64,000 nucleotides of DNA from Shinella zoogloeoides (GTDB lineage Bacteria > Pseudomonadota > Alphaproteobacteria > Rhizobiales > Rhizobiaceae): NCBI RefSeq assembly GCF_020883495.1, contig NZ_CP086610.1, positions 1,779,501-1,843,500 on the forward strand. The letters are read 5' to 3'. A program made the translations under genes and the position numbers. Numbering within the stretch: the stretch's first letter is position 1; each line of letters begins with the position of its first letter. Of this stretch, positions 1-64,000 are shown one piece after another. The notes under the pieces were generated by a model. It saw nothing but the letters and a program-made list of their open reading frames with translations, did no database searches and was not told where the DNA came from.

Positions 1-939
1 GCGCTCGCAGGTACCGTCGATCCCGCCGCCGAGGCGCAGGAGGCGACGGCCCGCACGCTGGCCGAAGCCTTCACCGCCTATCTGAAAGCCTGCAAATCCG
101 ATGAGCGTTCGCTCTCCACGCTCCCGCCCGGCCGTTTCCTGATGCCCGGCGACCTCGAAGGCTCGCCCGCCCTCACCTTCGCGCCGCTGCCGAACCTTAC
201 CAAGGGCACGCCCGCCAAGGGTTCGCTGCAGGCCATGATGGAGCGCCGCTACGAGGCCTACAAGACCCATGTGGTGCGCCCCTTCTTCCGCGAGCACTTC
301 GCCCGGCTCGACCGGCAGATCGTGCTCATCGACGCGCTGCAGGCGATCAATCGCGGCGCGGAGGCGGTACACGATCTGGAGCGGGCGCTCGGCGACGTGC
401 TCGATTGCTTCCGCGCCGGCACCAACAGCTTCCTCTCCTCCTTCGTCACGCGCCGCATCGACCGCATCGTGATCGCCGCGACCAAGGCGGACCACCTGCA
501 CCACGAAAGCCATCCCCGGCTGGAAGCGGTGACGCGCCGGCTGGTGGAACGCGCCATCGAGCGCATCGGCATGAGCGGCGCGGGCATCGAGGTGATGGCG
601 CTCGCCTCCGTGCGCGCCACCCGCGAGGCGACGGTCAAGCATGGCGGCGAGGAGCTGCCGGTCATCGTCGGCGTGCCGATGGCGGGCGAGAAAATCGACG
701 GCGAGACCTTCGACGGCGAACGGAAAACCGCGATATTTCCCGGGGACTTGCCGCAAAATCCGGATTCACTTTTCGAAGCGCTTGAATCGTCTCCTGAAGG
801 CGCGCCGCCGCACCCTCTCAACTTCGTGCGCTTCCGCCCGCCGCATATCGAGGAGACGGGCGGCGGCCTGAAACTGTCCGTGCCGCACATCAGGCTCGAC
901 CGCGCGCTGCAATATCTCATCGGAGACCGGCTCGCATGA
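1..939 (+). CDS. YcjX-family P-loop ATPase, C-terminal part (5' end outside window)
   Basis: The reading frame is open from base 1, so the gene starts upstream and about 312 C-terminal residues are visible. The segment GRFLMPGDLEGSPALTF and the following helical region match the YcjX (DUF463) family, predicted P-loop NTPases induced by envelope or heat stress in enterobacteria. The Walker A end of the protein lies outside the window. The stop codon overlaps the start of the next gene in an ATGA junction, giving the usual ycjX-ycjF translational coupling. The biochemical role of YcjX is unknown; family assignment is secure, function is not. Confidence 0.88.
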   Translation, partial: ALAGTVDPAAEAQEATARTLAEAFTAYLKACKSDERSLSTLPPGRFLMPGDLEGSPALTFAPLPNLTKGTPAKGSLQAMMERRYEAYKTHVVRPFFREHFARLDRQIVLIDALQAINRGAEAVHDLERALGDVLDCFRAGTNSFLSSFVTRRIDRIVIAATKADHLHHESHPRLEAVTRRLVERAIERIGMSGAGIEVMALASVRATREATVKHGGEELPVIVGVPMAGEKIDGETFDGERKTAIFPGDLPQNPDSLFEALESSPEGAPPHPLNFVRFRPPHIEETGGGLKLSVPHIRLDRALQYLIGDRLA

Positions 940-2003
940 ACGACCGCCCGCGCAAGCCCGCCGCCTTCACCCTGCCCGCCGATGCCTCGGCGATGGAGCC
1001 GCAAAGCGAAAAAAGGTCCCGCCCCCCGGCCGCCTTCGACGAGGCCGTGCGGCTGACGCCGGACGCCGAGGACCCGTTCATCGCCACCACCGCCGACCTA
1101 CCGGACTTCATGCCGCCGGTCGCAACCCCGCGCCCGCGCCGCCTCACGCTCGGCGGCATCGCGATGGGCGCGCTCGGCCTGCTCTTCTCGCTCGCCGTCG
1201 GCCTGTGGGTGGATGCGCTGATCCGCGACCTCTTCAGCCGCAACGACTGGCTCGGCTATCTCGCCCTCGCCGCCGCCGCAATCGCGGTGCTCGCCCTTCT
1301 CGGCGTGGTGCTGCGCGAACTCATCGGCCTTCGCCGCCTCGCCGCCGTGCAGGACCTCAAGCGCGACGTGATCGAGGCCGCCGCCTCGCCGAAACCCGCC
1401 GCCGGCCGCGCCATCGTCGGCCGCCTCGTCCATCTTCTCGCCGCCCGCCCGCAGACGGCGCGCGGCCGCGCACGGCTGGCCGAGACGGAGGGCGAGATCA
1501 TCGACGCCGCCCATCTCGTCGATCTTGCCGAACGGGAGCTGATGGAACCGCTGGACCGGGAGGCCCGCGCGCTGATCCTCGGCGCAGCCAAGCGCGTCTC
1601 CATCGTTACCGCCGTCAGCCCGCGCGCGCTGGTCGATCTCGGTTATGTGATCTACGAATGCAGCCGGCTGGTGCGCGGCATGGCGGAGCTTTACGGCGGC
1701 CGGCCGGGCAAGATCGGCATGCTGCGGCTGATGCGCGACGTCGTCGCCCATCTTGCCGTCACCGGCTCCATCGCCATGGGCGACAGCCTCGTGCAGCAGG
1801 TCCTCGGCCACGGGCTGGCGTCGAAGCTCTCCGCACGGCTCGGCGAAGGCGTGATCAACGGGCTGATGACGGCGCGCATCGGCATCGCCGCCATGGATCT
1901 CTGCCGTCCCATGCCCTTCCGCGCCCTGAAACGCCCGGGCATCGGCGATTTCATCGGCGACCTGACGCCGGGCGGCGGAAGCGGCCGCCGCGACGAGGCG
2001 TGA
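936..2003 (+). CDS. YcjF-family (TIGR01620/DUF697) inner-membrane protein
   Basis: 355 residues starting at the ATG inside the ATGA overlap with the YcjX gene. A polar N-terminal region of about 70 residues is followed by two hydrophobic segments (roughly residues 72-92 and 105-127). The soluble C-terminal half is helical and Gly/Ala-rich, typical of DUF697, ending in a PGGGSGRRDEA tail. YcjF partners YcjX in many proteobacteria and the coupled start implies fixed stoichiometry. A membrane-associated stress role is inferred from the pair; no activity is established. Confidence 0.88.
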   Translation: MNDRPRKPAAFTLPADASAMEPQSEKRSRPPAAFDEAVRLTPDAEDPFIATTADLPDFMPPVATPRPRRLTLGGIAMGALGLLFSLAVGLWVDALIRDLFSRNDWLGYLALAAAAIAVLALLGVVLRELIGLRRLAAVQDLKRDVIEAAASPKPAAGRAIVGRLVHLLAARPQTARGRARLAETEGEIIDAAHLVDLAERELMEPLDREARALILGAAKRVSIVTAVSPRALVDLGYVIYECSRLVRGMAELYGGRPGKIGMLRLMRDVVAHLAVTGSIAMGDSLVQQVLGHGLASKLSARLGEGVINGLMTARIGIAAMDLCRPMPFRALKRPGIGDFIGDLTPGGGSGRRDEA

Positions 2004-2151
2004 CCGGACGGCAACACCCCGTTTTTCAGGCGCCGACACCCCATCAAATGACGAAGGACAAGGCGGCGGGAAACCGTCCATTAACCATTTTCGCGCAAAT
2101 CTCGTTCCACCAAAGCAAGGCCGCAAGGCCCTCGCCCATCAAGGATCGTTC

Positions 2152-2700
2152 ATGTACCCGCGCACTTCTTTGATCGCCCGCGCCTCCGCAGCGGCCATTC
2201 TCGCAGCCACCGCCTTCGCCCTGCCGGCCACCGCCAGTCCGCGCGACAAGGCCTTCTTCGATCAGGTCGCCGGCAACTGGCAGGGCAGCGGCGAAATCGT
2301 CGCCGGCAAATACAAGGGCACCAAGTTCAACTGCGACCTGACGGGCGAAAGCGCGGTCGCCAAGAGCGCCGGCATCCAGCTCGACGGTTTCTGCCGCGTC
2401 GGCGTGTTCAAGCAGCCGATGTCGGCGCTGATCACCAAGGCCGGCGCCACCTACAAGGGCAAGTTCCTCGACGGCGCGGGCGGCAAGGGCCTCGACATCA
2501 CCTCCGGCCAGGTCAACGGCAACAAGGTGGTCGTCGGCATCAACCGCCAGAAGCTGAACGGCGCGATGATCGCCCGACTCGAAAGCGACAACAAGATGAA
2601 CATCACCATCTCGGTGAAGGTCGAGAACAAGATGGTGCCGGTCATCGGCCTGTCGCTCGACCGCAACCTCGACGACATCGCCGTCGGCTCGATCAAGTAA
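2152..2700 (+). CDS. Small secreted protein of unknown function
   Basis: 182 residues. A clear Sec signal peptide (basic start, hydrophobic Ala-rich core, likely cleavage after ALPATASP) precedes a beta-rich domain beginning FFDQVAGNWQGSGEIV. The GNWxGSGE opening and alternating Gly/Lys strands suggest a lipocalin-like or DUF1579-like periplasmic barrel, but I do not recognise a named family. The start has AAGGA about 6 nt upstream. The gene ends 3 nt before the convergent stop of folK, and a 148-nt gap upstream implies its own promoter. Function unknown. Confidence 0.75.
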   Translation: MYPRTSLIARASAAAILAATAFALPATASPRDKAFFDQVAGNWQGSGEIVAGKYKGTKFNCDLTGESAVAKSAGIQLDGFCRVGVFKQPMSALITKAGATYKGKFLDGAGGKGLDITSGQVNGNKVVVGINRQKLNGAMIARLESDNKMNITISVKVENKMVPVIGLSLDRNLDDIAVGSIK

Positions 2701-2703
2701 GCC

Positions 2704-3219
2704 TCAAGGCTTCCACCAGTCCGGGCCGGCGCTCGCCGGCTCGATGCCCGTAATATCCGCATCCCCCAGCCATTCCACGACCGTCCGCCCCGCAACCTCG
2801 AGCGTGGGCGCGACATCGGCAAGCGGCATCAGCACGAAGCCGCGCGCCGTCATGCGCGGATGCGGCAGTTCCAGCCGCCCCCCCGATTGCTCCACCCCCT
2901 CGAAGGTCAGAACGTCGATATCGATGGTGCGCGGCCCCCAACGCTCCTTGCGCTCGCGCTTCATCACGCGCTCGATATCGAGGCAGGTGTCGAGCAGGGC
3001 TTCGGGCGCGAGCGTCGTTTCTACCAGCGCACAGGCATTGAAGAACCAGTCCTGGTCCGTCTTGCCCCATGGCGGCGTCCTGTAAAGCCGCGACACGGCG
3101 AGGACGCGACTGTCCGCCCGCCCATCGAGCGCGCGCAGCGCCTCCGCCATCGCCTGCACCGGATCGCCGATATTGCCGCCGAGGCCGAGCGTCGCCTTGC
3201 GGAAACCCTCAGACGACAT
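2704..3219 (-). CDS. folK: 2-amino-4-hydroxy-6-hydroxymethyldihydropteridine pyrophosphokinase (HPPK)
   Basis: 171 residues, normal for FolK. It transfers pyrophosphate from ATP to 6-hydroxymethyl-dihydropterin, the substrate of dihydropteroate synthase in folate synthesis. Visible hallmarks are LGLGGNIGDP at the N-terminus, SRLYRTPPWG, DQDWFFNACALVET and the signature KERWGPRTIDIDVL with the metal-binding Asp residues. It is the last gene of folP-folB-folK, and its start overlaps the end of folB by 11 bp, so the two are translationally coupled. Cytosolic. Confidence 0.97.
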   Translation of the reverse strand: MSSEGFRKATLGLGGNIGDPVQAMAEALRALDGRADSRVLAVSRLYRTPPWGKTDQDWFFNACALVETTLAPEALLDTCLDIERVMKRERKERWGPRTIDIDVLTFEGVEQSGGRLELPHPRMTARGFVLMPLADVAPTLEVAGRTVVEWLGDADITGIEPASAGPDWWKP

Positions 3220-3577
3220 GGTCCACCGTCACCTGCACATAGTCGAGCACGCCGGGCACCGGCGCATTCGGCTTGCGCACGGTGATGCGGGCGCGGGAAA
3301 TCTGCGGGAAGCGTGCCGCAAGCACGGTGGCGATCTCCTGCGCCAGCGCCTCGATGAGATAGCGGCGCTGGCCGGTGACGATCTTCTCGATCTCCTGGAA
3401 GGCGACGCCGTAATCGACGGTGGATTCGATGGCGTCGTCGGAGAGCGGGCGCAAGGGCCGCACCTCCAGCTCCGCATCGACGAAGAAGCGCTGGCCCAGG
3501 AATTCCTCGGCATCGTGCAGGCCGTGCCGGGCGAAGAAGGCGCAGTTCTTGAGCGTGATCGTGTAGGTGGTGGTCAT
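3209..3577 (-). CDS. folB: Dihydroneopterin aldolase
   Basis: 122 residues, usual family length. It cleaves 7,8-dihydroneopterin to 6-hydroxymethyl-dihydropterin and glycolaldehyde, feeding FolK. The start MTTTYTITLKNCAFFARHGL contains the pterin-site region, followed by EFLGQRFFVDAEL and the YLIEALAQEIATVL helix typical of FolB. It sits 3 nt downstream of the folP stop and overlaps folK by 11 bp, the centre of a tight three-gene folate operon. Cytosolic homo-oligomer by family knowledge. Confidence 0.97.
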   Translation of the reverse strand: MTTTYTITLKNCAFFARHGLHDAEEFLGQRFFVDAELEVRPLRPLSDDAIESTVDYGVAFQEIEKIVTGQRRYLIEALAQEIATVLAARFPQISRARITVRKPNAPVPGVLDYVQVTVDHVV

Positions 3578-3580
3578 GAT

Positions 3581-4474
3581 CTATTCCTGTCTGGCTGGGT
3601 GAACGGCGTGCGCCTCGCGCTCCGTCACCTTGCGCCCCGCGGCGAGCATAGCATCCGCCATGGCAAGCGCATCCCTGTTGATTGCGACATCGTGCACCCT
3701 GAAGACCGCCGCGCCGGCGACGCGCAGCAGCGCCGTCGTGGCGGCCGTGCCGGCGTCCCGCTCCGCCGCCTCGCGGCCGGTCACGGCCCCGACGAAGCGT
3801 TTTCGCGAGGTGCCGGCGAGAATGGGCAGTTCGAAACCGTAAAGCTCGCCGAAGCGCGCCATCAGTTCGAGGTTCTCGTCCGTCTCCTTGGCGAAGCCGA
3901 AGCCGGGATCGAGCACCATGGCCTCCCGCTTCACCCCGGCCTCGCGGGCGATTTCCAGCGACCGGCCGAGGAAGAGATACTGGTCCTCCACCACGTCCGG
4001 CAGTTTCTCGCGGTCCCGCCCGGTATGCATGATGCAAAGCCCCGCCCCGGTTTGCGCCGCCACGCGGGCAATGCCCGGCTCCTTCTGCAAGCCATGAACG
4101 TCGTTGACGATATGCGCGCCGGCGGCGACGGCAAGCCGGGCCGTCTCCGCGCGGTAGGTGTCGACGGAAATGATGGCGTCGGTGGCGCCGGAAAGCGCCT
4201 CGATGACGGGCAGGATGCGATCCTGCTCCTCCAACGCCGTCACCGGCGCGGCGCCGGGCCGGGTCGATTCCCCGCCGATATCGACGATTTCCGCCCCCTC
4301 TTCCAGACAGAGGATCGCCTGCGCCACCGCCCTGTCGGCGCTGTCGAAGCGGCCGCCGTCGGAAAAGGAATCCGGCGTGACATTGACGATCGCCATCAGA
4401 ATGCCACGGGGACCGAGTTCCAGATGCCGGCCATGGGCCAGGGCCCAGCGCATGGGCGCGAACGGCGAGAACAT
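3581..4474 (-). CDS. folP: Dihydropteroate synthase
   Basis: 297 residues forming a TIM barrel that condenses 6-hydroxymethyl-dihydropterin pyrophosphate with p-aminobenzoate; the sulfonamide target. Both family signatures are present: IVNVTPDSFSDGG around residues 29-40 and GGESTRPGA around 68-76. The C-terminal GTSRKRF loop is also present. GGAA lies about 7 nt before the chosen ATG; the N-terminus MFSPFAPMRWALAHGRHL is somewhat longer than in E. coli but common in rhizobia. First gene of folP-folB-folK, with its promoter in the 144-nt gap shared with the divergent DUF922 gene. Confidence 0.97.
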   Translation of the reverse strand: MFSPFAPMRWALAHGRHLELGPRGILMAIVNVTPDSFSDGGRFDSADRAVAQAILCLEEGAEIVDIGGESTRPGAAPVTALEEQDRILPVIEALSGATDAIISVDTYRAETARLAVAAGAHIVNDVHGLQKEPGIARVAAQTGAGLCIMHTGRDREKLPDVVEDQYLFLGRSLEIAREAGVKREAMVLDPGFGFAKETDENLELMARFGELYGFELPILAGTSRKRFVGAVTGREAAERDAGTAATTALLRVAGAAVFRVHDVAINRDALAMADAMLAAGRKVTEREAHAVHPARQE

Positions 4475-4618
4475 GACGGTTTCCTTCCCCGATTAACCAG
4501 CGCCCCGGAAAGGGTGTTGCGCTCGCCGAGCCTATGCCCCAAGCTTAAGGGAAGTTCAACCGGCCCCGTCCGCCGGCACACCATCGGGCGACCGATGGCG
4601 AAAGGAATACAGATTTCG

Positions 4619-5227
4619 ATGACGTCCATCGCCCGCCTGATGGCCCTTGCCGCCCTCGCCTGCCTCCCCCTCCAGTCCGCCCATGCCGAGACCATCGCCT
4701 CCAAGAGCTATTCCTATTTTCCCATCGGCGGGCGCACGGCGGCCGAACTCGACGAGGAACTGTCGAAGCGCGGCCCGATGATGAAGCACAGCGGCGCGCG
4801 CCATCCAGGCGCCACGCGCATCAAATGGGGCGGCTCGGTCACCTATGTACGGCGCGGCGGCCGCTGCGCGGTGGGCGAGGCCAATGTCACGCTCTCCACC
4901 CAGATCATCCTGCCGCGCTGGAAGAACCGCAAGCGCGCCACACCTTCCCTCGCCCTCATCTGGGATACGCTCTCGCGCGATATCAAGCGCCATGAGGAGC
5001 GCCATGCGGAAATCGCGCGCAACCACGCCCGCGAATTGGAACGCACCTTGCGGAAACTGCCGCCGGAAGCCGATTGCGAGCGCATGCAGGCGCGCGTCGA
5101 CCGGGCGACCGCCGACGCCGTCGCCCGGCACGATGCCGATCAGGCGCGCTTCGACCGGATCGAGTCGAAGAACTTCAACGACCGGATGATGCGCCTGCTG
5201 ACGCACCGCCTCAAAAGCACCGACTGA
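4619..5227 (+). CDS. DUF922 secreted putative zinc-dependent protease
   Basis: 202 residues from the chosen ATG, which gives a clean signal peptide (MTSIARLMALAALACLPLQ, cleavage near SAHA). An in-frame ATG at 4595 would add eight polar residues; AAAGGA lies about 12 nt before 4619. The segment IKRHEERHAEIARNHARELE carries an HxxxH arrangement typical of DUF922, annotated as secreted zinc-dependent proteases. Conserved Tyr/Phe positions (KSYSYFPIGGRTAAEL) and two Cys residues also fit. Divergent from the folate operon. Substrate unknown; metalloprotease activity is a family-level prediction. Confidence 0.82.
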   Translation: MTSIARLMALAALACLPLQSAHAETIASKSYSYFPIGGRTAAELDEELSKRGPMMKHSGARHPGATRIKWGGSVTYVRRGGRCAVGEANVTLSTQIILPRWKNRKRATPSLALIWDTLSRDIKRHEERHAEIARNHARELERTLRKLPPEADCERMQARVDRATADAVARHDADQARFDRIESKNFNDRMMRLLTHRLKSTD

Positions 5228-5382
5228 GTAAAGCGCAGGCCGCTGCGCATGTATTTCCCGAAGTGTCGCCAGTGGAAAAGCCGCCCGTCAGGCGCGGGAC
5301 GGCATCGCATGCGTAAAATAACCGATGAATTCTAGCGATAGCGCAATTCCGCAAATCATCGTACTGTCAATCCAACAGTGAA

Positions 5383-5538
5383 CGGGAAGACGATCCTTCT
5401 TCCCGAAATGGCATGAAGCGGCTTCCAACAGGTTCTCCTGGCGCGTCCCAATAGAGCAGCAGGTGTCTCCTCCCTCTCCTGTCTGCGATGCGCCCTCCTG
5501 GCCTCGCTCGTCCTGACCGACCGGCGAGGCTCTTTTTT
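5383..5538 (+). ncRNA. Candidate trans-acting small RNA with anti-Shine-Dalgarno loop (alpha-r14/cuckoo-like)
   Basis: No protein gene fits 5228-5661. The plus strand shows ordered hairpins: a 7-bp stem CGGGAAG/CTTCCCG (5383-5389/5399-5405) and a short CAGG/CCTG stem (5429-5440). A third stem at 5456-5463/5478-5486 has a 14-nt loop that displays CTCCTCCC at 5467-5474. The end is an intrinsic terminator, GCCTCGC/GCGAGGC (5501-5507/5524-5530), followed by a T tract at 5533-5538. Further CTCCT motifs occur at 5435-5439 and 5494-5498. Looped CCUCCUCCC-type anti-Shine-Dalgarno motifs ending in a terminator define the alphaproteobacterial cuckoo family, including rhizobial alpha-r14 RNAs such as NfeR1. 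The 5' end is uncertain; the core could start near 5420. Confidence 0.55.
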
Positions 5539-5607
5539 GCCCGTCTATTCTACAGAAAACCGAAACTCTTCTTGCCGCCGGCAGAAGAAGACCGTCGCAC
5601 ACGCAAA

Positions 5608-5633
5608 CGGCCCGCATACTGCGATGCGGGCCG
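5608..5633 (-). terminator. Intrinsic terminator of the ferredoxin gene
   Basis: A perfect 10-bp stem (CGGCCCGCAT / ATGCGGGCCG, 6-nt loop) lies 28 nt beyond the ferredoxin stop. On the minus strand the stem is followed by a short TTT run. The T tract is weak, so efficiency is uncertain. Confidence 0.65.
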
Positions 5634-5661
5634 TTCGATCGAACATCGATGAAAAAAGATG

Positions 5662-5982
5662 TCAGGCCTGGCGTTCCGGCACGTGGACCACGAGCCCGTC
5701 GAGCGCATCCGACATCTTGATCTGACAGGAAAGACGCGAGGTGGGGCGAACCTCGTAGGCGAAGTCCAACATGTCCTCTTCCATCGCTTCCGGCGGGCCG
5801 ACGGTCGCGCTCCAGGCGTCGTCGACATAGACATGACAGGTCGCGCAGGCGCAGGCGCCGCCGCATTCGGCTTCGATGCCCGGCACGGAGTTGCGCACCG
5901 CGTTTTCCATGACCGTGGAGCCGTTGGCGACATCCAGTTCGTGGCGGGTGCCGTCGAAGGCGACGATGGTGAGTTTGCTCAT
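5662..5982 (-). CDS. 2Fe-2S ferredoxin (adrenodoxin-like)
   Basis: 106 residues, standard for bacterial adrenodoxin-type ferredoxins (FdxB/ferredoxin VI). Cluster ligands are visible in [15 protein letters not shown] (C-x5-C-x2-C) with the fourth Cys in [10 protein letters not shown]. The start [11 protein letters not shown] is chosen because upstream in-frame codons encode a low-quality Arg/Pro-rich extension. It is a soluble one-electron carrier, possibly for iron-sulfur assembly or a monooxygenase. No redox partner gene is adjacent, so the partner is unknown. Monocistronic, with its own terminator downstream. Confidence 0.93.
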
Positions 5983-6186
5983 GATGGGTTCCGGATCCTG
6001 TGAGGCTGCCCGAAGCGGGCGAATGATCGACCGGCGGAGGCTGGCCCGAGCCACCGGTTTTCCGGCGGTTGTTTCCAACAAAACCCCTCGCCAGTCAACA
6101 TCGCGCGCCCGGCCGGGTGCAGGCTGGCCCGGACGCGCCATCGACTTTTCCCGCCGCGCCGGGCCGCCCGGCGGGCGATACGCCGC

Positions 6187-6555
6187 TCAGCGGCAGAGTT
6201 TCAGGATGAAATTTTCCGCATCCACGACAGCCGCCGTGACGCCGGCAAGCGCGGCGGCATCCGCCGGGTCGTCCTCCAGCGCACCGGCCGCCTTGCTGAT
6301 CGCGACCGCGCCGACGGACTGGGCCGAGCCTTTCAGGCGATGAGCGGCAGCGGCGCGGGCCTCGCCCTCGGTGGCCGCCAGTTCCTTCATGCTTTCGCGG
6401 GCATGCCGCGCGAACATCTGCAACACTTCGAGTTCAAGCGCCTTGTCGCCCATGGTCTGGCGCGCAAGGTGTACCAGATCGATCGGCCGTCCCTTTGCGG
6501 GACAGGCGCCGCCTGCATTGTCGGGCGCTTCGAATGCGATGTTGAGCGCTGCCAT
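6187..6555 (-). CDS. Hpt (histidine phosphotransfer) domain protein
   Basis: 122 residues, essentially one Hpt four-helix domain. The phosphorylation motif is AAAHRLKGSAQSVGA, with the phospho-accepting His in HRLKGS; the N-terminal 25 residues are Pro/Gly-rich and probably disordered. AAGGA lies about 9 nt before the start. Hpt proteins relay phosphate between hybrid kinases and response regulators; no kinase or regulator gene is in the window. It is transcribed away from the GPR gene across a 529-nt gap. It is not ChpT, which is longer and dimeric with a degenerate ATPase domain. Partner unknown. Confidence 0.88.
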   Translation of the reverse strand: MAALNIAFEAPDNAGGACPAKGRPIDLVHLARQTMGDKALELEVLQMFARHARESMKELAATEGEARAAAAHRLKGSAQSVGAVAISKAAGALEDDPADAAALAGVTAAVVDAENFILKLCR

Positions 6556-7084
6556 TTGCCAATATCCTTATATACGCTACGTACGCTGTTTCGTTGTGAT
6601 GCACGCAGATGCCGGTGCGGCGGGGGCGCCTTGCGCCTGCCTTCGCCGGGGACACGGGAGTTTCATTCTGCGTGGCGGCGGCGCCTATCCGATTAAAAGA
6701 CGGCGCAAAATGGGCATGAATCGCAAACTATGGTTAACGGCTGAAAAATCGCCATTTTCTCAGGTTTTCCATCGCGATACAGATTCGGCCGATTTTAACT
6801 TCCTGTTAAGTTTCGGGCGAAGGGAGATGGCAATGAATTGTGTGATACAGGCTAATGTGTCACTACGATACGACCGGATACTCCCGGTGGATAAGCCGTG
6901 GGCGGAGATACACCGCTTCGCCTTTTCGGTCTATCGAGCGAATTTGGAATGAACGGCGGCCCGGACGCTGCTTGCCATGAGGGTATGCAGCAAGACCGGC
7001 CACCAACCGGACGGTTCGAATGCGCCCGAGCAGCGGCGGCGCGCATGAAGCCCGATCCCGGACATGGTAACGAGGCGTATCCGC
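6556..7084. other. 529-nt control region between the Hpt gene and GPR
   Basis: No convincing protein gene. It is visibly more AT-rich than its surroundings. It holds a TTAA-N7-TTAA box at 6795-6809 and another TTAAC half-site near 6734. A short open frame of 39 codons (6833-6952, start ATGAATTGT) has AGGGAG about 7 nt upstream. The Hpt promoter should lie in the left part and the GPR promoter in the right part. Confidence 0.6.
6795..6809 (+). promoter_or_regulatory. CtrA-type binding box TTAA-N7-TTAA
   Basis: The sequence TTAACTTCCTGTTAA matches the full CtrA consensus of two TTAA half-sites separated by exactly 7 nt. It lies 275 nt upstream of the GPR start and faces it. CtrA is the master cell-cycle regulator of alphaproteobacteria. 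Occupancy is inferred from motif match only. Confidence 0.6.
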
Positions 7085-10000
7085 ATGGCGACGAACAAGT
7101 CCACCGAGTCGATCGACGAGAAGGCCTTCCAGGCCCTTGAAGAAGCACTGAAAATCGACTTCGACGATCTGGTGCCGGAAACGCCTCCCAAGAAGGATGC
7201 TTCGGAGGCCCGCGTGTCTGAGCCAGCAAGCCGCATTCCAAACAAGACGCAGGAAAAGCCGGCCGGCCAGCCCGCATCCGGCGAGACCCCGCGCAGCCTG
7301 AACCCGGAACCCGCCCCCAAGGCGCCGGCCTTCACCCCGGCCAATGACGGCGCGCGCAAGACGCCGGCGGCGATCCTGAAATCGCTCGACATGCGCTCCT
7401 CGCGCGGCCCCATCCGCATGGCGATCCTCGCCTCCGTTCTCTGGGTCATCGGCGGCCTCGGCGTCGCGAACCTGCTTTATGCGCCGCAGATCTGGCAGAT
7501 CCGCTCGGTGGCGAACCTTGTCGCCCTGCCTGGCGCCATCGGCATGCTCGTCGCCATCCTCATGCCCATCATGCTCTTCTTCGCCTTCGCGGTGATGATC
7601 GCGCGCGCCCATGAACTGCGCAGCGCCGCCCGCTCCATGGCCGAAGTCGCCCTGCGCCTTTCCGAGCCGGAGACCGTCGCCAGCGACCGCATCATGTCGG
7701 TCGGCCAGGCCGTTCGCCGCGAAGTCTCGGCCATGAACGAAGGCATCGAGCGCACCATCGCCCGCGCCACCGAACTCGAGACCCTCGTGCATTCGGAAGT
7801 CAACGCGCTGGAACGCAGCTATTCCGACAACGAGATGCGCGTGCGCACGCTCGTTCAGGAACTCGGCTCCGAGCGCGAGGCGATCGTCAGCCATGCCGAG
7901 CGCATCCGCTCTTCCATTTCCGGCGCGCATGAACAGCTCAAGGACGAGCTGGCGAGTGCCGGCGACAGCATCACCGCGCGCATCGCGACCTCGGGCGAGG
8001 CCTTCGCCTCCATGCTCGACACGCGCGCCGCCTTGCTGATGGAACAGTCCGACAGCGCGACGCAGACCATCGGCGCCATGCTTTCGGCCCGCACCGACAG
8101 CCTGCTCTCCACGCTCAGCTCCTCGGGCGTGGCGCTCGCCAACGAATTCGACAACCGTCTCGATCTCCTGACCAAGAGCCTCGATTCCCGCGGCCGCGAC
8201 CTGCTTCAGCAGTTCGAGACGCGCGCCTCCTCGCTCGACACCAACACGGAAAAGCTGAACGCGGCGCTCAACGAACGCGCCAAGCAGCTCAACGAGACGC
8301 TGATCGCCCGCACCCGCGAGATCAGCGAAAGCCTGTCCATCGGCCAGCAGGCCGTGACCGGCGGGCTCGATCATGTGCTCCAGTCGATGAACGCCGCGCT
8401 CGACGAAAAGGGCGCGCAGTTCCGCCAGAGCCTCAAGAACGCCGCCGACGACACGGTCATGGACCTCGACCTGCGCTCCGGCTTCTTCGACGAACGCATG
8501 CAGGCCACCGTCGGCCAGATCGCCAGCGCCTTCGACCAGCGCGTGGAAGAGTTCGCGCAGGCCTTCGACCAGCGCGCCGGCTCGCTCGACTCCAAGCTGA
8601 TGGAGAGCCTTGCCCGCATCAACGAAACGGTCGCCAGCGGCCATGACTCGATCGACGGCATCCTGACCTCCAGCATCGACCGCCTCGGCAACACGCTCAC
8701 CGACCAGTCCTTCGCGCTGGCGACGACGCTCGCCACCAGCCAGGAAGTGCTGGAACACGCCGTTTCCGGCCATGCCGATGCGATCAGCAACGCCGTTGGC
8801 GGCGCGCATGAGCGCATGGGTGCGATCCTGACCGAAAAGTCCGCAGCCCTGCTCGGCGGCCTCGCCGATGTCCAGAACCGCATCGAAAGCGGCTTTGGCG
8901 TGCGGGCGGAAGCCCTGGCGGAAAGCGTTTCCGGCAGCGAGCGCCGTCTGGTGGAAGCGCTGGATTCGCGCGGCACGGCCATCGCCACCGATATTCAGGC
9001 CGCACAGGCCCGCATGGAAGAAGCGCTCGGCGCCCGCGCCGACGAGATCACCTCCACCATCGCGGCCAGCCACAACCGCCTCGACAGCGCGCTCACCGAG
9101 CGCACCGCCGCCCTTTCGGCCATGCTGAACGAGACCGGCAGCCAGCTCGAAGAGTCGGTCGGCACGGCGGCGAACCGCGTCGAGACCGCGCTGACGGGTG
9201 CCGCCCGCCAGATCGATGAGGTCATCACCGGCCGCACGGCCAACCTTGCCTCGGTGCTTTCCAACAGCGCCGGCTCCATGCAGTCGGCCATCGATTTCGC
9301 CGCCAACCGCGTCGAAAGCGTGCTGACCGAAGGCAGCCAGCAGCTTGGCGGCGTCCTGCACGGCCAGGCCGCCGAATTCGCCGACGCCTTCTCCGGCCGC
9401 GCCGCCGGCATCGCCGAAGCCCTGTCCGGCCGCGCCTCGGAGCTTGCCGGCTCGCTCGTCTCCACCCATGAGCAGATCCGCGCGACGCTCGACGACCGCA
9501 TCAACGCGATCAACGTCGCCATCGCCGAAGGCCGCAACCAGCTTACCGAAACGCTCAACGATCAGGCGACCTCCATCGGCACCTCGATCGCCACCAGCGC
9601 CGGCATGCTGGAAATGTCGCTGGAGCAGCACGAGGAAGCCCTTCGCCGCACCATCGACGGCAGCGCCGCCCTTCTCGATCAGCGCGTGCGCGAAAGCGCC
9701 GGGGCCGTGGCCGAGCGCCTCGGCGAGACCACCGCGCAGATCGCGGAAGCGGCAAACGCCTTCGGCACGCGCATGGAACAGACCGTCGACAGCGTCGCGA
9801 GCCGCTTCGACACGACGGGCAGCAAGCTGGAAGAAAACCTCGGCAAGCTGGAAGCCCGTATCGAGCACAGCGTCGAGCATGTCTCCGGCATCGTCGACAC
9901 CGCCGCCTCGCGCATTTCCGACACGCTTTCCGAGCGCCTGACCGAAATCGACCGCGTGGGCAGCGACGTGTCGCTGCGCGTCTCCGACGCCCTCTCCCGC

Positions 10001-12913
10001 CCGATCGCCGAAGTCGACCGCATCGGCGACGAGACGACCGCCCGCATCGCGGCGGCGCTTGCCGGCCGTGTCGGCGATATCGAGCGCATTAGCGCGAATG
10101 CCGCCGACCGTATCGAAGGCGCGCTTTCCGGCCGTCTGGACGATATCGAACGCGTCAGCGCCGCCGCGGCGGATCGCATCGAAGGCACGCTGTCCAGCCG
10201 CCTTGGCGATATCGAGCGGGTAACCGGCAATGCCGCCGAGCGCATCGACGGCACCCTCGCCAACCGCGCCGGCCAGATCGAACGTCTTGCCGAAGAAGCG
10301 GCCGAACGTATCGATGGCGCTCTTGCGAACCGCACCAGCCATATCGCCCGCGTCACCGGGGAAGCCGCCGAGCGCATCGACGGCACGCTTGCCAGCCGCG
10401 CCGGCGACATCGAGCGCCTTTCCGGCGAGGCCGCCGACCGTATCGCCGCGACCATCGACGAGAAGACCGGCCGCATCGAGGAACGCCTCGGCACGATGGA
10501 CCGGGCGCTCACCATCGGTCTCGACAGCGTGAACCGCACCATCGACGGCAAGGCCGCCGGCCTTGCCCAGACGCTGCGCGACGCCGTCTCGCAGGCCGCC
10601 CAGGACATGGACGCCGAGGCGATCCGCTCGGCCCAGTCGCTCGCCAAGACCGGCGAGGAATTCGCCAGCCTCTCCACCTCCCTGCGCGGCGCGGTTTCCC
10701 GCGCGGCCCAGGAAATGGGTGTCGAAGCCCAGCGCGCCGCCGAGAACATCGCCAAGACCGGCGAGGAATTCGCGGAGAACCTGTCGGCCCGCAACGAAGC
10801 CTTCACCCGCGCCGTCGAGGAGACCACCTCCTCCGCCGTCGCCCGCTTCGCGGAGACGGAAGGCCGCCTCGCCAGCCAGGCGCAGTCCCTGCACACCGGC
10901 CTCGGCGATGCCGAGAAAGCGCTGGAAGCGCGCGGCGCTTCCATCCGCTCGGCCCTCGACGACCGCACGCGCGAACTCAACTCCATGCTGGCCAGCCGCA
11001 CGGAAGAACTGTCGCGCCTCATCAACGAGGAAGCCCGCCCGGTCATCGAGGACTACGCCGCCGCCGGCCGCGAAGCCGCCGACCGCATCACCGGCGTCGC
11101 CCGCGACAGCGCCGAACGCCTGCGCAACGAGAACGCCGCGCTCATCAACGCGATCTCCGCCCGCACGGCCGACACGCTCGCCGCCATTTCCGCCCGCACG
11201 GAGGAAGCCGCCGGCGCGATGCAGGCCATCGAAACCGGCCTGCAGGCCAATGTCGAAAGCTTGATCGCCCGCCTTTCGGACAGCAACGGCGCGATTGCCG
11301 GCATGGTCGATGCGGCGAGCCAAACGCTCGGCGCCATCGACGGCCGCCTGACCTCGACGGCCGAGCGCTTCTCCACTTCCGCCGAGCGCGCCTCCGACAT
11401 GGTCGCGACCACCTCGCGCCTGCTGGAAGGCAAGGTCGACCGCCTCTCCGACATCTCCGCCGGCACGCTCTCGCAGATCGGCGGCATCGTCGGCCGCTTC
11501 GAGGACCACTCGAAGATCCTGTCGCAGGCCTCCGACCTCCTCGCCGCCGCCCAGTCGAACCTCGTTTCGACGCTGGAAGAGCGGCAGGACGCGCTGCGTT
11601 CGCTCTCCATCGGCCTCGTCCAGCGTTCGGAAGAGATCGAGAAGACCATGCAGTCGCTGGAAGGCATGGTCGAAGGCGCCTTCAGCCGCGCCGAAGAGCG
11701 TTCGAACCTGATCGCCGGCAACCTGCGCGGCGGCATCCAGTCGTCCTTCGCCGAAGTCGGCCGCATTCTCGGCGAGACCGAGAAGCGCGCGGAAGTCGCG
11801 GCCACGACGCTGCGCGACCAGCTCGTCAAGGCCGGCGAGGAAGCGGGCCAGTCCGTCGAGGGCGCCTTCGTGCGCGCCGAAGAGCGGACCAAGGAAGTGG
11901 CGAGCCGCCTGCGCGGCAGCGTCGGCGCCTCGCTCTCCGATGTCGACCGCCTGCTTTCCGAATCCGGCCAGAAGTCCGAAACCGCCACCGCCGCCATGCG
12001 CGATGCGATGCGCGAGGCCGTCGAGGAAGCCATCGGCAAGTTCTCCGGCGCGACCGAGGAAATCCGCCGCGCCGCCGGCGAGATCCGCAAGGAACTCGAC
12101 CAGACGCGCGGCGAACTGAAGCGCAGCGCCTTCGACCTGCCGGAAGAAGCCAAGGAAAACGCCGCCCAGATGCGCCGCGCCGTCAGCGAGCAGATCAAGG
12201 CCCTTCAGGACCTCTCCGACATCATCGGCAAGTCCTCGTCGGCGCTGGAAGTCTCCCGCCCCGTCGCGCAGGCCGCCGCAGCACAGGTCGCCCAGGCGAT
12301 CCAGCCGGTGCAGCAGCAGCCCCGCATCGAACCGCGCCGCGAGGAGCAGACGCCGCTGCGCGGCAGCCTCGGCCTCGAGCGTGCGGCCGCCGCCACCGTG
12401 CCGCAGCGCACGCAGCCTGTGCCCGCCGAGGCCGAAGCCAAGGCGGCCGGCGAAGGCGGCTGGATGCGCGACCTCCTGCGCGGCGCAGTTTCGCGTGAGG
12501 AAGCCCAATTCGGTCAGCCGCGCAGCGAAGGCCAGGCTGCCCGCCCGGCCGACAACCGCAACCCCCGCCACGTCGTCGAATCGCTGAACTCGCTGTCCGT
12601 CGATATCGCCCGCGCCATCGATCACGATGCCTCGGTCGACCTGTGGCGCCGCTACCAGCGCGGCGAGCGCGACGTCTTCACACGCCGCCTCTACACGCTG
12701 AAGGGCCAGCAGACCTTCGACGAGATCAAGCGCAAATACGAGCGTGAGCCGGAGTTCCGCACCGCCGTCGACCGCTACATCTCGGACTTCGAGAAGCTGC
12801 TCGCCGACGTTGCCCGCAACGACCGCGACAAGGTGATGACGCAGACCTACCTCACGTCGGATACCGGCAAGGTCTACACCATGCTGGCCCATGCCGCCGG
12901 CCGCTTCAACTGA
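7085..12913 (+). CDS. Growth Pole Ring protein (GPR / RgsE), giant apolipoprotein-like membrane coiled-coil protein
   Basis: 1,942 residues. In Agrobacterium GPR forms a ring at the growing pole, is essential for polar growth and rod shape, and has apolipoprotein-like repeats; RgsE is the Sinorhizobium counterpart. Here residues 1-110 are acidic then Pro-rich. Two membrane segments follow (about 112-131 and 151-172), then about 1,600 residues of Ala/Glu/Arg/Ser-rich helix with almost no Pro. Nine tandem 22-residue units occupy residues 942-1139. A Gln/Pro-rich linker (about 1740-1790) leads to a conserved C-terminal domain (RHVVESLNSLSVDIARAI onward, ending MLAHAAGRFN). The ATG at 7085 is preferred over 7064 because GAGG lies 9 nt upstream. 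A terminator follows. Identification rests on length, topology and repeat pattern. Confidence 0.88.
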   Translation: MATNKSTESIDEKAFQALEEALKIDFDDLVPETPPKKDASEARVSEPASRIPNKTQEKPAGQPASGETPRSLNPEPAPKAPAFTPANDGARKTPAAILKSLDMRSSRGPIRMAILASVLWVIGGLGVANLLYAPQIWQIRSVANLVALPGAIGMLVAILMPIMLFFAFAVMIARAHELRSAARSMAEVALRLSEPETVASDRIMSVGQAVRREVSAMNEGIERTIARATELETLVHSEVNALERSYSDNEMRVRTLVQELGSEREAIVSHAERIRSSISGAHEQLKDELASAGDSITARIATSGEAFASMLDTRAALLMEQSDSATQTIGAMLSARTDSLLSTLSSSGVALANEFDNRLDLLTKSLDSRGRDLLQQFETRASSLDTNTEKLNAALNERAKQLNETLIARTREISESLSIGQQAVTGGLDHVLQSMNAALDEKGAQFRQSLKNAADDTVMDLDLRSGFFDERMQATVGQIASAFDQRVEEFAQAFDQRAGSLDSKLMESLARINETVASGHDSIDGILTSSIDRLGNTLTDQSFALATTLATSQEVLEHAVSGHADAISNAVGGAHERMGAILTEKSAALLGGLADVQNRIESGFGVRAEALAESVSGSERRLVEALDSRGTAIATDIQAAQARMEEALGARADEITSTIAASHNRLDSALTERTAALSAMLNETGSQLEESVGTAANRVETALTGAARQIDEVITGRTANLASVLSNSAGSMQSAIDFAANRVESVLTEGSQQLGGVLHGQAAEFADAFSGRAAGIAEALSGRASELAGSLVSTHEQIRATLDDRINAINVAIAEGRNQLTETLNDQATSIGTSIATSAGMLEMSLEQHEEALRRTIDGSAALLDQRVRESAGAVAERLGETTAQIAEAANAFGTRMEQTVDSVASRFDTTGSKLEENLGKLEARIEHSVEHVSGIVDTAASRISDTLSERLTEIDRVGSDVSLRVSDALSRPIAEVDRIGDETTARIAAALAGRVGDIERISANAADRIEGALSGRLDDIERVSAAAADRIEGTLSSRLGDIERVTGNAAERIDGTLANRAGQIERLAEEAAERIDGALANRTSHIARVTGEAAERIDGTLASRAGDIERLSGEAADRIAATIDEKTGRIEERLGTMDRALTIGLDSVNRTIDGKAAGLAQTLRDAVSQAAQDMDAEAIRSAQSLAKTGEEFASLSTSLRGAVSRAAQEMGVEAQRAAENIAKTGEEFAENLSARNEAFTRAVEETTSSAVARFAETEGRLASQAQSLHTGLGDAEKALEARGASIRSALDDRTRELNSMLASRTEELSRLINEEARPVIEDYAAAGREAADRITGVARDSAERLRNENAALINAISARTADTLAAISARTEEAAGAMQAIETGLQANVESLIARLSDSNGAIAGMVDAASQTLGAIDGRLTSTAERFSTSAERASDMVATTSRLLEGKVDRLSDISAGTLSQIGGIVGRFEDHSKILSQASDLLAAAQSNLVSTLEERQDALRSLSIGLVQRSEEIEKTMQSLEGMVEGAFSRAEERSNLIAGNLRGGIQSSFAEVGRILGETEKRAEVAATTLRDQLVKAGEEAGQSVEGAFVRAEERTKEVASRLRGSVGASLSDVDRLLSESGQKSETATAAMRDAMREAVEEAIGKFSGATEEIRRAAGEIRKELDQTRGELKRSAFDLPEEAKENAAQMRRAVSEQIKALQDLSDIIGKSSSALEVSRPVAQAAAAQVAQAIQPVQQQPRIEPRREEQTPLRGSLGLERAAAATVPQRTQPVPAEAEAKAAGEGGWMRDLLRGAVSREEAQFGQPRSEGQAARPADNRNPRHVVESLNSLSVDIARAIDHDASVDLWRRYQRGERDVFTRRLYTLKGQQTFDEIKRKYEREPEFRTAVDRYISDFEKLLADVARNDRDKVMTQTYLTSDTGKVYTMLAHAAGRFN
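9908..10501 (+). repeat. Nine in-frame 66-bp units encoding 22-residue coil repeats within GPR
   Basis: Units run without gaps, with the pattern (D/E)RI(D/E)GxLxxRxxxIERxxxxA; for example ERIDGTLANRAGQIERL and ERIDGTLASRAGDIERL. The 22-residue period equals two 11-residue turns, the apolipoprotein A/E periodicity. DNA copies are diverged, so this is protein-level repetition rather than recent duplication. The central units (about 10106-10435) are most alike. Confidence 0.85.
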
Positions 12914-12938
12914 GCGGTGAGGCAACCGGAATGACGAA

Positions 12939-12964
12939 ACGGCCGCCCCACGGGCGGCCGTTTT
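12939..12964 (+). terminator. Intrinsic terminator after GPR
   Basis: A 9-bp stem ACGGCCGCC/GGCGGCCGT with a 5-nt loop, followed by TTTTGCTTTT, 25 nt past the GPR stop. Confidence 0.8.
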
Positions 12965-13069
12965 GCTTTTCCATCACCCACTTTTGAACGGCCGGAACCT
13001 TAAAAACCGGGAGCACAGCCTCTATATGCTTTCCAACGCGTCGCATGACGTATGGGAAGAGAGAAGAAT

Positions 13070-14047
13070 ATGATTTTGATACAGGGGTTTGGCCGCGTTC
13101 TTGCAATGCTGGCGGTCGCGGTCGTGATGATGATGACGGTGGTGGACGTGGCCGAGGCCCGCCGCGCCGGGGGCGGCTTCGGCAGCCGTGGCACCCGCAC
13201 CTTCTCGACGCCGTCCACGACGCGCACCGCCCCGACCGACGCCCAGCCCATCGACCGTACCATGACGCGCCAGCAGTCGGCCCAGCCCTCCGCCAGCCGC
13301 AACACGACGGCCAACACGCCCCGGCCCGGCCTCTTCAACGGCTTCGGCGGCCGGCTTCTCGGCGGCCTGATGCTCGGCGGTCTCGTCGGCATGCTGCTCG
13401 GCTACGGCCTTGGCGGCGGCGTCGGCTTCCTCGGCCTGCTCCTGCAGATCGCGCTGATCGCCGGTCTCTTCATGGTCCTGCGCCGCATGTTCGCGCAGAA
13501 GAACGCCCCGGCCTATGCCGGCGTGCCCTCTTCCGCCCGCAGCGCGCAGGACAATAACGGCACGCCCGGTTTCCAGATTCCGCGCATCGGCAGCGGCAGC
13601 CGCCAGCCGGCGGCCCAGTCCAAACCCGGTGACGAGATCGGCATCCAGCCGGCCGACCTCGATCAGTTCGAAAGCATGCTGAAGGAACTCCAGGCCGCCT
13701 ATGCGGCGGAGGATTTCCGCACGCTGCGCCAGATCACGACGCCCGAGGCCATGTCCTATCTGGCGGAAGAGATCGGCGACAACGCCACGCAGGGCCTGCG
13801 CAACGAGGTGCGCGACATCCACCTCGTCCAAGGCGATGTTGCCGAGGCCTGGCGCGAGGGTGCGGACGAATACGCCACCGTCGCCCTGCGCTACGAAAGC
13901 ATCGACGTGATGCGTGACCGCGCGACCGGCAAGCCCGTTTCCGGCGATCCGGACACGCTCACGGAAGCCGTCGAGGTCTGGACTTTCCTGCGCAGGAATG
14001 GCGGCGAGTGGAAGGTTTCGGCCATCCAGGGCGTCCAAGCCGGCTGA
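13070..14047 (+). CDS. Tim44-like domain membrane protein
   Basis: 325 residues from the ATG at 13070. GAGAGAAG lies just upstream of it; the earlier in-frame ATG at 13052 adds only MGREKN. Order: signal or anchor segment (MILIQGFGRVLAMLAVAVVM), a Ser/Thr/Arg-rich linker, and a Gly-rich double membrane segment (GGLMLGGLVGMLLGYGLGGG, then LLLQIALIAGLFMVL). A C-terminal Tim44/mL45-type domain follows (about residues 200-325, FESMLKELQAAYAAEDFRTL to EWKVSAIQGVQ). Bacterial Tim44-domain proteins are poorly understood inner-membrane proteins; in some alphaproteobacteria they are called TimA. Lies 156 nt after GPR across its terminator. Confidence 0.85.
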   Translation: MILIQGFGRVLAMLAVAVVMMMTVVDVAEARRAGGGFGSRGTRTFSTPSTTRTAPTDAQPIDRTMTRQQSAQPSASRNTTANTPRPGLFNGFGGRLLGGLMLGGLVGMLLGYGLGGGVGFLGLLLQIALIAGLFMVLRRMFAQKNAPAYAGVPSSARSAQDNNGTPGFQIPRIGSGSRQPAAQSKPGDEIGIQPADLDQFESMLKELQAAYAAEDFRTLRQITTPEAMSYLAEEIGDNATQGLRNEVRDIHLVQGDVAEAWREGADEYATVALRYESIDVMRDRATGKPVSGDPDTLTEAVEVWTFLRRNGGEWKVSAIQGVQAG

Positions 14048-14205
14048 CGGCAGGCGTCAGCCCCTCATCCGCGACCGCGATCTTCTCCCCGCTTGCGGGG
14101 AGAAGGAAACGTCGGCGATGTTTTCCCGTGACTGAAGAAAAGCCACGCGGCTATGCCTCTTCGCCCCGCTTACAGGGAGAAGACCGAACGAGAGGCTTTT
14201 CCTGA
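14048..14205. repeat. Rhizobial palindromic intergenic repeat
   Basis: The gap between two convergent genes is filled by a short dispersed-type repeat. A perfect 11-bp palindrome CTTCTCCCCGC/GCGGGGAGAAG (14082-14092/14095-14105) follows CCCCTCATCCG. A degraded second copy (TCTTCGCCCCGCTTACAGGG) starts near 14159. The CCCCTCATCC...CTTCTCCCCGC...GGGGAGAAG layout is common between rhizobial genes. The hairpin may also stop transcription from both sides, although it lacks a T tract. Confidence 0.6.
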
Positions 14206-14823
14206 TCAGATGGCCTTCAGCGTCCAGCCGACGATATCGGCCGTGACGTTGGCGAAGGCCGCGTCCAGTGCGTTCACGAAGGCCGCATTGCTGGAGCCTG
14301 CAACCGGCGCCGTCGCGCGGAACACCTTCTGCGCCCGCACCGTGCCGTTGCGGTCGTTCAGGAGCTTCGCCGAAATCACGACGACCGCCGTATCCGCGCC
14401 CGAGGTCTGCACCTCGAAGGAGCGGATATCCGTAACGATCTGGTAGTCGATCGCCAGCCCCTGCCCCGGCATGCCGACGCCGCCGAGACGGCCAGTATTC
14501 TCGAAGGCCTGCACGAGCTTGGCCTGCACCATCTTGGTCAGGCTGTCCCCCCATTGCGACTGGGCGAGATACTGGATTTCGGACGGCGACGTGCGGATGA
14601 CGATCTGGTCGCTGTCGAGCGACTTCAGCGCGGAAGGCTGCGGCACGAGGATCTGGCGGTTCTTTGCCGAAGGCCCTTCCAGCGAGGCGGCGGCCGAGAG
14701 GCTGAACGTATCGTTCTTGGCCGGAGCGCTGCCGCAGGCAGCAAGCGTTGCAGCCAGAACGGCGATGAGAGCGGCGCGCGCCACGGTCCCGTTCCGCAAC
14801 AACTCCATATCCGATACCGTCAT
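14206..14823 (-). CDS. ABC-type transport auxiliary lipoprotein (PqiC/DUF330-like) of the MCE system
   Basis: 205 residues from the ATG at 14823, chosen because GAGGA lies 6 nt upstream. The signal sequence ends in a lipobox (VLAATLAACGSAP), so the mature protein begins with a lipidated Cys. The rest resembles the DUF330/PqiC fold (QWGDSLTKMVQAKLVQAFEN, LAIDYQIVTDIRSFEV, AFVNALDAAF). PqiC-type lipoproteins dock MCE tunnels at the outer membrane. As the last gene after mlaE-mlaF-mlaD it probably supplies the outer-membrane end of the same lipid-transport machine. Confidence 0.88.
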   Translation of the reverse strand: MTVSDMELLRNGTVARAALIAVLAATLAACGSAPAKNDTFSLSAAASLEGPSAKNRQILVPQPSALKSLDSDQIVIRTSPSEIQYLAQSQWGDSLTKMVQAKLVQAFENTGRLGGVGMPGQGLAIDYQIVTDIRSFEVQTSGADTAVVVISAKLLNDRNGTVRAQKVFRATAPVAGSSNAAFVNALDAAFANVTADIVGWTLKAI

Positions 14824-14942
14824 TTCATCCTCAAACCATGGGAATCGATGTGTAGCAGCGGCACGGCACGCTGTCACGGCTGCATTCGCGCCCGGATGCT
14901 GCCCTGCCGGCGGTTGTGGACCCTGGGCCACACCTTCGCCCG

Positions 14943-16313
14943 TCAGCGCCGGGTCCGGCCGTCATATTGCTTGACCGTATCGCCCCCGAACAGGAGGCGC
15001 TGCGGATTGCGCTCGAAGCCGGAAATGGCGGTGTCGAGATTCTGGATCGTCCGGCGCGTATCCAGCACCAGCGCCTCGACATCGCGCAGGCCCGAGCCGG
15101 AGAAGCGCTGGAGCCCGTCGGCAATCGGCCCGATGCGGCCGTTGAGCGTATCCGCCGCCTGCCGGATCGATTGCAGCGTCGCCTTGGCCTCGGCGAAGAG
15201 CGATTCGGAATCGCCCTCGCCCAGGAAGCCGTCGAGCTTGGCGAGCACGCCGTCGACACGCGTGGAGGCCGCGTTCAGCTTGCCGCTCATGTCACGGACA
15301 TCGGTGATGATCTGGTCGATATCCTCCTGCCGCGCGCCGATCCGGTCGGCGACGCCGGTGATGGAGGCGACGGCCTTGCGGGCATCGGCGGTGGCGACGG
15401 AAATGTTGTCGATGGCGCCGCTGACCTTCTGCGTATCGACCGCCGCCATCAGGCCGTCCACCTTGTCGAGCGTCGCGGTCGCCTGCTTGCCGAAGGCATC
15501 GAAGGTCTCGGCCGTCTTGCGGAAGCCCTCGACGGTCGTCTTCACCTCGCCCGAGGCGTCGGCAATGTCCCTGCTGACCTTGTCGACATTGCCGACGAAG
15601 TCCTCGACCTTCTTCGGATCGACCGCCTTGATCAGCGCGTCGACGGAGGCGAGCGTGGAATCCAGCCGGCCGGAAAGGGCCGTGAACGTATCCGAAAGCG
15701 CGCCGACGCTCTTCAGGAACTCGTCGATATTCTCGCCGTTGCGGGCGAGCGAGCCGGAGAATTTCTCGGCATTCTGGATGGTGTTGGTGAGCGGGCCGCG
15801 CGCATCGGCGACAAAGCCCTGGATATCGGTGATCGCCGCATCGGCGCGCTTGAGGATCTTGTCGGCGGTCGAAAGGATGTTCGTCACGCTCGATTGCTGC
15901 GCCTGCAGCGTGGCGAAGGTCTCATTGTCGAAGGCTTCGCGCAGGATGTTCGGATCGCCCGCATTGCCGCCGCCAAGCTCGATATAGGCCGCGCCCGTCA
16001 GGCCCTGCACTTCCAGCACGGCCGAGGTGGACTGCTTGACCGGCGCGGTGGTGGAGACCTCCGTCATGGCGACGGAGAAGCGCGGGTCCTTCGAATCGAT
16101 GGCGAGACTGCGCACGGAGCCGACCGGAATGCCGTTGAAGCGCACGGGCGAGCCGACGGAAAGGCCGTTCGCCGAGCCGGGAATGCGGATCACGAGCTGA
16201 GCCATGTCGCCGCCGCGGCCGTATTGCGTCATCCAGTAGACGAAGACGAAGGCCGCCGCCATGACCAGCACGGTGAAGAAGCCGACGAGGGCGTAGTTGG
16301 CTTTCGTTTCCAT
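14943..16313 (-). CDS. mlaD: MCE-domain lipid-transport protein (MlaD-like)
   Basis: 456 residues. One N-terminal membrane helix (YALVGFFTVLVMAAAFVFVYW) is followed by a single MCE domain (about residues 38-120, with LVIRIPGSANGLSVGSPVRF and GLTGAAYIEL). A long helical C-terminal region follows (DKVDGLMAAVDTQKVSGAID and similar), longer than E. coli MlaD but usual for alphaproteobacterial MCE proteins. It forms a hexameric periplasmic ring that carries phospholipid between membranes. It lies 54 nt downstream of the ATPase gene in a four-gene operon. Confidence 0.93.
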   Translation of the reverse strand: METKANYALVGFFTVLVMAAAFVFVYWMTQYGRGGDMAQLVIRIPGSANGLSVGSPVRFNGIPVGSVRSLAIDSKDPRFSVAMTEVSTTAPVKQSTSAVLEVQGLTGAAYIELGGGNAGDPNILREAFDNETFATLQAQQSSVTNILSTADKILKRADAAITDIQGFVADARGPLTNTIQNAEKFSGSLARNGENIDEFLKSVGALSDTFTALSGRLDSTLASVDALIKAVDPKKVEDFVGNVDKVSRDIADASGEVKTTVEGFRKTAETFDAFGKQATATLDKVDGLMAAVDTQKVSGAIDNISVATADARKAVASITGVADRIGARQEDIDQIITDVRDMSGKLNAASTRVDGVLAKLDGFLGEGDSESLFAEAKATLQSIRQAADTLNGRIGPIADGLQRFSGSGLRDVEALVLDTRRTIQNLDTAISGFERNPQRLLFGGDTVKQYDGRTRR

Positions 16314-16367
16314 GCGTCCATCCTGCCGCAGTTCTATCCGCCGGGGCCGTCAGGTCCCGGTTGTTCC

Positions 16368-17147
16368 TTACGTCTTCCGCACGATCGACCGTGCCCGCTT
16401 GCCCCGGAAATAGGACTGCACCCACGGGTCGTCGAAGGCCAGCATGTCCTCGATCGTGCCTTCGACCAGAACCTTCTTCTGCCCGAGCACGGCGATGCGG
16501 TCGCACACCGAAAACAGGCTGTCGAGGTCGTGAGTCACCATATACACGGTGAGGCCCAGAGTGTCGCGCAGTTTGGCGATCAGCTCGTCGAATTCCGCCG
16601 CGCCGATGGGGTCGAGGCCGGAGGTCGGCTCGTCGAGGAAGACCAGCGCCGGATCGAGCGCCAGCGCGCGCGCCAGCGCCGCGCGCTTGATCATGCCGCC
16701 TGAAAGCTCGGAGGGAAACTTGTCCGCCGCCTCGGGCGCAAGGCCCACCAGTTCGATCTTGAGGCGGGCCAACTCGTCCATCATCGCCTGCGGCAGGTCG
16801 AGATATTCGCGCATCGGCACCTGGATGTTCTCCTTCACCGTGAGCGAGGAAAACAGCGCGCCGTGCTGGAAGAGCACGCCGAGCTTCATGTCGAGCGCCA
16901 GCCGTTCGGCTTCCGAGGCCTTGTCGAAATCCTTGCCGAAGATGCCGATGCTGCCGGCGCGGCGCGGCAGCAGGCGCAGCACCGTGCGCATCAGCACCGA
17001 CTTGCCGGTGCCGGACGCGCCGACAAAGCCGAGGATTTCGCCGCGATAGATATCGAGGTTCAGCCTGTCGAGGACGATGTTGCTGCCGAAGCCGACCGTC
17101 AGGTCCTTGACCGAGAGCACCACGTCATCCTGTTTTACCGGATCCAT
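16368..17147 (-). CDS. mlaF: MCE/Mla ABC transporter ATP-binding protein
   Basis: 259 residues. Walker A is GASGTGKSVL (near residue 40), the signature is ELSGGMIKRAALARA, and Walker B is ALVFLDEPTSGLD. MTHDLDSLFSVCDRIAVL carries the switch His. The AALARALALDPAL and GLDPIGA wording is specific to the MlaF/TTG2A subfamily. It powers phospholipid movement by MlaE-MlaD. It starts 8 nt after the mlaE stop, so the pair is probably cotranslated. Confidence 0.95.
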   Translation of the reverse strand: MDPVKQDDVVLSVKDLTVGFGSNIVLDRLNLDIYRGEILGFVGASGTGKSVLMRTVLRLLPRRAGSIGIFGKDFDKASEAERLALDMKLGVLFQHGALFSSLTVKENIQVPMREYLDLPQAMMDELARLKIELVGLAPEAADKFPSELSGGMIKRAALARALALDPALVFLDEPTSGLDPIGAAEFDELIAKLRDTLGLTVYMVTHDLDSLFSVCDRIAVLGQKKVLVEGTIEDMLAFDDPWVQSYFRGKRARSIVRKT

Positions 17148-17155
17148 GTCTGCCC

Positions 17156-18343
17156 CTAGAAGTCGATTGCGGCGTAGAAGATGGCGAAGAGGCCATCCAC
17201 CAGGATGACGACAAAGATCGACTTCACCACCGAGGACGTGACGTGCCGGCCGAGCGATTCGGCGCTGCCGCCCACCTTCAGCCCCTCCACCGAGGCGACG
17301 ATGCCGATGATGAGCGCCATGAAGGGCGCCTTGATCATGCCCGAGACGATGGTGGAAAGGTCGATGGCCTCGCGAAGGCGCGACTGGAACGTATCGAAGG
17401 TGATGCCGGAATAGGCCCAGGCGACGACGGCCGCGCCGCCGAGCGCCGCGAAATTGGCGATGATCGTCAGAAGCGGCAGCGCCACCGTCAGCGCCACGAG
17501 CCGGGGGAAGACGAGCACGCCGATGGGGCTGAGGCCCATGACCTTCAGCGCATCGATCTCCTCGCGCATCTTCATCGAGCCGATTTCGGCCGTGATGGCG
17601 CTGCCGGAGCGGCCGGCGATCATGATCGCGGTCAGGAGCACGCCGATTTCACGCAACTGGAGAATGCCGACGAGGTCGACGACGAAGACTTCCGCCCCGA
17701 AATAGCGGAGCTGGAACGCGCCCTGCTGGGCGATGATCGCGCCGATGAGGAAGGACATCAGGAGGATGATCGGCACGGCGCGAACGCCCATATGGTCGAT
17801 CTGGTGTACGATGGCGGCCGGCGAAACGCCGCTCCTGCGCCCGAGCTTCAATTGCGCCCCACGCACCGCCGAGCCGAGAATGAACATGGCCGCGACCGCG
17901 TCGTCCCAGATATCGATCGTGACGCGGCCGACCGGCGCGAAGATGCGCTCGAACGGCGTGCCGCGCGGCGGCCTGGCCACGCGCGGCTCCGCCAGCTTTT
18001 CCGGCAGCGCCGCGATGAGGTCGGCATAGCGCGCACCCTCGCGGTCGGTGACGCTCACCTGCGCGCCGCCCGCCTGCCGCTCGGTGATCGCCCGGCGCAG
18101 CAGCCATGCGCCCGCCGTGTCCATCTCGCTCACGCCGCTGAGGTCGATTTCGAGAGCACCGCCTCGCCCGCCCGCCATCGCGGCAAGGCGCTTGCCGGCG
18201 GCCACGGCGGTCGTGTTCACCCACAGGCCGGAGAGACGCCAGATCTCCCCGCCGTTGCCCGGCAGGCTCTCGCTGATGATTTCGGCTGTGGGGCTGGCGG
18301 CGGCGGTCAAGTCTCTTGCATCTTCCCGTGCTTGGGACAACAT
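17156..18343 (-). CDS. mlaE: MCE/Mla ABC transporter permease with N-terminal STAS domain (MlaB-MlaE fusion)
   Basis: 395 residues. Residues about 25-120 form a STAS domain (IWRLSGLWVNTTAV, LEIDLSGVSEMDTAGAWLL), with DT at the position of the regulatory Thr of MlaB. Residues about 140-395 are an MlaE permease (GVRAVPIILLMSFLIGAIIA, EIGSMKMREEIDALKVMGL, GIVASVEGLKVGGSAESLG). E. coli has mlaE and mlaB as separate genes; here they are one polypeptide, as in many alphaproteobacteria. First gene of the minus-strand operon, sharing a 110-nt divergent promoter region with dgcA. Confidence 0.94.
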   Translation of the reverse strand: MLSQAREDARDLTAAASPTAEIISESLPGNGGEIWRLSGLWVNTTAVAAGKRLAAMAGGRGGALEIDLSGVSEMDTAGAWLLRRAITERQAGGAQVSVTDREGARYADLIAALPEKLAEPRVARPPRGTPFERIFAPVGRVTIDIWDDAVAAMFILGSAVRGAQLKLGRRSGVSPAAIVHQIDHMGVRAVPIILLMSFLIGAIIAQQGAFQLRYFGAEVFVVDLVGILQLREIGVLLTAIMIAGRSGSAITAEIGSMKMREEIDALKVMGLSPIGVLVFPRLVALTVALPLLTIIANFAALGGAAVVAWAYSGITFDTFQSRLREAIDLSTIVSGMIKAPFMALIIGIVASVEGLKVGGSAESLGRHVTSSVVKSIFVVILVDGLFAIFYAAIDF

Positions 18344-18453
18344 GCGCCTGTCTTACCGGCTTGCCGGCCGTCTGTCACCGAACGAACGGCCAAATGCCGC
18401 CTCCCGCCGCGAAATTTCCCTCGAAATTTTCCGGGCCTTTCAGGATCGATCCC

Positions 18454-19437
18454 ATGCGCCGCACCCTCGCCGCCACCGCCGAAAGCTTCCCGATTGCCGG
18501 GTCCTTCACCATTTCGCGGGGCGCGAAAACGACGGCGGAGGTGGTGACCTGCACCATCGGCGCATCGGGCCGGAGCGGCCGGGGCGAATGCGTGCCCTAT
18601 GCCCGCTACGGCGAATCGGTCGCCGGCGTTCTGGCTGCCATCGAGGGCATGCGCGGCGCCGTCGAGGACGGTATCGGCCGCGAGGACCTGGCCCGGTCGA
18701 TGCCGGCCGGCGCGGCGCGAAACGCCATCGACTGCGCGCTCTGGGACCTAGAGGCCAAGCTTTCCGGCGTGCCGACCGCACAGGTCGTCAACGCCGCCGC
18801 CCCGCAAAAACTCGTCACCGCCTACACGCTTTCGCTCGGCGAAGCCGAGGCGATGCAGCGCCAGGCGGCGGAAAACGCCTGGCGGCCGTTGCTGAAGGTC
18901 AAGGTCGGCACGCCCGACGACGCCGCGCGCATCCGCGCCGTGCGGGCCGGTGCGCCGCAAAGCGCGATCATCCTCGATGCCAATGAGGGCTGGACGGCGG
19001 AAAACCTCGCCTACCACTTCGCGCTCTGCGCCGAGGCGCGCATCGCCCTTGTCGAGCAGCCGCTTCCGGCCGGCGACGATTCGGCGCTGCGCGACCATGC
19101 CCGCCCCATCCCCGTCTGCGCGGACGAAAGCGTACACCGCAGCGAGGACGTGGCGAAACTCGCCGACCGCTACGACGCGATCAACATCAAGCTCGACAAG
19201 GCCGGCGGGCTGACGGAGGCGCTGGCGCTGCGCGAAGCGGCGCGCGAACACGGCCTGAAGATCATGGTCGGCTGCATGGTCGGCACGTCGCTGGGCATGG
19301 CCCCGGCGGTGCTTCTGGCGCAGGGCGCCGATTTCGTCGATCTCGACGGCCCGCTGCTGCTCGCCCGCGACCGCGACCCCGGCCTGCGCTACGAAGGTTC
19401 GGACGTCTATCCGCCGGACGCCGCGCTCTGGGGCTGA
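18454..19437 (+). CDS. dgcA: Enolase-superfamily epimerase: N-acetyl-D-glutamate racemase DgcA or L-Ala-D/L-Glu epimerase
   Basis: 327 residues, starting MRRTLAATAESFPIAGSF with AGGA upstream. Upstream in-frame codons look non-coding. The muconate-lactonizing barrel shows the catalytic Lys in LLKVKVG, metal ligands in ILDANEGW, VEQPLP and CADES, and a second Lys in INIKLDKAGG. Family members either epimerise the murein dipeptide L-Ala-D-Glu or racemise N-acetyl-D-glutamate in D-Glu catabolism; rhizobial members are mostly annotated DgcA. The dgcN partner is not in the window, so substrate is undecided. The 3' end overlaps the convergent MFS gene by 31 bp. Confidence 0.85.
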   Translation: MRRTLAATAESFPIAGSFTISRGAKTTAEVVTCTIGASGRSGRGECVPYARYGESVAGVLAAIEGMRGAVEDGIGREDLARSMPAGAARNAIDCALWDLEAKLSGVPTAQVVNAAAPQKLVTAYTLSLGEAEAMQRQAAENAWRPLLKVKVGTPDDAARIRAVRAGAPQSAIILDANEGWTAENLAYHFALCAEARIALVEQPLPAGDDSALRDHARPIPVCADESVHRSEDVAKLADRYDAINIKLDKAGGLTEALALREAAREHGLKIMVGCMVGTSLGMAPAVLLAQGADFVDLDGPLLLARDRDPGLRYEGSDVYPPDAALWG

Positions 19438-20630
19438 GCGCCCACGGGCGGCGCGACCAGCCGCCCGGCGATCACGCAGGCAAGCCCCGCCGCGGCGATG
19501 ACCGACATCAGATAGAAACCGTCGACGCCGTACCAGTTGAAGGCATAGCCCGAGACGAAGGTGGCGACCGCCATGAACATGCCGGTGTAGAAGAAATAGA
19601 GGCCCTGCGCCGCCGCCTCCTGCTCCTCCGCGACACGCTCCACCAGCTTGCTCTGCACGCTGACATGCAGGATGCCGAAGGTGAAGGCGTGCAGGCATTG
19701 CAGCGCGAAATAGCCGGCGAAAGGCATGTCGAGCGGGAAGACCAGCCAGCGACCGACCGCCACCGTGCTACCGAAGATCATCATGGACCAGAGATTGAAG
19801 CGCCGTTTCAGCCGGAGCGCGAAGACGAAGAGAATCACTTCCGCCAGAACCCCCACGCTCCAGAGGATACCGATATCCGTGCCGCTGAAGCCCGCGTCGC
19901 GCCAGTAGATCACGGAGAAGGCGTAGAGCATGGCGTGGCTCGCATTGACCAGCGAGACGCCGATCAGCATGAGCTGCACATCGCGCTGCCGCAGCGTGCT
20001 CGCGGCCGGCATGGTGGCCATGGCCGCGATGGGCGACGGCCGGCGCGGCCGGCCGATCTTCGGCACGATGAAGGCGCCCAGCACCGTCAGCGAGAAGGCC
20101 GCCGCCATGGCCGGCAGCACCATGGCCCCGCCATAGAGACCGGCAAGCCACCCGCCGATCATCGTGGCGACGATGAAGGCGAGCGAGCCCCACAGCCGCA
20201 TCCGGCTGTAATCGATGTTCCAGCGCCGAACGCCTGAAAGCGCAATGGCGTCGGTGATCGGCACATAGGGCGAATAGACCGCGCATTGCAGCGTGTAGAG
20301 CAAGAGAACCGGCCAGAACCCCTTGATGCCGAAGAAGAGCAGCGCCGTCAGCAGCGACAGCACGCCCGACCACAGAAGCACGATGGAGCGCTCGCCGAGC
20401 CGGTCCGCGATGGTGCCCGCCACGGGCGCGGTGAAGACGCGCACGAACATCGGCAAGGCCAGAACGATGCCGATCTGCGAATCGTTCATCGACAGGGTTT
20501 CGAGCCAGATCGGAAAGAACGGCAGGGCGATGCCGTTGACCATCATCGGCGCGCAGAAGACGAGAGCGATGCGCGCGGCGAAATACGGCGGCGCGCCGGT
20601 GGTCATCATGGACCCGGAAGGGGCTGTCAT
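19407..20630 (-). CDS. MFS transporter, phenylpropionate/HcaT-like (PPP) family
   Basis: 407 residues with about 12 hydrophobic segments. The start MMTTGAPPYFAARIALVFCA is typical of the MFS_1-like/HcaT group, and the A-motif loop is GTIADRLGERSIVLLW. IDYSRMRLWGSLAFIVAT is the group signature before helix 5. Substrate is unknown; HcaT takes up 3-phenylpropionate, but related rhizobial proteins are uncharacterised. The 3' end overlaps dgcA by 31 bp tail to tail with no intergenic terminator. The ribosome binding site is weak. Confidence 0.87.
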   Translation of the reverse strand: MTAPSGSMMTTGAPPYFAARIALVFCAPMMVNGIALPFFPIWLETLSMNDSQIGIVLALPMFVRVFTAPVAGTIADRLGERSIVLLWSGVLSLLTALLFFGIKGFWPVLLLYTLQCAVYSPYVPITDAIALSGVRRWNIDYSRMRLWGSLAFIVATMIGGWLAGLYGGAMVLPAMAAAFSLTVLGAFIVPKIGRPRRPSPIAAMATMPAASTLRQRDVQLMLIGVSLVNASHAMLYAFSVIYWRDAGFSGTDIGILWSVGVLAEVILFVFALRLKRRFNLWSMMIFGSTVAVGRWLVFPLDMPFAGYFALQCLHAFTFGILHVSVQSKLVERVAEEQEAAAQGLYFFYTGMFMAVATFVSGYAFNWYGVDGFYLMSVIAAAGLACVIAGRLVAPPVGAQPQSAASGG

Positions 20631-20736
20631 TGGCGGGGAACCTGCGTTGGAACGCCCTCCGCTCTATCACGCCGATGTACGTACGCCAATGCGCTATTTC
20701 TGCCGGGTGGCGACAATGATCACGGAGCGTCGCGGC

Positions 20737-21582
20737 TCATGCCGCCTCCGCGTCCACAGGCTCGCGGACGTCGACGGCAAGCTCCCGGCGCGATACGGGC
20801 AACATCTCGACCGGAGCCGACGCCATCCGCTGCCAGGTGATCAGTTCCATCGTGCCGTCATGGTGCTCGGCAATCGCCGTGCAGCTTTCCACCCAGTCGC
20901 CGCTGTTGATGTAGCGGATGCCGTCGATCTCGGTGATCACGGCATGGTGGATATGGCCGCAGATCACGCCGTCGGCGCCATTGCGGCGCGCCTCCTCGGC
21001 GACGACCTTCTGGAATTCGCCGATGAAGTTCACGGCCGTCTTCACCTGCTGCTTGGCCCAGGAGGAGAAGGACCAGTAGGGCAGCCCGAGCTTGCGGCGA
21101 ATGGCGGCGAAGACCACGTTGATGGCGATGGCCGCGTCATAGGCCCAGTCGCCGAGATAGGCGACGATGCGGGCGTGGCGCACCACGACGTCGAATTCGT
21201 CGCCATGCAGCACGAGGTAGCGCCTGCCGTCCGCCGCCTCGTGGATGATGCGTTCGGCCACCTCGACGCCGCCGAAATGCATGCCGGGGAAATCGCGCAG
21301 GAACTCGTCGTGGTTGCCGGGAATGTAGATGATGCGCGTGCCCTTGCGGGCCTTGCGCAGCAGTTTCTGCGTCACGTCGTTGAAGGCCTGCGGCCAGTAC
21401 CAGTTTCGCTTCAGTCGCCAGCCATCGACGATGTCGCCGACAAGCACGATCGTCTCCGCCTCGTGATGCCGCAGGAAATCGATGAGGAATCCGGCTTTCG
21501 CGGCCCGCGATCCCAGATGCACGTCCGAGATGAACAGCGTGCGGAAATGGCGGATATCGGGGCTGGCGGGGGTCACGGTCAT
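20737..21582 (-). CDS. Calcineurin-like metallophosphoesterase, LpxH-like (UDP-2,3-diacylglucosamine diphosphatase family)
   Basis: 281 residues; the start at 21582 has GGAG about 10 nt upstream. Metal-binding motifs appear in order: FISDVHLGS, VLVGDIVDGW, YIPGNHDEFLRDF, VLHGDEFDVVV and ICGHIHHAVI. This is the arrangement of LpxH-like pyrophosphatases, which cleave UDP-2,3-diacylglucosamine in lipid A synthesis. Many alphaproteobacteria use LpxI instead, so this paralogue may have another substrate. The C-terminal 30 residues are not part of the catalytic fold. Probably a peripheral membrane enzyme. Confidence 0.87.
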   Translation of the reverse strand: MTVTPASPDIRHFRTLFISDVHLGSRAAKAGFLIDFLRHHEAETIVLVGDIVDGWRLKRNWYWPQAFNDVTQKLLRKARKGTRIIYIPGNHDEFLRDFPGMHFGGVEVAERIIHEAADGRRYLVLHGDEFDVVVRHARIVAYLGDWAYDAAIAINVVFAAIRRKLGLPYWSFSSWAKQQVKTAVNFIGEFQKVVAEEARRNGADGVICGHIHHAVITEIDGIRYINSGDWVESCTAIAEHHDGTMELITWQRMASAPVEMLPVSRRELAVDVREPVDAEAA

Positions 21583-21818
21583 GCGTCGGTCTCTCCGGGG
21601 AACCGGCCGTCGCGACCATCGTCGCAACGGGCGGCTTTCACCCCGTTGAAAACCAGAGTCCTGTTTCAGATTGATGACACACCTATGCATTTTTCGACCG
21701 CAAATAGGCATTGCACAGTCCGTCGATTGCGGCTTTATGGAAGGTTCCGGAAACTTCACGTCGCGGCGGTTTCGTGCCACGAAAAGCCGCGGCGAAAACA
21801 GCATATGGCAGGAACATC

Positions 21819-24140
21819 ATGAGCACGGGTGACAAATCGCGGACGCATAACGGCCCCGTAAGCGGCGATATCGACCAGCAGGCCCTCTTCTTCCACCGTC
21901 ACCCCCGCCCCGGCAAGCTCGAAATCAACCCGACCAAGCCGCTCGGCAACCAGCGCGACCTCGCGCTCGCCTATTCGCCGGGCGTCGCCGCCCCCTGTCT
22001 CGCCATCCGCGACGATCCGAACACCGCCGCCGACTACACGGCGCGCGCCAATCTCGTGGCCGTCGTCTCCAACGGCACGGCCGTTCTCGGCCTCGGCAAT
22101 ATCGGCCCCCTCGCCTCCAAGCCGGTGATGGAAGGCAAGGCCGTCCTCTTCAAGAAGTTCGCCGGCATCGACGTCTTCGACATCGAGATCGACTCGCCGA
22201 CCGTCGACCAGATGGTGGATGTCATTTCCGCGCTGGAACCCACCTTCGGCGGCATCAACCTGGAAGACATCAAGGCGCCGGAATGCTTCGAGGTGGAGCG
22301 TCGGCTGCGCGAGAAGATGGATATCCCCGTCTTCCACGACGACCAGCACGGCACGGCGATCATCGTCGCGGCGGCGGTGCTGAACGGCCTGGAGCTTGCC
22401 GGCAAGGCGCTTTCCGACGCCAAGATCGTCGCTTCCGGCGCGGGCGCTGCCGCGCTCGCCTGCCTCAACCAGCTCGTTTCCCTCGGCGCGAAGGTCGAGA
22501 ACATCTGGGTCCATGACATCGAGGGCCTCGTCTACAAGGGCCGCGAGGCGCTGATGGACCAGTGGAAGGCCATCTACGCCCAGGAAACCGACAAGCGCGC
22601 GCTGTCCGAATCCATCGACGGCGCGGACGTCTTCCTCGGCCTTTCGGCCGCCGGCGTGCTGAAGCCCGAGCTTCTGACCCGCATGGCGGAAAGGCCGCTG
22701 ATCCTGGCGCTCGCCAACCCGACGCCGGAAATCATGCCCGAGGAGGCGCGCGCCGTCCGTCCGGACGCCATGATCTGCACCGGCCGCTCGGACTTCCCCA
22801 ACCAGGTCAACAACGTCCTCTGCTTCCCCTACATCTTCCGCGGCGCGCTCGATTGCGGCGCGCGCACCATCAACGAGGAGATGAAGATGGCGGCGGTGCG
22901 GGCGATTGCCGGCCTTGCCCGCGAGGAAGTCTCCGACGTCGCGGCCCGCGCCTATTCGGGCGACACGCCGAGCTTCGGCCCGAACTACCTGATCCCCTCG
23001 CCCTTCGACCAGCGCCTCATCCTGCGCATCGCGCCGGCTGTCGCGCGCGCGGCCGCCGAAACGGGCGTCGCGACCCGCCCGATCAGCGATTTCGACGCCT
23101 ATCTCGACCAGCTCAACCGCTTCGTCTGGCGCTCCGGCTTCATCATGAAGCCGATCTTCGCCGCCGCGAAGAAGGCCGAGAAGAAGCGCGTCATCTTCGC
23201 CGAGGGCGAGGACGAGCGCGTGCTGCGCGCCGCGCAGGTGCTTCTCGAAGAGCAGATCGCCAAGCCGATCCTCATCGGCCGCCCGCAGATCATCGAGACG
23301 CGCCTCAAGCGCTACGGCCTGCGCGTGCGCCCGAATGTCGATTTCGAAGTGGTCAACCCGGACGACGATCCGCGCTACCGCGACTATGTCGACGATTACT
23401 TCCGCATCGTCGGCCGCAAGGGCGTCAACCCGGAAGCGGCGCGCACCATCGTGCGTACCAACCAGACGGTCATCGGCGCGCTCGCCGTCAAGCGCGGCGA
23501 GGCCGACGCGCTGATCTGCGGCGTCGAAGGGCGCTATGCCCGGCACCTGCGCGATGTCAGCCAGATCATCGGCAAGAAGCCCGGCGTGCTGGACTTCTCC
23601 GGCCTCAGCCTGCTGATCTCCCAGCGCGGCGCGACCTTCTTCACCGACACCTATGTGACCATCGACCCGACGGCCGAGGAAATCGCCGAGATGACGATCA
23701 TGGCGGCGCAGGAAATCCGCCGCTTCGGCATCACGCCGCGCGCCGCCCTCGTCTCGCATTCGAACTTCGGCTCGCGCGATTCCGAGAGCGCCTACAAAAT
23801 GCGCAAGGCGATGGAACTGGTGCGCGAGGTCGACCCGACGCTGGAAGCGGATGGCGAAATGCACGGCGACGCCGCCATTTCCGAGGCCCTGCGCCAGCGC
23901 GTGATGCCGGATTCGACGCTGACGGGCGAAGCCAACCTGCTTGTCTTCCCCAATCTCGATGCGGCCAATATCACCCTCGGCGTGGTCAAGACCATGACGG
24001 ACAGCCTGCATGTCGGCCCGATCCTGCTCGGTGCGGCTCTGCCGGCCCACATCCTGTCGCCCTCCGCCACCTCGCGCGGCGTGGTCAACATGGCCGCCCT
24101 CGCGGTGGTGGAAGCCTCCTATCCCGTCGGCCCGGTCTGA
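21819..24140 (+). CDS. maeB: NADP-dependent malic enzyme with C-terminal phosphotransacetylase-like domain
   Basis: 773 residues, standard for MaeB/Tme. It oxidatively decarboxylates malate to pyruvate with NADP reduction. Residues about 1-440 are the malic enzyme ([72 protein letters not shown]). Residues about 450-773 form a Pta-like domain ([34 protein letters not shown]) that is regulatory rather than catalytic in rhizobial enzymes. AGGA lies upstream of the ATG, and a strong terminator follows. Cytosolic; supports gluconeogenic growth on C4 acids. Confidence 0.96.
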
Positions 24141-24160
24141 GCCGGACGGACAGAAACGGA

Positions 24161-24187
24161 AGGGCGGGCCATTGGCCCGCCCTTTTT
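24161..24187 (+). terminator. Intrinsic terminator after maeB
   Basis: A 10-bp stem AGGGCGGGCC/GGCCCGCCCT with a 3-nt loop runs into five T residues, 20 nt past the maeB stop. It abuts the stop codon of the convergent ABC-F gene. Confidence 0.85.
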
Positions 24188-25773
24188 CATTGCGCTGAAA
24201 GCTCCAGCCGCCGCGTAACGCCGACCGCCTCCAGGAACGGTTCGTCGTGGCTGACGACGAGGAGCGCGCCGTCATAGGCCCTGAGCCCGGCCTCCACCGC
24301 CTCGATGGAATCGATGTCGAGATGGTTCGTCGGCTCGTCCAGGATGAGGAGCGGCGGCGGCGTTCCGCCGCCGAGCACACAGGCAAGCCCCGCGCGCAGG
24401 AGCTGCCCGCCGCTGAGGCTGCCGGCGACCTGAAGGGCGGCATCCGCCCGGAACATGAAACGCGCCAGCGCCGCCCGGCAGGCATTTTCGTCCGCGCCGG
24501 GGTTGATCCGCCGGAAGTTGTCGCGGATCGACTGCGCCGGATCGAGCAGGCTCACCCGCTGGTCCAGCACGGCGAAATCCGTGAAGCATCGCACGCTTCC
24601 TGCCCACGGCCGCAGCGCGCCGGTAACGAGCGCAAGAAACGTCGTCTTGCCCGAACCGTTCGGCCCGGTCACGGCCACCCGTTCCGGCCCGGTCATCGTG
24701 AACGAGAGATCGCGGATGACCGAGCGCTCCGGCAGGTAACCGGCCGTCACGCCCTCCATCTTCAGCACCGTCCGGCCGGGCGGCAGGTGCGTCGGCGGCA
24801 CGGCGACGGTCAGCGGCTGGAGGACCTCGATGCGCTCGCGCGCCGAAGCCAGGGCCTCGTCCGCCTGCGCCTGCCGGCTTTCGGCAAGCCGCGCATTCGC
24901 GCCGCTCGTCGCTTCGGCGCGCCGTTTCATTCCGCCCAGCACGATGCGCGGCAGGTCGCCACGCGCCTTCTTGCGGCGTCCGGCGCTGTCCTTGTGCGCC
25001 TTCCGCTCGGCAACGGCCTGCATGGTCCGCGCCACCTCCGCGGCGTGCTTTTCGGCGTCGGCGAGATCGCGATGGGCCGCCGAGAGTTCCAGCCGCTTGC
25101 GCTCGCGATAGGCGCTCCAGTTGCCGCCGTAGCGCGTCGCGCCCAGCGTCGTCAGCTCCACGATGGCGTCCATGGTTTCCAGCAGCTCGCGGTCGTGGCT
25201 GACGACGACGGCCCCTGCCCGCCAGCCGGCGAGCATGTCGATGACCGCCCGCCGCCCGTCCCGGTCGAGATTGTTCGTCGGCTCGTCGAGCAGCAGGAAA
25301 TCCGGCGCGCGGAAGACGAGCGCGGCGAGCGCCGCGCGGGTGCGCTGCCCGCCGGAAAGCGCGGCAAGCGGCGTCTGCGCCTCCGCATCCAGCCCGACAC
25401 GAGCGAGCGCCGCGGCAAGCCGGATTTCCAGCGTCCAGTCGGCTTCGGCCAGCTCGTCGCCCGCCGCCTCGCCCCGCTCGGCGCGGCCAAGCAGCCCGAG
25501 CGCTTCGACGATGCCAAAGAGGCTGGCGACGGTTTCTTGCGGCCCGACCTGCACGCTCTGGCGCAACAGGCCGAGCGTGCCGTCGACGGCGATGGAGCCG
25601 GCCTGCGGCGAAAGCGCCCCGGTGACGAGCTTCAGCAATGTCGTCTTGCCGACGCCGTTGCGGCCGACAAGCCCGGCGCGCTCACTGCCGAAGGTCAGAT
25701 CGAGATTGGAAAGGAGCGTGTGCCCGTCAGGCGTCGCCCAGGTGATCTTGGAAAGCGTGATGGAATGCGGCAT
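24187..25773 (-). CDS. ABC-F family ATP-binding protein
   Basis: 528 residues with two ABC domains and no membrane segments. The first has GRNGVGKTTLLKLV and LSGGQRTRAALAAL; the second has GPNGSGKTTFLALV and SGGQLLRAGLACV, with LILDEPTNHLDIDS. The linker is Lys/Arg-rich (ERKAHKDSAGRRKKARGDL). ABC-F proteins act on the ribosome in translation quality control or antibiotic protection, not transport. It belongs to the subgroup often annotated as Uup- or YheS-like. The ATG at 25773 is preferred; a TTG at 25797 would add MSSGTSVS. Confidence 0.9.
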   Translation of the reverse strand: MPHSITLSKITWATPDGHTLLSNLDLTFGSERAGLVGRNGVGKTTLLKLVTGALSPQAGSIAVDGTLGLLRQSVQVGPQETVASLFGIVEALGLLGRAERGEAAGDELAEADWTLEIRLAAALARVGLDAEAQTPLAALSGGQRTRAALAALVFRAPDFLLLDEPTNNLDRDGRRAVIDMLAGWRAGAVVVSHDRELLETMDAIVELTTLGATRYGGNWSAYRERKRLELSAAHRDLADAEKHAAEVARTMQAVAERKAHKDSAGRRKKARGDLPRIVLGGMKRRAEATSGANARLAESRQAQADEALASARERIEVLQPLTVAVPPTHLPPGRTVLKMEGVTAGYLPERSVIRDLSFTMTGPERVAVTGPNGSGKTTFLALVTGALRPWAGSVRCFTDFAVLDQRVSLLDPAQSIRDNFRRINPGADENACRAALARFMFRADAALQVAGSLSGGQLLRAGLACVLGGGTPPPLLILDEPTNHLDIDSIEAVEAGLRAYDGALLVVSHDEPFLEAVGVTRRLELSAQ

Positions 25774-26020
25774 GGATACGGAAGTCCCCGATGACAAAAC
25801 GAAGTCGATTTGCGGTCGGGTTGAATTCCATGGCGCACCATCCGGTCGGCATTGACGATGGCCATTGTCTAGGCCCGAATAGCGGCGGCGACAAGGCGGA
25901 ACGGGCCTTGCGCGTTAATCACAAATGCGGGAGCACGTTGCACTCCCCCCGATGCGGCCTATGATGGGGCATCGGACGGAATGTGCCGCCGACAGGTCAA
26001 TCAGCCAGGGATCGAGGGAT

Positions 26021-27127
26021 TTGAAGGCGCGCGCCCGACTTCTTTTCGCCATCGCCGCCGGCCTGCCCTTCCTTCTTTCAGGAGGAGTGGCGGCGGCAAG
26101 CGTCTGCGACAGTCTTCAGGCCCAGCTCGCGAACCTGCCCAAGGTCGTGGCGGACACGGGCAGCGCCCGCAAATATGCCAGCGCGATCGCGCGCCAGAAC
26201 ATCCAGCTCCGCAAGGCCAGAAGCGACCAGCGCCGCCTCGGCTGCTCGGCGGGCAGCATCGTGGTCGTCGGCGGCGAGAATGCCGATGCCTGCGCGACGC
26301 TCTCCTCCGTCATCGACAAGATGGAGCGCAATCTCCAGATTCTCGACAAGAAGCGCCGCGACTTTTCCAGCGGCGGCGGCCGCGACGACCGGCGCAGCCG
26401 CCTGCTCTCCCTGCTGGAAACCAAGGGCTGCAACGACCGGCCCGAAGTGCTGCCGGCAGCGGCGACGGAAACGCTGCGCACGCTCGACGACACGCGCACC
26501 CTGCCCCTCGGCGCCTCGCCGGACGGCAGCGGCATGCTGGAACTGCGCTCGCTCGGCGGCAGTGCCGGCCATGGCAACCTGCGCACGGTCTGCGTACGCA
26601 CCTGCGACGGCGGCTTCTTCCCGATCTCCTCGGGCGCGACCCCGCTCGATTTCCGCCGCGACCAGAAGGTCTGCGCGATGATGTGCCCGGAAACGGAAAC
26701 GCAGCTCTTCTACCAGTCCATGACGAACGGGCAGGAGACCGAGCAGATGACCTCCACGGTCACCGGCCGCTCCTATGCCGAGCTGCCGAACGCCTTCGCC
26801 TACCGCACGCGCGACCGCGCGAAGGCGGGGTCCTGCGGCTGTAACCTCACCGCCTATTACCAGGAGATGATCCGGCGCGAGAAGGCGGCCCGGGGTGAAG
26901 GCGGCGGAGAGACCAGCATCGGCCGCCAGCAGGAAAACGGCTCGGTGACCACCATCCGCGGCGCCACGCCGAAGAAGGACGAGGCCACGGCGAAGACGCC
27001 CGCCAAGGTGGAGGAACGCGTCTACGATCCGGCAAACAGCAAGGTGCGCACGGTCGGCCCCGCCTTCCTGCCGGAAAACGAATCCGCCATCGACCTCGGC
27101 CGCCCGGCCGATGCCGACGTCAACTGA
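26021..27127 (+). CDS. DUF2865 secreted protein
   Basis: About 368 residues if the TTG at 26021 is used, which yields a normal signal peptide (KARARLLFAIAAGLPFLLSG) with AGGGA 9 nt upstream. An ATG at 25925 would place a 32-residue polar extension before it. The DUF2865 core is rich in paired Cys: VCVRTCDGGFFPISSG, QKVCAMMCPETETQLFYQS and AGSCGCNLTAYY. The N-terminal half is a predicted helical coil, the C-terminal 90 residues are Lys/Glu-rich. Family found almost only in Rhizobiales; function unknown. Convergent with the GGDEF gene, 39 nt apart. Confidence 0.82.
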   Translation: MKARARLLFAIAAGLPFLLSGGVAAASVCDSLQAQLANLPKVVADTGSARKYASAIARQNIQLRKARSDQRRLGCSAGSIVVVGGENADACATLSSVIDKMERNLQILDKKRRDFSSGGGRDDRRSRLLSLLETKGCNDRPEVLPAAATETLRTLDDTRTLPLGASPDGSGMLELRSLGGSAGHGNLRTVCVRTCDGGFFPISSGATPLDFRRDQKVCAMMCPETETQLFYQSMTNGQETEQMTSTVTGRSYAELPNAFAYRTRDRAKAGSCGCNLTAYYQEMIRREKAARGEGGGETSIGRQQENGSVTTIRGATPKKDEATAKTPAKVEERVYDPANSKVRTVGPAFLPENESAIDLGRPADADVN

Positions 27128-27166
27128 CCGGGTCGAAACCCGTCTTTCCCACGCAAGGGTCGTCGC

Positions 27167-28678
27167 TCAGGCCGCGCGCGAGGCCCGCGCCTCGATGATC
27201 TCCTCCATGCGCAGGTCTCCGGCATGGGCCGCGCGGTTGCGGCCGGCATTCTTGGCCGCGTAGAGCGCGGCATCGGCCATCACCATGACATCGTGCAGCG
27301 ACTGGCCGTGATCGGGGAACTGCGCGATGCCGGCGCTGCCGCCGATCAGCAGAAGCTGGCCGTCATGGGCGATGGGGACCTGCGCATCGCGCACGAGGCC
27401 TTCCGCCAGCCCGACCAGACTTTCGCGACTGTGCTCGCCCGTCAGCAGCACGCAGAATTCATCGCCGCCGAACCGGGCCGCGCAGCCGCGCACGCCGATA
27501 CGCTCGGCAAAGCGCCGCGCCACCGCCTGCAGAACGGCGTCGCCCGCCGCATGGCCGTGAAGGTCGTTGACGGCCTTGAACCTGTCGAGGTCGAGCGCGA
27601 TGATCGCGAAGGACCCGCCTGCGCCCTCTTTCGCGACCTCGGCCGCCTTCTCGTCGAAGCCGCTGCGGTTGCGCAGCCCCGTCAGGGAATCGTGCCGGGC
27701 CAGAAACGCGTTGCGCGCCTCGCTGCGCTGGAGCGCCTTGACCAGCGCTGAAAAACGCAAGGTGCCGAAGAGCATGAGACCGGCGAAGACCAGCACGAAC
27801 AGGCCGATCTGCGGCAGAGCCGATTTCCAGACGAAGGAGCCGGGCATGTTCGGCCGCCAGGAGGCCACCATGGGATTGTAGGCATCGCCGCCGACCGGCG
27901 TCATCGCCAGCCCCGGCGCCTCGGTCACGATGGGCGAGAAACTGAGGCCCTCCACGCCGAGGCGCTCTTCCGCATCGGCCAGCATCTTCTGCGAGATCGG
28001 CTTGACCGTGACGAGCAGCGTCGGCCGCAGGCGGTTCGCGGGAATGTAGCGCGTCCGCGGAATGACCGCCTGCACGACGACGATGCTCATCACCTTGTCG
28101 ATGAGCCGGATGCCGGAAACGTGGATCGCGGGAAGCGCCGGGGTCAGCAGGTCCGGGTCCTCCCGCGCGCTCCTCACCTCCCATCCGCCCAGCGACGGCG
28201 CCAGCGCGGCGCGGTAGGCGACTTCGGCCTTGCGGGTAAGGTCGCTCACCCAGCGCAGCTTCTCGCGCGCCTCATGCTCGGAAACCTTCGCGCCGCGATG
28301 GACGCCAAGCACCTCCTCATGATCCGGCGTGGTGAAGATCATCCACGAAAAGCCGAAATCGGCCCACATCCAGTCGCGCAACTGGTCCCGCACGAAGATA
28401 TCGCCCGGCATGCCGTGGGCCAGTTCCTTGAAGCTCTTGTCCCAGAAGGAAAGCTGGCTCTGATATTGCACCACCTGATCGATCTGGTGGCTGAAATCGT
28501 TGCGCACCAGCGTGCGCTCGGTCTCGATCACGAAACTGTCGGCCTGCTTGATGGCATGGTCGAGCACAAGGTAGTTGGCAGCGCCGAACAGGAGCACGAT
28601 AAGCACGGCCGCCGCCCGGATCGTCCGCCCGAAACCGCGCCGCCGTATCGTCTGGCCTTCCCCCGCCTTGCCCGTCAT
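27167..28678 (-). CDS. Membrane diguanylate cyclase, CHASE4-GGDEF
   Basis: 503 residues. Membrane helix 1 covers about residues 21-39. A periplasmic CHASE4-type sensor follows (HQIDQVVQYQSQLSFWDKSF onward), then a second helix (IGLFVLVFAGLMLFGTLRF, about 290-308) and a GGDEF domain to about residue 485. Catalytic features are intact: ALDLDRFKAVNDLHGHAAGD and ARFGGDEFCVLL. The inhibitory I-site RxxD is missing (GVRG at that position), so c-di-GMP product inhibition is not expected. It likely makes c-di-GMP in response to a periplasmic signal that is unknown. Confidence 0.92.
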   Translation of the reverse strand: MTGKAGEGQTIRRRGFGRTIRAAAVLIVLLFGAANYLVLDHAIKQADSFVIETERTLVRNDFSHQIDQVVQYQSQLSFWDKSFKELAHGMPGDIFVRDQLRDWMWADFGFSWMIFTTPDHEEVLGVHRGAKVSEHEAREKLRWVSDLTRKAEVAYRAALAPSLGGWEVRSAREDPDLLTPALPAIHVSGIRLIDKVMSIVVVQAVIPRTRYIPANRLRPTLLVTVKPISQKMLADAEERLGVEGLSFSPIVTEAPGLAMTPVGGDAYNPMVASWRPNMPGSFVWKSALPQIGLFVLVFAGLMLFGTLRFSALVKALQRSEARNAFLARHDSLTGLRNRSGFDEKAAEVAKEGAGGSFAIIALDLDRFKAVNDLHGHAAGDAVLQAVARRFAERIGVRGCAARFGGDEFCVLLTGEHSRESLVGLAEGLVRDAQVPIAHDGQLLLIGGSAGIAQFPDHGQSLHDVMVMADAALYAAKNAGRNRAAHAGDLRMEEIIEARASRAA

Positions 28679-28830
28679 CGTTTCCCCTGCAACCCCGGTC
28701 CCTTTCCGGGACTTGTTGAGGAGACGCTAACGGAGAGACGGCAAGATTGGCTTAAGCAGGCTGGTGAGCGAAAGCTTAATCGACACCGGAGCCGCCAATC
28801 TCCGCCGACGGCTATGCCATGACGATACGA

Positions 28831-28866
28831 AAAGGCGGCCTGCCAGCAATCGCCGGGGCCGCCTTT
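28831..28866 (-). terminator. Intrinsic terminator of nadE
   Basis: A 10-bp stem AAAGGCGGCC/GGCCGCCTTT with a 16-nt loop, 22 nt past the nadE stop. On the minus strand it ends in TTTTCG. Confidence 0.7.
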
Positions 28867-28888
28867 GCCTGTAACGATTAACGCGCCA

Positions 28889-30568
28889 CTACCCCCGGTC
28901 ACGATACCGATTGGTGATCGGGTAGCGGCGATCGCGGCCGAAATTCTTCCGCGTGATCTTCACGCCCGGAGCCGATTGGCGGCGCTTGTATTCGGCGATG
29001 TAGAGCAGGTGCTCGACCCGGTGGACGGTTGCCGCGTCATGGCCGCGCGCGACGATGTCCTCCGTGCTCATCTCCATCTCGACGAGGCATTCGAGGATGT
29101 CGTCGAGCACCGGATAGGGCGGCAGCGAATCCTGGTCCGTCTGGTTGGGGCGCAGTTCGGCGGAGGGGGCCTTGTCGATGATGTTCTGCGGGATCACCTC
29201 GCCGGTGGGGCCAAGCGCGGTCGGCGGCACATGCGCGTTGCGCCAGCGCGAGATCGCGTAGACCTGCATCTTGTAGAGGTCCTTGATCGGGTTGAAGCCG
29301 CCGTTCATGTCGCCGTAGAGCGTGGCGTAACCGACCGACATTTCCGACTTGTTGCCGGTCGTGACCACCATCGAACCGAACTTGTTGGAGATCGCCATCA
29401 GGATCGTGCCGCGCGCGCGGCTCTGCAGGTTCTCCTCGGTAATGCCCTCTCCCGTCCCCTCGAAAAGTTCGGAGAGCGAGGAGAGGAAGCCGGTCACCGG
29501 CGCCTCGATGGGCACGATGTCGTAGCGGCAGCCGAGGGCCTTGGCGCAATCGGCCGCGTCCTTCAGCGAATCCTTCGAGGTGTAGCGGTAAGGCAGCATG
29601 ACGCAGCGCACCCGCTCCTCGCCCAGCGCATCGACCGCGATGGCCGCGCAGATCGCCGAGTCGATGCCGCCGGAAAGGCCGAGCACCACATTCTTGAAGC
29701 CGTTCTTGTTGACATAGTCGCGGAAGCCGAGAAGGCAGGCGCGGTAATCCGCCTCCTCCTTTTCCGGAATGCGCGACATCGGGCCGCCATCGCAGACCCA
29801 GCCCTCGGCGCGCTTCTTCCAGACGGTGAGCGCGATGGTCTCCTCGAACTGGCTCATCTGGAAGGCGAGCGACTTGTCGGCATTGAAGGCGAAGCTGGCG
29901 CCGTCGAAGACAAGTTCGTCCTGACCGCCGAGCTGGTTGGCGTAGAGCAGCGGCAGGCCGGTCTCGATGACCTGCTTCAGCGCCACCTGATGGCGGATAT
30001 CCACCTTGCCGCGATAATAGGGCGAGCCGTTCGGCGACAGCAGGATTTCCGCGCCGCTTTCCGCCAGCGTCTCGCACACGCCGAGTTCGCCCCAGATATC
30101 CTCGCAGATCGGGATGCCGAGGCGGATGCCGCGGAAATTGACCGGCCCGGGCATAGCGCCCTGGTCGAAGACGCGCTTTTCGTCGAACTCGCCGTAATTC
30201 GGCAGATCAACCTTGTCGCGCACGGCGATCACCTTGCCGCCGTCGATCACGGCGACCGCGTTGTAGCGACCCGTCTCGTCCTGCCGCGGGAAGCCGATGA
30301 TGACGCCGGGGCCGCCATCGGCCGTGTCGGCGGCAAGATCGTCGATGGCGCGGCGGCAGGCCTTCAGGAAAGCGGGTTTCAGAACGAGGTCTTCCGGCGG
30401 ATAGCCGGAGATGAAGAGTTCCGTCAGGAGCAGCAGATCGGCGCCCTGCCCGGCGGCATCCTTGCGGGCGGCACGCGCCTTGGCAAGATTGCCGGAGACG
30501 TCGCCGACGATCGGGTTCAATTGCGCGACGGCGATGCGGAGTATCGCCTTTCCAGTGTCTGAAGCCAT
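28889..30568 (-). CDS. nadE: Glutamine-dependent NAD+ synthetase
   Basis: 559 residues, the expected length. It performs the last step of NAD synthesis, amidating deamido-NAD with glutamine-derived ammonia. Residues about 1-265 are a nitrilase-type glutaminase with Glu in LLLLTELFISGYPPEDL, Lys near DKVDLPNYGEF and the Cys nucleophile in GIPICEDIWGE. Residues about 280-559 are the synthetase with the P-loop VLGLSGGIDSA and the GNKSEMSVGYATLYGDM motif. ATG 30568 gives the usual short N-terminus; 30589 would add MKNGSAD. Monocistronic with its own terminator. Confidence 0.95.
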   Translation of the reverse strand: MASDTGKAILRIAVAQLNPIVGDVSGNLAKARAARKDAAGQGADLLLLTELFISGYPPEDLVLKPAFLKACRRAIDDLAADTADGGPGVIIGFPRQDETGRYNAVAVIDGGKVIAVRDKVDLPNYGEFDEKRVFDQGAMPGPVNFRGIRLGIPICEDIWGELGVCETLAESGAEILLSPNGSPYYRGKVDIRHQVALKQVIETGLPLLYANQLGGQDELVFDGASFAFNADKSLAFQMSQFEETIALTVWKKRAEGWVCDGGPMSRIPEKEEADYRACLLGFRDYVNKNGFKNVVLGLSGGIDSAICAAIAVDALGEERVRCVMLPYRYTSKDSLKDAADCAKALGCRYDIVPIEAPVTGFLSSLSELFEGTGEGITEENLQSRARGTILMAISNKFGSMVVTTGNKSEMSVGYATLYGDMNGGFNPIKDLYKMQVYAISRWRNAHVPPTALGPTGEVIPQNIIDKAPSAELRPNQTDQDSLPPYPVLDDILECLVEMEMSTEDIVARGHDAATVHRVEHLLYIAEYKRRQSAPGVKITRKNFGRDRRYPITNRYRDRG

Positions 30569-30864
30569 GTCTGCGGACCCGTTTTTCATCTCGTGTCCGC
30601 CTTCCCCGCGCGATGCTGTCGGGAAACGGCGAACGGTCGATACGCTCTTTAGAGCATGGCGGCCGCTTTGGGAATGAAGCGGCGGGCGATTGCGCGCGGT
30701 TTCGGCGAAAAGTCCCGTTTTTCAGCGGGTTCCCCGCACCATTGCCGCATTGCAACAGCGCGCGCCAAAGCACCGGGAGAACGGTTCAGAAACCGTTCAT
30801 CTCCTGTTCAAGATGACATCCGTATGACAGAGACACGACAGTTTGATGAAGTTTGGAGAAGGCC
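30569..30864. other. 296-nt divergent control region between nadE and the phosphoglycerol transferase gene
   Basis: No coding sequence fits. An 8-bp inverted repeat GAACGGTT/AACCGTTC (30779-30786/30791-30798) lies 14 nt before the Pho-box-like site. The sequence near 30700-30760 is GC-rich and featureless. Confidence 0.5.
30813..30830 (-). promoter_or_regulatory. Pho-box-like site
   Basis: Read on the minus strand it is CTGTCATACGGATGTCAT: two 7-bp repeats CTGTCAT and ATGTCAT separated by 4 nt, one mismatch from the PhoB consensus. It ends 34 nt before the start of the phosphoglycerol transferase gene but points toward nadE. PhoB binding is a prediction. Confidence 0.45.
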
Positions 30865-32793
30865 TTGGCCCTGTTCGCTCCCGCAGCCGTGGCAATCGAA
30901 GCCAATGAAGGACTTGCCGTAGAGGCAGGCTTCCTCGCGCGTCATGCCAAGGCGCTCGCCGTCCTGCGCTCGCTCGCCGTCACCGGCGTGCTGGCCCTTG
31001 CGACGGTCATCGTGATCGAGCTGATCACGCGCGGCTCCGTGCAGCAGACCTATGCCTACCTGACCAATCGCGAACAGCCCGGCTGGACCACCACGGGCGT
31101 CTTCTTCCTGCTCTACCTCGCCATCGACGCGCTGATCGGCCGGCAGCACAAGGCCGTGCTGCTCGTTTCGCCCCTCGTCGTGCTGATGGGCGTCATCTCG
31201 CAGCAGAAGCAGGTCTTTCTCACCGACCCGCTCTACCCGACCGACCTGCTCTTCGGCCGCCAGATCCTCGAACTGATGCCCGTGCTGGTGCAGGACCGTC
31301 CGTGGACCGCCGCGGCGCTCGCCGTCGCCATCGTCGCCGCCGTCGTCGGCCTCGTCAGCCTGTGGGTCTTCGCCTGGCGCCGCTTCCGGCCGCTGACGAC
31401 GAAGGAACGCCTGACGCGCCTTGCCGTCGCGCTGCCGCTGCTCGCCGGCTTCGCCTCCATCATGGACTACAACGAGTTCTCCTGGATGCGCGACCGCCTG
31501 AAGGTCTTCCCCATCATGTGGGACCAGGCGGAAAACTATCGCCATAACGGCTTCGTCATGGCCTTCGCCATCAACCTGCCGATGGCCAATGTGCAGGCTC
31601 CGGCCGGCTACATGCTCGACGCCATCGACAAGATTCCGTCCAAGCCCCTTCCGGCCGGCACGACGCACCGCTCCAAGCCCGACGTCATCGTCGTCATGAG
31701 CGAGTCGCTGTGGGACCCGACGCGCATCCAGAGCGTGAAGCTCTCCTCCGATCCGATGCCGGTCATCCGCGAAAATTCGGGCGGCAACGTCTTCTCGCCG
31801 GAATTCGGCGGCCTCACCGCCAATGTCGAATTCGAGGCGCTGACGGGCTTCTCCAACGCCTTCCTGCCGACGGGCAGCATTCCGTACCAGCAGTATGTGC
31901 GCAAGCCGATCCCCTCGCTCGCCACGTTCTTCCGCGCGGAAGGCTATACGGCGCGCGCCATCCATCCCTTCTCCGGCTGGTTCTGGAACCGTTCGAGCGT
32001 CTACAAGGCCTTCGGCTTCGAGACCTTCAAGGACGTCGACAAGATGCCGCCGCTGGCAAAGCGTGGCAACTTCACCTCGGACGAGGCGCTGACCAAGGAA
32101 ATCATCCGTCAGGCCGACATGCAGGAAGACCCGTTCTTCTTCTTCACCGTCACCCTGCAGGGCCACGGCCCCTATGACGACGGCCGCTATGCGAAGACCG
32201 ACGTCGCCGTCGACGGCAAGCTCGACGCCCGCGATAACCGTATGCTCGCAAGCTACGCCGAAGGTGTGAAGGAAGCCGACAGCAGCCTGAAGATGCTGAT
32301 GGACTGGGCCAAGGAACGCGACCGCGAGACGATCATCGTCGTCTTCGGCGACCACCTGCCGCCGCTCAACACGGTCTACCGGAATTCCGGCTACATGAAG
32401 GGCATCACCGCCGCGCGCAAGGGTTCGGCCGAGCAGATGAAGAAGGAGCACGAGACCCCGCTCGTCATCTGGTCGAACAAGACCGGCGCGGAGAAGGACG
32501 TCGGCACGATCAGCCCGGCCTTCCTGTCCTATTACATCCTCAAGGAAGCCGGCTTCGAGCATCCCTACTACACCGGCTTCCTCGGCGCGGTGCATGACAA
32601 GCTGCGCGTCATCGACCGCTACATGCTGATCGACGCCAAGGGCGAGGCAACGGCCGAATGGTCGCGCAAGAAGACGATCGACCCGCTGGTGCGCGACTTC
32701 CGCTTCCTGCAGCACGACATCATGTTCGGCAAGCAGTACGGACTGGAACGCTTCTTCGACTCCCATGCGGAACTGATGTCGGCGGGCTACTGA
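30865..32793 (+). CDS. LTA-synthase-family phosphoglycerol transferase
   Basis: 642 residues using the TTG at 30865, which has GGAGAAGG just upstream; there is no in-frame ATG before the first membrane helices. About five N-terminal membrane segments (LRSLAVTGVLALATVIVIEL, FFLLYLAIDAL, AVLLVSPLVVLMG, AAALAVAIVAAVVGLVSLWV) are followed by an extracytoplasmic sulfatase-fold domain. Metal and nucleophile motifs are VIVVMSESLWDP, NVEFEALTGF (likely Thr nucleophile) and VVFGDHLPPL. Gram-negative members transfer phosphoglycerol from phosphatidylglycerol to periplasmic glucans (OpgB, rhizobial CgmB). Cyclic-glucan modification is plausible but not proven. Confidence 0.87.
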   Translation: MALFAPAAVAIEANEGLAVEAGFLARHAKALAVLRSLAVTGVLALATVIVIELITRGSVQQTYAYLTNREQPGWTTTGVFFLLYLAIDALIGRQHKAVLLVSPLVVLMGVISQQKQVFLTDPLYPTDLLFGRQILELMPVLVQDRPWTAAALAVAIVAAVVGLVSLWVFAWRRFRPLTTKERLTRLAVALPLLAGFASIMDYNEFSWMRDRLKVFPIMWDQAENYRHNGFVMAFAINLPMANVQAPAGYMLDAIDKIPSKPLPAGTTHRSKPDVIVVMSESLWDPTRIQSVKLSSDPMPVIRENSGGNVFSPEFGGLTANVEFEALTGFSNAFLPTGSIPYQQYVRKPIPSLATFFRAEGYTARAIHPFSGWFWNRSSVYKAFGFETFKDVDKMPPLAKRGNFTSDEALTKEIIRQADMQEDPFFFFTVTLQGHGPYDDGRYAKTDVAVDGKLDARDNRMLASYAEGVKEADSSLKMLMDWAKERDRETIIVVFGDHLPPLNTVYRNSGYMKGITAARKGSAEQMKKEHETPLVIWSNKTGAEKDVGTISPAFLSYYILKEAGFEHPYYTGFLGAVHDKLRVIDRYMLIDAKGEATAEWSRKKTIDPLVRDFRFLQHDIMFGKQYGLERFFDSHAELMSAGY

Positions 32794-32850
32794 TTTTTGC
32801 GGGAACAGCGCTAGGTTAAGGGTCCGATTCGCGCTCCGGAGCCCGGTTCC

Positions 32851-33381
32851 ATGAAAGCCTTCGACGACGCCGCCCAGATCCTCTTCGGCAAGCCCGCCGA
32901 CCAGCTCGACGAGACCGAGCGCGAGGTCCTGCTTCATTCCCGCGAGGGGCGTATCCTGTCCGAGGACAGGAACATCGCCTATCAGTCGAAGCAATCCGTC
33001 GGCGAACGCGTCGCCGACGCCATTGCCCGCGTCGGCGGCTCCTGGGGCTTCATCATCGGCTTCGTCGTCTTCCTCGTCCTCTGGACGATCGCCAACACGC
33101 TGCTGCTGGCCAAGGACGCCTTCGACCCCTACCCCTTCATCTTCCTCAATCTCGTCCTGTCCATGATCGCCGCCCTGCAGGCGCCGATCATCATGATGTC
33201 GCAGAACCGGCAGGCCGCGCGCGACCGCTTCGAGGCCTCCAAGGACTACGAAGTGAACCTGAAGGCGGAAATCGAGCTGATGGCGCTGCACCACAAGATC
33301 GACACGCATTTCCTCGACGAGATCGCCGCGCTCAAGCTGGAGGTCGTGCGCCTGCACGAGGCGCTGCGCCAGAAGGAATAG
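32851..33381 (+). CDS. DUF1003 membrane protein
   Basis: 176 residues. The DUF1003 signature is complete: SVGERVADAIARVGGSWGFI, first membrane helix (IIGFVVFLVLWTIANTLLL), DPYPFIFLNLVLSMIAALQA as second helix, then IIMMSQNRQAARDR. A helical tail follows, ending LKLEVVRLHEALRQKE. The N-terminal KPADQLDETEREVL segment is shared with rhizobial homologues. Function unknown. It lies 57 nt after the phosphoglycerol transferase gene on the same strand and may be cotranscribed. It ends 2 nt before the convergent GFA stop. Confidence 0.9.
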   Translation: MKAFDDAAQILFGKPADQLDETEREVLLHSREGRILSEDRNIAYQSKQSVGERVADAIARVGGSWGFIIGFVVFLVLWTIANTLLLAKDAFDPYPFIFLNLVLSMIAALQAPIIMMSQNRQAARDRFEASKDYEVNLKAEIELMALHHKIDTHFLDEIAALKLEVVRLHEALRQKE

Positions 33382-33383
33382 CC

Positions 33384-33782
33384 TTACCGGCTGTTCTGCG
33401 CGAACTGCGGCACGCCGTCGTCGATCTCGTAATAGTCGCCCTTGTCGGCGCAGAAGATGTGCATGCCGATCTTCAACCCGGTCGGCTGGTCGAAGGCGCC
33501 GGCCATGAGCGAGGTATAGTCGGAACCGTCACCCTTCCAGAAGAGCGCGGAGCCGCAGGTGCGGCAGAAGCCGCGGCTTGCCGTTTCGCTCGCCCGGTAC
33601 CAGGTGACGTTGTCGCCGCCCTCCACCGTCAGGCCCTCGTCGAGCACATTGGTCGCCGCATAGAAATGCCCGGTCTGCCGGCGGCACTGGTTGCAATGGC
33701 ACGCGATCACGTCCCGCAGCCGGCCGCGGGTGCGGAAGCGCACGGCGCCGCAAAGGCAGCGGCCCGAATGGTCTTCGCTCAT
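33384..33782 (-). CDS. GFA (CENP-V/glutathione-dependent formaldehyde-activating) family protein
   Basis: 132 residues. Zinc-binding Cys pattern: GRCLCGAVRF, IACHCNQCRRQTG and FCRTCGSALFW, the standard GFA fold. GGGAGG lies about 5 nt before the ATG at 33782. Most GFA-family proteins are not formaldehyde-activating enzymes, and the physiological role is generally unknown. It sits directly downstream of the aroG terminator, whose U-run ends just before its ribosome binding site, so it depends on read-through or a very compact promoter. Confidence 0.9.
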   Translation of the reverse strand: MSEDHSGRCLCGAVRFRTRGRLRDVIACHCNQCRRQTGHFYAATNVLDEGLTVEGGDNVTWYRASETASRGFCRTCGSALFWKGDGSDYTSLMAGAFDQPTGLKIGMHIFCADKGDYYEIDDGVPQFAQNSR

Positions 33783-33800
33783 TTTTCCTCCCAAAAGAAA

Positions 33801-33829
33801 ACCGGGCCAGCTTCGTCAGCCGGCCCGGT
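33801..33829 (-). terminator. Intrinsic terminator of aroG
   Basis: An 8-bp stem ACCGGGCC/GGCCCGGT with a 13-nt loop, 75 nt past the aroG stop. On the minus strand it is followed by TTTCTTTT. Confidence 0.75.
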
Positions 33830-33904
33830 CCTGTCAATTTCACAATCCTGAATGCATGTATCAGCTCCGCTAATTTACGGAGCCAAAGCATGAACGGATC
33901 GCGA

Positions 33905-35278
33905 TCAGCCGTTCACCACCATGCGCTTTTCGTCGCGGCCACCCTTCATGCGCTCGGCAAGAAGGAAGGCGAGTTCCAGCGCTTGGTCGGCGTTGAGACG
34001 CGGGTCGCAATGGGTGTGGTAGCGGTCGGCCAGGTCGTCGCCCGAAAGCGCACGCGCGCCGCCCGTGCATTCCGTCACGTCGTTGCCGGTCATCTCGATA
34101 TGGATGCCGCCCGGATGCGTGCCTTCGGCGCGGTGGATCTGGAAGAAGCTTTCGACTTCCGACAGGATCCGCTCGAAGGGACGGGTCTTGTAGTTGTTGA
34201 GCGTGATCGTGTTGCCATGCATCGGATCGCAGGACCAGACGACCTTCTTGCCTTCCCGTTCGACGGCGCGGATGAGGCGCGGCAGGTGCTCGGCAACCTT
34301 GTCGTGGCCGAAGCGGCAGATCAGCGTCAGGCGGCCGGCCTCGTTCTGCGGGTTCAGGAGATCGATCAGCTCCAGGAGGCCGTCGCCGGTCAGCGACGGG
34401 CCGCACTTGAGGCCGATCGGGTTCTTGATGCCGCGGCAATATTCGATATGCGCATGGTCGGGCTGGCGCGTACGGTCGCCGATCCAGATCATGTGGCCGG
34501 ACGTCGCGTACCAGTCGCCCGAGGTCGAATCGACGCGGGTCAGCGCCTGCTCGTAGCCGAGCAGCAGCGCCTCATGGCTGGTGAAGAAATCCGTCTCGCG
34601 CAGGTTCGCGTGGTTCTCCGAGGTGATGCCGATGGCCTTCATGAAGTCCATGGTCTCGGAAATCCGGTCGGCGAGCTTGCGGTAGCGCTCGGCCTGCGGG
34701 CTATCCTTGACGAAGCCGAGCATCCACTGGTTCACGTTGTCGAGATTGGCGTAGCCGCCCATCGCGAAAGCGCGCAGCAGGTTCAGCGTCGCGGCAGACT
34801 GGCGGTAAGCCATGATCTGGCGTTCCGGGTTCGGAATGCGGGCCTCTTCGGTGAATTCGATGCCGTTGATGATATCGCCGCGATAGGACGGCAGCGAAAC
34901 GTCACCCTGCTTCTCTATGCCCGAGGAGCGCGGCTTGGCGAACTGGCCGGCGATGCGACCGACCTTGACCACCGGCTGCTGGGCGCCGAAAGTCAGCACC
35001 ACGGCCATCTGCAGGAAGGCGCGGAAGAAGTCGCGGATCGTGTCTGCGCCATGCTCGGCGAAGCTCTCGGCGCAATCGCCGCCCTGAAGCAGGAAGCCCT
35101 TGCCTTCGGCCACGTTCGCGAGCGCGGTCTTGAGGCGGCGTGCCTCACCGGCGAAGACGAGCGGCGGAAATTTCGCAAGGCGCTCTTCGGTCGCCGCCAG
35201 CGCGGCGAGATCTGGGTAATCCGGAACCTGCTGGATGGGCTTCTGCCTCCAACTGCTCGGCGTCCAATTCTGTGCCAT
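33905..35278 (-). CDS. aroG: 3-deoxy-7-phosphoheptulonate synthase, class II (DAHP synthase)
   Basis: 457 residues, the plant-like type II enzyme. It condenses phosphoenolpyruvate with erythrose 4-phosphate as the first shikimate step. Markers: [31 protein letters not shown] (metal Cys), [21 protein letters not shown] and [18 protein letters not shown] 35278 is preferred; an in-frame GTG at 35287 would add MSE. Monocistronic: upstream is the gor gene end with a 144-nt gap, downstream its own terminator. Confidence 0.96.
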
Positions 35279-35422
35279 TTCACTCACCTGTCCTGAAAGC
35301 GTCCGCGACCGGCGAACGCCCTTTCTTTCTGAAGATGCGGGCTTATAAACCGTTAGATGGGTCTTGCATAGCCGCAGTTCCAGTGAGCGGCTGTTCCAAA
35401 TACGCCACAGTTCAGGGCCGTC

Positions 35423-36811
35423 TCAGACCCGCTGCCCGTTCCGCACGCGATAGCTCGGCTGGTACATGGTCACCAGCTCCTCCGCCGCCGTCGGATGCAC
35501 GGCCATGGTGCGGTCGAAATCATCCTTGGTGACGCCGGCCTTCAGCGAAATACCGAGAAGCTGCGCCATCTCGCCGGCCTCATGGCCAAGGATATGCGCG
35601 CCGAGCACCTTGCGGTCCGCCGCATTGACGACGAGCTTCATGATCGTCTTCTCCTGCCGGCCCGAAAGCGTCGCCTTCATCGGGCGGAATTCGGCGCGGT
35701 AGATTTCGAGATCGCCGAACGTCTTGGCCGCCTCGTCCTCGCTGAGACCCACCGTGCCGATTTCCGGCTGCGAGAAGACGGCGGTGGCGATGAGGTCGTG
35801 GTCGGGCGAGACCGGCTTGCCGCGGAACTCCGTCTCGATGAAGCACATGGCCTCGTGGATCGCGACGGGCGTGAGCTGAACGCGGTCGGTCACGTCACCG
35901 AGCGCGAAGATTCCGGGAACGTTGGTGCGCGAATAATCGTCGACGAGGATAGCACCCCGCTCGTTTACGGCGACGCCGGCTGCCTTCAGCCCGAGGCCAC
36001 CGGTATTGGGCACGCGGCCAAGCGCCAGCATGACCTGATCGACGGTCAGCGTCTCGCCCGCCTTGGTCCGCACGACGCGGCTTCCGCCCTCGCCCTCGGC
36101 AACACTGGTAATGATATCCTCGCAGACGATGCGGATACCCTTGGCGATCATGGCCGACTGCACGCCCTGGCGCATGTCGTGATCGAAGCGCGAAAGGATC
36201 TGCTTGCCGCGATAGATCAATGTCGTTTCAACGCCGAGGCCGTGGAAGATGTTGGCGAACTCGACCGCGATATAGCCGCCGCCGGAAATCAGGATAGATT
36301 TTGGCAGCGCCGGCAGATCGAAGGCCTCGTTCGAGCTGATGCAGAGTTCATGGCCGGGAAGGTCCGTATGCGGCGTCGGATGGCCGCCGACGGCGATCAG
36401 GATGCGCTCGGCCGTCACCTCCTCGCCCGTCGCCGTCAGCCGGACCCTGTTGGGGCCGGTCAGCTCGGCGCGCGTGGCAAGGATGGTCGCGCCGGAATTC
36501 TCCAGCCCCTTGCGATAGAGGCCCTCCAGACGCGTGATCTCCTTCTCCTTGGCGGCGACCAGCGCCGGCCAGTCGAAGCGCGCCTCGCCGACCTGCCAGC
36601 CGAAACCGGCCGCATCCTCGAAATACTCGGGGAACTGCGAGGCATAGACATAGAGCTTCTTCGGGACGCAGCCGCGGATGACGCAGGTGCCGCCGAAGCG
36701 GAATTCCTCGGCGATCGCCACCTTCTTGCCCATGGCAGCCGCAAGGCGCGCGCTGCGCACGCCGCCGGAGCCTCCGCCGATCACGAAGAGGTCGTAGTCG
36801 AATGTCGTCAT
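35423..36811 (-). CDS. gor: Glutathione-disulfide reductase
   Basis: 462 residues, FAD-dependent. FAD-binding GGGSGG is at residues 12-17 and the redox-active pair is C43/C48 in GGTCVIRGCVPKK. A second Rossmann motif lies in ILISGGGYIAVEFANI with NADPH-type Arg residues after it (IYRGKQILSRF). The C-terminal catalytic His-Glu is in HPTAAEELVTMYQPS (about H439/E444). AGGAG lies 9 nt before the start. Keeps cytosolic glutathione reduced. Third in a minus-strand run after rpiA and the DUF2059 gene, separated from the latter by two hairpins. Confidence 0.95.
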   Translation of the reverse strand: MTTFDYDLFVIGGGSGGVRSARLAAAMGKKVAIAEEFRFGGTCVIRGCVPKKLYVYASQFPEYFEDAAGFGWQVGEARFDWPALVAAKEKEITRLEGLYRKGLENSGATILATRAELTGPNRVRLTATGEEVTAERILIAVGGHPTPHTDLPGHELCISSNEAFDLPALPKSILISGGGYIAVEFANIFHGLGVETTLIYRGKQILSRFDHDMRQGVQSAMIAKGIRIVCEDIITSVAEGEGGSRVVRTKAGETLTVDQVMLALGRVPNTGGLGLKAAGVAVNERGAILVDDYSRTNVPGIFALGDVTDRVQLTPVAIHEAMCFIETEFRGKPVSPDHDLIATAVFSQPEIGTVGLSEDEAAKTFGDLEIYRAEFRPMKATLSGRQEKTIMKLVVNAADRKVLGAHILGHEAGEMAQLLGISLKAGVTKDDFDRTMAVHPTAAEELVTMYQPSYRVRNGQRV

Positions 36812-36907
36812 GTCGGGGTCTCCTGCGGGCGCATCTGGCGGGATGCCCGCCGCGCGAATCCGCCGCCGGGCCATGCACATATAGGGACAGTGGGGGCAAA
36901 AGGAAAA

Positions 36908-36960
36908 GGCCGCGTCACCGCGGCCCCGCAAAGACAGGAAAGGCGGCCCAGGGCCGCCTT
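36908..36960 (-). terminator. Tandem terminator hairpins between the DUF2059 gene and gor
   Basis: Two stems: AAGGCGGCC/GGCCGCCTT (36940-36960, 3-nt loop) and GGCCGCG/CGCGGCC (36908-36925, 4-nt loop). The second is followed on the minus strand by TTTTCC. Together they should separate rpiA-DUF2059 from gor transcription. Confidence 0.65.
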
Positions 36961-36973
36961 CCGCATGTCGTAT

Positions 36974-37519
36974 TTACTGCTGCTGCGGCTGCGCTTCGCC
37001 GCCTTCGGCGGGCTTCGTCGCGCCGACCATCGCGTCGAGCTTCTTGCTGCTTTCGGTGCGCAGGTCGCGGTCCACGCCGCTCGCCCAGATTTCGGCGGCC
37101 TTCATGACTTCGCGCGTGGCGATCGGGCCATCGGCCAGGAGCTTCTTGCCGACAGCCGAGCCGTAGAAGTCTGCGATGGCCTTCAGCTCTTCCTGCGTGA
37201 AGGTCTTGGCGTAGATGGTCGCGGCTTCCTTCTCGAGGTCGGCGCGGCGCGGGGCAAGGGCCAGCGCCTGCTCGTCGACGACGGCGTTGATTTCCGCCTC
37301 GTGATTCGGCGAGGCCTGCACGAAGGTCGACTTCACGCGCATGGCGAGGCTCGGCAGGATGTTGTCGAAGCTGCTCGTCGCACCGATGGCGTCGATGGCC
37401 GAACGGGCGGTCTTGATCTGCTCGTCCGTGACTTCCTGCGCCTTGGCGACGCCGGCAAGGCCTGCCGAAACGATGAGGGTCGCCGCGAGGGTCCGGCCGA
37501 AACCAGCAAATTTGATCAT
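36974..37519 (-). CDS. DUF2059 secreted protein
   Basis: 181 residues. Signal peptide MIKFAGFGRTLAATLIVSAG, cleavage near AKAQ. The helical DUF2059 domain follows (DEQIKTARSAIDAIGATSSF, FTQEELKAIADFYGSAVGKK, ATREVMKAAEIWASGVDRDL). The tail is Gln-rich (EGGEAQPQQQ). Periplasmic, function unknown. It starts 18 nt after the rpiA stop and is probably cotranscribed with it. Confidence 0.9.
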   Translation of the reverse strand: MIKFAGFGRTLAATLIVSAGLAGVAKAQEVTDEQIKTARSAIDAIGATSSFDNILPSLAMRVKSTFVQASPNHEAEINAVVDEQALALAPRRADLEKEAATIYAKTFTQEELKAIADFYGSAVGKKLLADGPIATREVMKAAEIWASGVDRDLRTESSKKLDAMVGATKPAEGGEAQPQQQ

Positions 37520-37537
37520 GTCGGTCTGTGCTCCTGT

Positions 37538-38236
37538 CTATTCTTTCGCCGTCAGCGTGCGCGCACCAGCGGGTCCCGCGATGATGGCAAGCGACGCCAT
37601 ATTGATGAAGAGGCCGTGTTCGACGACGCCCGGTATGTCGTTGAGATTGCTTGCAAGCGCATCTGCATCAGGAATGCGGCCAAAAGATGCGTCGAGAATG
37701 TAGTGTCCACCGTCCGTCATGAAGGTGTCCGCGCCGGACATGCGCAGCGCGATTGCGCCGGAAAGGCCGAGGCGCGCGGCCACTTTCTCGATGGCGATGC
37801 GCGTGGCGACGAGACCGAACGGATTGACCTCGATCGGCAGCTTGAAGGCGCCGAGCGTCTCGACCACTTTCGTCTCGTCGGCAATCACGATCATGCGCTG
37901 CGAGGCGCCCGCGACGATCTTCTCGCGCAGCAGCGCGCCGCCGCCGCCCTTGATGAGACGCAGCTTGCCGTCCACCTCATCGGCGCCGTCGATGGTCAGG
38001 TCCAGTTCCGGCAGTTCGTCGAGCGACTTCAGCGGCACGCCGAGTTCGACGCAGAGCCGCGCCGTGCGCTCGGAGGTCGGAACGCCCTCGACCCGAAGGC
38101 CGCCGGCCACCTTTTCCGCCAGAAGCCGTACGAATTCCTCGGCGGTCGAGCCGGTGCCGATGCCGAGGCGCATGCCGTCTTCCACATGGGTGAGCGCGGC
38201 CTCGGCGGCCTTGATCTTCATTTCCCGGGCGTCCAT
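37538..38236 (-). CDS. rpiA: Ribose-5-phosphate isomerase A
   Basis: 232 residues, typical. Interconverts ribose 5-phosphate and ribulose 5-phosphate in the pentose phosphate pathway. Substrate-binding loops: [11 protein letters not shown] (about residues 24-34), [12 protein letters not shown] (catalytic Asp region) and [16 protein letters not shown] (Lys and Glu). GGGAG lies 9 nt before the ATG. Divergent from gph across 191 nt. Confidence 0.96.
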
Positions 38237-38427
38237 GCCCCAAAACTCCCTGAATGATTGCAGCCGGCGCGCGAAGCAGCCGGAATTCCGGTGAGACACT
38301 TACACGCCCTGAAAGGCAAACGAAAGCCCAAAAGCCGCATCCCCGGGGACCGACAAGCCGATTGCAAATGCCGCCGGCATGGCATACCGAAGGGGTCCTC
38401 CCTTCCCCTCTCCCCGCAAGGTTCCCC

Positions 38428-39102
38428 ATGTCCGCTTCTCTCGTTGTCTTCGATCTCGACGGTACGCTCATCGATACGGCGCACGATCTCGTGGCGAGCC
38501 TCAACCACACGATCGGCATCGAAGGCCTCGAGCCGGTCGGCTTCGGCGACCTCACCTATCTGGTCGGCCATGGCGGCCTCGTGATGATCAAGCGAGCCTT
38601 CTCGCTGCGCGGCCGGGAGATTTCCGACGAAGACCTGCAGCGCATGCTCGGCGTCTTCGTGGAGCATTATTCGAAGGCGATGCCGGGCGTATCGACACCC
38701 TATCCGGGCCTCACCGACGCCATGGACCGCCTGTCCGGCGCGGGCTACCGGCTCGCCGTCTGCACGAACAAGCTGGAAGGCCTCGCCCGCCGCCTTCTCG
38801 ACGGCCTCGGCCTCACCGCGCGCTTTTCGGCCATCACCGGCGGCGACACATTCGCCGTGCGCAAGCCGGATGCCGAGCACCTGCTCGGCACCGTGCGCCT
38901 GGCCGAAGCCGATCCGGCGCGCACCGTCATGATCGGCGACAGCCTTAACGACATGCTCGTCGCCCGCAATGCCGGCATACCGTCGATCGGTGTGCCCTTC
39001 GGCTATTCCGACGTCCCGGTCGCCGATCTCGAGCCGAGCCACGTCATCGCCCATTTCGACGAGCTGACACCCGACCTCGTGGAACGCCTCATCGCCCGCT
39101 GA
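38428..39102 (+). CDS. gph: Phosphoglycolate phosphatase-like HAD hydrolase
   Basis: 224 residues. HAD motif I is VVFDLDGTLIDT (nucleophile and acid Asp), motif II is AVCTNKLE, the Lys of motif III is in VRKPDAEHLLG, and motif IV is MIGDSLNDMLVA. A helical cap domain occupies about residues 18-85. Phosphoglycolate is the annotated substrate for this subgroup, produced by DNA repair or Rubisco side reactions; substrate range of HAD phosphatases is often broader. Divergent from rpiA, convergent with the L,D-transpeptidase gene. Confidence 0.9.
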   Translation: MSASLVVFDLDGTLIDTAHDLVASLNHTIGIEGLEPVGFGDLTYLVGHGGLVMIKRAFSLRGREISDEDLQRMLGVFVEHYSKAMPGVSTPYPGLTDAMDRLSGAGYRLAVCTNKLEGLARRLLDGLGLTARFSAITGGDTFAVRKPDAEHLLGTVRLAEADPARTVMIGDSLNDMLVARNAGIPSIGVPFGYSDVPVADLEPSHVIAHFDELTPDLVERLIAR

Positions 39103-39110
39103 AATGCAAA

Positions 39111-39138
39111 AGGGCGCGCCTCCCGGGAGGCGCGCCCT
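39111..39138. terminator. Bidirectional intrinsic terminator between gph and the L,D-transpeptidase gene
   Basis: A 12-bp stem AGGGCGCGCCTC/GAGGCGCGCCCT with a CCGG loop. The plus strand continues TTTCTTCTT and the minus strand TTTTGC, so it can serve both convergent genes. Confidence 0.85.
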
Positions 39139-39161
39139 TTCTTCTTCAGGTCACTGTCGGC

Positions 39162-41042
39162 TCAGCCCTGCGCCTGCCGCGCCGCGCGCGTGGCGTCGAA
39201 CGCCTTGCGCATGTAGTCGTCGCGGCCATAGACGTCGTCGAAATACTCGACCGCGCCGTCCTTGTTCGGCCATGCCGTGAAATAGGTGATGTAGATCGGG
39301 ATATCGGCCTTCACGGGCAGCGCCCTGTTGCCGCCGGCCGCGATCTCCTTGCCGACATCCGCCTCGCTGATGCCCAGCACCGCCGCCGCCATCTTGCGCG
39401 GCTCGGCAAGGCGCACGCAGCCATGGCTCAGCGCCCGCATGTCCTTCTTGAAGAAGCTCTTCGAAGGCGTGTCGTGCATGTAGATGGCGTGCGAATTGGG
39501 GAAGAGGATCTTCAATTCGCCCAGCGCATTGTCGCCGCTCGGCGGCTGGCGCACGGAAACGCCCGCCGTGGAGCCGTGCCAGTTGACCGAGGAGGACGGC
39601 ACCGCCCGCCCGCCGACAGCCACTTCATAGCCCATGCGGTCGAGATAGGACGGGTCGTTACGCAGCTTCGGCAGCATCTCGTTGATGATGATCGACTGCG
39701 GCACGCCCCAATACGGGTTGACCTCGACGGTCTGCACGCGGTCCTCGAAGAAATAGGTCTGGTTCGACTTGGAGCCGACGACCGTGCGCATCGAGAATTT
39801 CTCGCGCCCGTCCTCATGGTAATAGACCATGAAGGCTGGCTGGTTGATGAAGACGTGGCGCGCGCCGAGATCGACCGGCAGCCAGCGCGCCTGTTCCAGC
39901 GCCACTTCGAGCTTGGCGACCTTGTCGGCAACGGAATCGCCGCCGACCAGCTTGCGGATCGAGGCCTTGCCGACGACGCCGTCCGGCTTCAGGCCGTTCT
40001 CTTTCTGGAAGGCCTCGACGAGGGCGACCAGCTCGGGCGTATATTCCGGCGTGCCCTTGTAGGTGGCGATGGCCACCGAATGATCGGTCTTCAGCGCATC
40101 CGAACCATGCTTGACGACACCCTTGACGATGTTGGCGAGTTCCGGGTTGCTCTCGCCGGGCTTGAGCAGCGTGCCCTCGGCAATGACCACGCGATCGTCG
40201 CCGCCGGTCTCGGCCCGCCGCTTCGCAAGCTCGGCCTTCAGCAGGCGGAAATCGTCGTTCAACGGCGAACGGCTTTCCAGATAGTTCCGGATGTTGCCGC
40301 TGAGCACGACGTTCTTCAGCGCTCCGACGAGGTTGACGTCCTTGCGCTTGAAATCGTGATAGCCGGAAATCCGGTTCGGATCGATGCGGCCGCGAACCGC
40401 GTCCTGGATATAGGTCGCAACGGCGGAGGACAGGGCGACCTCGAAGGTGGCCAGTTCGCTGTAGCGCTTGTTCATGTCGGCGCTGTCGAAGCTGTCCGAC
40501 GGAATCTGCACCGCATAGTCCCACGGATCGAGGCCGACGGATGCGGCATCGGCGAGCACCGCGATGGCGGTCTTCGCCTTCTCGCTGATGCCCGTGCCGT
40601 CGATCCAGACGAGCTTCTTGTAATCGCCGTAGAACGTCTCGACCGCCTTGGCGGCGTCCGGCGTAGTACGCACCTCCACCGTGGCGAAAGCGGCGCGGAT
40701 GCCGGCATCGCCCGCCGGCGCGACATCGGTGGAAATCGAGCTGGTCACGACAGGATCGGCCAGCTTGTCGACGGCGACGCGCTTCAGCGCATCGGCCTTG
40801 TAGGTATAGTAGCGCGGGCCGGTGACGCGCGGCAGGGGCTTGGCCTCCTGCTTCACCGTGGCGTTCGGCAGCGAAACGCCGCCGTCCACGCCGGGAAGCG
40901 GCTCGCGCACCGGCTCCTTCTTCTTGCCGCCGCGCAGGATGTCCATCAGCGTGATGGCGTTGGCGGGCGCGGCAGGCAGCGTGATGGCGGCGCAGGAAAC
41001 GGCCAGCGCGGCGGCCAGCACGGCAGTCTTTGTCAGCTTCAT
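39162..41042 (-). CDS. Large L,D-transpeptidase (YcbB/LdtD type)
   Basis: 626 residues, secreted. A signal peptide (MKLTKTAVLAAALAVSCAAI) is followed by a YcbB scaffold domain, a peptidoglycan-binding segment (LVALVEAFQKENGLKPDGVV) and a YkuD catalytic domain. The active site is SHGCVRLAEP with Cys near residue 541 and an upstream HDTPSKSFF loop. It forms meso-DAP to meso-DAP (3-3) cross-links in the periplasm. L,D-cross-linking is prominent in the walls of polar-growing Rhizobiales, so a link to GPR-driven growth is reasonable inference. Single gene with 537 nt upstream. Confidence 0.93.
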   Translation of the reverse strand: MKLTKTAVLAAALAVSCAAITLPAAPANAITLMDILRGGKKKEPVREPLPGVDGGVSLPNATVKQEAKPLPRVTGPRYYTYKADALKRVAVDKLADPVVTSSISTDVAPAGDAGIRAAFATVEVRTTPDAAKAVETFYGDYKKLVWIDGTGISEKAKTAIAVLADAASVGLDPWDYAVQIPSDSFDSADMNKRYSELATFEVALSSAVATYIQDAVRGRIDPNRISGYHDFKRKDVNLVGALKNVVLSGNIRNYLESRSPLNDDFRLLKAELAKRRAETGGDDRVVIAEGTLLKPGESNPELANIVKGVVKHGSDALKTDHSVAIATYKGTPEYTPELVALVEAFQKENGLKPDGVVGKASIRKLVGGDSVADKVAKLEVALEQARWLPVDLGARHVFINQPAFMVYYHEDGREKFSMRTVVGSKSNQTYFFEDRVQTVEVNPYWGVPQSIIINEMLPKLRNDPSYLDRMGYEVAVGGRAVPSSSVNWHGSTAGVSVRQPPSGDNALGELKILFPNSHAIYMHDTPSKSFFKKDMRALSHGCVRLAEPRKMAAAVLGISEADVGKEIAAGGNRALPVKADIPIYITYFTAWPNKDGAVEYFDDVYGRDDYMRKAFDATRAARQAQG

Positions 41043-41579
41043 ATGTCGTAATCCATTCCCGTATGAACCGCCCGTAGCGGTCTCTGGCGGCGCCCGAACC
41101 AGCAGGCCGGTAAGTTATAGGAAAGGATGGTGAATGAAAAGGAAACGCCCCTTCCCGCCGCCCTCGCCGAACCTCACGAAACCGTTATGCCGGACCTTGA
41201 AAGGCAGGACGCGCGAGCGGGCGTAAAAATTTGAATCGACGCGGATTTTTTGCGTTCGGACAGGTTTCCCCCGCCGCCCCTCGAAAAAATCCACAAAAAA
41301 TGAGCCGTCGGTTGTGATGGAAAAAGCACAGGCCCGGCGGGGCCGCCGGCGTCCCGGCGAAAGCGCCTTGCCGCGCCTAATCGATTTTAACCGAAAGTCT
41401 CGTCCGCCGAGGGGGATTCCGCCCTTGCAACCTTACCTGAGATGGGCCAGAGATTTGCGCGATTTTTCGCGCCGCGCGGCCCTTCCCTGAACGGTCCGCG
41501 CTCGCCCGGCCTGCCGCGTCCCATGCGGCGGCATCGCCGGCGGCTGGACGAAGCGCATGGGCTTAAAGCGGGAAGCAAA
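41043..41579. other. 537-nt divergent intergenic region between the L,D-transpeptidase gene and fumC
   Basis: No credible gene. It contains AT-rich patches (around 41221-41310 and 41385-41400, including ATTTTAACC) likely to hold promoters in both directions. It also holds GC-rich imperfect repeats around 41330-41370. Some open frames run into fumC but lack ribosome binding sites and normal codon use. Confidence 0.5.
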
Positions 41580-42971
41580 ATGACATCGACGCGCACGGAA
41601 ACGGATACATTCGGCCCCATCGAAGTGGACAACAGCCGCTATTGGGGCGCACAGGCCCAGCGCTCGCTCGGCAACTTCAAGATCGGCTGGGAAAAGCAGC
41701 CGCTGTCCGTCGTCCGCGCCCTCGGCATCGTCAAGCAGGCCGCCGCCCGCGCCAATGCGGAACTCGGCCGCCTCGACCGCAAGCTCGCCGATACGATCGT
41801 CGCCGCCGCGCAGGAAGTCATCGACGGCAAGCTCAACGACCATTTCCCGCTCGTCGTCTGGCAGACGGGTTCGGGCACCCAGTCGAACATGAACGCCAAC
41901 GAGGTCATCTCCAACCGGGCCATCGAAATGCTCGGCGGCGTCATGGGCTCCAAGAAGCCGGTGCATCCGAACGACCACGTCAACATGAGCCAGTCGTCGA
42001 ACGACACCTATCCGACGGCCATGCACATCGCCTGCGCCGAGCGCATCGTCCATGACCTGCTGCCCGCGCTGAAGCACCTGCACGCCGCGCTCGAAGCCAA
42101 GGTGAAGGCCTTCGACCACATCATCAAGATCGGCCGCACGCACACGCAGGACGCGACCCCGCTGACCCTCGGCCAGGAATTCTCCGGCTATGCCGCACAG
42201 GTCGCCTCCTCGATCAAGCGCATCGAACTGACGCTGCCGGGCCTTTGCGAACTTGCGCAGGGCGGCACCGCCGTCGGCACAGGCCTCAACGCGCCGGTCG
42301 GCTTTGCCGAGAAGGTCGCCAATCACATCGCGAAGATCACCGGCATCGCCTTCACGACCGCGCCGAACAAGTTCGAAGCGCTCGCCGCCCACGACTCCAT
42401 GGTCTTCTCGCACGGCGCGATCAATGCGGCCGCCGCCGCGCTCTTCAAGATCGCCAACGACATCCGCTTCCTCGGCTCCGGCCCGCGCTCGGGCCTCGGC
42501 GAGCTTTCCCTGCCGGAAAACGAGCCCGGTTCGTCCATCATGCCCGGCAAGGTCAACCCGACCCAGTGCGAAGCCCTCACCCAGGTCTGCGCCCAGGTCT
42601 TCGGCAACCATGCCTCGCTAACCTTCGCCGGCAGCCAGGGCCATTTCGAGCTGAACGTCTTCAACCCGCTGATGGCCTACAACTTCCTGCAGTCGGTCCA
42701 GCTCCTCTCGGACGCCGCCATCTCCTTCACCGACAATTGCGTCGTCGGCATCGAGGCGCGCGAGGACAACATCAAGGCTGCGCTCAACCGCTCGCTGATG
42801 CTCGTCACCGCGCTCGCCCCGAAGATCGGCTACGACAACGCCGCCAAGATCGCCAAGACCGCGCACAAGAACGGCACGACGCTGCGTGAGGAGGCCGTCG
42901 GGGGCGGTTATGTCACGAACGAGGAGTTCGACGAGGTTGTACGCCCGGAAAAAATGATTATGCCGGGTTGA
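41580..42971 (+). CDS. fumC: Class II fumarate hydratase
   Basis: 463 residues, exactly the usual FumC length. Oxygen-stable fumarase of the TCA cycle. Active-site segments: [49 protein letters not shown], and the family signature [22 protein letters not shown] lies upstream of the ATG. Cytosolic tetramer. Followed by a strong terminator. Confidence 0.97.
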
Positions 42972-42998
42972 GGAAGATTTTCCGAATATTCCAATATG

Positions 42999-43032
42999 AA
43001 GGCCGCAGATCATTGGATTTGCGGCCTTTTTT
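42999..43032 (+). terminator. Intrinsic terminator after fumC
   Basis: A 9-bp stem AAGGCCGCA/TGCGGCCTT with a 12-nt loop, followed by a run of six T residues. Confidence 0.88.
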
Positions 43033-43138
43033 CCATTCTGCTTTCCGTAACGGCAGTTACAACCGTTAATCATTCCCAAAGCATTTTCGCCTTATTTTAC
43101 GGAATGGAAGCCAACGTAGGCAAGCAGGAGAAGCCGCC

Positions 43139-44209
43139 ATGAACACGGCAGTTGCGCAGAAGGTCCAGGTGCCGGATATCGCGGCGCAGGTGACCTATGC
43201 CATGCGCATAATGAATGTTTCTCCCATCCCCCGCAATTACGAGCTGTTCTATGAGGCCTATATCGGCTCGAACCCCAAGCTGACGCGCGAACTCGCCGCC
43301 CTTGGCAACAAGGCCTCGCAGGAGGAGCTGGACGAGATCGGCGCGCAGTATTTCGGCCACCACCACGGCGCGACCTCCATCGACGGCGTCCAGTTGAAGA
43401 TCGCCAGCGAGCTGGAAAGCCTGCTGCGCCTTCTCAAGCAGGAACAGACCTCGCTCGAAAGCTACAACAAGCTGCTCGACGAGACTTTCGTGCGCATCAC
43501 GGCCAAGAACAGCACCAGCGTCGACATCATCAAGGGCGTCATCAACGTCCTCACGCAGGCGACCGGCGACACCATCACCCAGGGCAAGGAGATGGTGGAG
43601 AACGTCACGCAGAAGTCGCGCGAGATGGAGAACGTGCGCAAGGAGCTGGACGAGTACAAGCGCATCGCCAATACGGATTCGCTGACGCAGCTCTCCAACC
43701 GCCGCGCCTTCGACGACAGGCTCTCGGCGATCTACAATTCCACGATGTCGCGCAACGTCACCGCGCTGATCCTCGCCGACATCGACCATTTCAAGAAGAT
43801 CAACGACACCTACGGCCATCCGGTCGGCGACAAGATCCTCGCCTCCGTCGGCAGCCTGATCCGCGCCCATGTGCGCAAGGATATCCTCGTGGCGCGCACC
43901 GGCGGCGAGGAATTCGCGATGATCGTCGAGGGCAATACCGAGGAAGAGGTGATGGGCATCGCCGAGCGCATCCGCGCCGCGCTGGAGAGCACGCCCTTCA
44001 AGAACTCCAAGACCGGCGTCAATTACGGCCCGATCACCATCTCGCTGGGCTTCTGCATGGCCTCCTGGGCGGAAGGCCCGGGCGAACTCTATTCCAAGGC
44101 CGATATCGCGCTCTATTGCGCCAAGAATGGCGGGCGCAACCGGGTCGTGGTCTTCGAGGACGGCATGAAGAAGGATTTCGCCAAGAGCTGGCTTATCTAT
44201 CGCAAGTAA
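43139..44209 (+). CDS. Cytosolic diguanylate cyclase (GGEEF)
   Basis: 356 residues with no membrane segment. The N-terminal half is an uncharacterised helical region (SPIPRNYELFYEAYIGSNPK) leading into a coiled coil (about residues 85-180). The GGDEF domain (about 185-345) has ADIDHFKKINDTYGHPVGD and the catalytic ARTGGEEFAMIV. At the I-site position the sequence is RKDI instead of RxxD, so feedback inhibition may be absent. The N-terminal NYELFYEAY wording is typical of a rhizobial group of cytosolic cyclases. Monocistronic with its own terminator. Confidence 0.92.
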   Translation: MNTAVAQKVQVPDIAAQVTYAMRIMNVSPIPRNYELFYEAYIGSNPKLTRELAALGNKASQEELDEIGAQYFGHHHGATSIDGVQLKIASELESLLRLLKQEQTSLESYNKLLDETFVRITAKNSTSVDIIKGVINVLTQATGDTITQGKEMVENVTQKSREMENVRKELDEYKRIANTDSLTQLSNRRAFDDRLSAIYNSTMSRNVTALILADIDHFKKINDTYGHPVGDKILASVGSLIRAHVRKDILVARTGGEEFAMIVEGNTEEEVMGIAERIRAALESTPFKNSKTGVNYGPITISLGFCMASWAEGPGELYSKADIALYCAKNGGRNRVVVFEDGMKKDFAKSWLIYRK

Positions 44210-44230
44210 GCCCACGCGACCTGTCCCGAA

Positions 44231-44255
44231 ACGGCGCCCCTGCGGCGCCGTTTTT
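44231..44255 (+). terminator. Intrinsic terminator after the GGEEF gene
   Basis: An 8-bp stem ACGGCGCC/GGCGCCGT with a 5-nt loop, followed by TTTTT, about 20 nt past the stop. Confidence 0.85.
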
Positions 44256-44342
44256 GCGTTTCGGTAAGGAGCATCCCCCGGCGGCCCGCCCCGATGGAAC
44301 CACGGCGCGCCTCATGCGTTTGCGCGGCAGGAGGAGCACGCC

Positions 44343-44420
44343 ATGCAAACCGGATTTCTCGAAATGACGATGATCGCCGTCCTGATGCTGAGCAGCCTCG
44401 CCTGGATCCAGCCCTTCTGA
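44343..44420 (+). CDS. Possible 25-residue single-span membrane protein
   Basis: The frame encodes MQTGFLEMTMIAVLMLSSLA followed by WIQPF and TGA. Residues 8-21 form a short hydrophobic helix flanked by a Glu and a Trp/Gln/Pro end. The decisive evidence is AGGAGGAG at 44329-44336, ending 6 nt before the ATG, among the best ribosome binding sites in the window. It lies between the GGEEF terminator and the small L,D-transpeptidase gene, so it needs its own promoter. Too short to classify; function unknown. Confidence 0.5.
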   Translation: MQTGFLEMTMIAVLMLSSLAWIQPF

Positions 44421-44528
44421 GGCCTGTTCCCGCCGGAACATCGCGGCGCGCGGCGCTGTCCTACAACGTCCCTATCAGAACACGACGCCGGGCAGACAAG
44501 ACCCGGCCCTTCAGACAGGGACAGGACA

Positions 44529-45176
44529 ATGAAAACGCTCGCTATCGCCCTTGCCGCAGGTCTTCTCGCCACCGCCGGCGCAGCCGTCGCCGCCGACAAT
44601 GCGAACGGCCGGACCGAAATCGCCTCGCTCTCCTCCTCCACGCAGAAGACCGGCTGGCTTCAGGTCCTGTCCGGCGGCAAGCCGGTGGCCTCGGAAAAGA
44701 AGGTCGCCGCCGTTTCCCGCGCCCCCATCGCCCGCGAACTCGTCGCCTTCACCGAGGAGGCCGCGCCCGGCACGATCATCGTCGATAATTCCGAGCGCCG
44801 CCTCTACCACGTGCTCGGCTCTGGCCTCGCCATGAAATACGCCGTCAGCGTCGGCCGCGAGGGCTTCATCTGGACCGGCTCGGAAAAGGTGACGCGCAAG
44901 ACCGAATGGCCGACCTGGACGCCGCCGGCGGACATGCGCGCCCGCGAAGCGAAGAGAGGCAAGGTCCTGCCGGTTTCCATGAAGGGCGGCCTCGACAATC
45001 CGCTCGGCTCGCGCGCCATCTATCTCGGCTCGACCATCTACCGCATCCACGGCACCAACCAGCCGTCCTCGCTCGGCAAGGCGCAATCCTCGGGCTGCAT
45101 CCGCATGGCGAACGAAGACGTCGAGCACCTCTATGCGCAGGTGACGGCCGGCACGACGGTCATCGTCAGGGATTGA
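44529..45176 (+). CDS. Small L,D-transpeptidase (ErfK/YbiS type)
   Basis: 215 residues. Signal peptide MKTLAIALAAGLLATAGAAV. The YkuD domain covers about residues 85-215: GTIIVDNSERRLYHVLG, IYRIHGTNQPSSLGK and the active-site SSGCIRMANEDVEHLY with Cys at about 189. The family attaches lipoproteins to, or cross-links, peptidoglycan using DAP-containing stems. No peptidoglycan-binding module, unlike the large enzyme at 39162-41042. It ends 5 nt before the convergent M15 peptidase gene. Confidence 0.94.
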   Translation: MKTLAIALAAGLLATAGAAVAADNANGRTEIASLSSSTQKTGWLQVLSGGKPVASEKKVAAVSRAPIARELVAFTEEAAPGTIIVDNSERRLYHVLGSGLAMKYAVSVGREGFIWTGSEKVTRKTEWPTWTPPADMRAREAKRGKVLPVSMKGGLDNPLGSRAIYLGSTIYRIHGTNQPSSLGKAQSSGCIRMANEDVEHLYAQVTAGTTVIVRD

Positions 45177-45181
45177 GCGGA

Positions 45182-45997
45182 TCAGCGGCAGGCCGACGCG
45201 CCTGCCGCTTTCGCTATGGCGATCAGCTCGGGACGGTATTCGAAATGCATGGTGTCGTAGTGATACCAGCGCCCGCCCCAGACGAAGCCGTACCGCTCGA
45301 AAATCTCGACGATCTCCAGCGGATATTTGTTGGCATATTTCGGCACCCTGCCCGGCTTGCCACCGGACCAGACCCAGTAATCGGCGAATTTCGTATTGAG
45401 GTCGATGGCCGCGCCGAAACTGTGGACCGACATGTTCGGCGCGCCGGAAACCTTGCGCCAGTTGAAGGTGCCGGCGGACGGGGCGAGATAGCGCTTCAGC
45501 TCCGGCTTTTCCGCAAGCGCGTCGCGCACCTTCTCCAGAGCCGCCGCCGCGCCCTGCCGCTTCGTCACGCGCAAGGTTTCGCCGAACCAGTCGACGGCAA
45601 CGAGGTCGGCCGCGACCGCCTTCGCCGACTTGCCGTAAAGCCGCATCATCAGCGCATCGCTGCGGATGCGGCCCGGATCGTCATCGACCGCCGGTTTCCC
45701 GTCGCAGGCCCCGAGGGGATAGAGCTGGCGCAGGCTGTCCTCGACGTCTCCGGCAGCAAGCGCCGCCTGATGGTCCTTGGCCTTGCCGTCGTCTATTTCG
45801 AGCGGCGGCCCGCCATCGCGAAAGACGAGCCTGTTGCCCTCCACACCGGAAAGGCTTTCCGGATAGGCCCCGACCAGCAGGTCGAGACGCGCCGCAAGGT
45901 CCGGCTCGGCGGCGCCGGCCGCCGACAGACCGGCCGCCAGCGCGACCGTCACGGCAAGGCCGCGTTTAGTCCACCGAGACGTTGATATAGTCGCCAT
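45182..45997 (-). CDS. M15-family D-Ala-D-Ala carboxypeptidase-like endopeptidase
   Basis: About 271 residues from the ATG at 45997. The N-terminus holds a signal-like segment (RGLAVTVALAAGLSAAGAA). Catalytic zinc motifs are NMSVHSFGAAIDLN (His and Asp) and YHYDTMHFEYRPEL (final His), as in M15 peptidases. This subgroup is annotated as secreted and may cleave peptidoglycan stem peptides. Its 5' end overlaps the preceding small secreted protein by 32 bp, indicating coupling. The start is the least certain part of the call. Confidence 0.85.
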   Translation of the reverse strand: MATISTSRWTKRGLAVTVALAAGLSAAGAAEPDLAARLDLLVGAYPESLSGVEGNRLVFRDGGPPLEIDDGKAKDHQAALAAGDVEDSLRQLYPLGACDGKPAVDDDPGRIRSDALMMRLYGKSAKAVAADLVAVDWFGETLRVTKRQGAAAALEKVRDALAEKPELKRYLAPSAGTFNWRKVSGAPNMSVHSFGAAIDLNTKFADYWVWSGGKPGRVPKYANKYPLEIVEIFERYGFVWGGRWYHYDTMHFEYRPELIAIAKAAGASACR

Positions 45998-46352
45998 CGC
46001 CACCGCGCCAGATTTCGACATGGATACGAACGTCGCCATTCAGCAGGGCGCGCGCCGCGCGGCGCTCGATCGTACCGTTGCGGATCATGCGCTCGGCAAG
46101 CTCGCGGTTGCGGGCCGAAGCGAAGAAGTCGTCCACGTCATCCCCCGGCTGGCGGACGCCGAAGCGATGCACATTGGCGCGGTCCTGGCGGATGACCTGC
46201 CAGGGCTGCGTCAGCCGCTCGTCATAGGAATTGTAGAGGTCGTCCTGACCGATATAGGCGCTGTAGCTTTCGAGCAGCTCGTCCGCCCGGGCCGCGCCCG
46301 CCGAAATCGTCAACACCGCGGCGCAAGCCGCCGCAAAAAGTCCTGTCCGCAT
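45966..46352 (-). CDS. Small secreted protein of unknown function
   Basis: 128 residues from the ATG at 46352, with GGAG and AGGAC just upstream. Signal peptide MRTGLFAAACAAVLTISAGA, cleavage near ARADE. The mature part (YSAYIGQDDLYNSYDERL, PWQVIRQDRANVHRFGV, MIRNGTIERRAARALLNGD) has a conserved-looking alternation of polar and aromatic residues but no family I recognise. It precedes and overlaps the M15 peptidase gene, so a shared periplasmic cell-wall role is likely by context only. Confidence 0.75.
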   Translation of the reverse strand: MRTGLFAAACAAVLTISAGAARADELLESYSAYIGQDDLYNSYDERLTQPWQVIRQDRANVHRFGVRQPGDDVDDFFASARNRELAERMIRNGTIERRAARALLNGDVRIHVEIWRGGDGDYINVSVD

Positions 46353-46426
46353 GTCCTGCTCCACATTCGGCCGCAGCCGTTCCCTGTCTAGACGGGCCGG
46401 CGGGGCCGGATATTCGCCCGCCCGCC

Positions 46427-47035
46427 TCACCACATGGTTTTTGCCGCCCGACCGGGCCATTCCCTGTCATAGGCCCGGCCATCGAAATCCTTCCGGACCG
46501 AGGCGAGCATCTGCCCCACCGTCGGCAGGAGGGAGGGATCGCGGAATTTTTCGGGATTCCAGAGATCGGCGCGCAGCACGGCCCGGGCGCATTGCGAATA
46601 GACCGCCTCGATCGACATGACGACGACCGAGCGCGGGTGCCGGCCATCCATGACGAAGCGCTGCGTGATCGCCTCGTCGATGCGCACCACCGCGCGGCCG
46701 TTGACGCGCATGCTCGTGCTGGAGCCGGGAATGAGGAACATCAGCGCCACGCGCGGATCGCGCACGATGTTGGAAAGCGAATCGATGCGGTTGTTGCCGC
46801 GCCAGTCCGGCAGCATCAGCGTGCGCTCGTCCTCGATATGGATCACCGATCCGGCATCGCCGCGCGGCGAGCAGTCCAGCCCTTCCGGCCCGACGGTGGC
46901 AAGCGCCATGAAGGGCGAGGCCTCGATCATCGTGCGGTATTCGGGCAGCAGGTAATCCGTCACCTTGATCAGCGAGGCTTCGCCCGGCTCGCCATAGAGG
47001 GCGTTCAGTTCTTCGACCGACGTGACGATGGTCAT
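46427..47035 (-). CDS. Pyridoxamine 5'-phosphate oxidase-fold protein
   Basis: 202 residues; AGGAG lies 8 nt before the ATG at 47035. The split-barrel flavin-binding fold is recognisable from PFMALATVGPEGLDCSPRGD, LMLPDWRGNNRIDSLSNIV and VALMFLIPGSSTSMRVNG. This is the MSMEG_1061-type/general PNPOx-like subgroup (FMN- or heme-binding), not the vitamin B6 enzyme PdxH. Substrate unknown. It is followed after 74 nt by the small secreted protein gene, and preceded by the alpha/beta hydrolase on the same strand. Confidence 0.88.
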   Translation of the reverse strand: MTIVTSVEELNALYGEPGEASLIKVTDYLLPEYRTMIEASPFMALATVGPEGLDCSPRGDAGSVIHIEDERTLMLPDWRGNNRIDSLSNIVRDPRVALMFLIPGSSTSMRVNGRAVVRIDEAITQRFVMDGRHPRSVVVMSIEAVYSQCARAVLRADLWNPEKFRDPSLLPTVGQMLASVRKDFDGRAYDREWPGRAAKTMW

Positions 47036-47107
47036 GCTCTTCTCCTGTGCGTTGCCCTGTTCCGGCGCAGCGCACCCTCGCATGCCATCCTCGGGACGGA
47101 AAGCCCG

Positions 47108-48016
47108 TCAGGCGGCGATGCGCCGCCCGTCCTCGGCCAGGAAATCGACGATGCGGCCGATCACCGGCTCGGCCGAAACGATCCGGCGGTGGCCGAAGCC
47201 GTTGGCCCATTCGAGCGTGACATTGGGACCGGAGGCGGCATAGCGGCGCGCGTGGCTGGCGGCCACTTCCTTGTCGTCCTCCGCATGGACGACGAGCATC
47301 GGCACATTCAGCCGCCCTGCCCCGTTCGCCGCGTCGAAGGCCGACAGCGGCGCGCCGGCGATGCGCTCGACATGGCCCTCCAGCGCGACCTGCGCCTTGG
47401 GGTCGAGCTTCAGCAGCCGGCCGAGATCCTTGAACAGCCAGGTCATCTCGCTGGGCGAGCCGATGGTGACGAGCCGGCGCGGCCGGTGGGCCGGCACCGA
47501 GGGCACGAGGCCGCTCGCCGCGCAGGCAAGCGACGCACCGCCGAAGGAATGGCCGCAGAAATAATCGAAGCCGCCGAAGCGCTGCCAGGCCGCATCGATG
47601 GCGCGCACAGCCATCGGCAGCGTCAGCGTGCGGCCGCGCGAGGCGCCGTGCCCCGGCAGGTCGAGCGCCACCACCTCATGCCCGGCGGCGACCAGCCCCT
47701 CCGTCAGGGCCGAAAGATAGGCCGCGCGCGAACCCCAGCCATGCACCACCAGAACCCGCCCGGCAAAGGCCTCGCAGGGACGCGCGGCAAAGCGGTGCGC
47801 GACGGCCGTGCCACCGGCAAAGCGCAGCTCCACGCGCTGCGCCTGCCGCATCCAGCCGTCGGAGCGGGCCAGCAGCTCCTTCTCCTTCGCCGTGCGCGGC
47901 TTGCGGCCGGGCGTGGTGGCGAAGATACGGAAGGCGGCGCGGCCGGCCGCATGGGGAGAAACCTTGGCGACGCCCGAAAGCGCGAGCCGGATGACCTTCA
48001 AGCCAAAGGATGCCAT
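47108..48016 (-). CDS. Alpha/beta hydrolase
   Basis: 302 residues. The nucleophile elbow is FCGHSFGGASLACA (Ser in GHSFG), the oxyanion region is VLVVHGWGSRAAYLSAL, and the acid and His lie in VVHAEDDKEV and GFGHRRIV. The N-terminal 60 residues are basic and possibly membrane-associated. Substrate unknown. It is divergently transcribed from a MarR-type regulator, with a 48-nt gap that contains an inverted repeat, so it is the probable target of that regulator. Confidence 0.88.
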   Translation of the reverse strand: MASFGLKVIRLALSGVAKVSPHAAGRAAFRIFATTPGRKPRTAKEKELLARSDGWMRQAQRVELRFAGGTAVAHRFAARPCEAFAGRVLVVHGWGSRAAYLSALTEGLVAAGHEVVALDLPGHGASRGRTLTLPMAVRAIDAAWQRFGGFDYFCGHSFGGASLACAASGLVPSVPAHRPRRLVTIGSPSEMTWLFKDLGRLLKLDPKAQVALEGHVERIAGAPLSAFDAANGAGRLNVPMLVVHAEDDKEVAASHARRYAASGPNVTLEWANGFGHRRIVSAEPVIGRIVDFLAEDGRRIAA

Positions 48017-48035
48017 AGTGCGAATCCGCGAAAAA

Positions 48036-48051
48036 TGTTCAATGCTGAACA
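48036..48051. promoter_or_regulatory. Inverted-repeat operator between the hydrolase and marR genes
   Basis: Perfect half-sites TGTTCA and TGAACA are separated by ATGC. They are centred in the 48-nt gap between divergent genes, the usual position for a MarR-family autoregulatory operator. Confidence 0.65.
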
Positions 48052-48064
48052 ATAAAGTACGACG

Positions 48065-48538
48065 ATGAACAAAAATCAAGCCTTCCCCTGGGATCATCCG
48101 CGCTTTCGAAGCTGGATCGGCGTGGCGCGCGCCTGCCAGCTCATGCAGCAGGCGATGACCAGGGCGATTGCGGACCTCGACATCAAGACGCCGCATCTCG
48201 ACATCCTGATCAATCTCTACCGCTTCGACGGCATTTCCCAGCAGGAGCTGGCCCACAAGCTGCTCGTCGGCCGCTCGAATATGAGCATGCTGCTGCCGCA
48301 ACTGGAAAAGCGCGGCCTGATCGAGCGCCGACCGGATACGAAGGACAAGCGCGTGCTGCGCCTTTCCCTGACCGAGACCGGCCGCGACCTCACCATGCAG
48401 GCCATGCACATCCAGACCGGCATGATCGAGCGCATCATGTCGCAGACACCCGCCGACCGTTGCCTTCAGGTGGCCGAGGCGATGGAGGATATCATCCATA
48501 TCCTCCAGACGATGGAGACAAGCGAGGACGAGGCCTAG
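48065..48538 (+). CDS. MarR-family transcriptional regulator
   Basis: 157 residues with a winged helix-turn-helix: HLDILINLYRFDGISQQELA, the recognition helix region VGRSNMSMLLPQLEKRGLIE, and the wing RRPDTKDKRVLRLSLTETG. N- and C-terminal helices for dimerisation are present. The TAG stop lies inside a long palindromic repeat that begins at 48535. It probably represses itself and the divergent hydrolase through the TGTTCA-N4-TGAACA operator. Inducer unknown. Confidence 0.92.
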   Translation: MNKNQAFPWDHPRFRSWIGVARACQLMQQAMTRAIADLDIKTPHLDILINLYRFDGISQQELAHKLLVGRSNMSMLLPQLEKRGLIERRPDTKDKRVLRLSLTETGRDLTMQAMHIQTGMIERIMSQTPADRCLQVAEAMEDIIHILQTMETSEDEA

Positions 48539-48683
48539 GGCCAATCGACATTCAGTTCAGGCTGAGCCGAAAAGGGTGCTTTTGCGGGACCCGGCGCGCA
48601 GCGTACTTTCGGTACGTGAGCACCGGAAGCCCGCAAAAGCGCCATTTGCAGGCCGGCATGGGCTGAATGTCGATTGGCCCTAG
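48535..48683. repeat. 149-bp nested palindromic intergenic element (RIME/REP-like)
   Basis: Perfect 21-bp outer arms occur at 48535-48555 and 48663-48683 (CTAGGGCCAATCGACATTCA plus G, and its complement). Nested inside are 11-bp arms GCTTTTGCGGG/CCCGCAAAAGC (48578-48588/48630-48640) and a central CGTAC/GTACG hairpin (48602-48606/48612-48616). Each outer arm contains CTAG, so the left arm provides the TAG of marR and the right arm the TAG of the convergent LtrA gene. Nested rhizobial intergenic mosaic elements have this architecture. It has no T tract. Confidence 0.75.
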
Positions 48684-49891
48684 ACGACCGCGACATCGTC
48701 CGCCTGCGTCGATTTCAGCGACAGGAACTCCCAGACGGCGACGCCGAACAGCACCACGGCGGCCGCCATGAAGAGCTGATAGGGCTCGACGACAGGCGCG
48801 ACCAGCGACAGCGCCAGCAGCGCGCCGACGCCGACGAGATGCGACAGCGGCGAGCGGCCACGGATCGCCGCCTTGAACCAGATATTGCCGAGCAGGAAGA
48901 CGACCGGCCCGCCGATGATGGCGCTCGCCGTCTTGAAGTCGACATGGCCGTGCGGATGGGCGAGCGCGAATTCCTCCGCCACCGCCGAAAGCACGATACC
49001 CGCGACGATGGGGATATGGGCATAGGTGAAGGCCATGCGGGCGATGCGCCCCGGCGTCGCCGAATGCTCGATCAGATGCGCCGCCTCGCCATGGCCGAAG
49101 CGGAAGTAGATCCACCACATGGTCGCCGTCGAGAGAAAGGCGACGGCCAGGAGCAGGATGGTGAAGCCGTCGAGCAGTTCCATCGCCGCGACGGTCCGCC
49201 CGGTGACGAGGATCGTCTCGCCGAGGCAGATGATGACGAAGAGCGCGCAACGCTCCGCCATATGCTCGCCGGAGACCTGCCAGTCGCTCACCGTCGAGCG
49301 CCCGAGGCCCGGCACCGCGAAGCCGAGCGCAGGCGACGCATATTCTATGCCGAGGGCGAGAAGCCAGAGCGCCAGCCGCGCCTCATGCTCGACGAAAGCG
49401 CCGGCGATCCAGAACACCGCGGAAAATACGGTCCAGACGGTGATGCGGGTAAAGTTCCGGCTGTTCTCCGGCCAGTCCCGCCGCATCGCATAGGCCGTGA
49501 AGGCCGAGCGGCCGATCTGCATGGCGACATAGGTAAGCGCGAAGAGCAGCCCGCCCGTGCCGAAAGCCGTCGGAATGGCGATGGAGAGCATCAGGCCGAG
49601 GAACATCAGCACGAAGAGCAGGAGGCGCACCGGCGCCTTGTCCGGGTCCAGCCAGTTCGTCGCCCAGGTCGTGTAGATCCACACCCACCAGACGGCCAGC
49701 ATCAGCATCGCCGCCTCCACCAGGCCGAGCGGCGAATAATGGGCGGCCAGCGCATGGGAAAGCTGGATGATCGTCAGCACGAAGATGAGATCGAAGAACA
49801 GTTCGGCGAAGGCAACCTTGCCCTCGCTGGCGGTTCCCCGTGCGCGCAGGAACGCGGACTGGGCGAAACGGTCGTCGTTCGTCGCCGTCAT
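48680..49891 (-). CDS. Low temperature requirement protein A (LtrA) family membrane protein
   Basis: 403 residues with about 10-11 membrane segments. Signature VAFAELFFDLIFVLTIIQLS at the N-terminus, then AVWWVWIYTTWATNWLDPD, and GEHMAERCALFVIICLGETI in the middle, all typical of LtrA. The gene was named in Listeria for cold growth; biochemical function is unknown. AAGGA lies 7-8 nt before the ATG. It starts 15 nt after the TMEM175-type gene, so they share an operon. The stop codon lies in the palindromic element. Confidence 0.92.
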   Translation of the reverse strand: MTATNDDRFAQSAFLRARGTASEGKVAFAELFFDLIFVLTIIQLSHALAAHYSPLGLVEAAMLMLAVWWVWIYTTWATNWLDPDKAPVRLLLFVLMFLGLMLSIAIPTAFGTGGLLFALTYVAMQIGRSAFTAYAMRRDWPENSRNFTRITVWTVFSAVFWIAGAFVEHEARLALWLLALGIEYASPALGFAVPGLGRSTVSDWQVSGEHMAERCALFVIICLGETILVTGRTVAAMELLDGFTILLLAVAFLSTATMWWIYFRFGHGEAAHLIEHSATPGRIARMAFTYAHIPIVAGIVLSAVAEEFALAHPHGHVDFKTASAIIGGPVVFLLGNIWFKAAIRGRSPLSHLVGVGALLALSLVAPVVEPYQLFMAAAVVLFGVAVWEFLSLKSTQADDVAVV

Positions 49892-49906
49892 GGCGGATCC
49901 TTTCGG

Positions 49907-50473
49907 TTACAGGCGTTCGAGCCGCCGGTCGGGCACGATCCAGAGCAGCGCGACGGCGGCATAGATGAGATGGGAAATCACCGGCGAGACGAAAGCAAGC
50001 CCGATTGCCGCAAGATAGAAGAGCGGCGAGAAGCGCCCCTTGAAATCCCGTCCGAGCGCCTCGCGCACCCGCTCGGCATCCGGATGCACGGCAACGATGC
50101 GGACCTGCAATATCTCGTAGGCGATGGCCGAGAGCAGCAGGATCGCCCCGTAGAGCGCCGTGGGGATGGCCGCTGCCGGATTGTTGCCCATCCAGGCGGT
50201 CACGAAGGGAATGAGCGACATCCAGAACAGCAGATGCATGTTCGCCCAAAGCACGCTGCCGCTGGCATTGTCGCACACCGTCAGCAGGTGATGATGGTTG
50301 TTCCAGTAGATCGCGACATAGACGAAGCTGAGCAGATAGCCGAGAAAGACCGGCATCAGCGGCAGCAGCGCCGCGAATGTCGGCTCCTTCGGCACCGTCA
50401 GTTGCAGCACCATGATCGTGATGATGATGGCGATCACGCCATCGCTGAAGGCTTCCAGACGTCCCTTGTTCAT
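49907..50473 (-). CDS. TMEM175-type (DUF1211) potassium channel-like membrane protein
   Basis: 188 residues from ATG 50473, chosen because GAGG lies 6 nt upstream and the protein then begins MNKGRLEAFSDGVIAIIITI, as in the family. The FSDGV motif of helix 1 is the hallmark of bacterial TMEM175 channels. Further helices include FLGYLLSFVYVAIYWNNHHH and LHLLFWMSLIPFVTAWMG-like segments, six in total. Bacterial homologues are weakly selective K+ channels. First gene of a two-gene unit with the LtrA gene. Confidence 0.88.
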   Translation of the reverse strand: MNKGRLEAFSDGVIAIIITIMVLQLTVPKEPTFAALLPLMPVFLGYLLSFVYVAIYWNNHHHLLTVCDNASGSVLWANMHLLFWMSLIPFVTAWMGNNPAAAIPTALYGAILLLSAIAYEILQVRIVAVHPDAERVREALGRDFKGRFSPLFYLAAIGLAFVSPVISHLIYAAVALLWIVPDRRLERL

Positions 50474-50544
50474 GCGCGCCTCATGTCCTTTTTCATTAGA
50501 CATGCCGCATGTTGCGCTGAGTCGCTACAGCAGATTGCGTAACG

Positions 50545-52371
50545 TCAATTCGCGCCTTCCTCGGCGTGGCGCTGGCGCTCCTCCTCCGCCGCCGCCCGCA
50601 CCCGCCCGGTGCGTGCCGCCACTATGTCGGCGGGCTGGGCATTGCCGCGGATGAGCTGGCGACCGGCATAGATGCCGCCGACCGTTTCGAGCGCGAAGCG
50701 CTCGCGATCGGTATCGCGGAATTCGTCCACGACCTCGCTCGCAAGCTCCTCGTCCTCGCCGAGCGCCTTCAGCGTCTCGCGGCTGAAGAGCATGGCGGAT
50801 TCGAAGGTCTCGCGGATCTGGAAATCGACGCCCGCATGCACGAGGTCGATGGCATGGCCGCGGTCATAGGCGCGGGCGAGGAGCGGCACGAGCGGGAATT
50901 CCTCATGCACGACCTCGGCGATCTTCACCGCCGCGTCCTTGTCGTCGATGCAGATGAGGATGGCCTTCGCCGTCGCCGCGCCCGCCGCATGCAGGATGTC
51001 GATGCGCGAGCCGTCGCCGTAATAGACCTTGAAGCCGAATTCCGAGGCGTCGCGCACGAATTCCGCATCCTTGTCGATCAGCGACAGCGTATAGCCGCGC
51101 GCCAGCAGCGGCTGGCTGACGATCTGGCCGAAGCGGCCGAAGCCGATCATCAGCACCGTGCCCTCGACATTTTCCGGCAGCGTCAGCCCCTCGACGGAAA
51201 CCTGCGGCTTGGGCGCGAGGCGGTCGTGCAGCATGACCATCAGCGGCGTCAGGACCATGGAAATGATGATCGTCGCCGTCAGGATGGCGTTCTGCTCGCC
51301 ATTGAGGATGCCGGCGGCAACGGCGGCGGCATAGAGCACGAAGGCGAATTCGCCGCCCTGCGCCATCAGCACCGCCCGCTCCAGACTTTCGCCATGGCAG
51401 GTGCCGACAAGGCGCGCGACGATGTAGATGATCACGGTCTTGGCGATCATGTAGCCGATGACGCTCGCCACGACGAGCTTCCAGTTGGCGGCGATCACCG
51501 TCAGGTCGATCGCCATACCGACGCCGAGGAAGAAGAGGCCGAGCAGGATGCCGCGAAACGGCTCGATATCGGCCTCGAGCTGGTGGCGGAATGCGGATTC
51601 GGAAAGCAGCACGCCGGCAAGGAACGCGCCCATGGCCATAGAGAGGCCCGAGACCTGCATGGCGAGCGCCGAGCCGAGCACCACCAGCAGCGCCGCCGCC
51701 GTCATCACCTCGCGCGCGCCGGAAGCGGCCAGCACCCGGAACAGCGGGTTGAGCAGGTAGCGCCCCGCCAGAACCAGCGCGAAGACGGCGCCGATGGCGA
51801 TGCCGATCGCCATCCAGCGCTCCGACGCATCCGTCGCCGCCGCGCCCGTGCCGAGCAGCGTGACGATGGCGAGCAGCGGCACGATCGCAAGGTCCTCGAA
51901 GAGCAGGATCGCGATGATGCGCTGGCCCTTGAGCGTCGAGAGCGTGCCGCGCTCCTGCAGCATCTGCATGACGATGGCGGTGGAGGTCAGCACGAAGCCG
52001 GTGCCGGCGACGAAGGAGGGAATCAGCGGGAAGCCGAAGGAAAGCCCGATGCCCGTCAACGCCGCCATGGCGGCAAGCACCTGCAAGGCCCCGAGGCCGA
52101 AAATGTCCTTGCGCATGCCCCAGAGTTTCGAGGGCTGCATTTCGAGGCCGATGATGAAGAGGAACATCACGACGCCGAGTTCGGCGACATGGATGATCGC
52201 CTGCGGCTCGGCAAAGAAACCGAAGCCGAAGGGACCGATCGCCAGCCCCGCCGCCAGATAGCCGAGCACCGAGCCGAGGCCGATCTTCTTGAAGACCGGC
52301 ACCGCTGCGACACCCGCCGCCAGCAGCACCACGACCTGGGTCAGATCGTTTGCGTTCGCTTCCGCCGCCAA
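50545..52371 (-). CDS. CPA2-family cation:proton antiporter with RCK/TrkA-N domain (KefB-like)
   Basis: 608 residues. About 12 membrane helices span residues 10-380 (ELGVVMFLFIIGLEMQPSKL, FVLTSTAIVMQMLQERG, MAMGAFLAGVLLSES). A cytosolic nucleotide-binding RCK domain follows (VLMIGFGRFGQIVSQPLLAR, about residue 410). The C-terminal 80 residues are charged and helical. Start codon is TTG with GGGAG upstream. Such proteins exchange K+ or Na+ for protons under glutathione or NAD(H) control. Lies 34 nt after the DUF971 gene. Confidence 0.93.
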   Translation of the reverse strand: MAAEANANDLTQVVVLLAAGVAAVPVFKKIGLGSVLGYLAAGLAIGPFGFGFFAEPQAIIHVAELGVVMFLFIIGLEMQPSKLWGMRKDIFGLGALQVLAAMAALTGIGLSFGFPLIPSFVAGTGFVLTSTAIVMQMLQERGTLSTLKGQRIIAILLFEDLAIVPLLAIVTLLGTGAAATDASERWMAIGIAIGAVFALVLAGRYLLNPLFRVLAASGAREVMTAAALLVVLGSALAMQVSGLSMAMGAFLAGVLLSESAFRHQLEADIEPFRGILLGLFFLGVGMAIDLTVIAANWKLVVASVIGYMIAKTVIIYIVARLVGTCHGESLERAVLMAQGGEFAFVLYAAAVAAGILNGEQNAILTATIIISMVLTPLMVMLHDRLAPKPQVSVEGLTLPENVEGTVLMIGFGRFGQIVSQPLLARGYTLSLIDKDAEFVRDASEFGFKVYYGDGSRIDILHAAGAATAKAILICIDDKDAAVKIAEVVHEEFPLVPLLARAYDRGHAIDLVHAGVDFQIRETFESAMLFSRETLKALGEDEELASEVVDEFRDTDRERFALETVGGIYAGRQLIRGNAQPADIVAARTGRVRAAAEEERQRHAEEGAN

Positions 52372-52405
52372 GGGCCTCTCCCGTTTCCTGAATGGATGGC
52401 CGGCG

Positions 52406-52780
52406 TTATCGCGGCTTTTCCGAAATATCGCGGCTCATGCCCTTCTCCGCAAGCACGCGCTCGTAGTCCGCGAAGAGGTCTGCGCCTTTTTCCCCGAGTT
52501 CCCGCAGATAGGACCAGGTGTAGATGCCGGTATCGTGAAAGTCGTCGAAGCCGATGCGCACGGCGTAATTGCCCGTCGGCGTCATGGAGATGATCGCGAC
52601 GTTGCGCTTGCCCGGCACCGTCACCTCCTGCCCCGGCCCATGGCCCTTCACCTCGGCGGAGGGCGAAAGCACGCGCAGCATCTCGGCGGAAAGGTCGAAG
52701 CTCGCGCCGTCGTTGAAGGTGACGACGAGGCGCTGGCGATCCTTGGAAACGCGCAGTTCGGTGGGCCAGAAGTCGCTCAT
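52406..52780 (-). CDS. DUF971 (gamma-butyrobetaine hydroxylase-like N-terminal domain) protein
   Basis: 124 residues covering one domain: WPTELRVSKDRQRLVVTFND, EMLRVLSPSAEVKGHGPGQ, TVPGKRNVAIISM and FDDFHDTGIYTWSYL. In eukaryotes the fold occurs at the N-terminus of butyrobetaine hydroxylases; bacterial single-domain versions are often near iron-sulfur assembly genes and have no proven function. Here it is divergent from moaA, which encodes an iron-sulfur enzyme, and upstream of the CPA2 antiporter gene. Confidence 0.9.
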   Translation of the reverse strand: MSDFWPTELRVSKDRQRLVVTFNDGASFDLSAEMLRVLSPSAEVKGHGPGQEVTVPGKRNVAIISMTPTGNYAVRIGFDDFHDTGIYTWSYLRELGEKGADLFADYERVLAEKGMSRDISEKPR

Positions 52781-52920
52781 GCCGGATCCTTTTCCCTTGG
52801 ATTTCGCGAAGGACTATGCCGCAAGCGGGGGATGTGCAAGGCTGAAAATGCTGTCATAATCCTTCCATCGGCTTGACGGCGCGCCCCCGGCGCACGACAT
52901 GTCGGTAAGGAGGAAGCCGC

Positions 52921-53967
52921 TTGAACTCGTATGCAGGACCCTGGAATGGCGCGAACCCGGTCGCGCAGTCCCAAGCCCCGATGATCGACCCCTTCGGGCG
53001 CGCCGTCACCTATCTGCGCGTCTCCGTTACGGACCGCTGCGATTTCCGCTGTACTTACTGCATGGCGGAGAACATGACGTTCCTGCCGAAGAAGGACCTC
53101 CTGACGCTCGAAGAGCTGAGCCGGCTCTGTTCCGCCTTTATCGCCAAGGGCGTGCGCAAACTGCGCCTGACGGGCGGCGAACCCCTCGTGCGCAAGAACA
53201 TCATGCATCTCGTGCGCGAACTCGGCGCGCATGTGCATGACGGCCGCCTCGACGAACTCACGCTGACGACCAACGGCTCGCAGCTTTCCAAGCACGCCGC
53301 CGAGCTTGCCGATTGCGGCGTTCGCCGCATCAACGTCTCCCTCGACACGCTCGATCCGGAAAAATTCAGGACGATCACCCGCTGGGGCGAACTCTCCAAG
53401 GTCATGGAGGGCATCGACGCCGCACAGGCGGCCGGCCTCAAGATCAAGATCAACGCCGTGGCGCTGAAGGACTTCAACGACCACGAAATCCCCGACCTGA
53501 TGCGCTGGGCGCACGGCCGCGGCATGGACCTCACCCTTATCGAAACCATGCCGATGGGCGAGATCGAGGAAGACCGCACCGACCGCTATCTTCCGCTCTC
53601 GGAAATGCGTGCCCGCCTTGCCGAGCAGTTCACGCTCACCGAAAACGCCTACCGAACCGGCGGCCCCGCACGCTACGTGACGGTCGAGGAGACCGGCGGC
53701 CGTCTCGGCCTCATCACGCCGATGACGCATAATTTCTGCGAAAGCTGCAATCGCGTCCGCCTCACCTGCACCGGAACGCTCTATATGTGTCTCGGCCAGA
53801 ACGACGCGGCCGACCTGCGCCTGCCGCTGCGCGCCTCCGATGACGACGCCCTGCTCTCGCAGGCGATAGACGAGGCCATCGGCCGCAAGCCGAAGGGCCA
53901 CGACTTCATCATCGACCGGCGTAACCGCCCGGCCGTCGCCCGCCACATGAGCGTCACGGGCGGCTGA
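52921..53967 (+). CDS. moaA: GTP 3',8-cyclase (molybdenum cofactor biosynthesis protein A)
   Basis: 348 residues from a TTG start with GGAGG 8 nt upstream. Radical SAM enzyme that converts GTP to 3',8-cyclo-GTP in molybdopterin synthesis. The SAM cluster is C40-x3-C44-x2-C47 in [10 protein letters not shown]; the second, substrate-binding cluster is [13 protein letters not shown] near residues 270-285. [12 protein letters not shown] is the SAM-binding GGEP region, and the C-terminus keeps the functional double Gly (SVTGG). MoaC, MoaD and MoaE genes are not in the window. Confidence 0.97.
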
Positions 53968-53987
53968 TCCGTCGAAGCGAGGTTCCG

Positions 53988-54623
53988 GTGAAAATCCTCC
54001 TTGCCGCCCTTCTCTGCGCCGCCCTGCCCGCGACCAGCTTCGCCGCCGACCGGCCGGAGGGCATCGAGGCCGCCGAGACGCTGGTGAAAACCGCCTTCGG
54101 CACGGACTGCGACATGAACGGCATGGAAGAAGTCCCCATGGCCGAGCCGGACGGCGAGAACTACGGCCACTCGGTCTACCGCTTCTCCTACAAGCCGGAC
54201 TACAACCCCGACGGCGAGCCGGTCGAGGCCGTCCTCTACCAGCTCTTCTGCGGCTCCGGCGCCTACAACATCCGCCACGCCTTCGTGCTGAAGAAGAGCG
54301 ACGAGGAGACGCTGAAGCTCGTCGCCTTCGCCACGCCCGACCTCGACTATGCCTATGCGGACGAGGAAATGAGCAGGCTGAAGGCCGATCCGAAGGTTCG
54401 CGGCTTCCGCGCCACGGGCCTGCTCGTCAATGCCGGCTTCGACGAAAAGACGCGCACCATCACCAGCCACGCCGCCTGGCGCGGCATCGGCGACGCCTGG
54501 GACAGCGGCGAATGGCTGTTCCGCAACGGCGACTTCATCCTGACCCGTTTCGAGGTCGATCCCACCTACGGCGACCCGGACCCGGCGGCCGAAAGCTATG
54601 TCGTCTACGAGGCGGGGAAATAG
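53988..54623 (+). CDS. Secreted DUF1176-like protein
   Basis: 211 residues from a GTG start with GAGG 5-6 nt upstream. Signal peptide MKILLAALLCAALPATSFA. The mature part (ETLVKTAFGTDCDMNGMEEV, YQLFCGSGAYNIRHAFVL, SGEWLFRNGDFILTRFEVDP) resembles DUF1176, with a likely disulfide between its two Cys. Periplasmic, function unknown. It follows moaA by 20 nt and is probably cotranscribed, though no link to molybdenum is evident. Confidence 0.78.
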   Translation: MKILLAALLCAALPATSFAADRPEGIEAAETLVKTAFGTDCDMNGMEEVPMAEPDGENYGHSVYRFSYKPDYNPDGEPVEAVLYQLFCGSGAYNIRHAFVLKKSDEETLKLVAFATPDLDYAYADEEMSRLKADPKVRGFRATGLLVNAGFDEKTRTITSHAAWRGIGDAWDSGEWLFRNGDFILTRFEVDPTYGDPDPAAESYVVYEAGK

Positions 54624-54708
54624 CCCAGCGAGCGCGCCTTGTCGGCTGCCCGGTGGAAAATGCCGCCCATCGGGCCTATGAGGGGCGGAAAACGCTTGGA
54701 ATCACCCC

Positions 54709-55614
54709 ATGAACCCCAATTCGAACGGCCGGGGCGCGATCTACATGGCGGTCGGCATGGCCGCCTTCACCTGTAACGACGCCCTCGTCAAATCCGTCAC
54801 CCACGCCATGAACACGGGGCAGATCCTGTTCCTGCGCGGGCTGATGACGAGCGTGCTCGTGCTTCTCATCGCAAAATGGATGGGCGCGCTCGGCTCCTGG
54901 CGGATCGTGCTGGAGCCGGCCGTCGCGCTGCGCCTGGTCTCGGAAGTCTTCGCCTCGCTCGCCTATGTCTCCGCCCTCGGCGCCATGCCGCTCGCCAACA
55001 CCTCGGCGATTCTTCAGGCCCTGCCGCTCGCCGTCACGCTCGGCGCAGCGCTCTTCCTCGGCGAAGAAGTCGGCTGGCGGCGCTGGCTTGCCATCGCAGC
55101 GGGCTTTGCCGGTGTGCTGATCGTCATCCGCCCCGGCCCGGAAGGCTTTTCCATGGCGGCGATCTACGTCATCGCCTCGGTCATCGGCGCGGCGGCGCGC
55201 GATCTTGCCACGCGCAGGATCCGCAGCGACGTCCCCTCGATCTTCGTCAGCGCCGTCACGGCCGTGGTCATCACCCTGGTCGGCGGCGTGCTCGTCGTGC
55301 CGATGGGCGGCTGGCAGCCGGTGCAGCCGGATGTCCTGGCGCGGCTGGCAATGGCGAGCGCGCTGCTGCTCGTCGGCTACCAGACGCTCGTCACCGCCAT
55401 GCGCACCGGCGAAATCTCCTTCATCGCCCCCTTCCGCTATACCAGTCTCATCTGGGCCATCGCCATCGGCTTCCTGTTCTTCGGCGAAGTGCCGGACTTC
55501 TGGATGACGGTCGGCGTCGCGGTCATCGTCGCCTCCGGCCTCTACACCTTCTACCGCGAGAACCTGCGCCGCACGAAGGCCGTGGCGCAGCGCTCGAAAC
55601 CCGAATCCCCGTGA
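54709..55614 (+). CDS. DMT-superfamily (EamA) transporter
   Basis: 301 residues with ten predicted membrane helices in two EamA halves. The first half has MAVGMAAFTCNDALVKSV and GAMPLANTSAILQALPLAVT; the second has GEISFIAPFRYTSLIWAIAI and FLFFGEVPDFWMTVGVAVIV. EamA proteins export metabolites or amino-acid derivatives; substrate not predictable. Located between the moaA and mobA genes on the same strand. Confidence 0.9.
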   Translation: MNPNSNGRGAIYMAVGMAAFTCNDALVKSVTHAMNTGQILFLRGLMTSVLVLLIAKWMGALGSWRIVLEPAVALRLVSEVFASLAYVSALGAMPLANTSAILQALPLAVTLGAALFLGEEVGWRRWLAIAAGFAGVLIVIRPGPEGFSMAAIYVIASVIGAAARDLATRRIRSDVPSIFVSAVTAVVITLVGGVLVVPMGGWQPVQPDVLARLAMASALLLVGYQTLVTAMRTGEISFIAPFRYTSLIWAIAIGFLFFGEVPDFWMTVGVAVIVASGLYTFYRENLRRTKAVAQRSKPESP

Positions 55615-55687
55615 CATTCTCCTCCCTTGCCGCCGCCGCCCGGACCGACTAGACCCGAGGGACGGCAAGCATGCCCACGAGAGCGAA

Positions 55688-56323
55688 ATGGCATTGAACG
55701 AAGCGATACCGGGCGTGATCCTGGCCGGCGGCCTGTCTTCCCGCATGGGACAGGACAAGGCGGGCCTCCGGCTCGGCGGCACGGCGCTGATCGACCGAGC
55801 CGCCCGGCGGCTGCGCCCGCAGGTGTCCGCGCTCGCCGTCAACGCCAACGGCCCCGTCCTCTTCGCGCCCGGCGAGGACTTGCCGGTCTTCGCCGACCTC
55901 GATGCAACGCGCTCCGGCCCGCTCGGCGGCGTGCTCGCCGTGCTCGACCATGCGCGGCGCTTCCACCCCGAGACGAGCCACATCGCGACGGTGCCGACGG
56001 ACAGCCCCTTCTTTCCCGCCGACCTCGTGGCGCGGCTGGCCGAGGCCGTCGATACGCCGGAGCGCATCGTCCATGCCCGCTCGGCACATGGCCCTCACCC
56101 CGTCTTCGCGCTATGGCCCGTCGCCCTGACGGACGACCTTGCCGCCTGGCTTGCCGGCGGCGGAGCGCTGCGCATGCGCAGCTACATGGATCGACACCGG
56201 GCGCAGGCGGTGGATTTCCCGCCTGTCGGGACAATCGAGGGCGATCTCGATCCCTTCTTCAACATCAACACGCCGGACGACCTCAAGGCGGCGGAAACCT
56301 GGCTGCGGGTGCTGGAACGATGA
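55688..56323 (+). CDS. mobA: Molybdenum cofactor guanylyltransferase
   Basis: 211 residues. Nucleotidyltransferase fold with the GTP-binding motif GVILAGGLSSRMGQDKAGL (residues about 9-27), the LGGVLAVLDHA loop and the metal-binding ATVPTDSPFFP. FFNINTPDDLKAAETWL is the usual MobA end. It links GMP to Mo-molybdopterin to give the guanine dinucleotide cofactor of DMSO-reductase-type enzymes. The stop overlaps the mobB start as ATGA. Confidence 0.95.
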   Translation: MALNEAIPGVILAGGLSSRMGQDKAGLRLGGTALIDRAARRLRPQVSALAVNANGPVLFAPGEDLPVFADLDATRSGPLGGVLAVLDHARRFHPETSHIATVPTDSPFFPADLVARLAEAVDTPERIVHARSAHGPHPVFALWPVALTDDLAAWLAGGGALRMRSYMDRHRAQAVDFPPVGTIEGDLDPFFNINTPDDLKAAETWLRVLER

Positions 56324-56838
56324 CACGACCAAAGATCTTCGGCATCGCGGGCTGGAAGAATTCCGGCAAGACGGGCCTTGCCGTTCGCCTCGTCACAGAA
56401 CTGGTCGCCCGCGGCTACCGCGTCTCGACCATCAAGCACGCCCACCACGATTTCGACATCGACAAGGTGGGCGCCGACAGCTACCGCCACCGGCAGGCCG
56501 GCGCGCACGAGGTCACCATCGTCTCCGGCACGCGCTACGCCATCATGCACGAACTGCGCGGCGCGCCGGAACCCTCCTTCGAGGAAATCCTCGCCCGCCT
56601 CGCCCCCTGCGACCTCGTGCTGATCGAAGGCTACAAGCGCGAGCCGATCCCCAAGATCGAGGCGCGCCGGATTGAATCGGCCAACCGCACGCCGCTCGCC
56701 CCCGAGGACCCGCATATCGCCGCCATCGCCGCCGACCATGCGGTGACCGACACGACACTTCCCGTCTTCGACCTCGACGACACCGCCGCCATCGCCGACT
56801 TCGTGGTGGCGATCACCGGCCTTCCGGCCCCCGCCTGA
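56320..56838 (+). CDS. mobB: Molybdopterin-guanine dinucleotide biosynthesis GTPase MobB
   Basis: 172 residues beginning MTRPKIFGIAGWKNSGKTGL, with the P-loop GWKNSGKT. Further family motifs: STIKHAHHDFDIDKVGADSY (typical HAHH), LVLIEGYKREPIPKIE. MobB binds GTP and assists MobA but is not strictly required. Start overlaps the mobA stop by 4 bp, so the two are translationally coupled. A terminator-like hairpin follows 15 nt later. Confidence 0.95.
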   Translation: MTRPKIFGIAGWKNSGKTGLAVRLVTELVARGYRVSTIKHAHHDFDIDKVGADSYRHRQAGAHEVTIVSGTRYAIMHELRGAPEPSFEEILARLAPCDLVLIEGYKREPIPKIEARRIESANRTPLAPEDPHIAAIAADHAVTDTTLPVFDLDDTAAIADFVVAITGLPAPA

Positions 56839-56853
56839 ACCGCGGACGCGAAA

Positions 56854-56879
56854 AGGCCGCGGGATTTCTCCCGCGGCCT
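56854..56879. terminator. Terminator hairpin between mobB and the ompA-like gene
   Basis: An 11-bp stem AGGCCGCGGGA/TCCCGCGGCCT with a TTTC loop. The T run (TTTT) is on the minus side, favouring termination of the OmpA-family gene; plus-strand activity is probably weaker. Confidence 0.75.
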
Positions 56880-56902
56880 CCCGTTTCCCCGTAACCGGAA
56901 AA

Positions 56903-59059
56903 TCAGTTCGCGTTCGCGACCGGACGCACCAGCGTCGTGACGCGGCGGATGGTGACGCGGCGGTTCTGCTGTTCGGCAGCGTCCGTACGCACCTTCAGGA
57001 AGCGCTCGCCATAGCCCTGCGTCTGCAGGTTTTCCGGCGGAATGCCGTAGACCTCGGTCAGGAGGTTGGCGACCGCTTCGGCGCGCAGGTCCGACAGGAT
57101 GAGGTTCGACTTGTCCGAACCGACGGCATCCGTATGGCCTTCGATGAGGAAGGTCTCGCCCGGGTCCTTGTCCAGAACCTTCTCCATGGCTTCTGCGACC
57201 TTGCGCAGCGTGCGGGCCTGCGACATGGGCACCTCGGCGCTGCCGGTGGCGAAGGTGATCGTATCGAGGTCGATACGGCGCACCTTGTCGCGCAGGCGGG
57301 CGGAATGCTTCACCTCGTCGATCGTATAGACGCGCTCGACGCGCTCGACCGGCGGCTCCGACAGGAAGTCGTAGTAATCCCGGTCCGGCTCGCTCGACGT
57401 ATCGACGATGTAGTCGCGCAGCGGAATGCGCAGGCGCATCGGCGGCAGCTCGTAGCCGACATCCACGAAGTCCGGACGCGGCGCATCCTCCTCGCGCTCC
57501 GGCGCATAGGCGATGATGTATTCACGGCCGTCGCGGCCGACGCGCGAGCGCTGGATGATGTCGCCGTAACGGTCGTAGATCGTCACGATCTGCACGCCGC
57601 CGGGGCGAACGATCGTTTCGCGGGTGCGGCCGCGGGCGAGGTTGTCGTAGTAGACCTCTTCCGAGTCGCGGCGCAGGCGCGGACGGTCGTCGCCGCGCAC
57701 GAACAGCCGGTCGCCGACCGACAGGACCGTGCGGTTATCGATCTTCTCCACCACGTCCACCCGCGTGATGTTGTTGTTCACCACGTTGTTGTTGACGGTG
57801 TTGTTGATGACCGTGTTGTTGATCACAGTGTTGTTGACGATGTTGGTCGTCTGCGGCACCTCGAAGACGGGCGCGGCATCAAGACGCTTGCCCTCTTCCT
57901 TGATGGCAGCCTCGATCTTCTGCGGCACGGCCTCGCGGACCTCCTCGGAAATCGCAGCCTGAGCCGAAACGTCCGAATCGGGAAGCGGAACCTCTTCCTG
58001 CGCCCGCTGTTCCTCGCGCTGCTTGCGGCGTTCCTCGCGGCTCGTCTGGCCACCGAGATTGTCGGCGTCCTTGTCGCTGTCGAGCACGGCGGCGCCGTTC
58101 TCGACCGGCAGCACGACCGTCTCGTCGGTCTTGCCCGGATCTTCCGCGATTTCCTGCTTCTGCTCTTCCGTCATGGTGTCGACCACCTCCGGCACAACCA
58201 CCACCGGAGCCTCGCCGGTCTCGGCCGTCGACGGCTGCTGCTCGCTCGCCGGTTCAGCCGGAACCTCTTCGGTAACGGCCGGCTGCTCGCCCTGCGGCTC
58301 CACGGCAGGCTGCTCGGCCTGCTGTTCTTCCGCCGGCTGTTCCTCTACCGGCTGCTCTTCGGTCTGCTGCTGCTGTTGCTGCTGTTCTTCGGCAGCCTTC
58401 TGCTGTTCCTCGGCGGCCTTCTGCTGTTCTTCGGCCTGACGCTGCTGCTCTTCGGCGGCGCGCTGGGCCTCTTCTTCCGCAGCCTTCTGCTGCTCGGCGG
58501 CCTGCTGGGCCTCCTCGTCAGCGGCCTTCTGCTGTTCGGCAGCGCGCTGGGCCTCCTCTTCGGCGGCCTTCTGCTGCTCGGCGGCACGCTGGGCTTCCTC
58601 TTCGGCCGCCTTCTGCTGCTCGGCCTGACGCTGCGCCTCCTCGTCGGCGGCGCGCTGCTGCTCGGCCTGGCGCTGTGCCTCCTCTTCGGCGGCGCGCTGA
58701 GCCTCTTCTTCCGCAGCCCGCTGCTGTTCGGCCTGGCGCTGGGCTTCTTCCTCGGCGGCGCGCTGCTCTTCAGCCTGGCGCTGCTGTTCCTCGGCCTGAC
58801 GCTGCGCTTCCTCTTCGGCGGCGCGCTGCTGCTCTTCAGCCTGACGCTGCTGCTCCTCGGCCTGGCGCTGGGCCTCTTCCTCGGCGGCGCGCTGCTGTTC
58901 CTGCTGCTGCTGGAGAAGCTCCTCCTCCGTGGGGCCGGAGCTTTCCTGGGCAACCTCGAAAGGCTTCATCAGGGCGTCGGCGAGGGTCGGCGTTGCGACC
59001 AGCGATACCGACAGCACCGGCAGCGCCACGGTTGCGAAGAGTTTGGAGCGGAAAGTCAT
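56903..59059 (-). CDS. OmpA-family protein with long Gln/Glu/Ala coiled coil
   Basis: 718 residues. Signal peptide MTFRSKLFATVALPVLSVSL to about residue 29. Residues about 44-235 are a near-pure Q/E/A/R coil built on AEEEAQRQAEEQQ-type units with no Pro. Next come a Pro/Glu linker to about 330 and an Asn/Val-rich repeat segment. A region of unknown fold follows (about 440-590), then a C-terminal OmpA peptidoglycan-binding domain (ITFATGSAEVPMSQARTL, FLIEGHTDAVGSDKSNLILS, LRAEAVANLL, QGYGERFLKV). It probably ties the cell wall to another envelope component. No beta-barrel is evident. Confidence 0.88.
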   Translation of the reverse strand: MTFRSKLFATVALPVLSVSLVATPTLADALMKPFEVAQESSGPTEEELLQQQQEQQRAAEEEAQRQAEEQQRQAEEQQRAAEEEAQRQAEEQQRQAEEQRAAEEEAQRQAEQQRAAEEEAQRAAEEEAQRQAEQQRAADEEAQRQAEQQKAAEEEAQRAAEQQKAAEEEAQRAAEQQKAADEEAQQAAEQQKAAEEEAQRAAEEQQRQAEEQQKAAEEQQKAAEEQQQQQQQTEEQPVEEQPAEEQQAEQPAVEPQGEQPAVTEEVPAEPASEQQPSTAETGEAPVVVVPEVVDTMTEEQKQEIAEDPGKTDETVVLPVENGAAVLDSDKDADNLGGQTSREERRKQREEQRAQEEVPLPDSDVSAQAAISEEVREAVPQKIEAAIKEEGKRLDAAPVFEVPQTTNIVNNTVINNTVINNTVNNNVVNNNITRVDVVEKIDNRTVLSVGDRLFVRGDDRPRLRRDSEEVYYDNLARGRTRETIVRPGGVQIVTIYDRYGDIIQRSRVGRDGREYIIAYAPEREEDAPRPDFVDVGYELPPMRLRIPLRDYIVDTSSEPDRDYYDFLSEPPVERVERVYTIDEVKHSARLRDKVRRIDLDTITFATGSAEVPMSQARTLRKVAEAMEKVLDKDPGETFLIEGHTDAVGSDKSNLILSDLRAEAVANLLTEVYGIPPENLQTQGYGERFLKVRTDAAEQQNRRVTIRRVTTLVRPVANAN
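57764..57846 (-). repeat. Pentapeptide-like Asn/Val repeat inside the OmpA-family protein
   Basis: About five consecutive units of the form NNTVI / NNTVN / NNVVN are encoded by repeated GTTGTTG triplets on the plus strand. The alternating Asn/Val pattern with five-residue spacing suggests a beta-solenoid or stacked-strand segment. Confidence 0.6.
58354..58930 (-). repeat. Gln/Glu/Ala low-complexity coil repeats in the OmpA-family gene
   Basis: About 190 residues of imperfect tandem units such as RAAEEEAQRQAEEQQ and KAAEEEAQRAAEQQ. At DNA level the units are similar over 40-80 bp, so slippage or unequal recombination could change length between strains. Confidence 0.75.
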
Positions 59060-59399
59060 CGTTTTGTCCTCACGGTGTCCCGTCTTGTTGATTTCGCGGG
59101 CTGCCTACCGGTTTTTCCATCGGCCGGCAAATCACCCGTATTCCTGCAAAGCCCTAGCCATACGCGCCTGAACCTCGGCTGAACGCGCGCCATGAAGGGG
59201 CCAGATAGGCCCCGCCACCGGCCCGGCCAGGGGCGGGCGCGAAATTGTCGGGGAAAGCGGGCGGAAAAACGGCGGAAAAACAGTTGATTTTTGGGCGGAA
59301 ACGGGACGATTATCCAACCCAAGCGGGCAGGCCTGCCCGCTTCCCATCAAGGCCCGGACAAAAAAAACAACCGGAGAGCCTTCAACTGAGAGGACTACA
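59060..59399 (+). promoter_or_regulatory. 340-nt divergent control region of the ompA-like and amino-acid ABC genes
   Basis: No gene fits. Three direct repeats GGCGGAAAAAC (59260-59270, 59271-59281) and GGCGGAAAC (59294-59302) lie at spacings of 11 and 23 nt. A possible promoter is TTGATT (59284-59289), 18-nt spacer, GATTAT (59308-59313). A perfect 22-bp palindrome with arms AAGCGGGCAGG/CCTGCCCGCTT follows at 59321-59342, 57 nt before the binding-protein ATG. The ribosome binding site GAGAGGA precedes that ATG. Confidence 0.5.
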
Positions 59400-60182
59400 A
59401 TGCGTATTTCCAAACGTCTCACGCTCGCAGCTTCGGCCGCGGCGCTCGCCCTGTTCGCCTCCTCCGCGGCGATGGCGGACGGCGAGAAGATCGTGATCGG
59501 CACGGAAGGCGCCTACCCGCCCTTCAACGTCCTCGAATCGGACGGCACGCTTACCGGCTTCGACGTCGACATCGCCAAGGCGCTCTGCGAAGAGATGAAG
59601 GCCGACTGCACCTTCGTCGCGCAGGACTGGGACGGCATCATCCCCGGCCTGATCGCCAAGAAGTACGACGCCATCGTCGCATCCATGTCGATCACCGCCG
59701 AGCGCAAGGAAAAGGTCGACTTCTCCAAGAAGTACTACAACACGCCGCCGGCCATCATCGTGCCGAAGGATTCCGATATCAAGGAAGCGACGCCTGAAGC
59801 GCTTGCCGGCAAGTCGCTCGGCGCGCAGGGTTCCACGACCCATTCCAACTATGCCCAGGCGCATATGAAGGATGCCGACATCAAGATGTACCCGACCTCG
59901 GACGAGTACAAGCTCGACATCGCCAACGGCCGCATCGACGCCGCCATCGACGACGTGGTGGTCCTGTCGGAATGGCTGAAGACGGAAGACGGCGCCTGCT
60001 GCAAGCTGCTCGGCACCCTGCCGATCGACCCGGTCATCAACGGCGAAGGCGCCGGCATCGCGGTACGCAAGGGCGACCCGCTGGCCGACAAGTTCACCGC
60101 GGCGATCGCAGCCATCCGCGCCAGCGGCAAGTACCAGGAAATCAACGCCAAGTACTTCCCCTTCGACGTCTACGGCGAGTGA
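59400..60182 (+). CDS. Polar/basic amino-acid ABC transporter substrate-binding protein
   Basis: 260 residues. Signal peptide MRISKRLTLAASAAALALFA, cleavage near AMAD. Solute-binding domain type 3: IVIGTEGAYPPFNVLESDGT, TGFDVDIAKALCEEM, DWDGIIPGLIAKKYDAIVAS and MSITAERKEKVDFSKKYYN. The sequence style is that of the lysine/arginine/ornithine-octopine group (HisJ/OccT-like), with a Cys pair (ACCK) near residue 200. It delivers a cationic or opine-type amino acid to the two permeases downstream; ligand not determinable. Confidence 0.93.
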   Translation: MRISKRLTLAASAAALALFASSAAMADGEKIVIGTEGAYPPFNVLESDGTLTGFDVDIAKALCEEMKADCTFVAQDWDGIIPGLIAKKYDAIVASMSITAERKEKVDFSKKYYNTPPAIIVPKDSDIKEATPEALAGKSLGAQGSTTHSNYAQAHMKDADIKMYPTSDEYKLDIANGRIDAAIDDVVVLSEWLKTEDGACCKLLGTLPIDPVINGEGAGIAVRKGDPLADKFTAAIAAIRASGKYQEINAKYFPFDVYGE

Positions 60183-60239
60183 TATGCGGCGCGCTGGTGT
60201 CATGCGGGTTTTTTCTGACCCCATCACCAGAATGCACGG

Positions 60240-60268
60240 GCGGGAGGGCTTGCTCTCCCGCTCTTTTT
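60240..60268 (+). terminator. Attenuating terminator between the binding-protein and permease genes
   Basis: A 7-bp stem GCGGGAG/CTCCCGC with an 8-nt loop, followed by TCTTTTT. A CTGGTG/CACCAG hairpin precedes it (60194-60230). Partial termination here would give more binding protein than permease, a common arrangement. Confidence 0.75.
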
Positions 60269-60346
60269 GTCTGAGTAGTTGCGTATAAGAAAAGACAGGC
60301 GCACCAAGGCGTCCTGACAATAAGCATATCGGGGGGTATTTCTGGC

Positions 60347-61150
60347 ATGAGCGGGTTCTTCACCGCCATCGTCGATGCGGTATCCGCATTTTTGGGGATC
60401 ATCGATCCCTTCTGCGGTCCGGTCGGCGTCTTCACTCTTTTCGCGGGCGATACGCTTCTGGCATGCGGCGCCGCAGGCTGGGGCGACGAGATCGCCTTCG
60501 GCGTGCTGGTAACGGCAAGTCTCGCCATCGCCACCCTGCCGGTCGGCCTCATGCTCGGCTTCTTCATCGCGCTCGCAAAGCAGTCGGATGAACCCGCGCT
60601 CCGGCGTTCGGCCAATATCTACACCACCCTCTTCCGCGGCCTGCCGGAGTTCCTGACGCTCACCATCGTCTATTACGGCCTGCAGATTCTCGTGCAGAAC
60701 TTCATGGCCGCGCTCGGTTTCGATGGCCAGATCGAGATCAGCGCCTTCTTCGCCGGCATGGTCGCGCTCGGCGCGGTCTTCTCGGCCTATTGCTCCGAGG
60801 TGCTGCTGTCGGCCTTCAAGGCCATCCCGCGCGGCCAGTACGAGGCGGGCTATGCGCTCGGCCTGCATCACGGCCGCACCATGCAGCTCATCGTGTTGCC
60901 GCAGCTCATCCGCGTCGCCCTGCCCGGCCTCGGCAATCTCTGGATGGCGCTGCTGAAGGACACGGCCCTCGTCTCCGTCATCGGCCTGCCGGATATCCTG
61001 CGCCAGACGGGCGTCGCCGCGCGCGTGACCAAGGAAGCCTTCGCCTTCTATAGCCTTGCCTGCCTTCTGTTCCTCGTCCTCGCCTTCATCTCCTCCCTCG
61101 TCTTCTCGCGCATCGAGAAATGGGCCAAACGTTCGGAGGTCGCGCGATGA
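60347..61150 (+). CDS. Amino-acid ABC transporter permease (HisQ-like)
   Basis: 267 residues with about five core membrane helices and an N-terminal hydrophobic extension (GFFTAIVDAVSAFLGIIDPF). His/Glu/Gln-type permease motifs: RRSANIYTTLFRGLPEFLTL, FSAYCSEVLLSAFKAIPRGQ and the EAA loop YEAGYALGLHHGRTMQLIVL. It pairs with the next gene, whose start overlaps its stop by 4 bp (ATGA). No ATPase gene lies nearby, so the motor subunit must be encoded elsewhere. Confidence 0.92.
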   Translation: MSGFFTAIVDAVSAFLGIIDPFCGPVGVFTLFAGDTLLACGAAGWGDEIAFGVLVTASLAIATLPVGLMLGFFIALAKQSDEPALRRSANIYTTLFRGLPEFLTLTIVYYGLQILVQNFMAALGFDGQIEISAFFAGMVALGAVFSAYCSEVLLSAFKAIPRGQYEAGYALGLHHGRTMQLIVLPQLIRVALPGLGNLWMALLKDTALVSVIGLPDILRQTGVAARVTKEAFAFYSLACLLFLVLAFISSLVFSRIEKWAKRSEVAR

Positions 61151-61977
61151 GCCACGTTGCCACCCTTATCCCGCCGCAGGCCCCGCCGCCGCTGCCGCCC
61201 AAGCCCTTCACCGCCGGCCGCCTCTTCGGCAATGTCTTCATGGGCGTCTGGCTGGCGCTCGCCGTCGGCGTCTTCATGCTCATCGTCAACGGCTGGGACC
61301 CGGAGAAATTCGCGAAATACGGGCCGAACTACCTTTCGGGTCTCGGCGTCACGCTGCTGCTCGTCGTCATCTCCGTTTCGCTCGGCGGCGTCCTGTCGCT
61401 GCCGCTGGCCTTCGCGCGCATGTCGAAGAACCCGGTCTTCTCCTGGTTCGCCGCCGGCTATGTCTATTTCTTCCGCGGTACGCCGCTGCTGACCCAGCTC
61501 TTCCTCATCTATTACGGTCTCGGCAGCTTCTCCCCGGAGCTGAAGTCGCTCGGCCTCTGGTGGTTCTTCCGCGACGCCTGGAACTGCGCGCTCCTCGCCT
61601 TCACGCTCAACACCGCCGCCTACCAGGCCGAAATCCTGCGCGGCGCCATCGAGAGCGTGCCGCGCGGCCAGCATGAAGGCGCATCCGCGCTCGGCCTGCC
61701 GAAGAAGGTCACCTTCTTCAAGGTCATCCTGCCGCAGGCTCTCATCGTGGCGCTGCGCCCCTACGGCAACGAGATCATCCTGATGATCAAGGGCTCGGCC
61801 ATCGTCGCCATTGTCACGGTTCTCGACCTGATGGGGCAGACGCGCCTCGCCTTCTCCCGCACCTTCGATCCCCAGACCTATATCTGGGCCGCGCTGATCT
61901 ACCTGCTGATCGTGGAGCTGCTGCGCAACCTCTGGGCCTGGCTCGACGCCCGCCTGACGCGCCACCTCAAGCGCTAG
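61147..61977 (+). CDS. Amino-acid ABC transporter permease (HisM-like)
   Basis: 276 residues. The Pro-rich N-terminus (LIPPQAPPPLPPKPF) is followed by membrane helices including FMGVWLALAVGVFMLIVNGW and SGLGVTLLLVVISVSLGGVL. YFFRGTPLLTQLFLIYYGLG and the EAA loop GQHEGASALGLPKKVTFFKV identify the HisM/GlnP family. ATGA overlap with the upstream permease indicates a heterodimer made in equal amounts. Inner membrane. Confidence 0.93.
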   Translation: MSHVATLIPPQAPPPLPPKPFTAGRLFGNVFMGVWLALAVGVFMLIVNGWDPEKFAKYGPNYLSGLGVTLLLVVISVSLGGVLSLPLAFARMSKNPVFSWFAAGYVYFFRGTPLLTQLFLIYYGLGSFSPELKSLGLWWFFRDAWNCALLAFTLNTAAYQAEILRGAIESVPRGQHEGASALGLPKKVTFFKVILPQALIVALRPYGNEIILMIKGSAIVAIVTVLDLMGQTRLAFSRTFDPQTYIWAALIYLLIVELLRNLWAWLDARLTRHLKR

Positions 61978-61985
61978 GACCTTCT

Positions 61986-62011
61986 GGCAGCACTCCATGG
62001 GGAGTGCTGCC
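61986..62011 (+). terminator. Terminator-like hairpin after the permease genes
   Basis: An 11-bp stem GGCAGCACTCC/GGAGTGCTGCC with a 4-nt loop, 9 nt past the stop. The following AACATCCTGTTTT is a poor T tract, so termination may be partial. Confidence 0.55.
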
Positions 62012-62054
62012 AACATCCTGTTTTCAAAGAAATATTCCCGATACGGACACGATA

Positions 62055-62069
62055 TTAAGCCTTCATTAA
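62055..62069 (+). promoter_or_regulatory. CtrA-type binding box upstream of usg
   Basis: TTAAGCCTTCATTAA is a perfect TTAA-N7-TTAA and is followed by C, as in the full consensus. It lies 56 nt before the usg start. Confidence 0.6.
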
Positions 62070-62124
62070 CCTTGAAGGGCGTTCAATTGCAGGGACCATC
62101 ATTCATCACGCGATGAGGTCCGCT

Positions 62125-62391
62125 ATGACGAACGACATGGCAATGCAGCTCAAGGGCTACGGCATGACCACGGCCCAGATCCTCTACCGCATGCCGGATC
62201 ACCAGCAATTCCTGCAGACCTATATCTGGCAGCACTACGATCTTGCCCCGGATTTCCCGGAGATGAAGAGCTTCCTGAAGTTCTGGCAGGAGAAGCTGGA
62301 CGGCCCCATCCATTCCGTGCGCTACGTCCACCGCCGCCTCATCTCGGCGACGGAGTGGCGCGCGCTGAAGGGTGAATTCGTCATCAATTGA
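62125..62391 (+). CDS. usg: Usg-family protein
   Basis: 88 residues from ATG 62125, with GAGG 7 nt upstream. The sequence KGYGMTTAQILYRMPDHQQF, TYIWQHYDLAPDFPEMKSFL and DGPIHSVRYVHRRLISATEW matches the alphaproteobacterial Usg family, named for its position upstream of trpF in Caulobacter. Here it stands alone with no trp genes nearby. Function unknown; small and cytosolic. A CtrA-type box lies 56 nt upstream. It ends 12 nt before the convergent DUF2270 gene. Confidence 0.87.
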   Translation: MTNDMAMQLKGYGMTTAQILYRMPDHQQFLQTYIWQHYDLAPDFPEMKSFLKFWQEKLDGPIHSVRYVHRRLISATEWRALKGEFVIN

Positions 62392-62403
62392 CGGCCGCCG
62401 CCC

Positions 62404-63174
62404 TCAGACGTGAACGGACCCGTGCGCAAGCTCGCTGTCCGACATTTTGACCGTGAACGAGAAATAGGCGACGACGGCATAGAACAGGGCAACAAGCGCG
62501 ATCACCACGCCGCCGGGCACCGGCCCGAGCGCCGCATTGGCCACCACATGATCGAAGGCGAGCGTCATGTCCCTGCCCGCCGTCGCCGGCCGTTGCAGGG
62601 TCGAGGACGAGATCTTCAGCGCCCAGGCCAGAAGCAGGATGAGATACATCCAGCAATAGTTGCGCCGCAGCCGCCGACAGGCTGCATCGCGGTAGCTGAT
62701 CAGGAATTCCGGCTTTCTGAGGCTCTTGGCGATGGGCTCGGCCCAGTCGAGCGCAAGCTGGCCGCGCGGATTGAGGATTTCCGCGAAATAGAACCGCTCG
62801 AGCTGGCGCACCCGCGCGCGATAGACGTCGAAGAAACGATAGCGCCGGGCCTCGATCATCAGGAGCAGCGTTATCAGCAGGATGGCGAAGAGCAGCACGC
62901 CATGGTGCGAGGTCGGCGTCGACAGCGAGACCGAGAGCAGCGCCGCCACCACCGTAATCGCCCAATTGGTCGTCCGGTCGATGCGGTCGCGCCAGCCGGC
63001 CATGCGGCCAAGCTCCCCGCGGTAGTAATGCACCATGGTGTTGATCGTCTCCATCGGCGTCGCCGGCAGGGCGGGACTCGGGGGACGGTTCCTATCGATG
63101 GACAGCGACGGCGGGGACATATCGCCGGGCATGGCATTCCTCCCAATGGTCTTTTTGGTCTTGGCAGGGATCAT
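62404..63174 (-). CDS. DUF2270 membrane protein
   Basis: About 256 residues; the start could also be the ATG at 63132 (both have poorly spaced GAGG motifs). A polar Pro-rich N-terminus precedes METINTMVHYYRGELGRMAG, typical of DUF2270. Next come a membrane pair (ITVVAALLSVSLST, VLLFAILLITLLLMIEARRY), a cytosolic ERFYFAEILNPRG segment and two further helices. The RRYRFFDVYRARVRQLERFY stretch is the most conserved. Function unknown. Confidence 0.82.
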   Translation of the reverse strand: MIPAKTKKTIGRNAMPGDMSPPSLSIDRNRPPSPALPATPMETINTMVHYYRGELGRMAGWRDRIDRTTNWAITVVAALLSVSLSTPTSHHGVLLFAILLITLLLMIEARRYRFFDVYRARVRQLERFYFAEILNPRGQLALDWAEPIAKSLRKPEFLISYRDAACRRLRRNYCWMYLILLLAWALKISSSTLQRPATAGRDMTLAFDHVVANAALGPVPGGVVIALVALFYAVVAYFSFTVKMSDSELAHGSVHV

Positions 63175-63226
63175 GCGCCTCTTTCGGCGATTGATAAACG
63201 GCTATTTGCGGCCTAAGAGACGCCCC

Positions 63227-64000
63227 ATGAAGAAGATCGACGAAGATGCGCTCGCGGAAGCCTATAACCGCGCCCTTTCGCTGGAAAAATCCGGCGATTT
63301 CGACGCCGCCGCCAAGGCCTATGCCGAAGTGCTGGCGCTCGACCCGGAAGACCATGGCGGCGCGGCCGTGCGCCTTGCCTCGATGGGCCGCGGCGACACG
63401 CCGGAAAAGGCGCCCGACGCCTATGTCACCACCCTCTTCGACCAGCATGCCGAAGTCTTCGACAACGTTCTCGTCGACCAGCTCGGCTATTGCGTGCCGC
63501 TCCTGGTGCGCCAGCGCTTCCAGGCGCTTGGCCTTGGCGGCTTCAAGCGCGTGCTCGACCTCGGCTGCGGCACCGGCCTGACGGGCGGCGCGCTGCGCGA
63601 CATGGCCGAGGACATTACCGGCGTCGACCTCTCCGAAAACATGGTCGAGATCGCCCACGACAAGGACCTCTACGAGACGCTCTACGTCGCCGAGGCCGTC
63701 GATTTCCTCGACGACAACGAGGACGATCCCTTCGACCTCATCACCGCGACGGACGTGCTGCCTTATCTCGGCGCGCTGGAACCCCTCTTCTTCGGGGCGG
63801 CCGACAATCTCGTGCCCGGCGGCCACTTCATCTTCTCCTCCGAGACCTTGCCGGAAGAGGCCTTCGCCGGCCGCCCCTTCATGGTCGGCCCGCACCAGCG
63901 CTTCGCCCATGCCGCCGATTATGTGCGCCAGCGCCTCGAGGAAACCGGCTTCGACCTCGTGGAGATGACGGACATCACTGTGCGCATGGAGGAAGGCGAG
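63227..64000 (+). CDS. TPR-containing class I SAM-dependent methyltransferase (3' end outside window)
   Basis: 258 residues visible; the frame is still open at base 64000. The N-terminus is a short TPR-like helix pair (AYNRALSLEKSGDFDAAAKA, YAEVLALDPEDH). The methyltransferase fold begins near residue 100 with motif I VLDLGCGTGLTGGALRD, acidic loop ITGVDLSENMVEIA, and the FDLITATDVLPYLGALEPLF region. Such predicted methyltransferases are common in rhizobia; substrate unknown. AAGAGA lies upstream of the ATG. Confidence 0.88.
   Translation, partial: MKKIDEDALAEAYNRALSLEKSGDFDAAAKAYAEVLALDPEDHGGAAVRLASMGRGDTPEKAPDAYVTTLFDQHAEVFDNVLVDQLGYCVPLLVRQRFQALGLGGFKRVLDLGCGTGLTGGALRDMAEDITGVDLSENMVEIAHDKDLYETLYVAEAVDFLDDNEDDPFDLITATDVLPYLGALEPLFFGAADNLVPGGHFIFSSETLPEEAFAGRPFMVGPHQRFAHAADYVRQRLEETGFDLVEMTDITVRMEEGE

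Follow-up and report, generated by a model that had tools for sequence, protein, structure and literature searches.

A copy of the Atu_C7 small RNA in Shinella zoogloeoides with a covarying structure and conserved CU-rich motifs

Layout of the gap between the DUF922 and ferredoxin genes

The window, by which we mean the whole 64,000-nucleotide stretch of DNA analyzed, contains a gene-free gap at positions 5228-5661, bounded upstream by a plus-strand DUF922 gene (PF06037, 4619..5227, Pfam 154.4 bits) and downstream by a convergent minus-strand 2Fe-2S ferredoxin gene (PF00111, 5662..5982) that ends at 5662. A preliminary description, made from the letters alone, had reported this gap together with ordered hairpins, a 14-nt loop, flanking CTCCT motifs, and a T-tract terminator, and both the coordinates and the description of these parts agreed with the sequence and its fold. 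Three hairpins follow one another in the gap, all on the plus strand. The first, probably close to where the RNA begins (5383..5405, pairing 5383-5390 with 5398-5405), was predicted by folding; a stem of at least 5 bp was present in this stretch in all 21 Shinella genomes, not always the same one, and outside the genus the sequence of the region differs. The first anti-Shine-Dalgarno motif, TTCTCCT (5433..5439, with CTCCT at 5435-5439), forms part of a lead that precedes a two-part stem (5440..5494). The outer part of this stem pairs 5440-5447 with 5487-5494, and the inner part pairs 5456-5459 with 5483-5486 and 5460-5463 with 5478-5481, enclosing the 14-nt loop TGTCTCCTCCCTCT (5464..5477) with the anti-Shine-Dalgarno sequence CTCCTCCC at 5467-5474. 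A third, weaker motif, CTCCT (5495..5499), occupies the linker ahead of an intrinsic terminator (5501..5538; hairpin 5501-5508/5523-5530, T6 at 5533-5538), which was recognized from the fold and whose stem is kept in relatives. A consensus terminator scan missed the 5501-5530 hairpin but reported one at 5523-5541 that overlaps it.

By itself the loop string is not unusual; CCTCCCTC was observed three times in the window against an expectation of 2.93. The fold of the single sequence was moderately better than that of shuffled sequences (z = -2.45), with 5 of 200 shuffles equally good. That the structure is above chance follows from the Rfam match and from covariation in relatives, both described below. 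Closer to the ferredoxin gene, a strong hairpin, GGCCCGCAT..ATGCGGGCC, was noticed at 5606-5635, and this is probably the terminator of that convergent gene.

The locus belongs to the Atu_C7 family

Using an Rfam scan of the whole window, RF02501 (Atu_C7) was found to be the sole match at gathering thresholds, scoring 54.7 bits (cut-off, 45) at an E value of 1.4e-9. The match covers 5429-5535 on the plus strand and marks the conserved body of the RNA (5429..5538), and in the alignment the outer and inner stems, the C-rich loop, and the terminator of the model are all matched by the window copy. The Atu_C7 RNA of A. tumefaciens has the same stem, with a UUUCCUCCCU loop in the consensus, and the same terminator. 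The window copy matches the model from position 50 onward, leaving the 5' part (positions 1-49) unmatched; matches in the other 20 Shinella genomes, including that of a very close relative (L003), run from 1 to 157. R1, a covariance model of our own built from 32 distinct C7 sequences, gave the window copy 121.2 bits, the window sequence itself being in the building set. No conserved reading frame was found in the C7 RNA across the 21 Shinella genomes: a small open reading frame (ORF) was considered and rejected, as the frame starting from an ATG common in the genus ranged from 4 to at least 56 codons and the ATG was absent in two of the 21.

Assignment of the locus to the Atu_C7 family, as a new copy in a previously catalogued family, is well supported, and the locus is a real, conserved small RNA (sRNA) gene distinct from the alpha-r14 RNAs. 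The RNA had been called likely undescribed, which was wrong because of the RF02501 match and the data published on C7 of A. tumefaciens. There, the C7 gene was reported to lie between atu1350 and atu1351 and to give a Northern signal, and the RNA was enriched 20-fold with Hfq in minimal medium; its level was lower without hfq in that medium and comparable with and without hfq in complex medium (PMC4201532). The A. tumefaciens transcript C1_1345805R, of 155 nt and with two bands at roughly 200 and 140 nt (PMC3738593), is probably the same RNA, judging by strand, size, and place. Within the literature searched, no target or mechanism of C7 was found, and the original RNA-seq and cuckoo papers may say more. 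The original RNA-seq paper on A. tumefaciens C7 is reportedly that of Wilms et al. 2012.

Covariation of the stems and conservation of the unpaired motifs

Two alignments were used to examine the stems across relatives, and in both cases the structure was drawn from the same sequences and the rows are related, so that the measures lean positive. In the first (A1), a MAFFT alignment of 32 distinct relatives made without structure and after two duplicates (L022 and L030) were dropped, 94.3% of cells were paired, compared with 33.0 to 55.1% when the partners were slid. Changes on both sides were seen in 12 of the 27 pairs (32 such cells), and none of 500 shuffles scored as high on four measures, while one did on the fifth (further pair types). 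In the second (A2), which was larger (80 distinct rows) and was fitted to the model, the paired fraction of cells was 95.8%, compared with 33.5 to 53.1% when slid; 14 of the 27 pairs changed on both sides (112 cells), and no shuffle among 500 reached the observed value on any of the five measures. Double changes in A2 affected three of the eight outer pairs and, in the two inner segments, three of four and four of four pairs.

Motif counts were made from the 79 full-length distinct rows, excluding L074, which is cut by the end of its locus. TTCTCC in the lead and CCTCCC in the loop were each found in 78 of the 79 relatives; the exception in both cases, L027, carries close variants. The third motif, CCTCCT, was present in only 33 of the 79. 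Mean information content was 1.91 bits for the lead (over GTTCTCCT), 1.71 for the loop, and 1.25 for the third motif, falling to 0.54 in the inner linker and 0.61 in the terminator-loop stretch; for the stems it was 1.80 (outer), 1.29 (inner), and 1.82 (terminator). Among the unpaired parts, conservation is thus highest in the lead and loop motifs. In the body of the RNA, their predicted mean unpaired probabilities were 0.84 and 0.97 (78 rows each), against 0.41 for the whole RNA. For the longer RNA of the window, 5383-5540, the predicted unpaired probability was 0.94 for the loop and 0.85 for the third motif, but only 0.57 for the lead. Retention of the loop motif and of compensatory stem changes in relatives, proposed beforehand as a test of the sRNA, was therefore observed, at 78 of 79 rows and 14 of 27 pairs, and the conserved motif and compensatory stems support the earlier claim that the plus strand encodes an sRNA whose loop is C-rich and anti-Shine-Dalgarno and which ends in an intrinsic terminator.

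Distribution and genomic context of C7

To assess how widespread C7 is, genomes were searched with RF02501 and with R1. RF02501 matched 27 of 101 genomes, including all 21 Shinella genomes examined, and none of 14 control genomes. A search of the order with the same model matched 10 of 397 genomes, one of which (L035, 27 bits) sits in an apparent coding sequence and was judged false. With R1, 68 of 297 genomes of the family were matched, the weakest at 31.9 bits (G053) and far from the best DUF922 match of its genome. Of 289 genomes from the class, R1 matched three, including the window's own; the other two were judged chance matches: L116, when read, was the terminator behind an apparent flagellin gene, and L117 has the match length and genus of L116. 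The large searches were run with stricter filters, with the loss of weak matches. Every genome with a match had a single C7 copy, and on these searches C7 appears convincingly only in Rhizobiaceae. For the locus run with R1, 92 of the 115 loci were used, leaving out L035, L036, and 21 repeats of genomes already included.

The position of C7 relative to its neighbors was examined in 110 loci where the RNA had been located, several genomes being counted more than once. A DUF922 gene was found upstream on the same strand at less than 800 nt in 109 of these, the exception (L058) being cut upstream, and the ferredoxin gene was found downstream on the opposite strand within 1,500 nt in 104. Of the six loci without that ferredoxin, L008, L055, and L092 come from one genome, in which the ferredoxin is not adjacent; L010 and L108 likewise belong to a single genome, and L097 lies at a contig end. 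Family, structure, conservation, and synteny of the C7 locus are established.

A further search for DUF922 covered 32 genomes of the family without an RF02501 match, and 24 of the 30 loci returned were examined. In eight of the 24 loci, none with a clear C7, the DUF922 and ferredoxin matches were 16 to 154 bp apart; in another eight they were 655 to 1,234 bp apart with other sequence between them, and in the remaining eight no ferredoxin match was present in the stretch. With filters off, R1 returned one divergent candidate among the 24 loci (L118, 29.1 bits, E value 6.3e-6), the next best having an E value of 0.016. This much degenerated C7-like sequence (L118:1066-1173, minus strand) lies downstream of DUF922 in another genus and is possibly a decaying or early form of C7. 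Gain of C7 at the DUF922-ferredoxin site and loss elsewhere both fit these observations. Beyond the ferredoxin gene, the window holds an open frame of 1,949 amino acids with a repetitive look (7064-12913), probably a coiled-coil protein, which is mirrored by a 2,020-amino-acid open frame on the other strand.

Origin of the transcript

Upstream of the first hairpin, a 29-nt plus-strand block, TTCTAGCGATAGCGCAATTCCGCAAATCA (5330..5358), was identified by its conservation and is probably a promoter or activator site. Its core, TTYTWGCSATRGC, was present in all 21 Shinella genomes, 101 to 106 nt ahead of the TTCTCC motif, and 28 nt of the block (5331-5358) are unique in the genome even with up to three mismatches allowed. 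Outside the genus, the start of the block can be recognized in just a few loci. The block is nearly palindromic around GCGCAATTCCGC. A consensus scan found no sigma-70 site in 5200-5700, and the block may represent an activator-dependent promoter.

An alternative is that C7 has no promoter of its own and is released from the 3' untranslated region of the DUF922 mRNA. DUF922 lies upstream on the same strand at 109 of the 110 loci, and the authors of the study on C1_1345805R, probably C7, attributed its two bands to two promoters or to processing (PMC3738593); these observations speak for such an origin. It is, however, at odds with the near-fixed distance of the upstream block in 21 of 21 Shinella genomes and with a terminator-like hairpin after the DUF922 stop (5233-5248), though this hairpin is without a strong T-run; we regard this alternative as improbable. 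With either origin, the RNA would act in trans.

Candidate targets

Complements of the two motifs were searched for ahead of ATG codons in the genome. AGGAGAAC was found 37 times, against once for a reversed-pattern control, and GGGAGGA 115 times, against 21. The excess is no proof of targeting, because any Shine-Dalgarno-like pattern yields it. Candidates were fetched for 30 of the 37 AGGAGAAC sites and 30 of the 115 GGGAGGA sites, and 14 of these 60 had a frame of 31 codons or fewer. Five of the 60 were put to Pfam and corresponded to ribosomal protein L27, a ClpX-like protein, a probable SdhB, and two solute-binding proteins, among which no regulon was apparent. Target lists drawn from such Shine-Dalgarno-like sites were rejected as too generic.

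A gene at 44343 had been put forward as a possible partner. This 25-residue ORF, MQTGFLEMTMIAVLMLSSLAWIQPF, has a strong AGGAGGAG site and looks like a small membrane protein. The strength of the site was borne out, as GGAGGAG gave predicted duplex energies of -14.9 kcal/mol with the loop motif and of -15.0 and -17.4 kcal/mol with the other two. The site is good but not distinctive, since 5 of 46 mechanically called window ORFs score lower with the loop (duplex ranking, best of up to six starts); a like site is present in 10 window ORFs of at least 25 codons. The gene is thus one of many possible partners, and the duplex ranking of the 46 ORFs is not evidence of targets.

Proposed mode of action

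We infer transcription of C7 in Shinella, its promoter, its pairing, and its repressive effect, and on balance we favor the reading that the locus is a Shinella copy of C7 with its own promoter, which acts in trans, is probably associated with Hfq, and blocks translation of several mRNAs. Transcription would begin near 5330-5380 and end at the terminator at 5538, giving an RNA of about 160 nt. Its stems would hold CU-rich single strands open, namely, the lead TTCTCC, the loop CCTCCC, and the weaker third motif, and these could pair with G-rich ribosome-binding sites such as AGGAG and GGGAGGA, thereby blocking translation. By analogy, an anti-Shine-Dalgarno mechanism is likely. The exposed, conserved CU-rich motif that marks RNAs of this class was found in both lead and loop, and drifting stems combined with open CU-rich seeds are typical of sRNAs known to pair at ribosome-binding sites. 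Two precedents have been described: NfeR1, an alpha-r14 RNA, silences ntrB through such pairing (PMC10746234), and the C-rich loops of sX13 act against G-rich motifs near start sites (PMC3771888).

The CU-rich motifs might instead bind a protein or titrate a G-rich RNA as a sponge, leaving the ribosome-binding sites of mRNAs aside. Strong motif conservation would fit any single partner, and Hfq association is known for C7; similarly shaped RNAs, on the other hand, pair with ribosome-binding-site regions, and we consider this alternative unlikely. A conserved terminator and structure with no regulatory role is highly improbable: conservation of the terminator stem is among the highest in the RNA (1.82 bits), but 78 of the 79 relatives retain TTCTCC, and as many retain the unpaired CCTCCC, while the stems drift by compensation.

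Relation to alpha-r14 and other known RNAs

That the locus is an alpha-r14/cuckoo RNA of the NfeR1 family, as initially proposed, can practically be dismissed: like members of that family, it has short stems, a terminator, and a loop carrying the 8-nt CTCCTCCC, but a covariance scan of 5228-5661 with RF02344 gave no match at an E value of 10 or below, and in the reverse test R1 did not match the three alpha-r14 loci of the same genome (L037 to L039) at 0.001 or below. Alpha-r14 RNAs are described as carrying CCUCCUCCC in each of three hairpins (PMC10746234). Here, CTCCTCCC was found in one hairpin loop only, and the other two motifs in the window are only CTCCT and lie outside the hairpin loops of the conserved body. 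RF02344 matched 33 of 41 genomes, our own included, at an E value of 0.001 or below, 26 of the 41 over the cut-off, with two to six matches per Shinella genome at the same E value. Two of the three copies in our genome lie on the same strand with about 140 bp between them. Because RF02344 misses the gap and matches elsewhere, and R1 misses the alpha-r14 loci, C7 and alpha-r14 are separate families that share CTCCTCCC. In mode of action the locus may nevertheless resemble alpha-r14: both RNAs expose CUCCUCCC in a loop, and pairing with ribosome-binding sites is likely for both. They differ in that NfeR1 is called Hfq independent (PMC10746234) and C7 is linked to Hfq.

Two further RNAs invite comparison. 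The sX13 RNA of Xanthomonas (RF02232) shares C-rich loops and a terminator of similar shape with C7, but it is encoded beside polA and acts without Hfq (PMC3771888), unlike the Hfq-linked C7. Homology to sX13 was rejected, as the full-length match was weak (19.6 bits; cut-off, 50). RF02232 matched none of 61 genomes at an E value of 0.001 or below, and the same search matched 1 of 14 control genomes below the cut-off. PmaR (C10) of A. tumefaciens likewise has a C-rich accessible loop and occurs in the same host group. PmaR is reported only from Agrobacterium and one Rhizobium strain, and according to its authors its seed is no anti-Shine-Dalgarno sequence and most of its targets are positively regulated.

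Implications for regulation in Rhizobiaceae

With this analysis, the Atu_C7 family gains a covariation-backed structure and two defined candidate seeds. Two distinct RNA families in the same genomes carry an identical anti-Shine-Dalgarno string, and if both act on ribosome-binding sites, this raises the question of how such generic seeds are kept from silencing everything; a further question is whether Hfq dependence separates C7 from alpha-r14. As a tentative proposal, C7 might serve Rhizobiaceae as a second anti-Shine-Dalgarno regulator, specific to the lineage, linked to Hfq, located between DUF922 and ferredoxin genes, and working beside the multicopy alpha-r14, its two near-invariant motifs GUUCUCCU and CCUCCC reading two classes of sites, AGGAGAAC and GGGAGGA, respectively. 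If this is true, one RNA could brake two sets of mRNAs.
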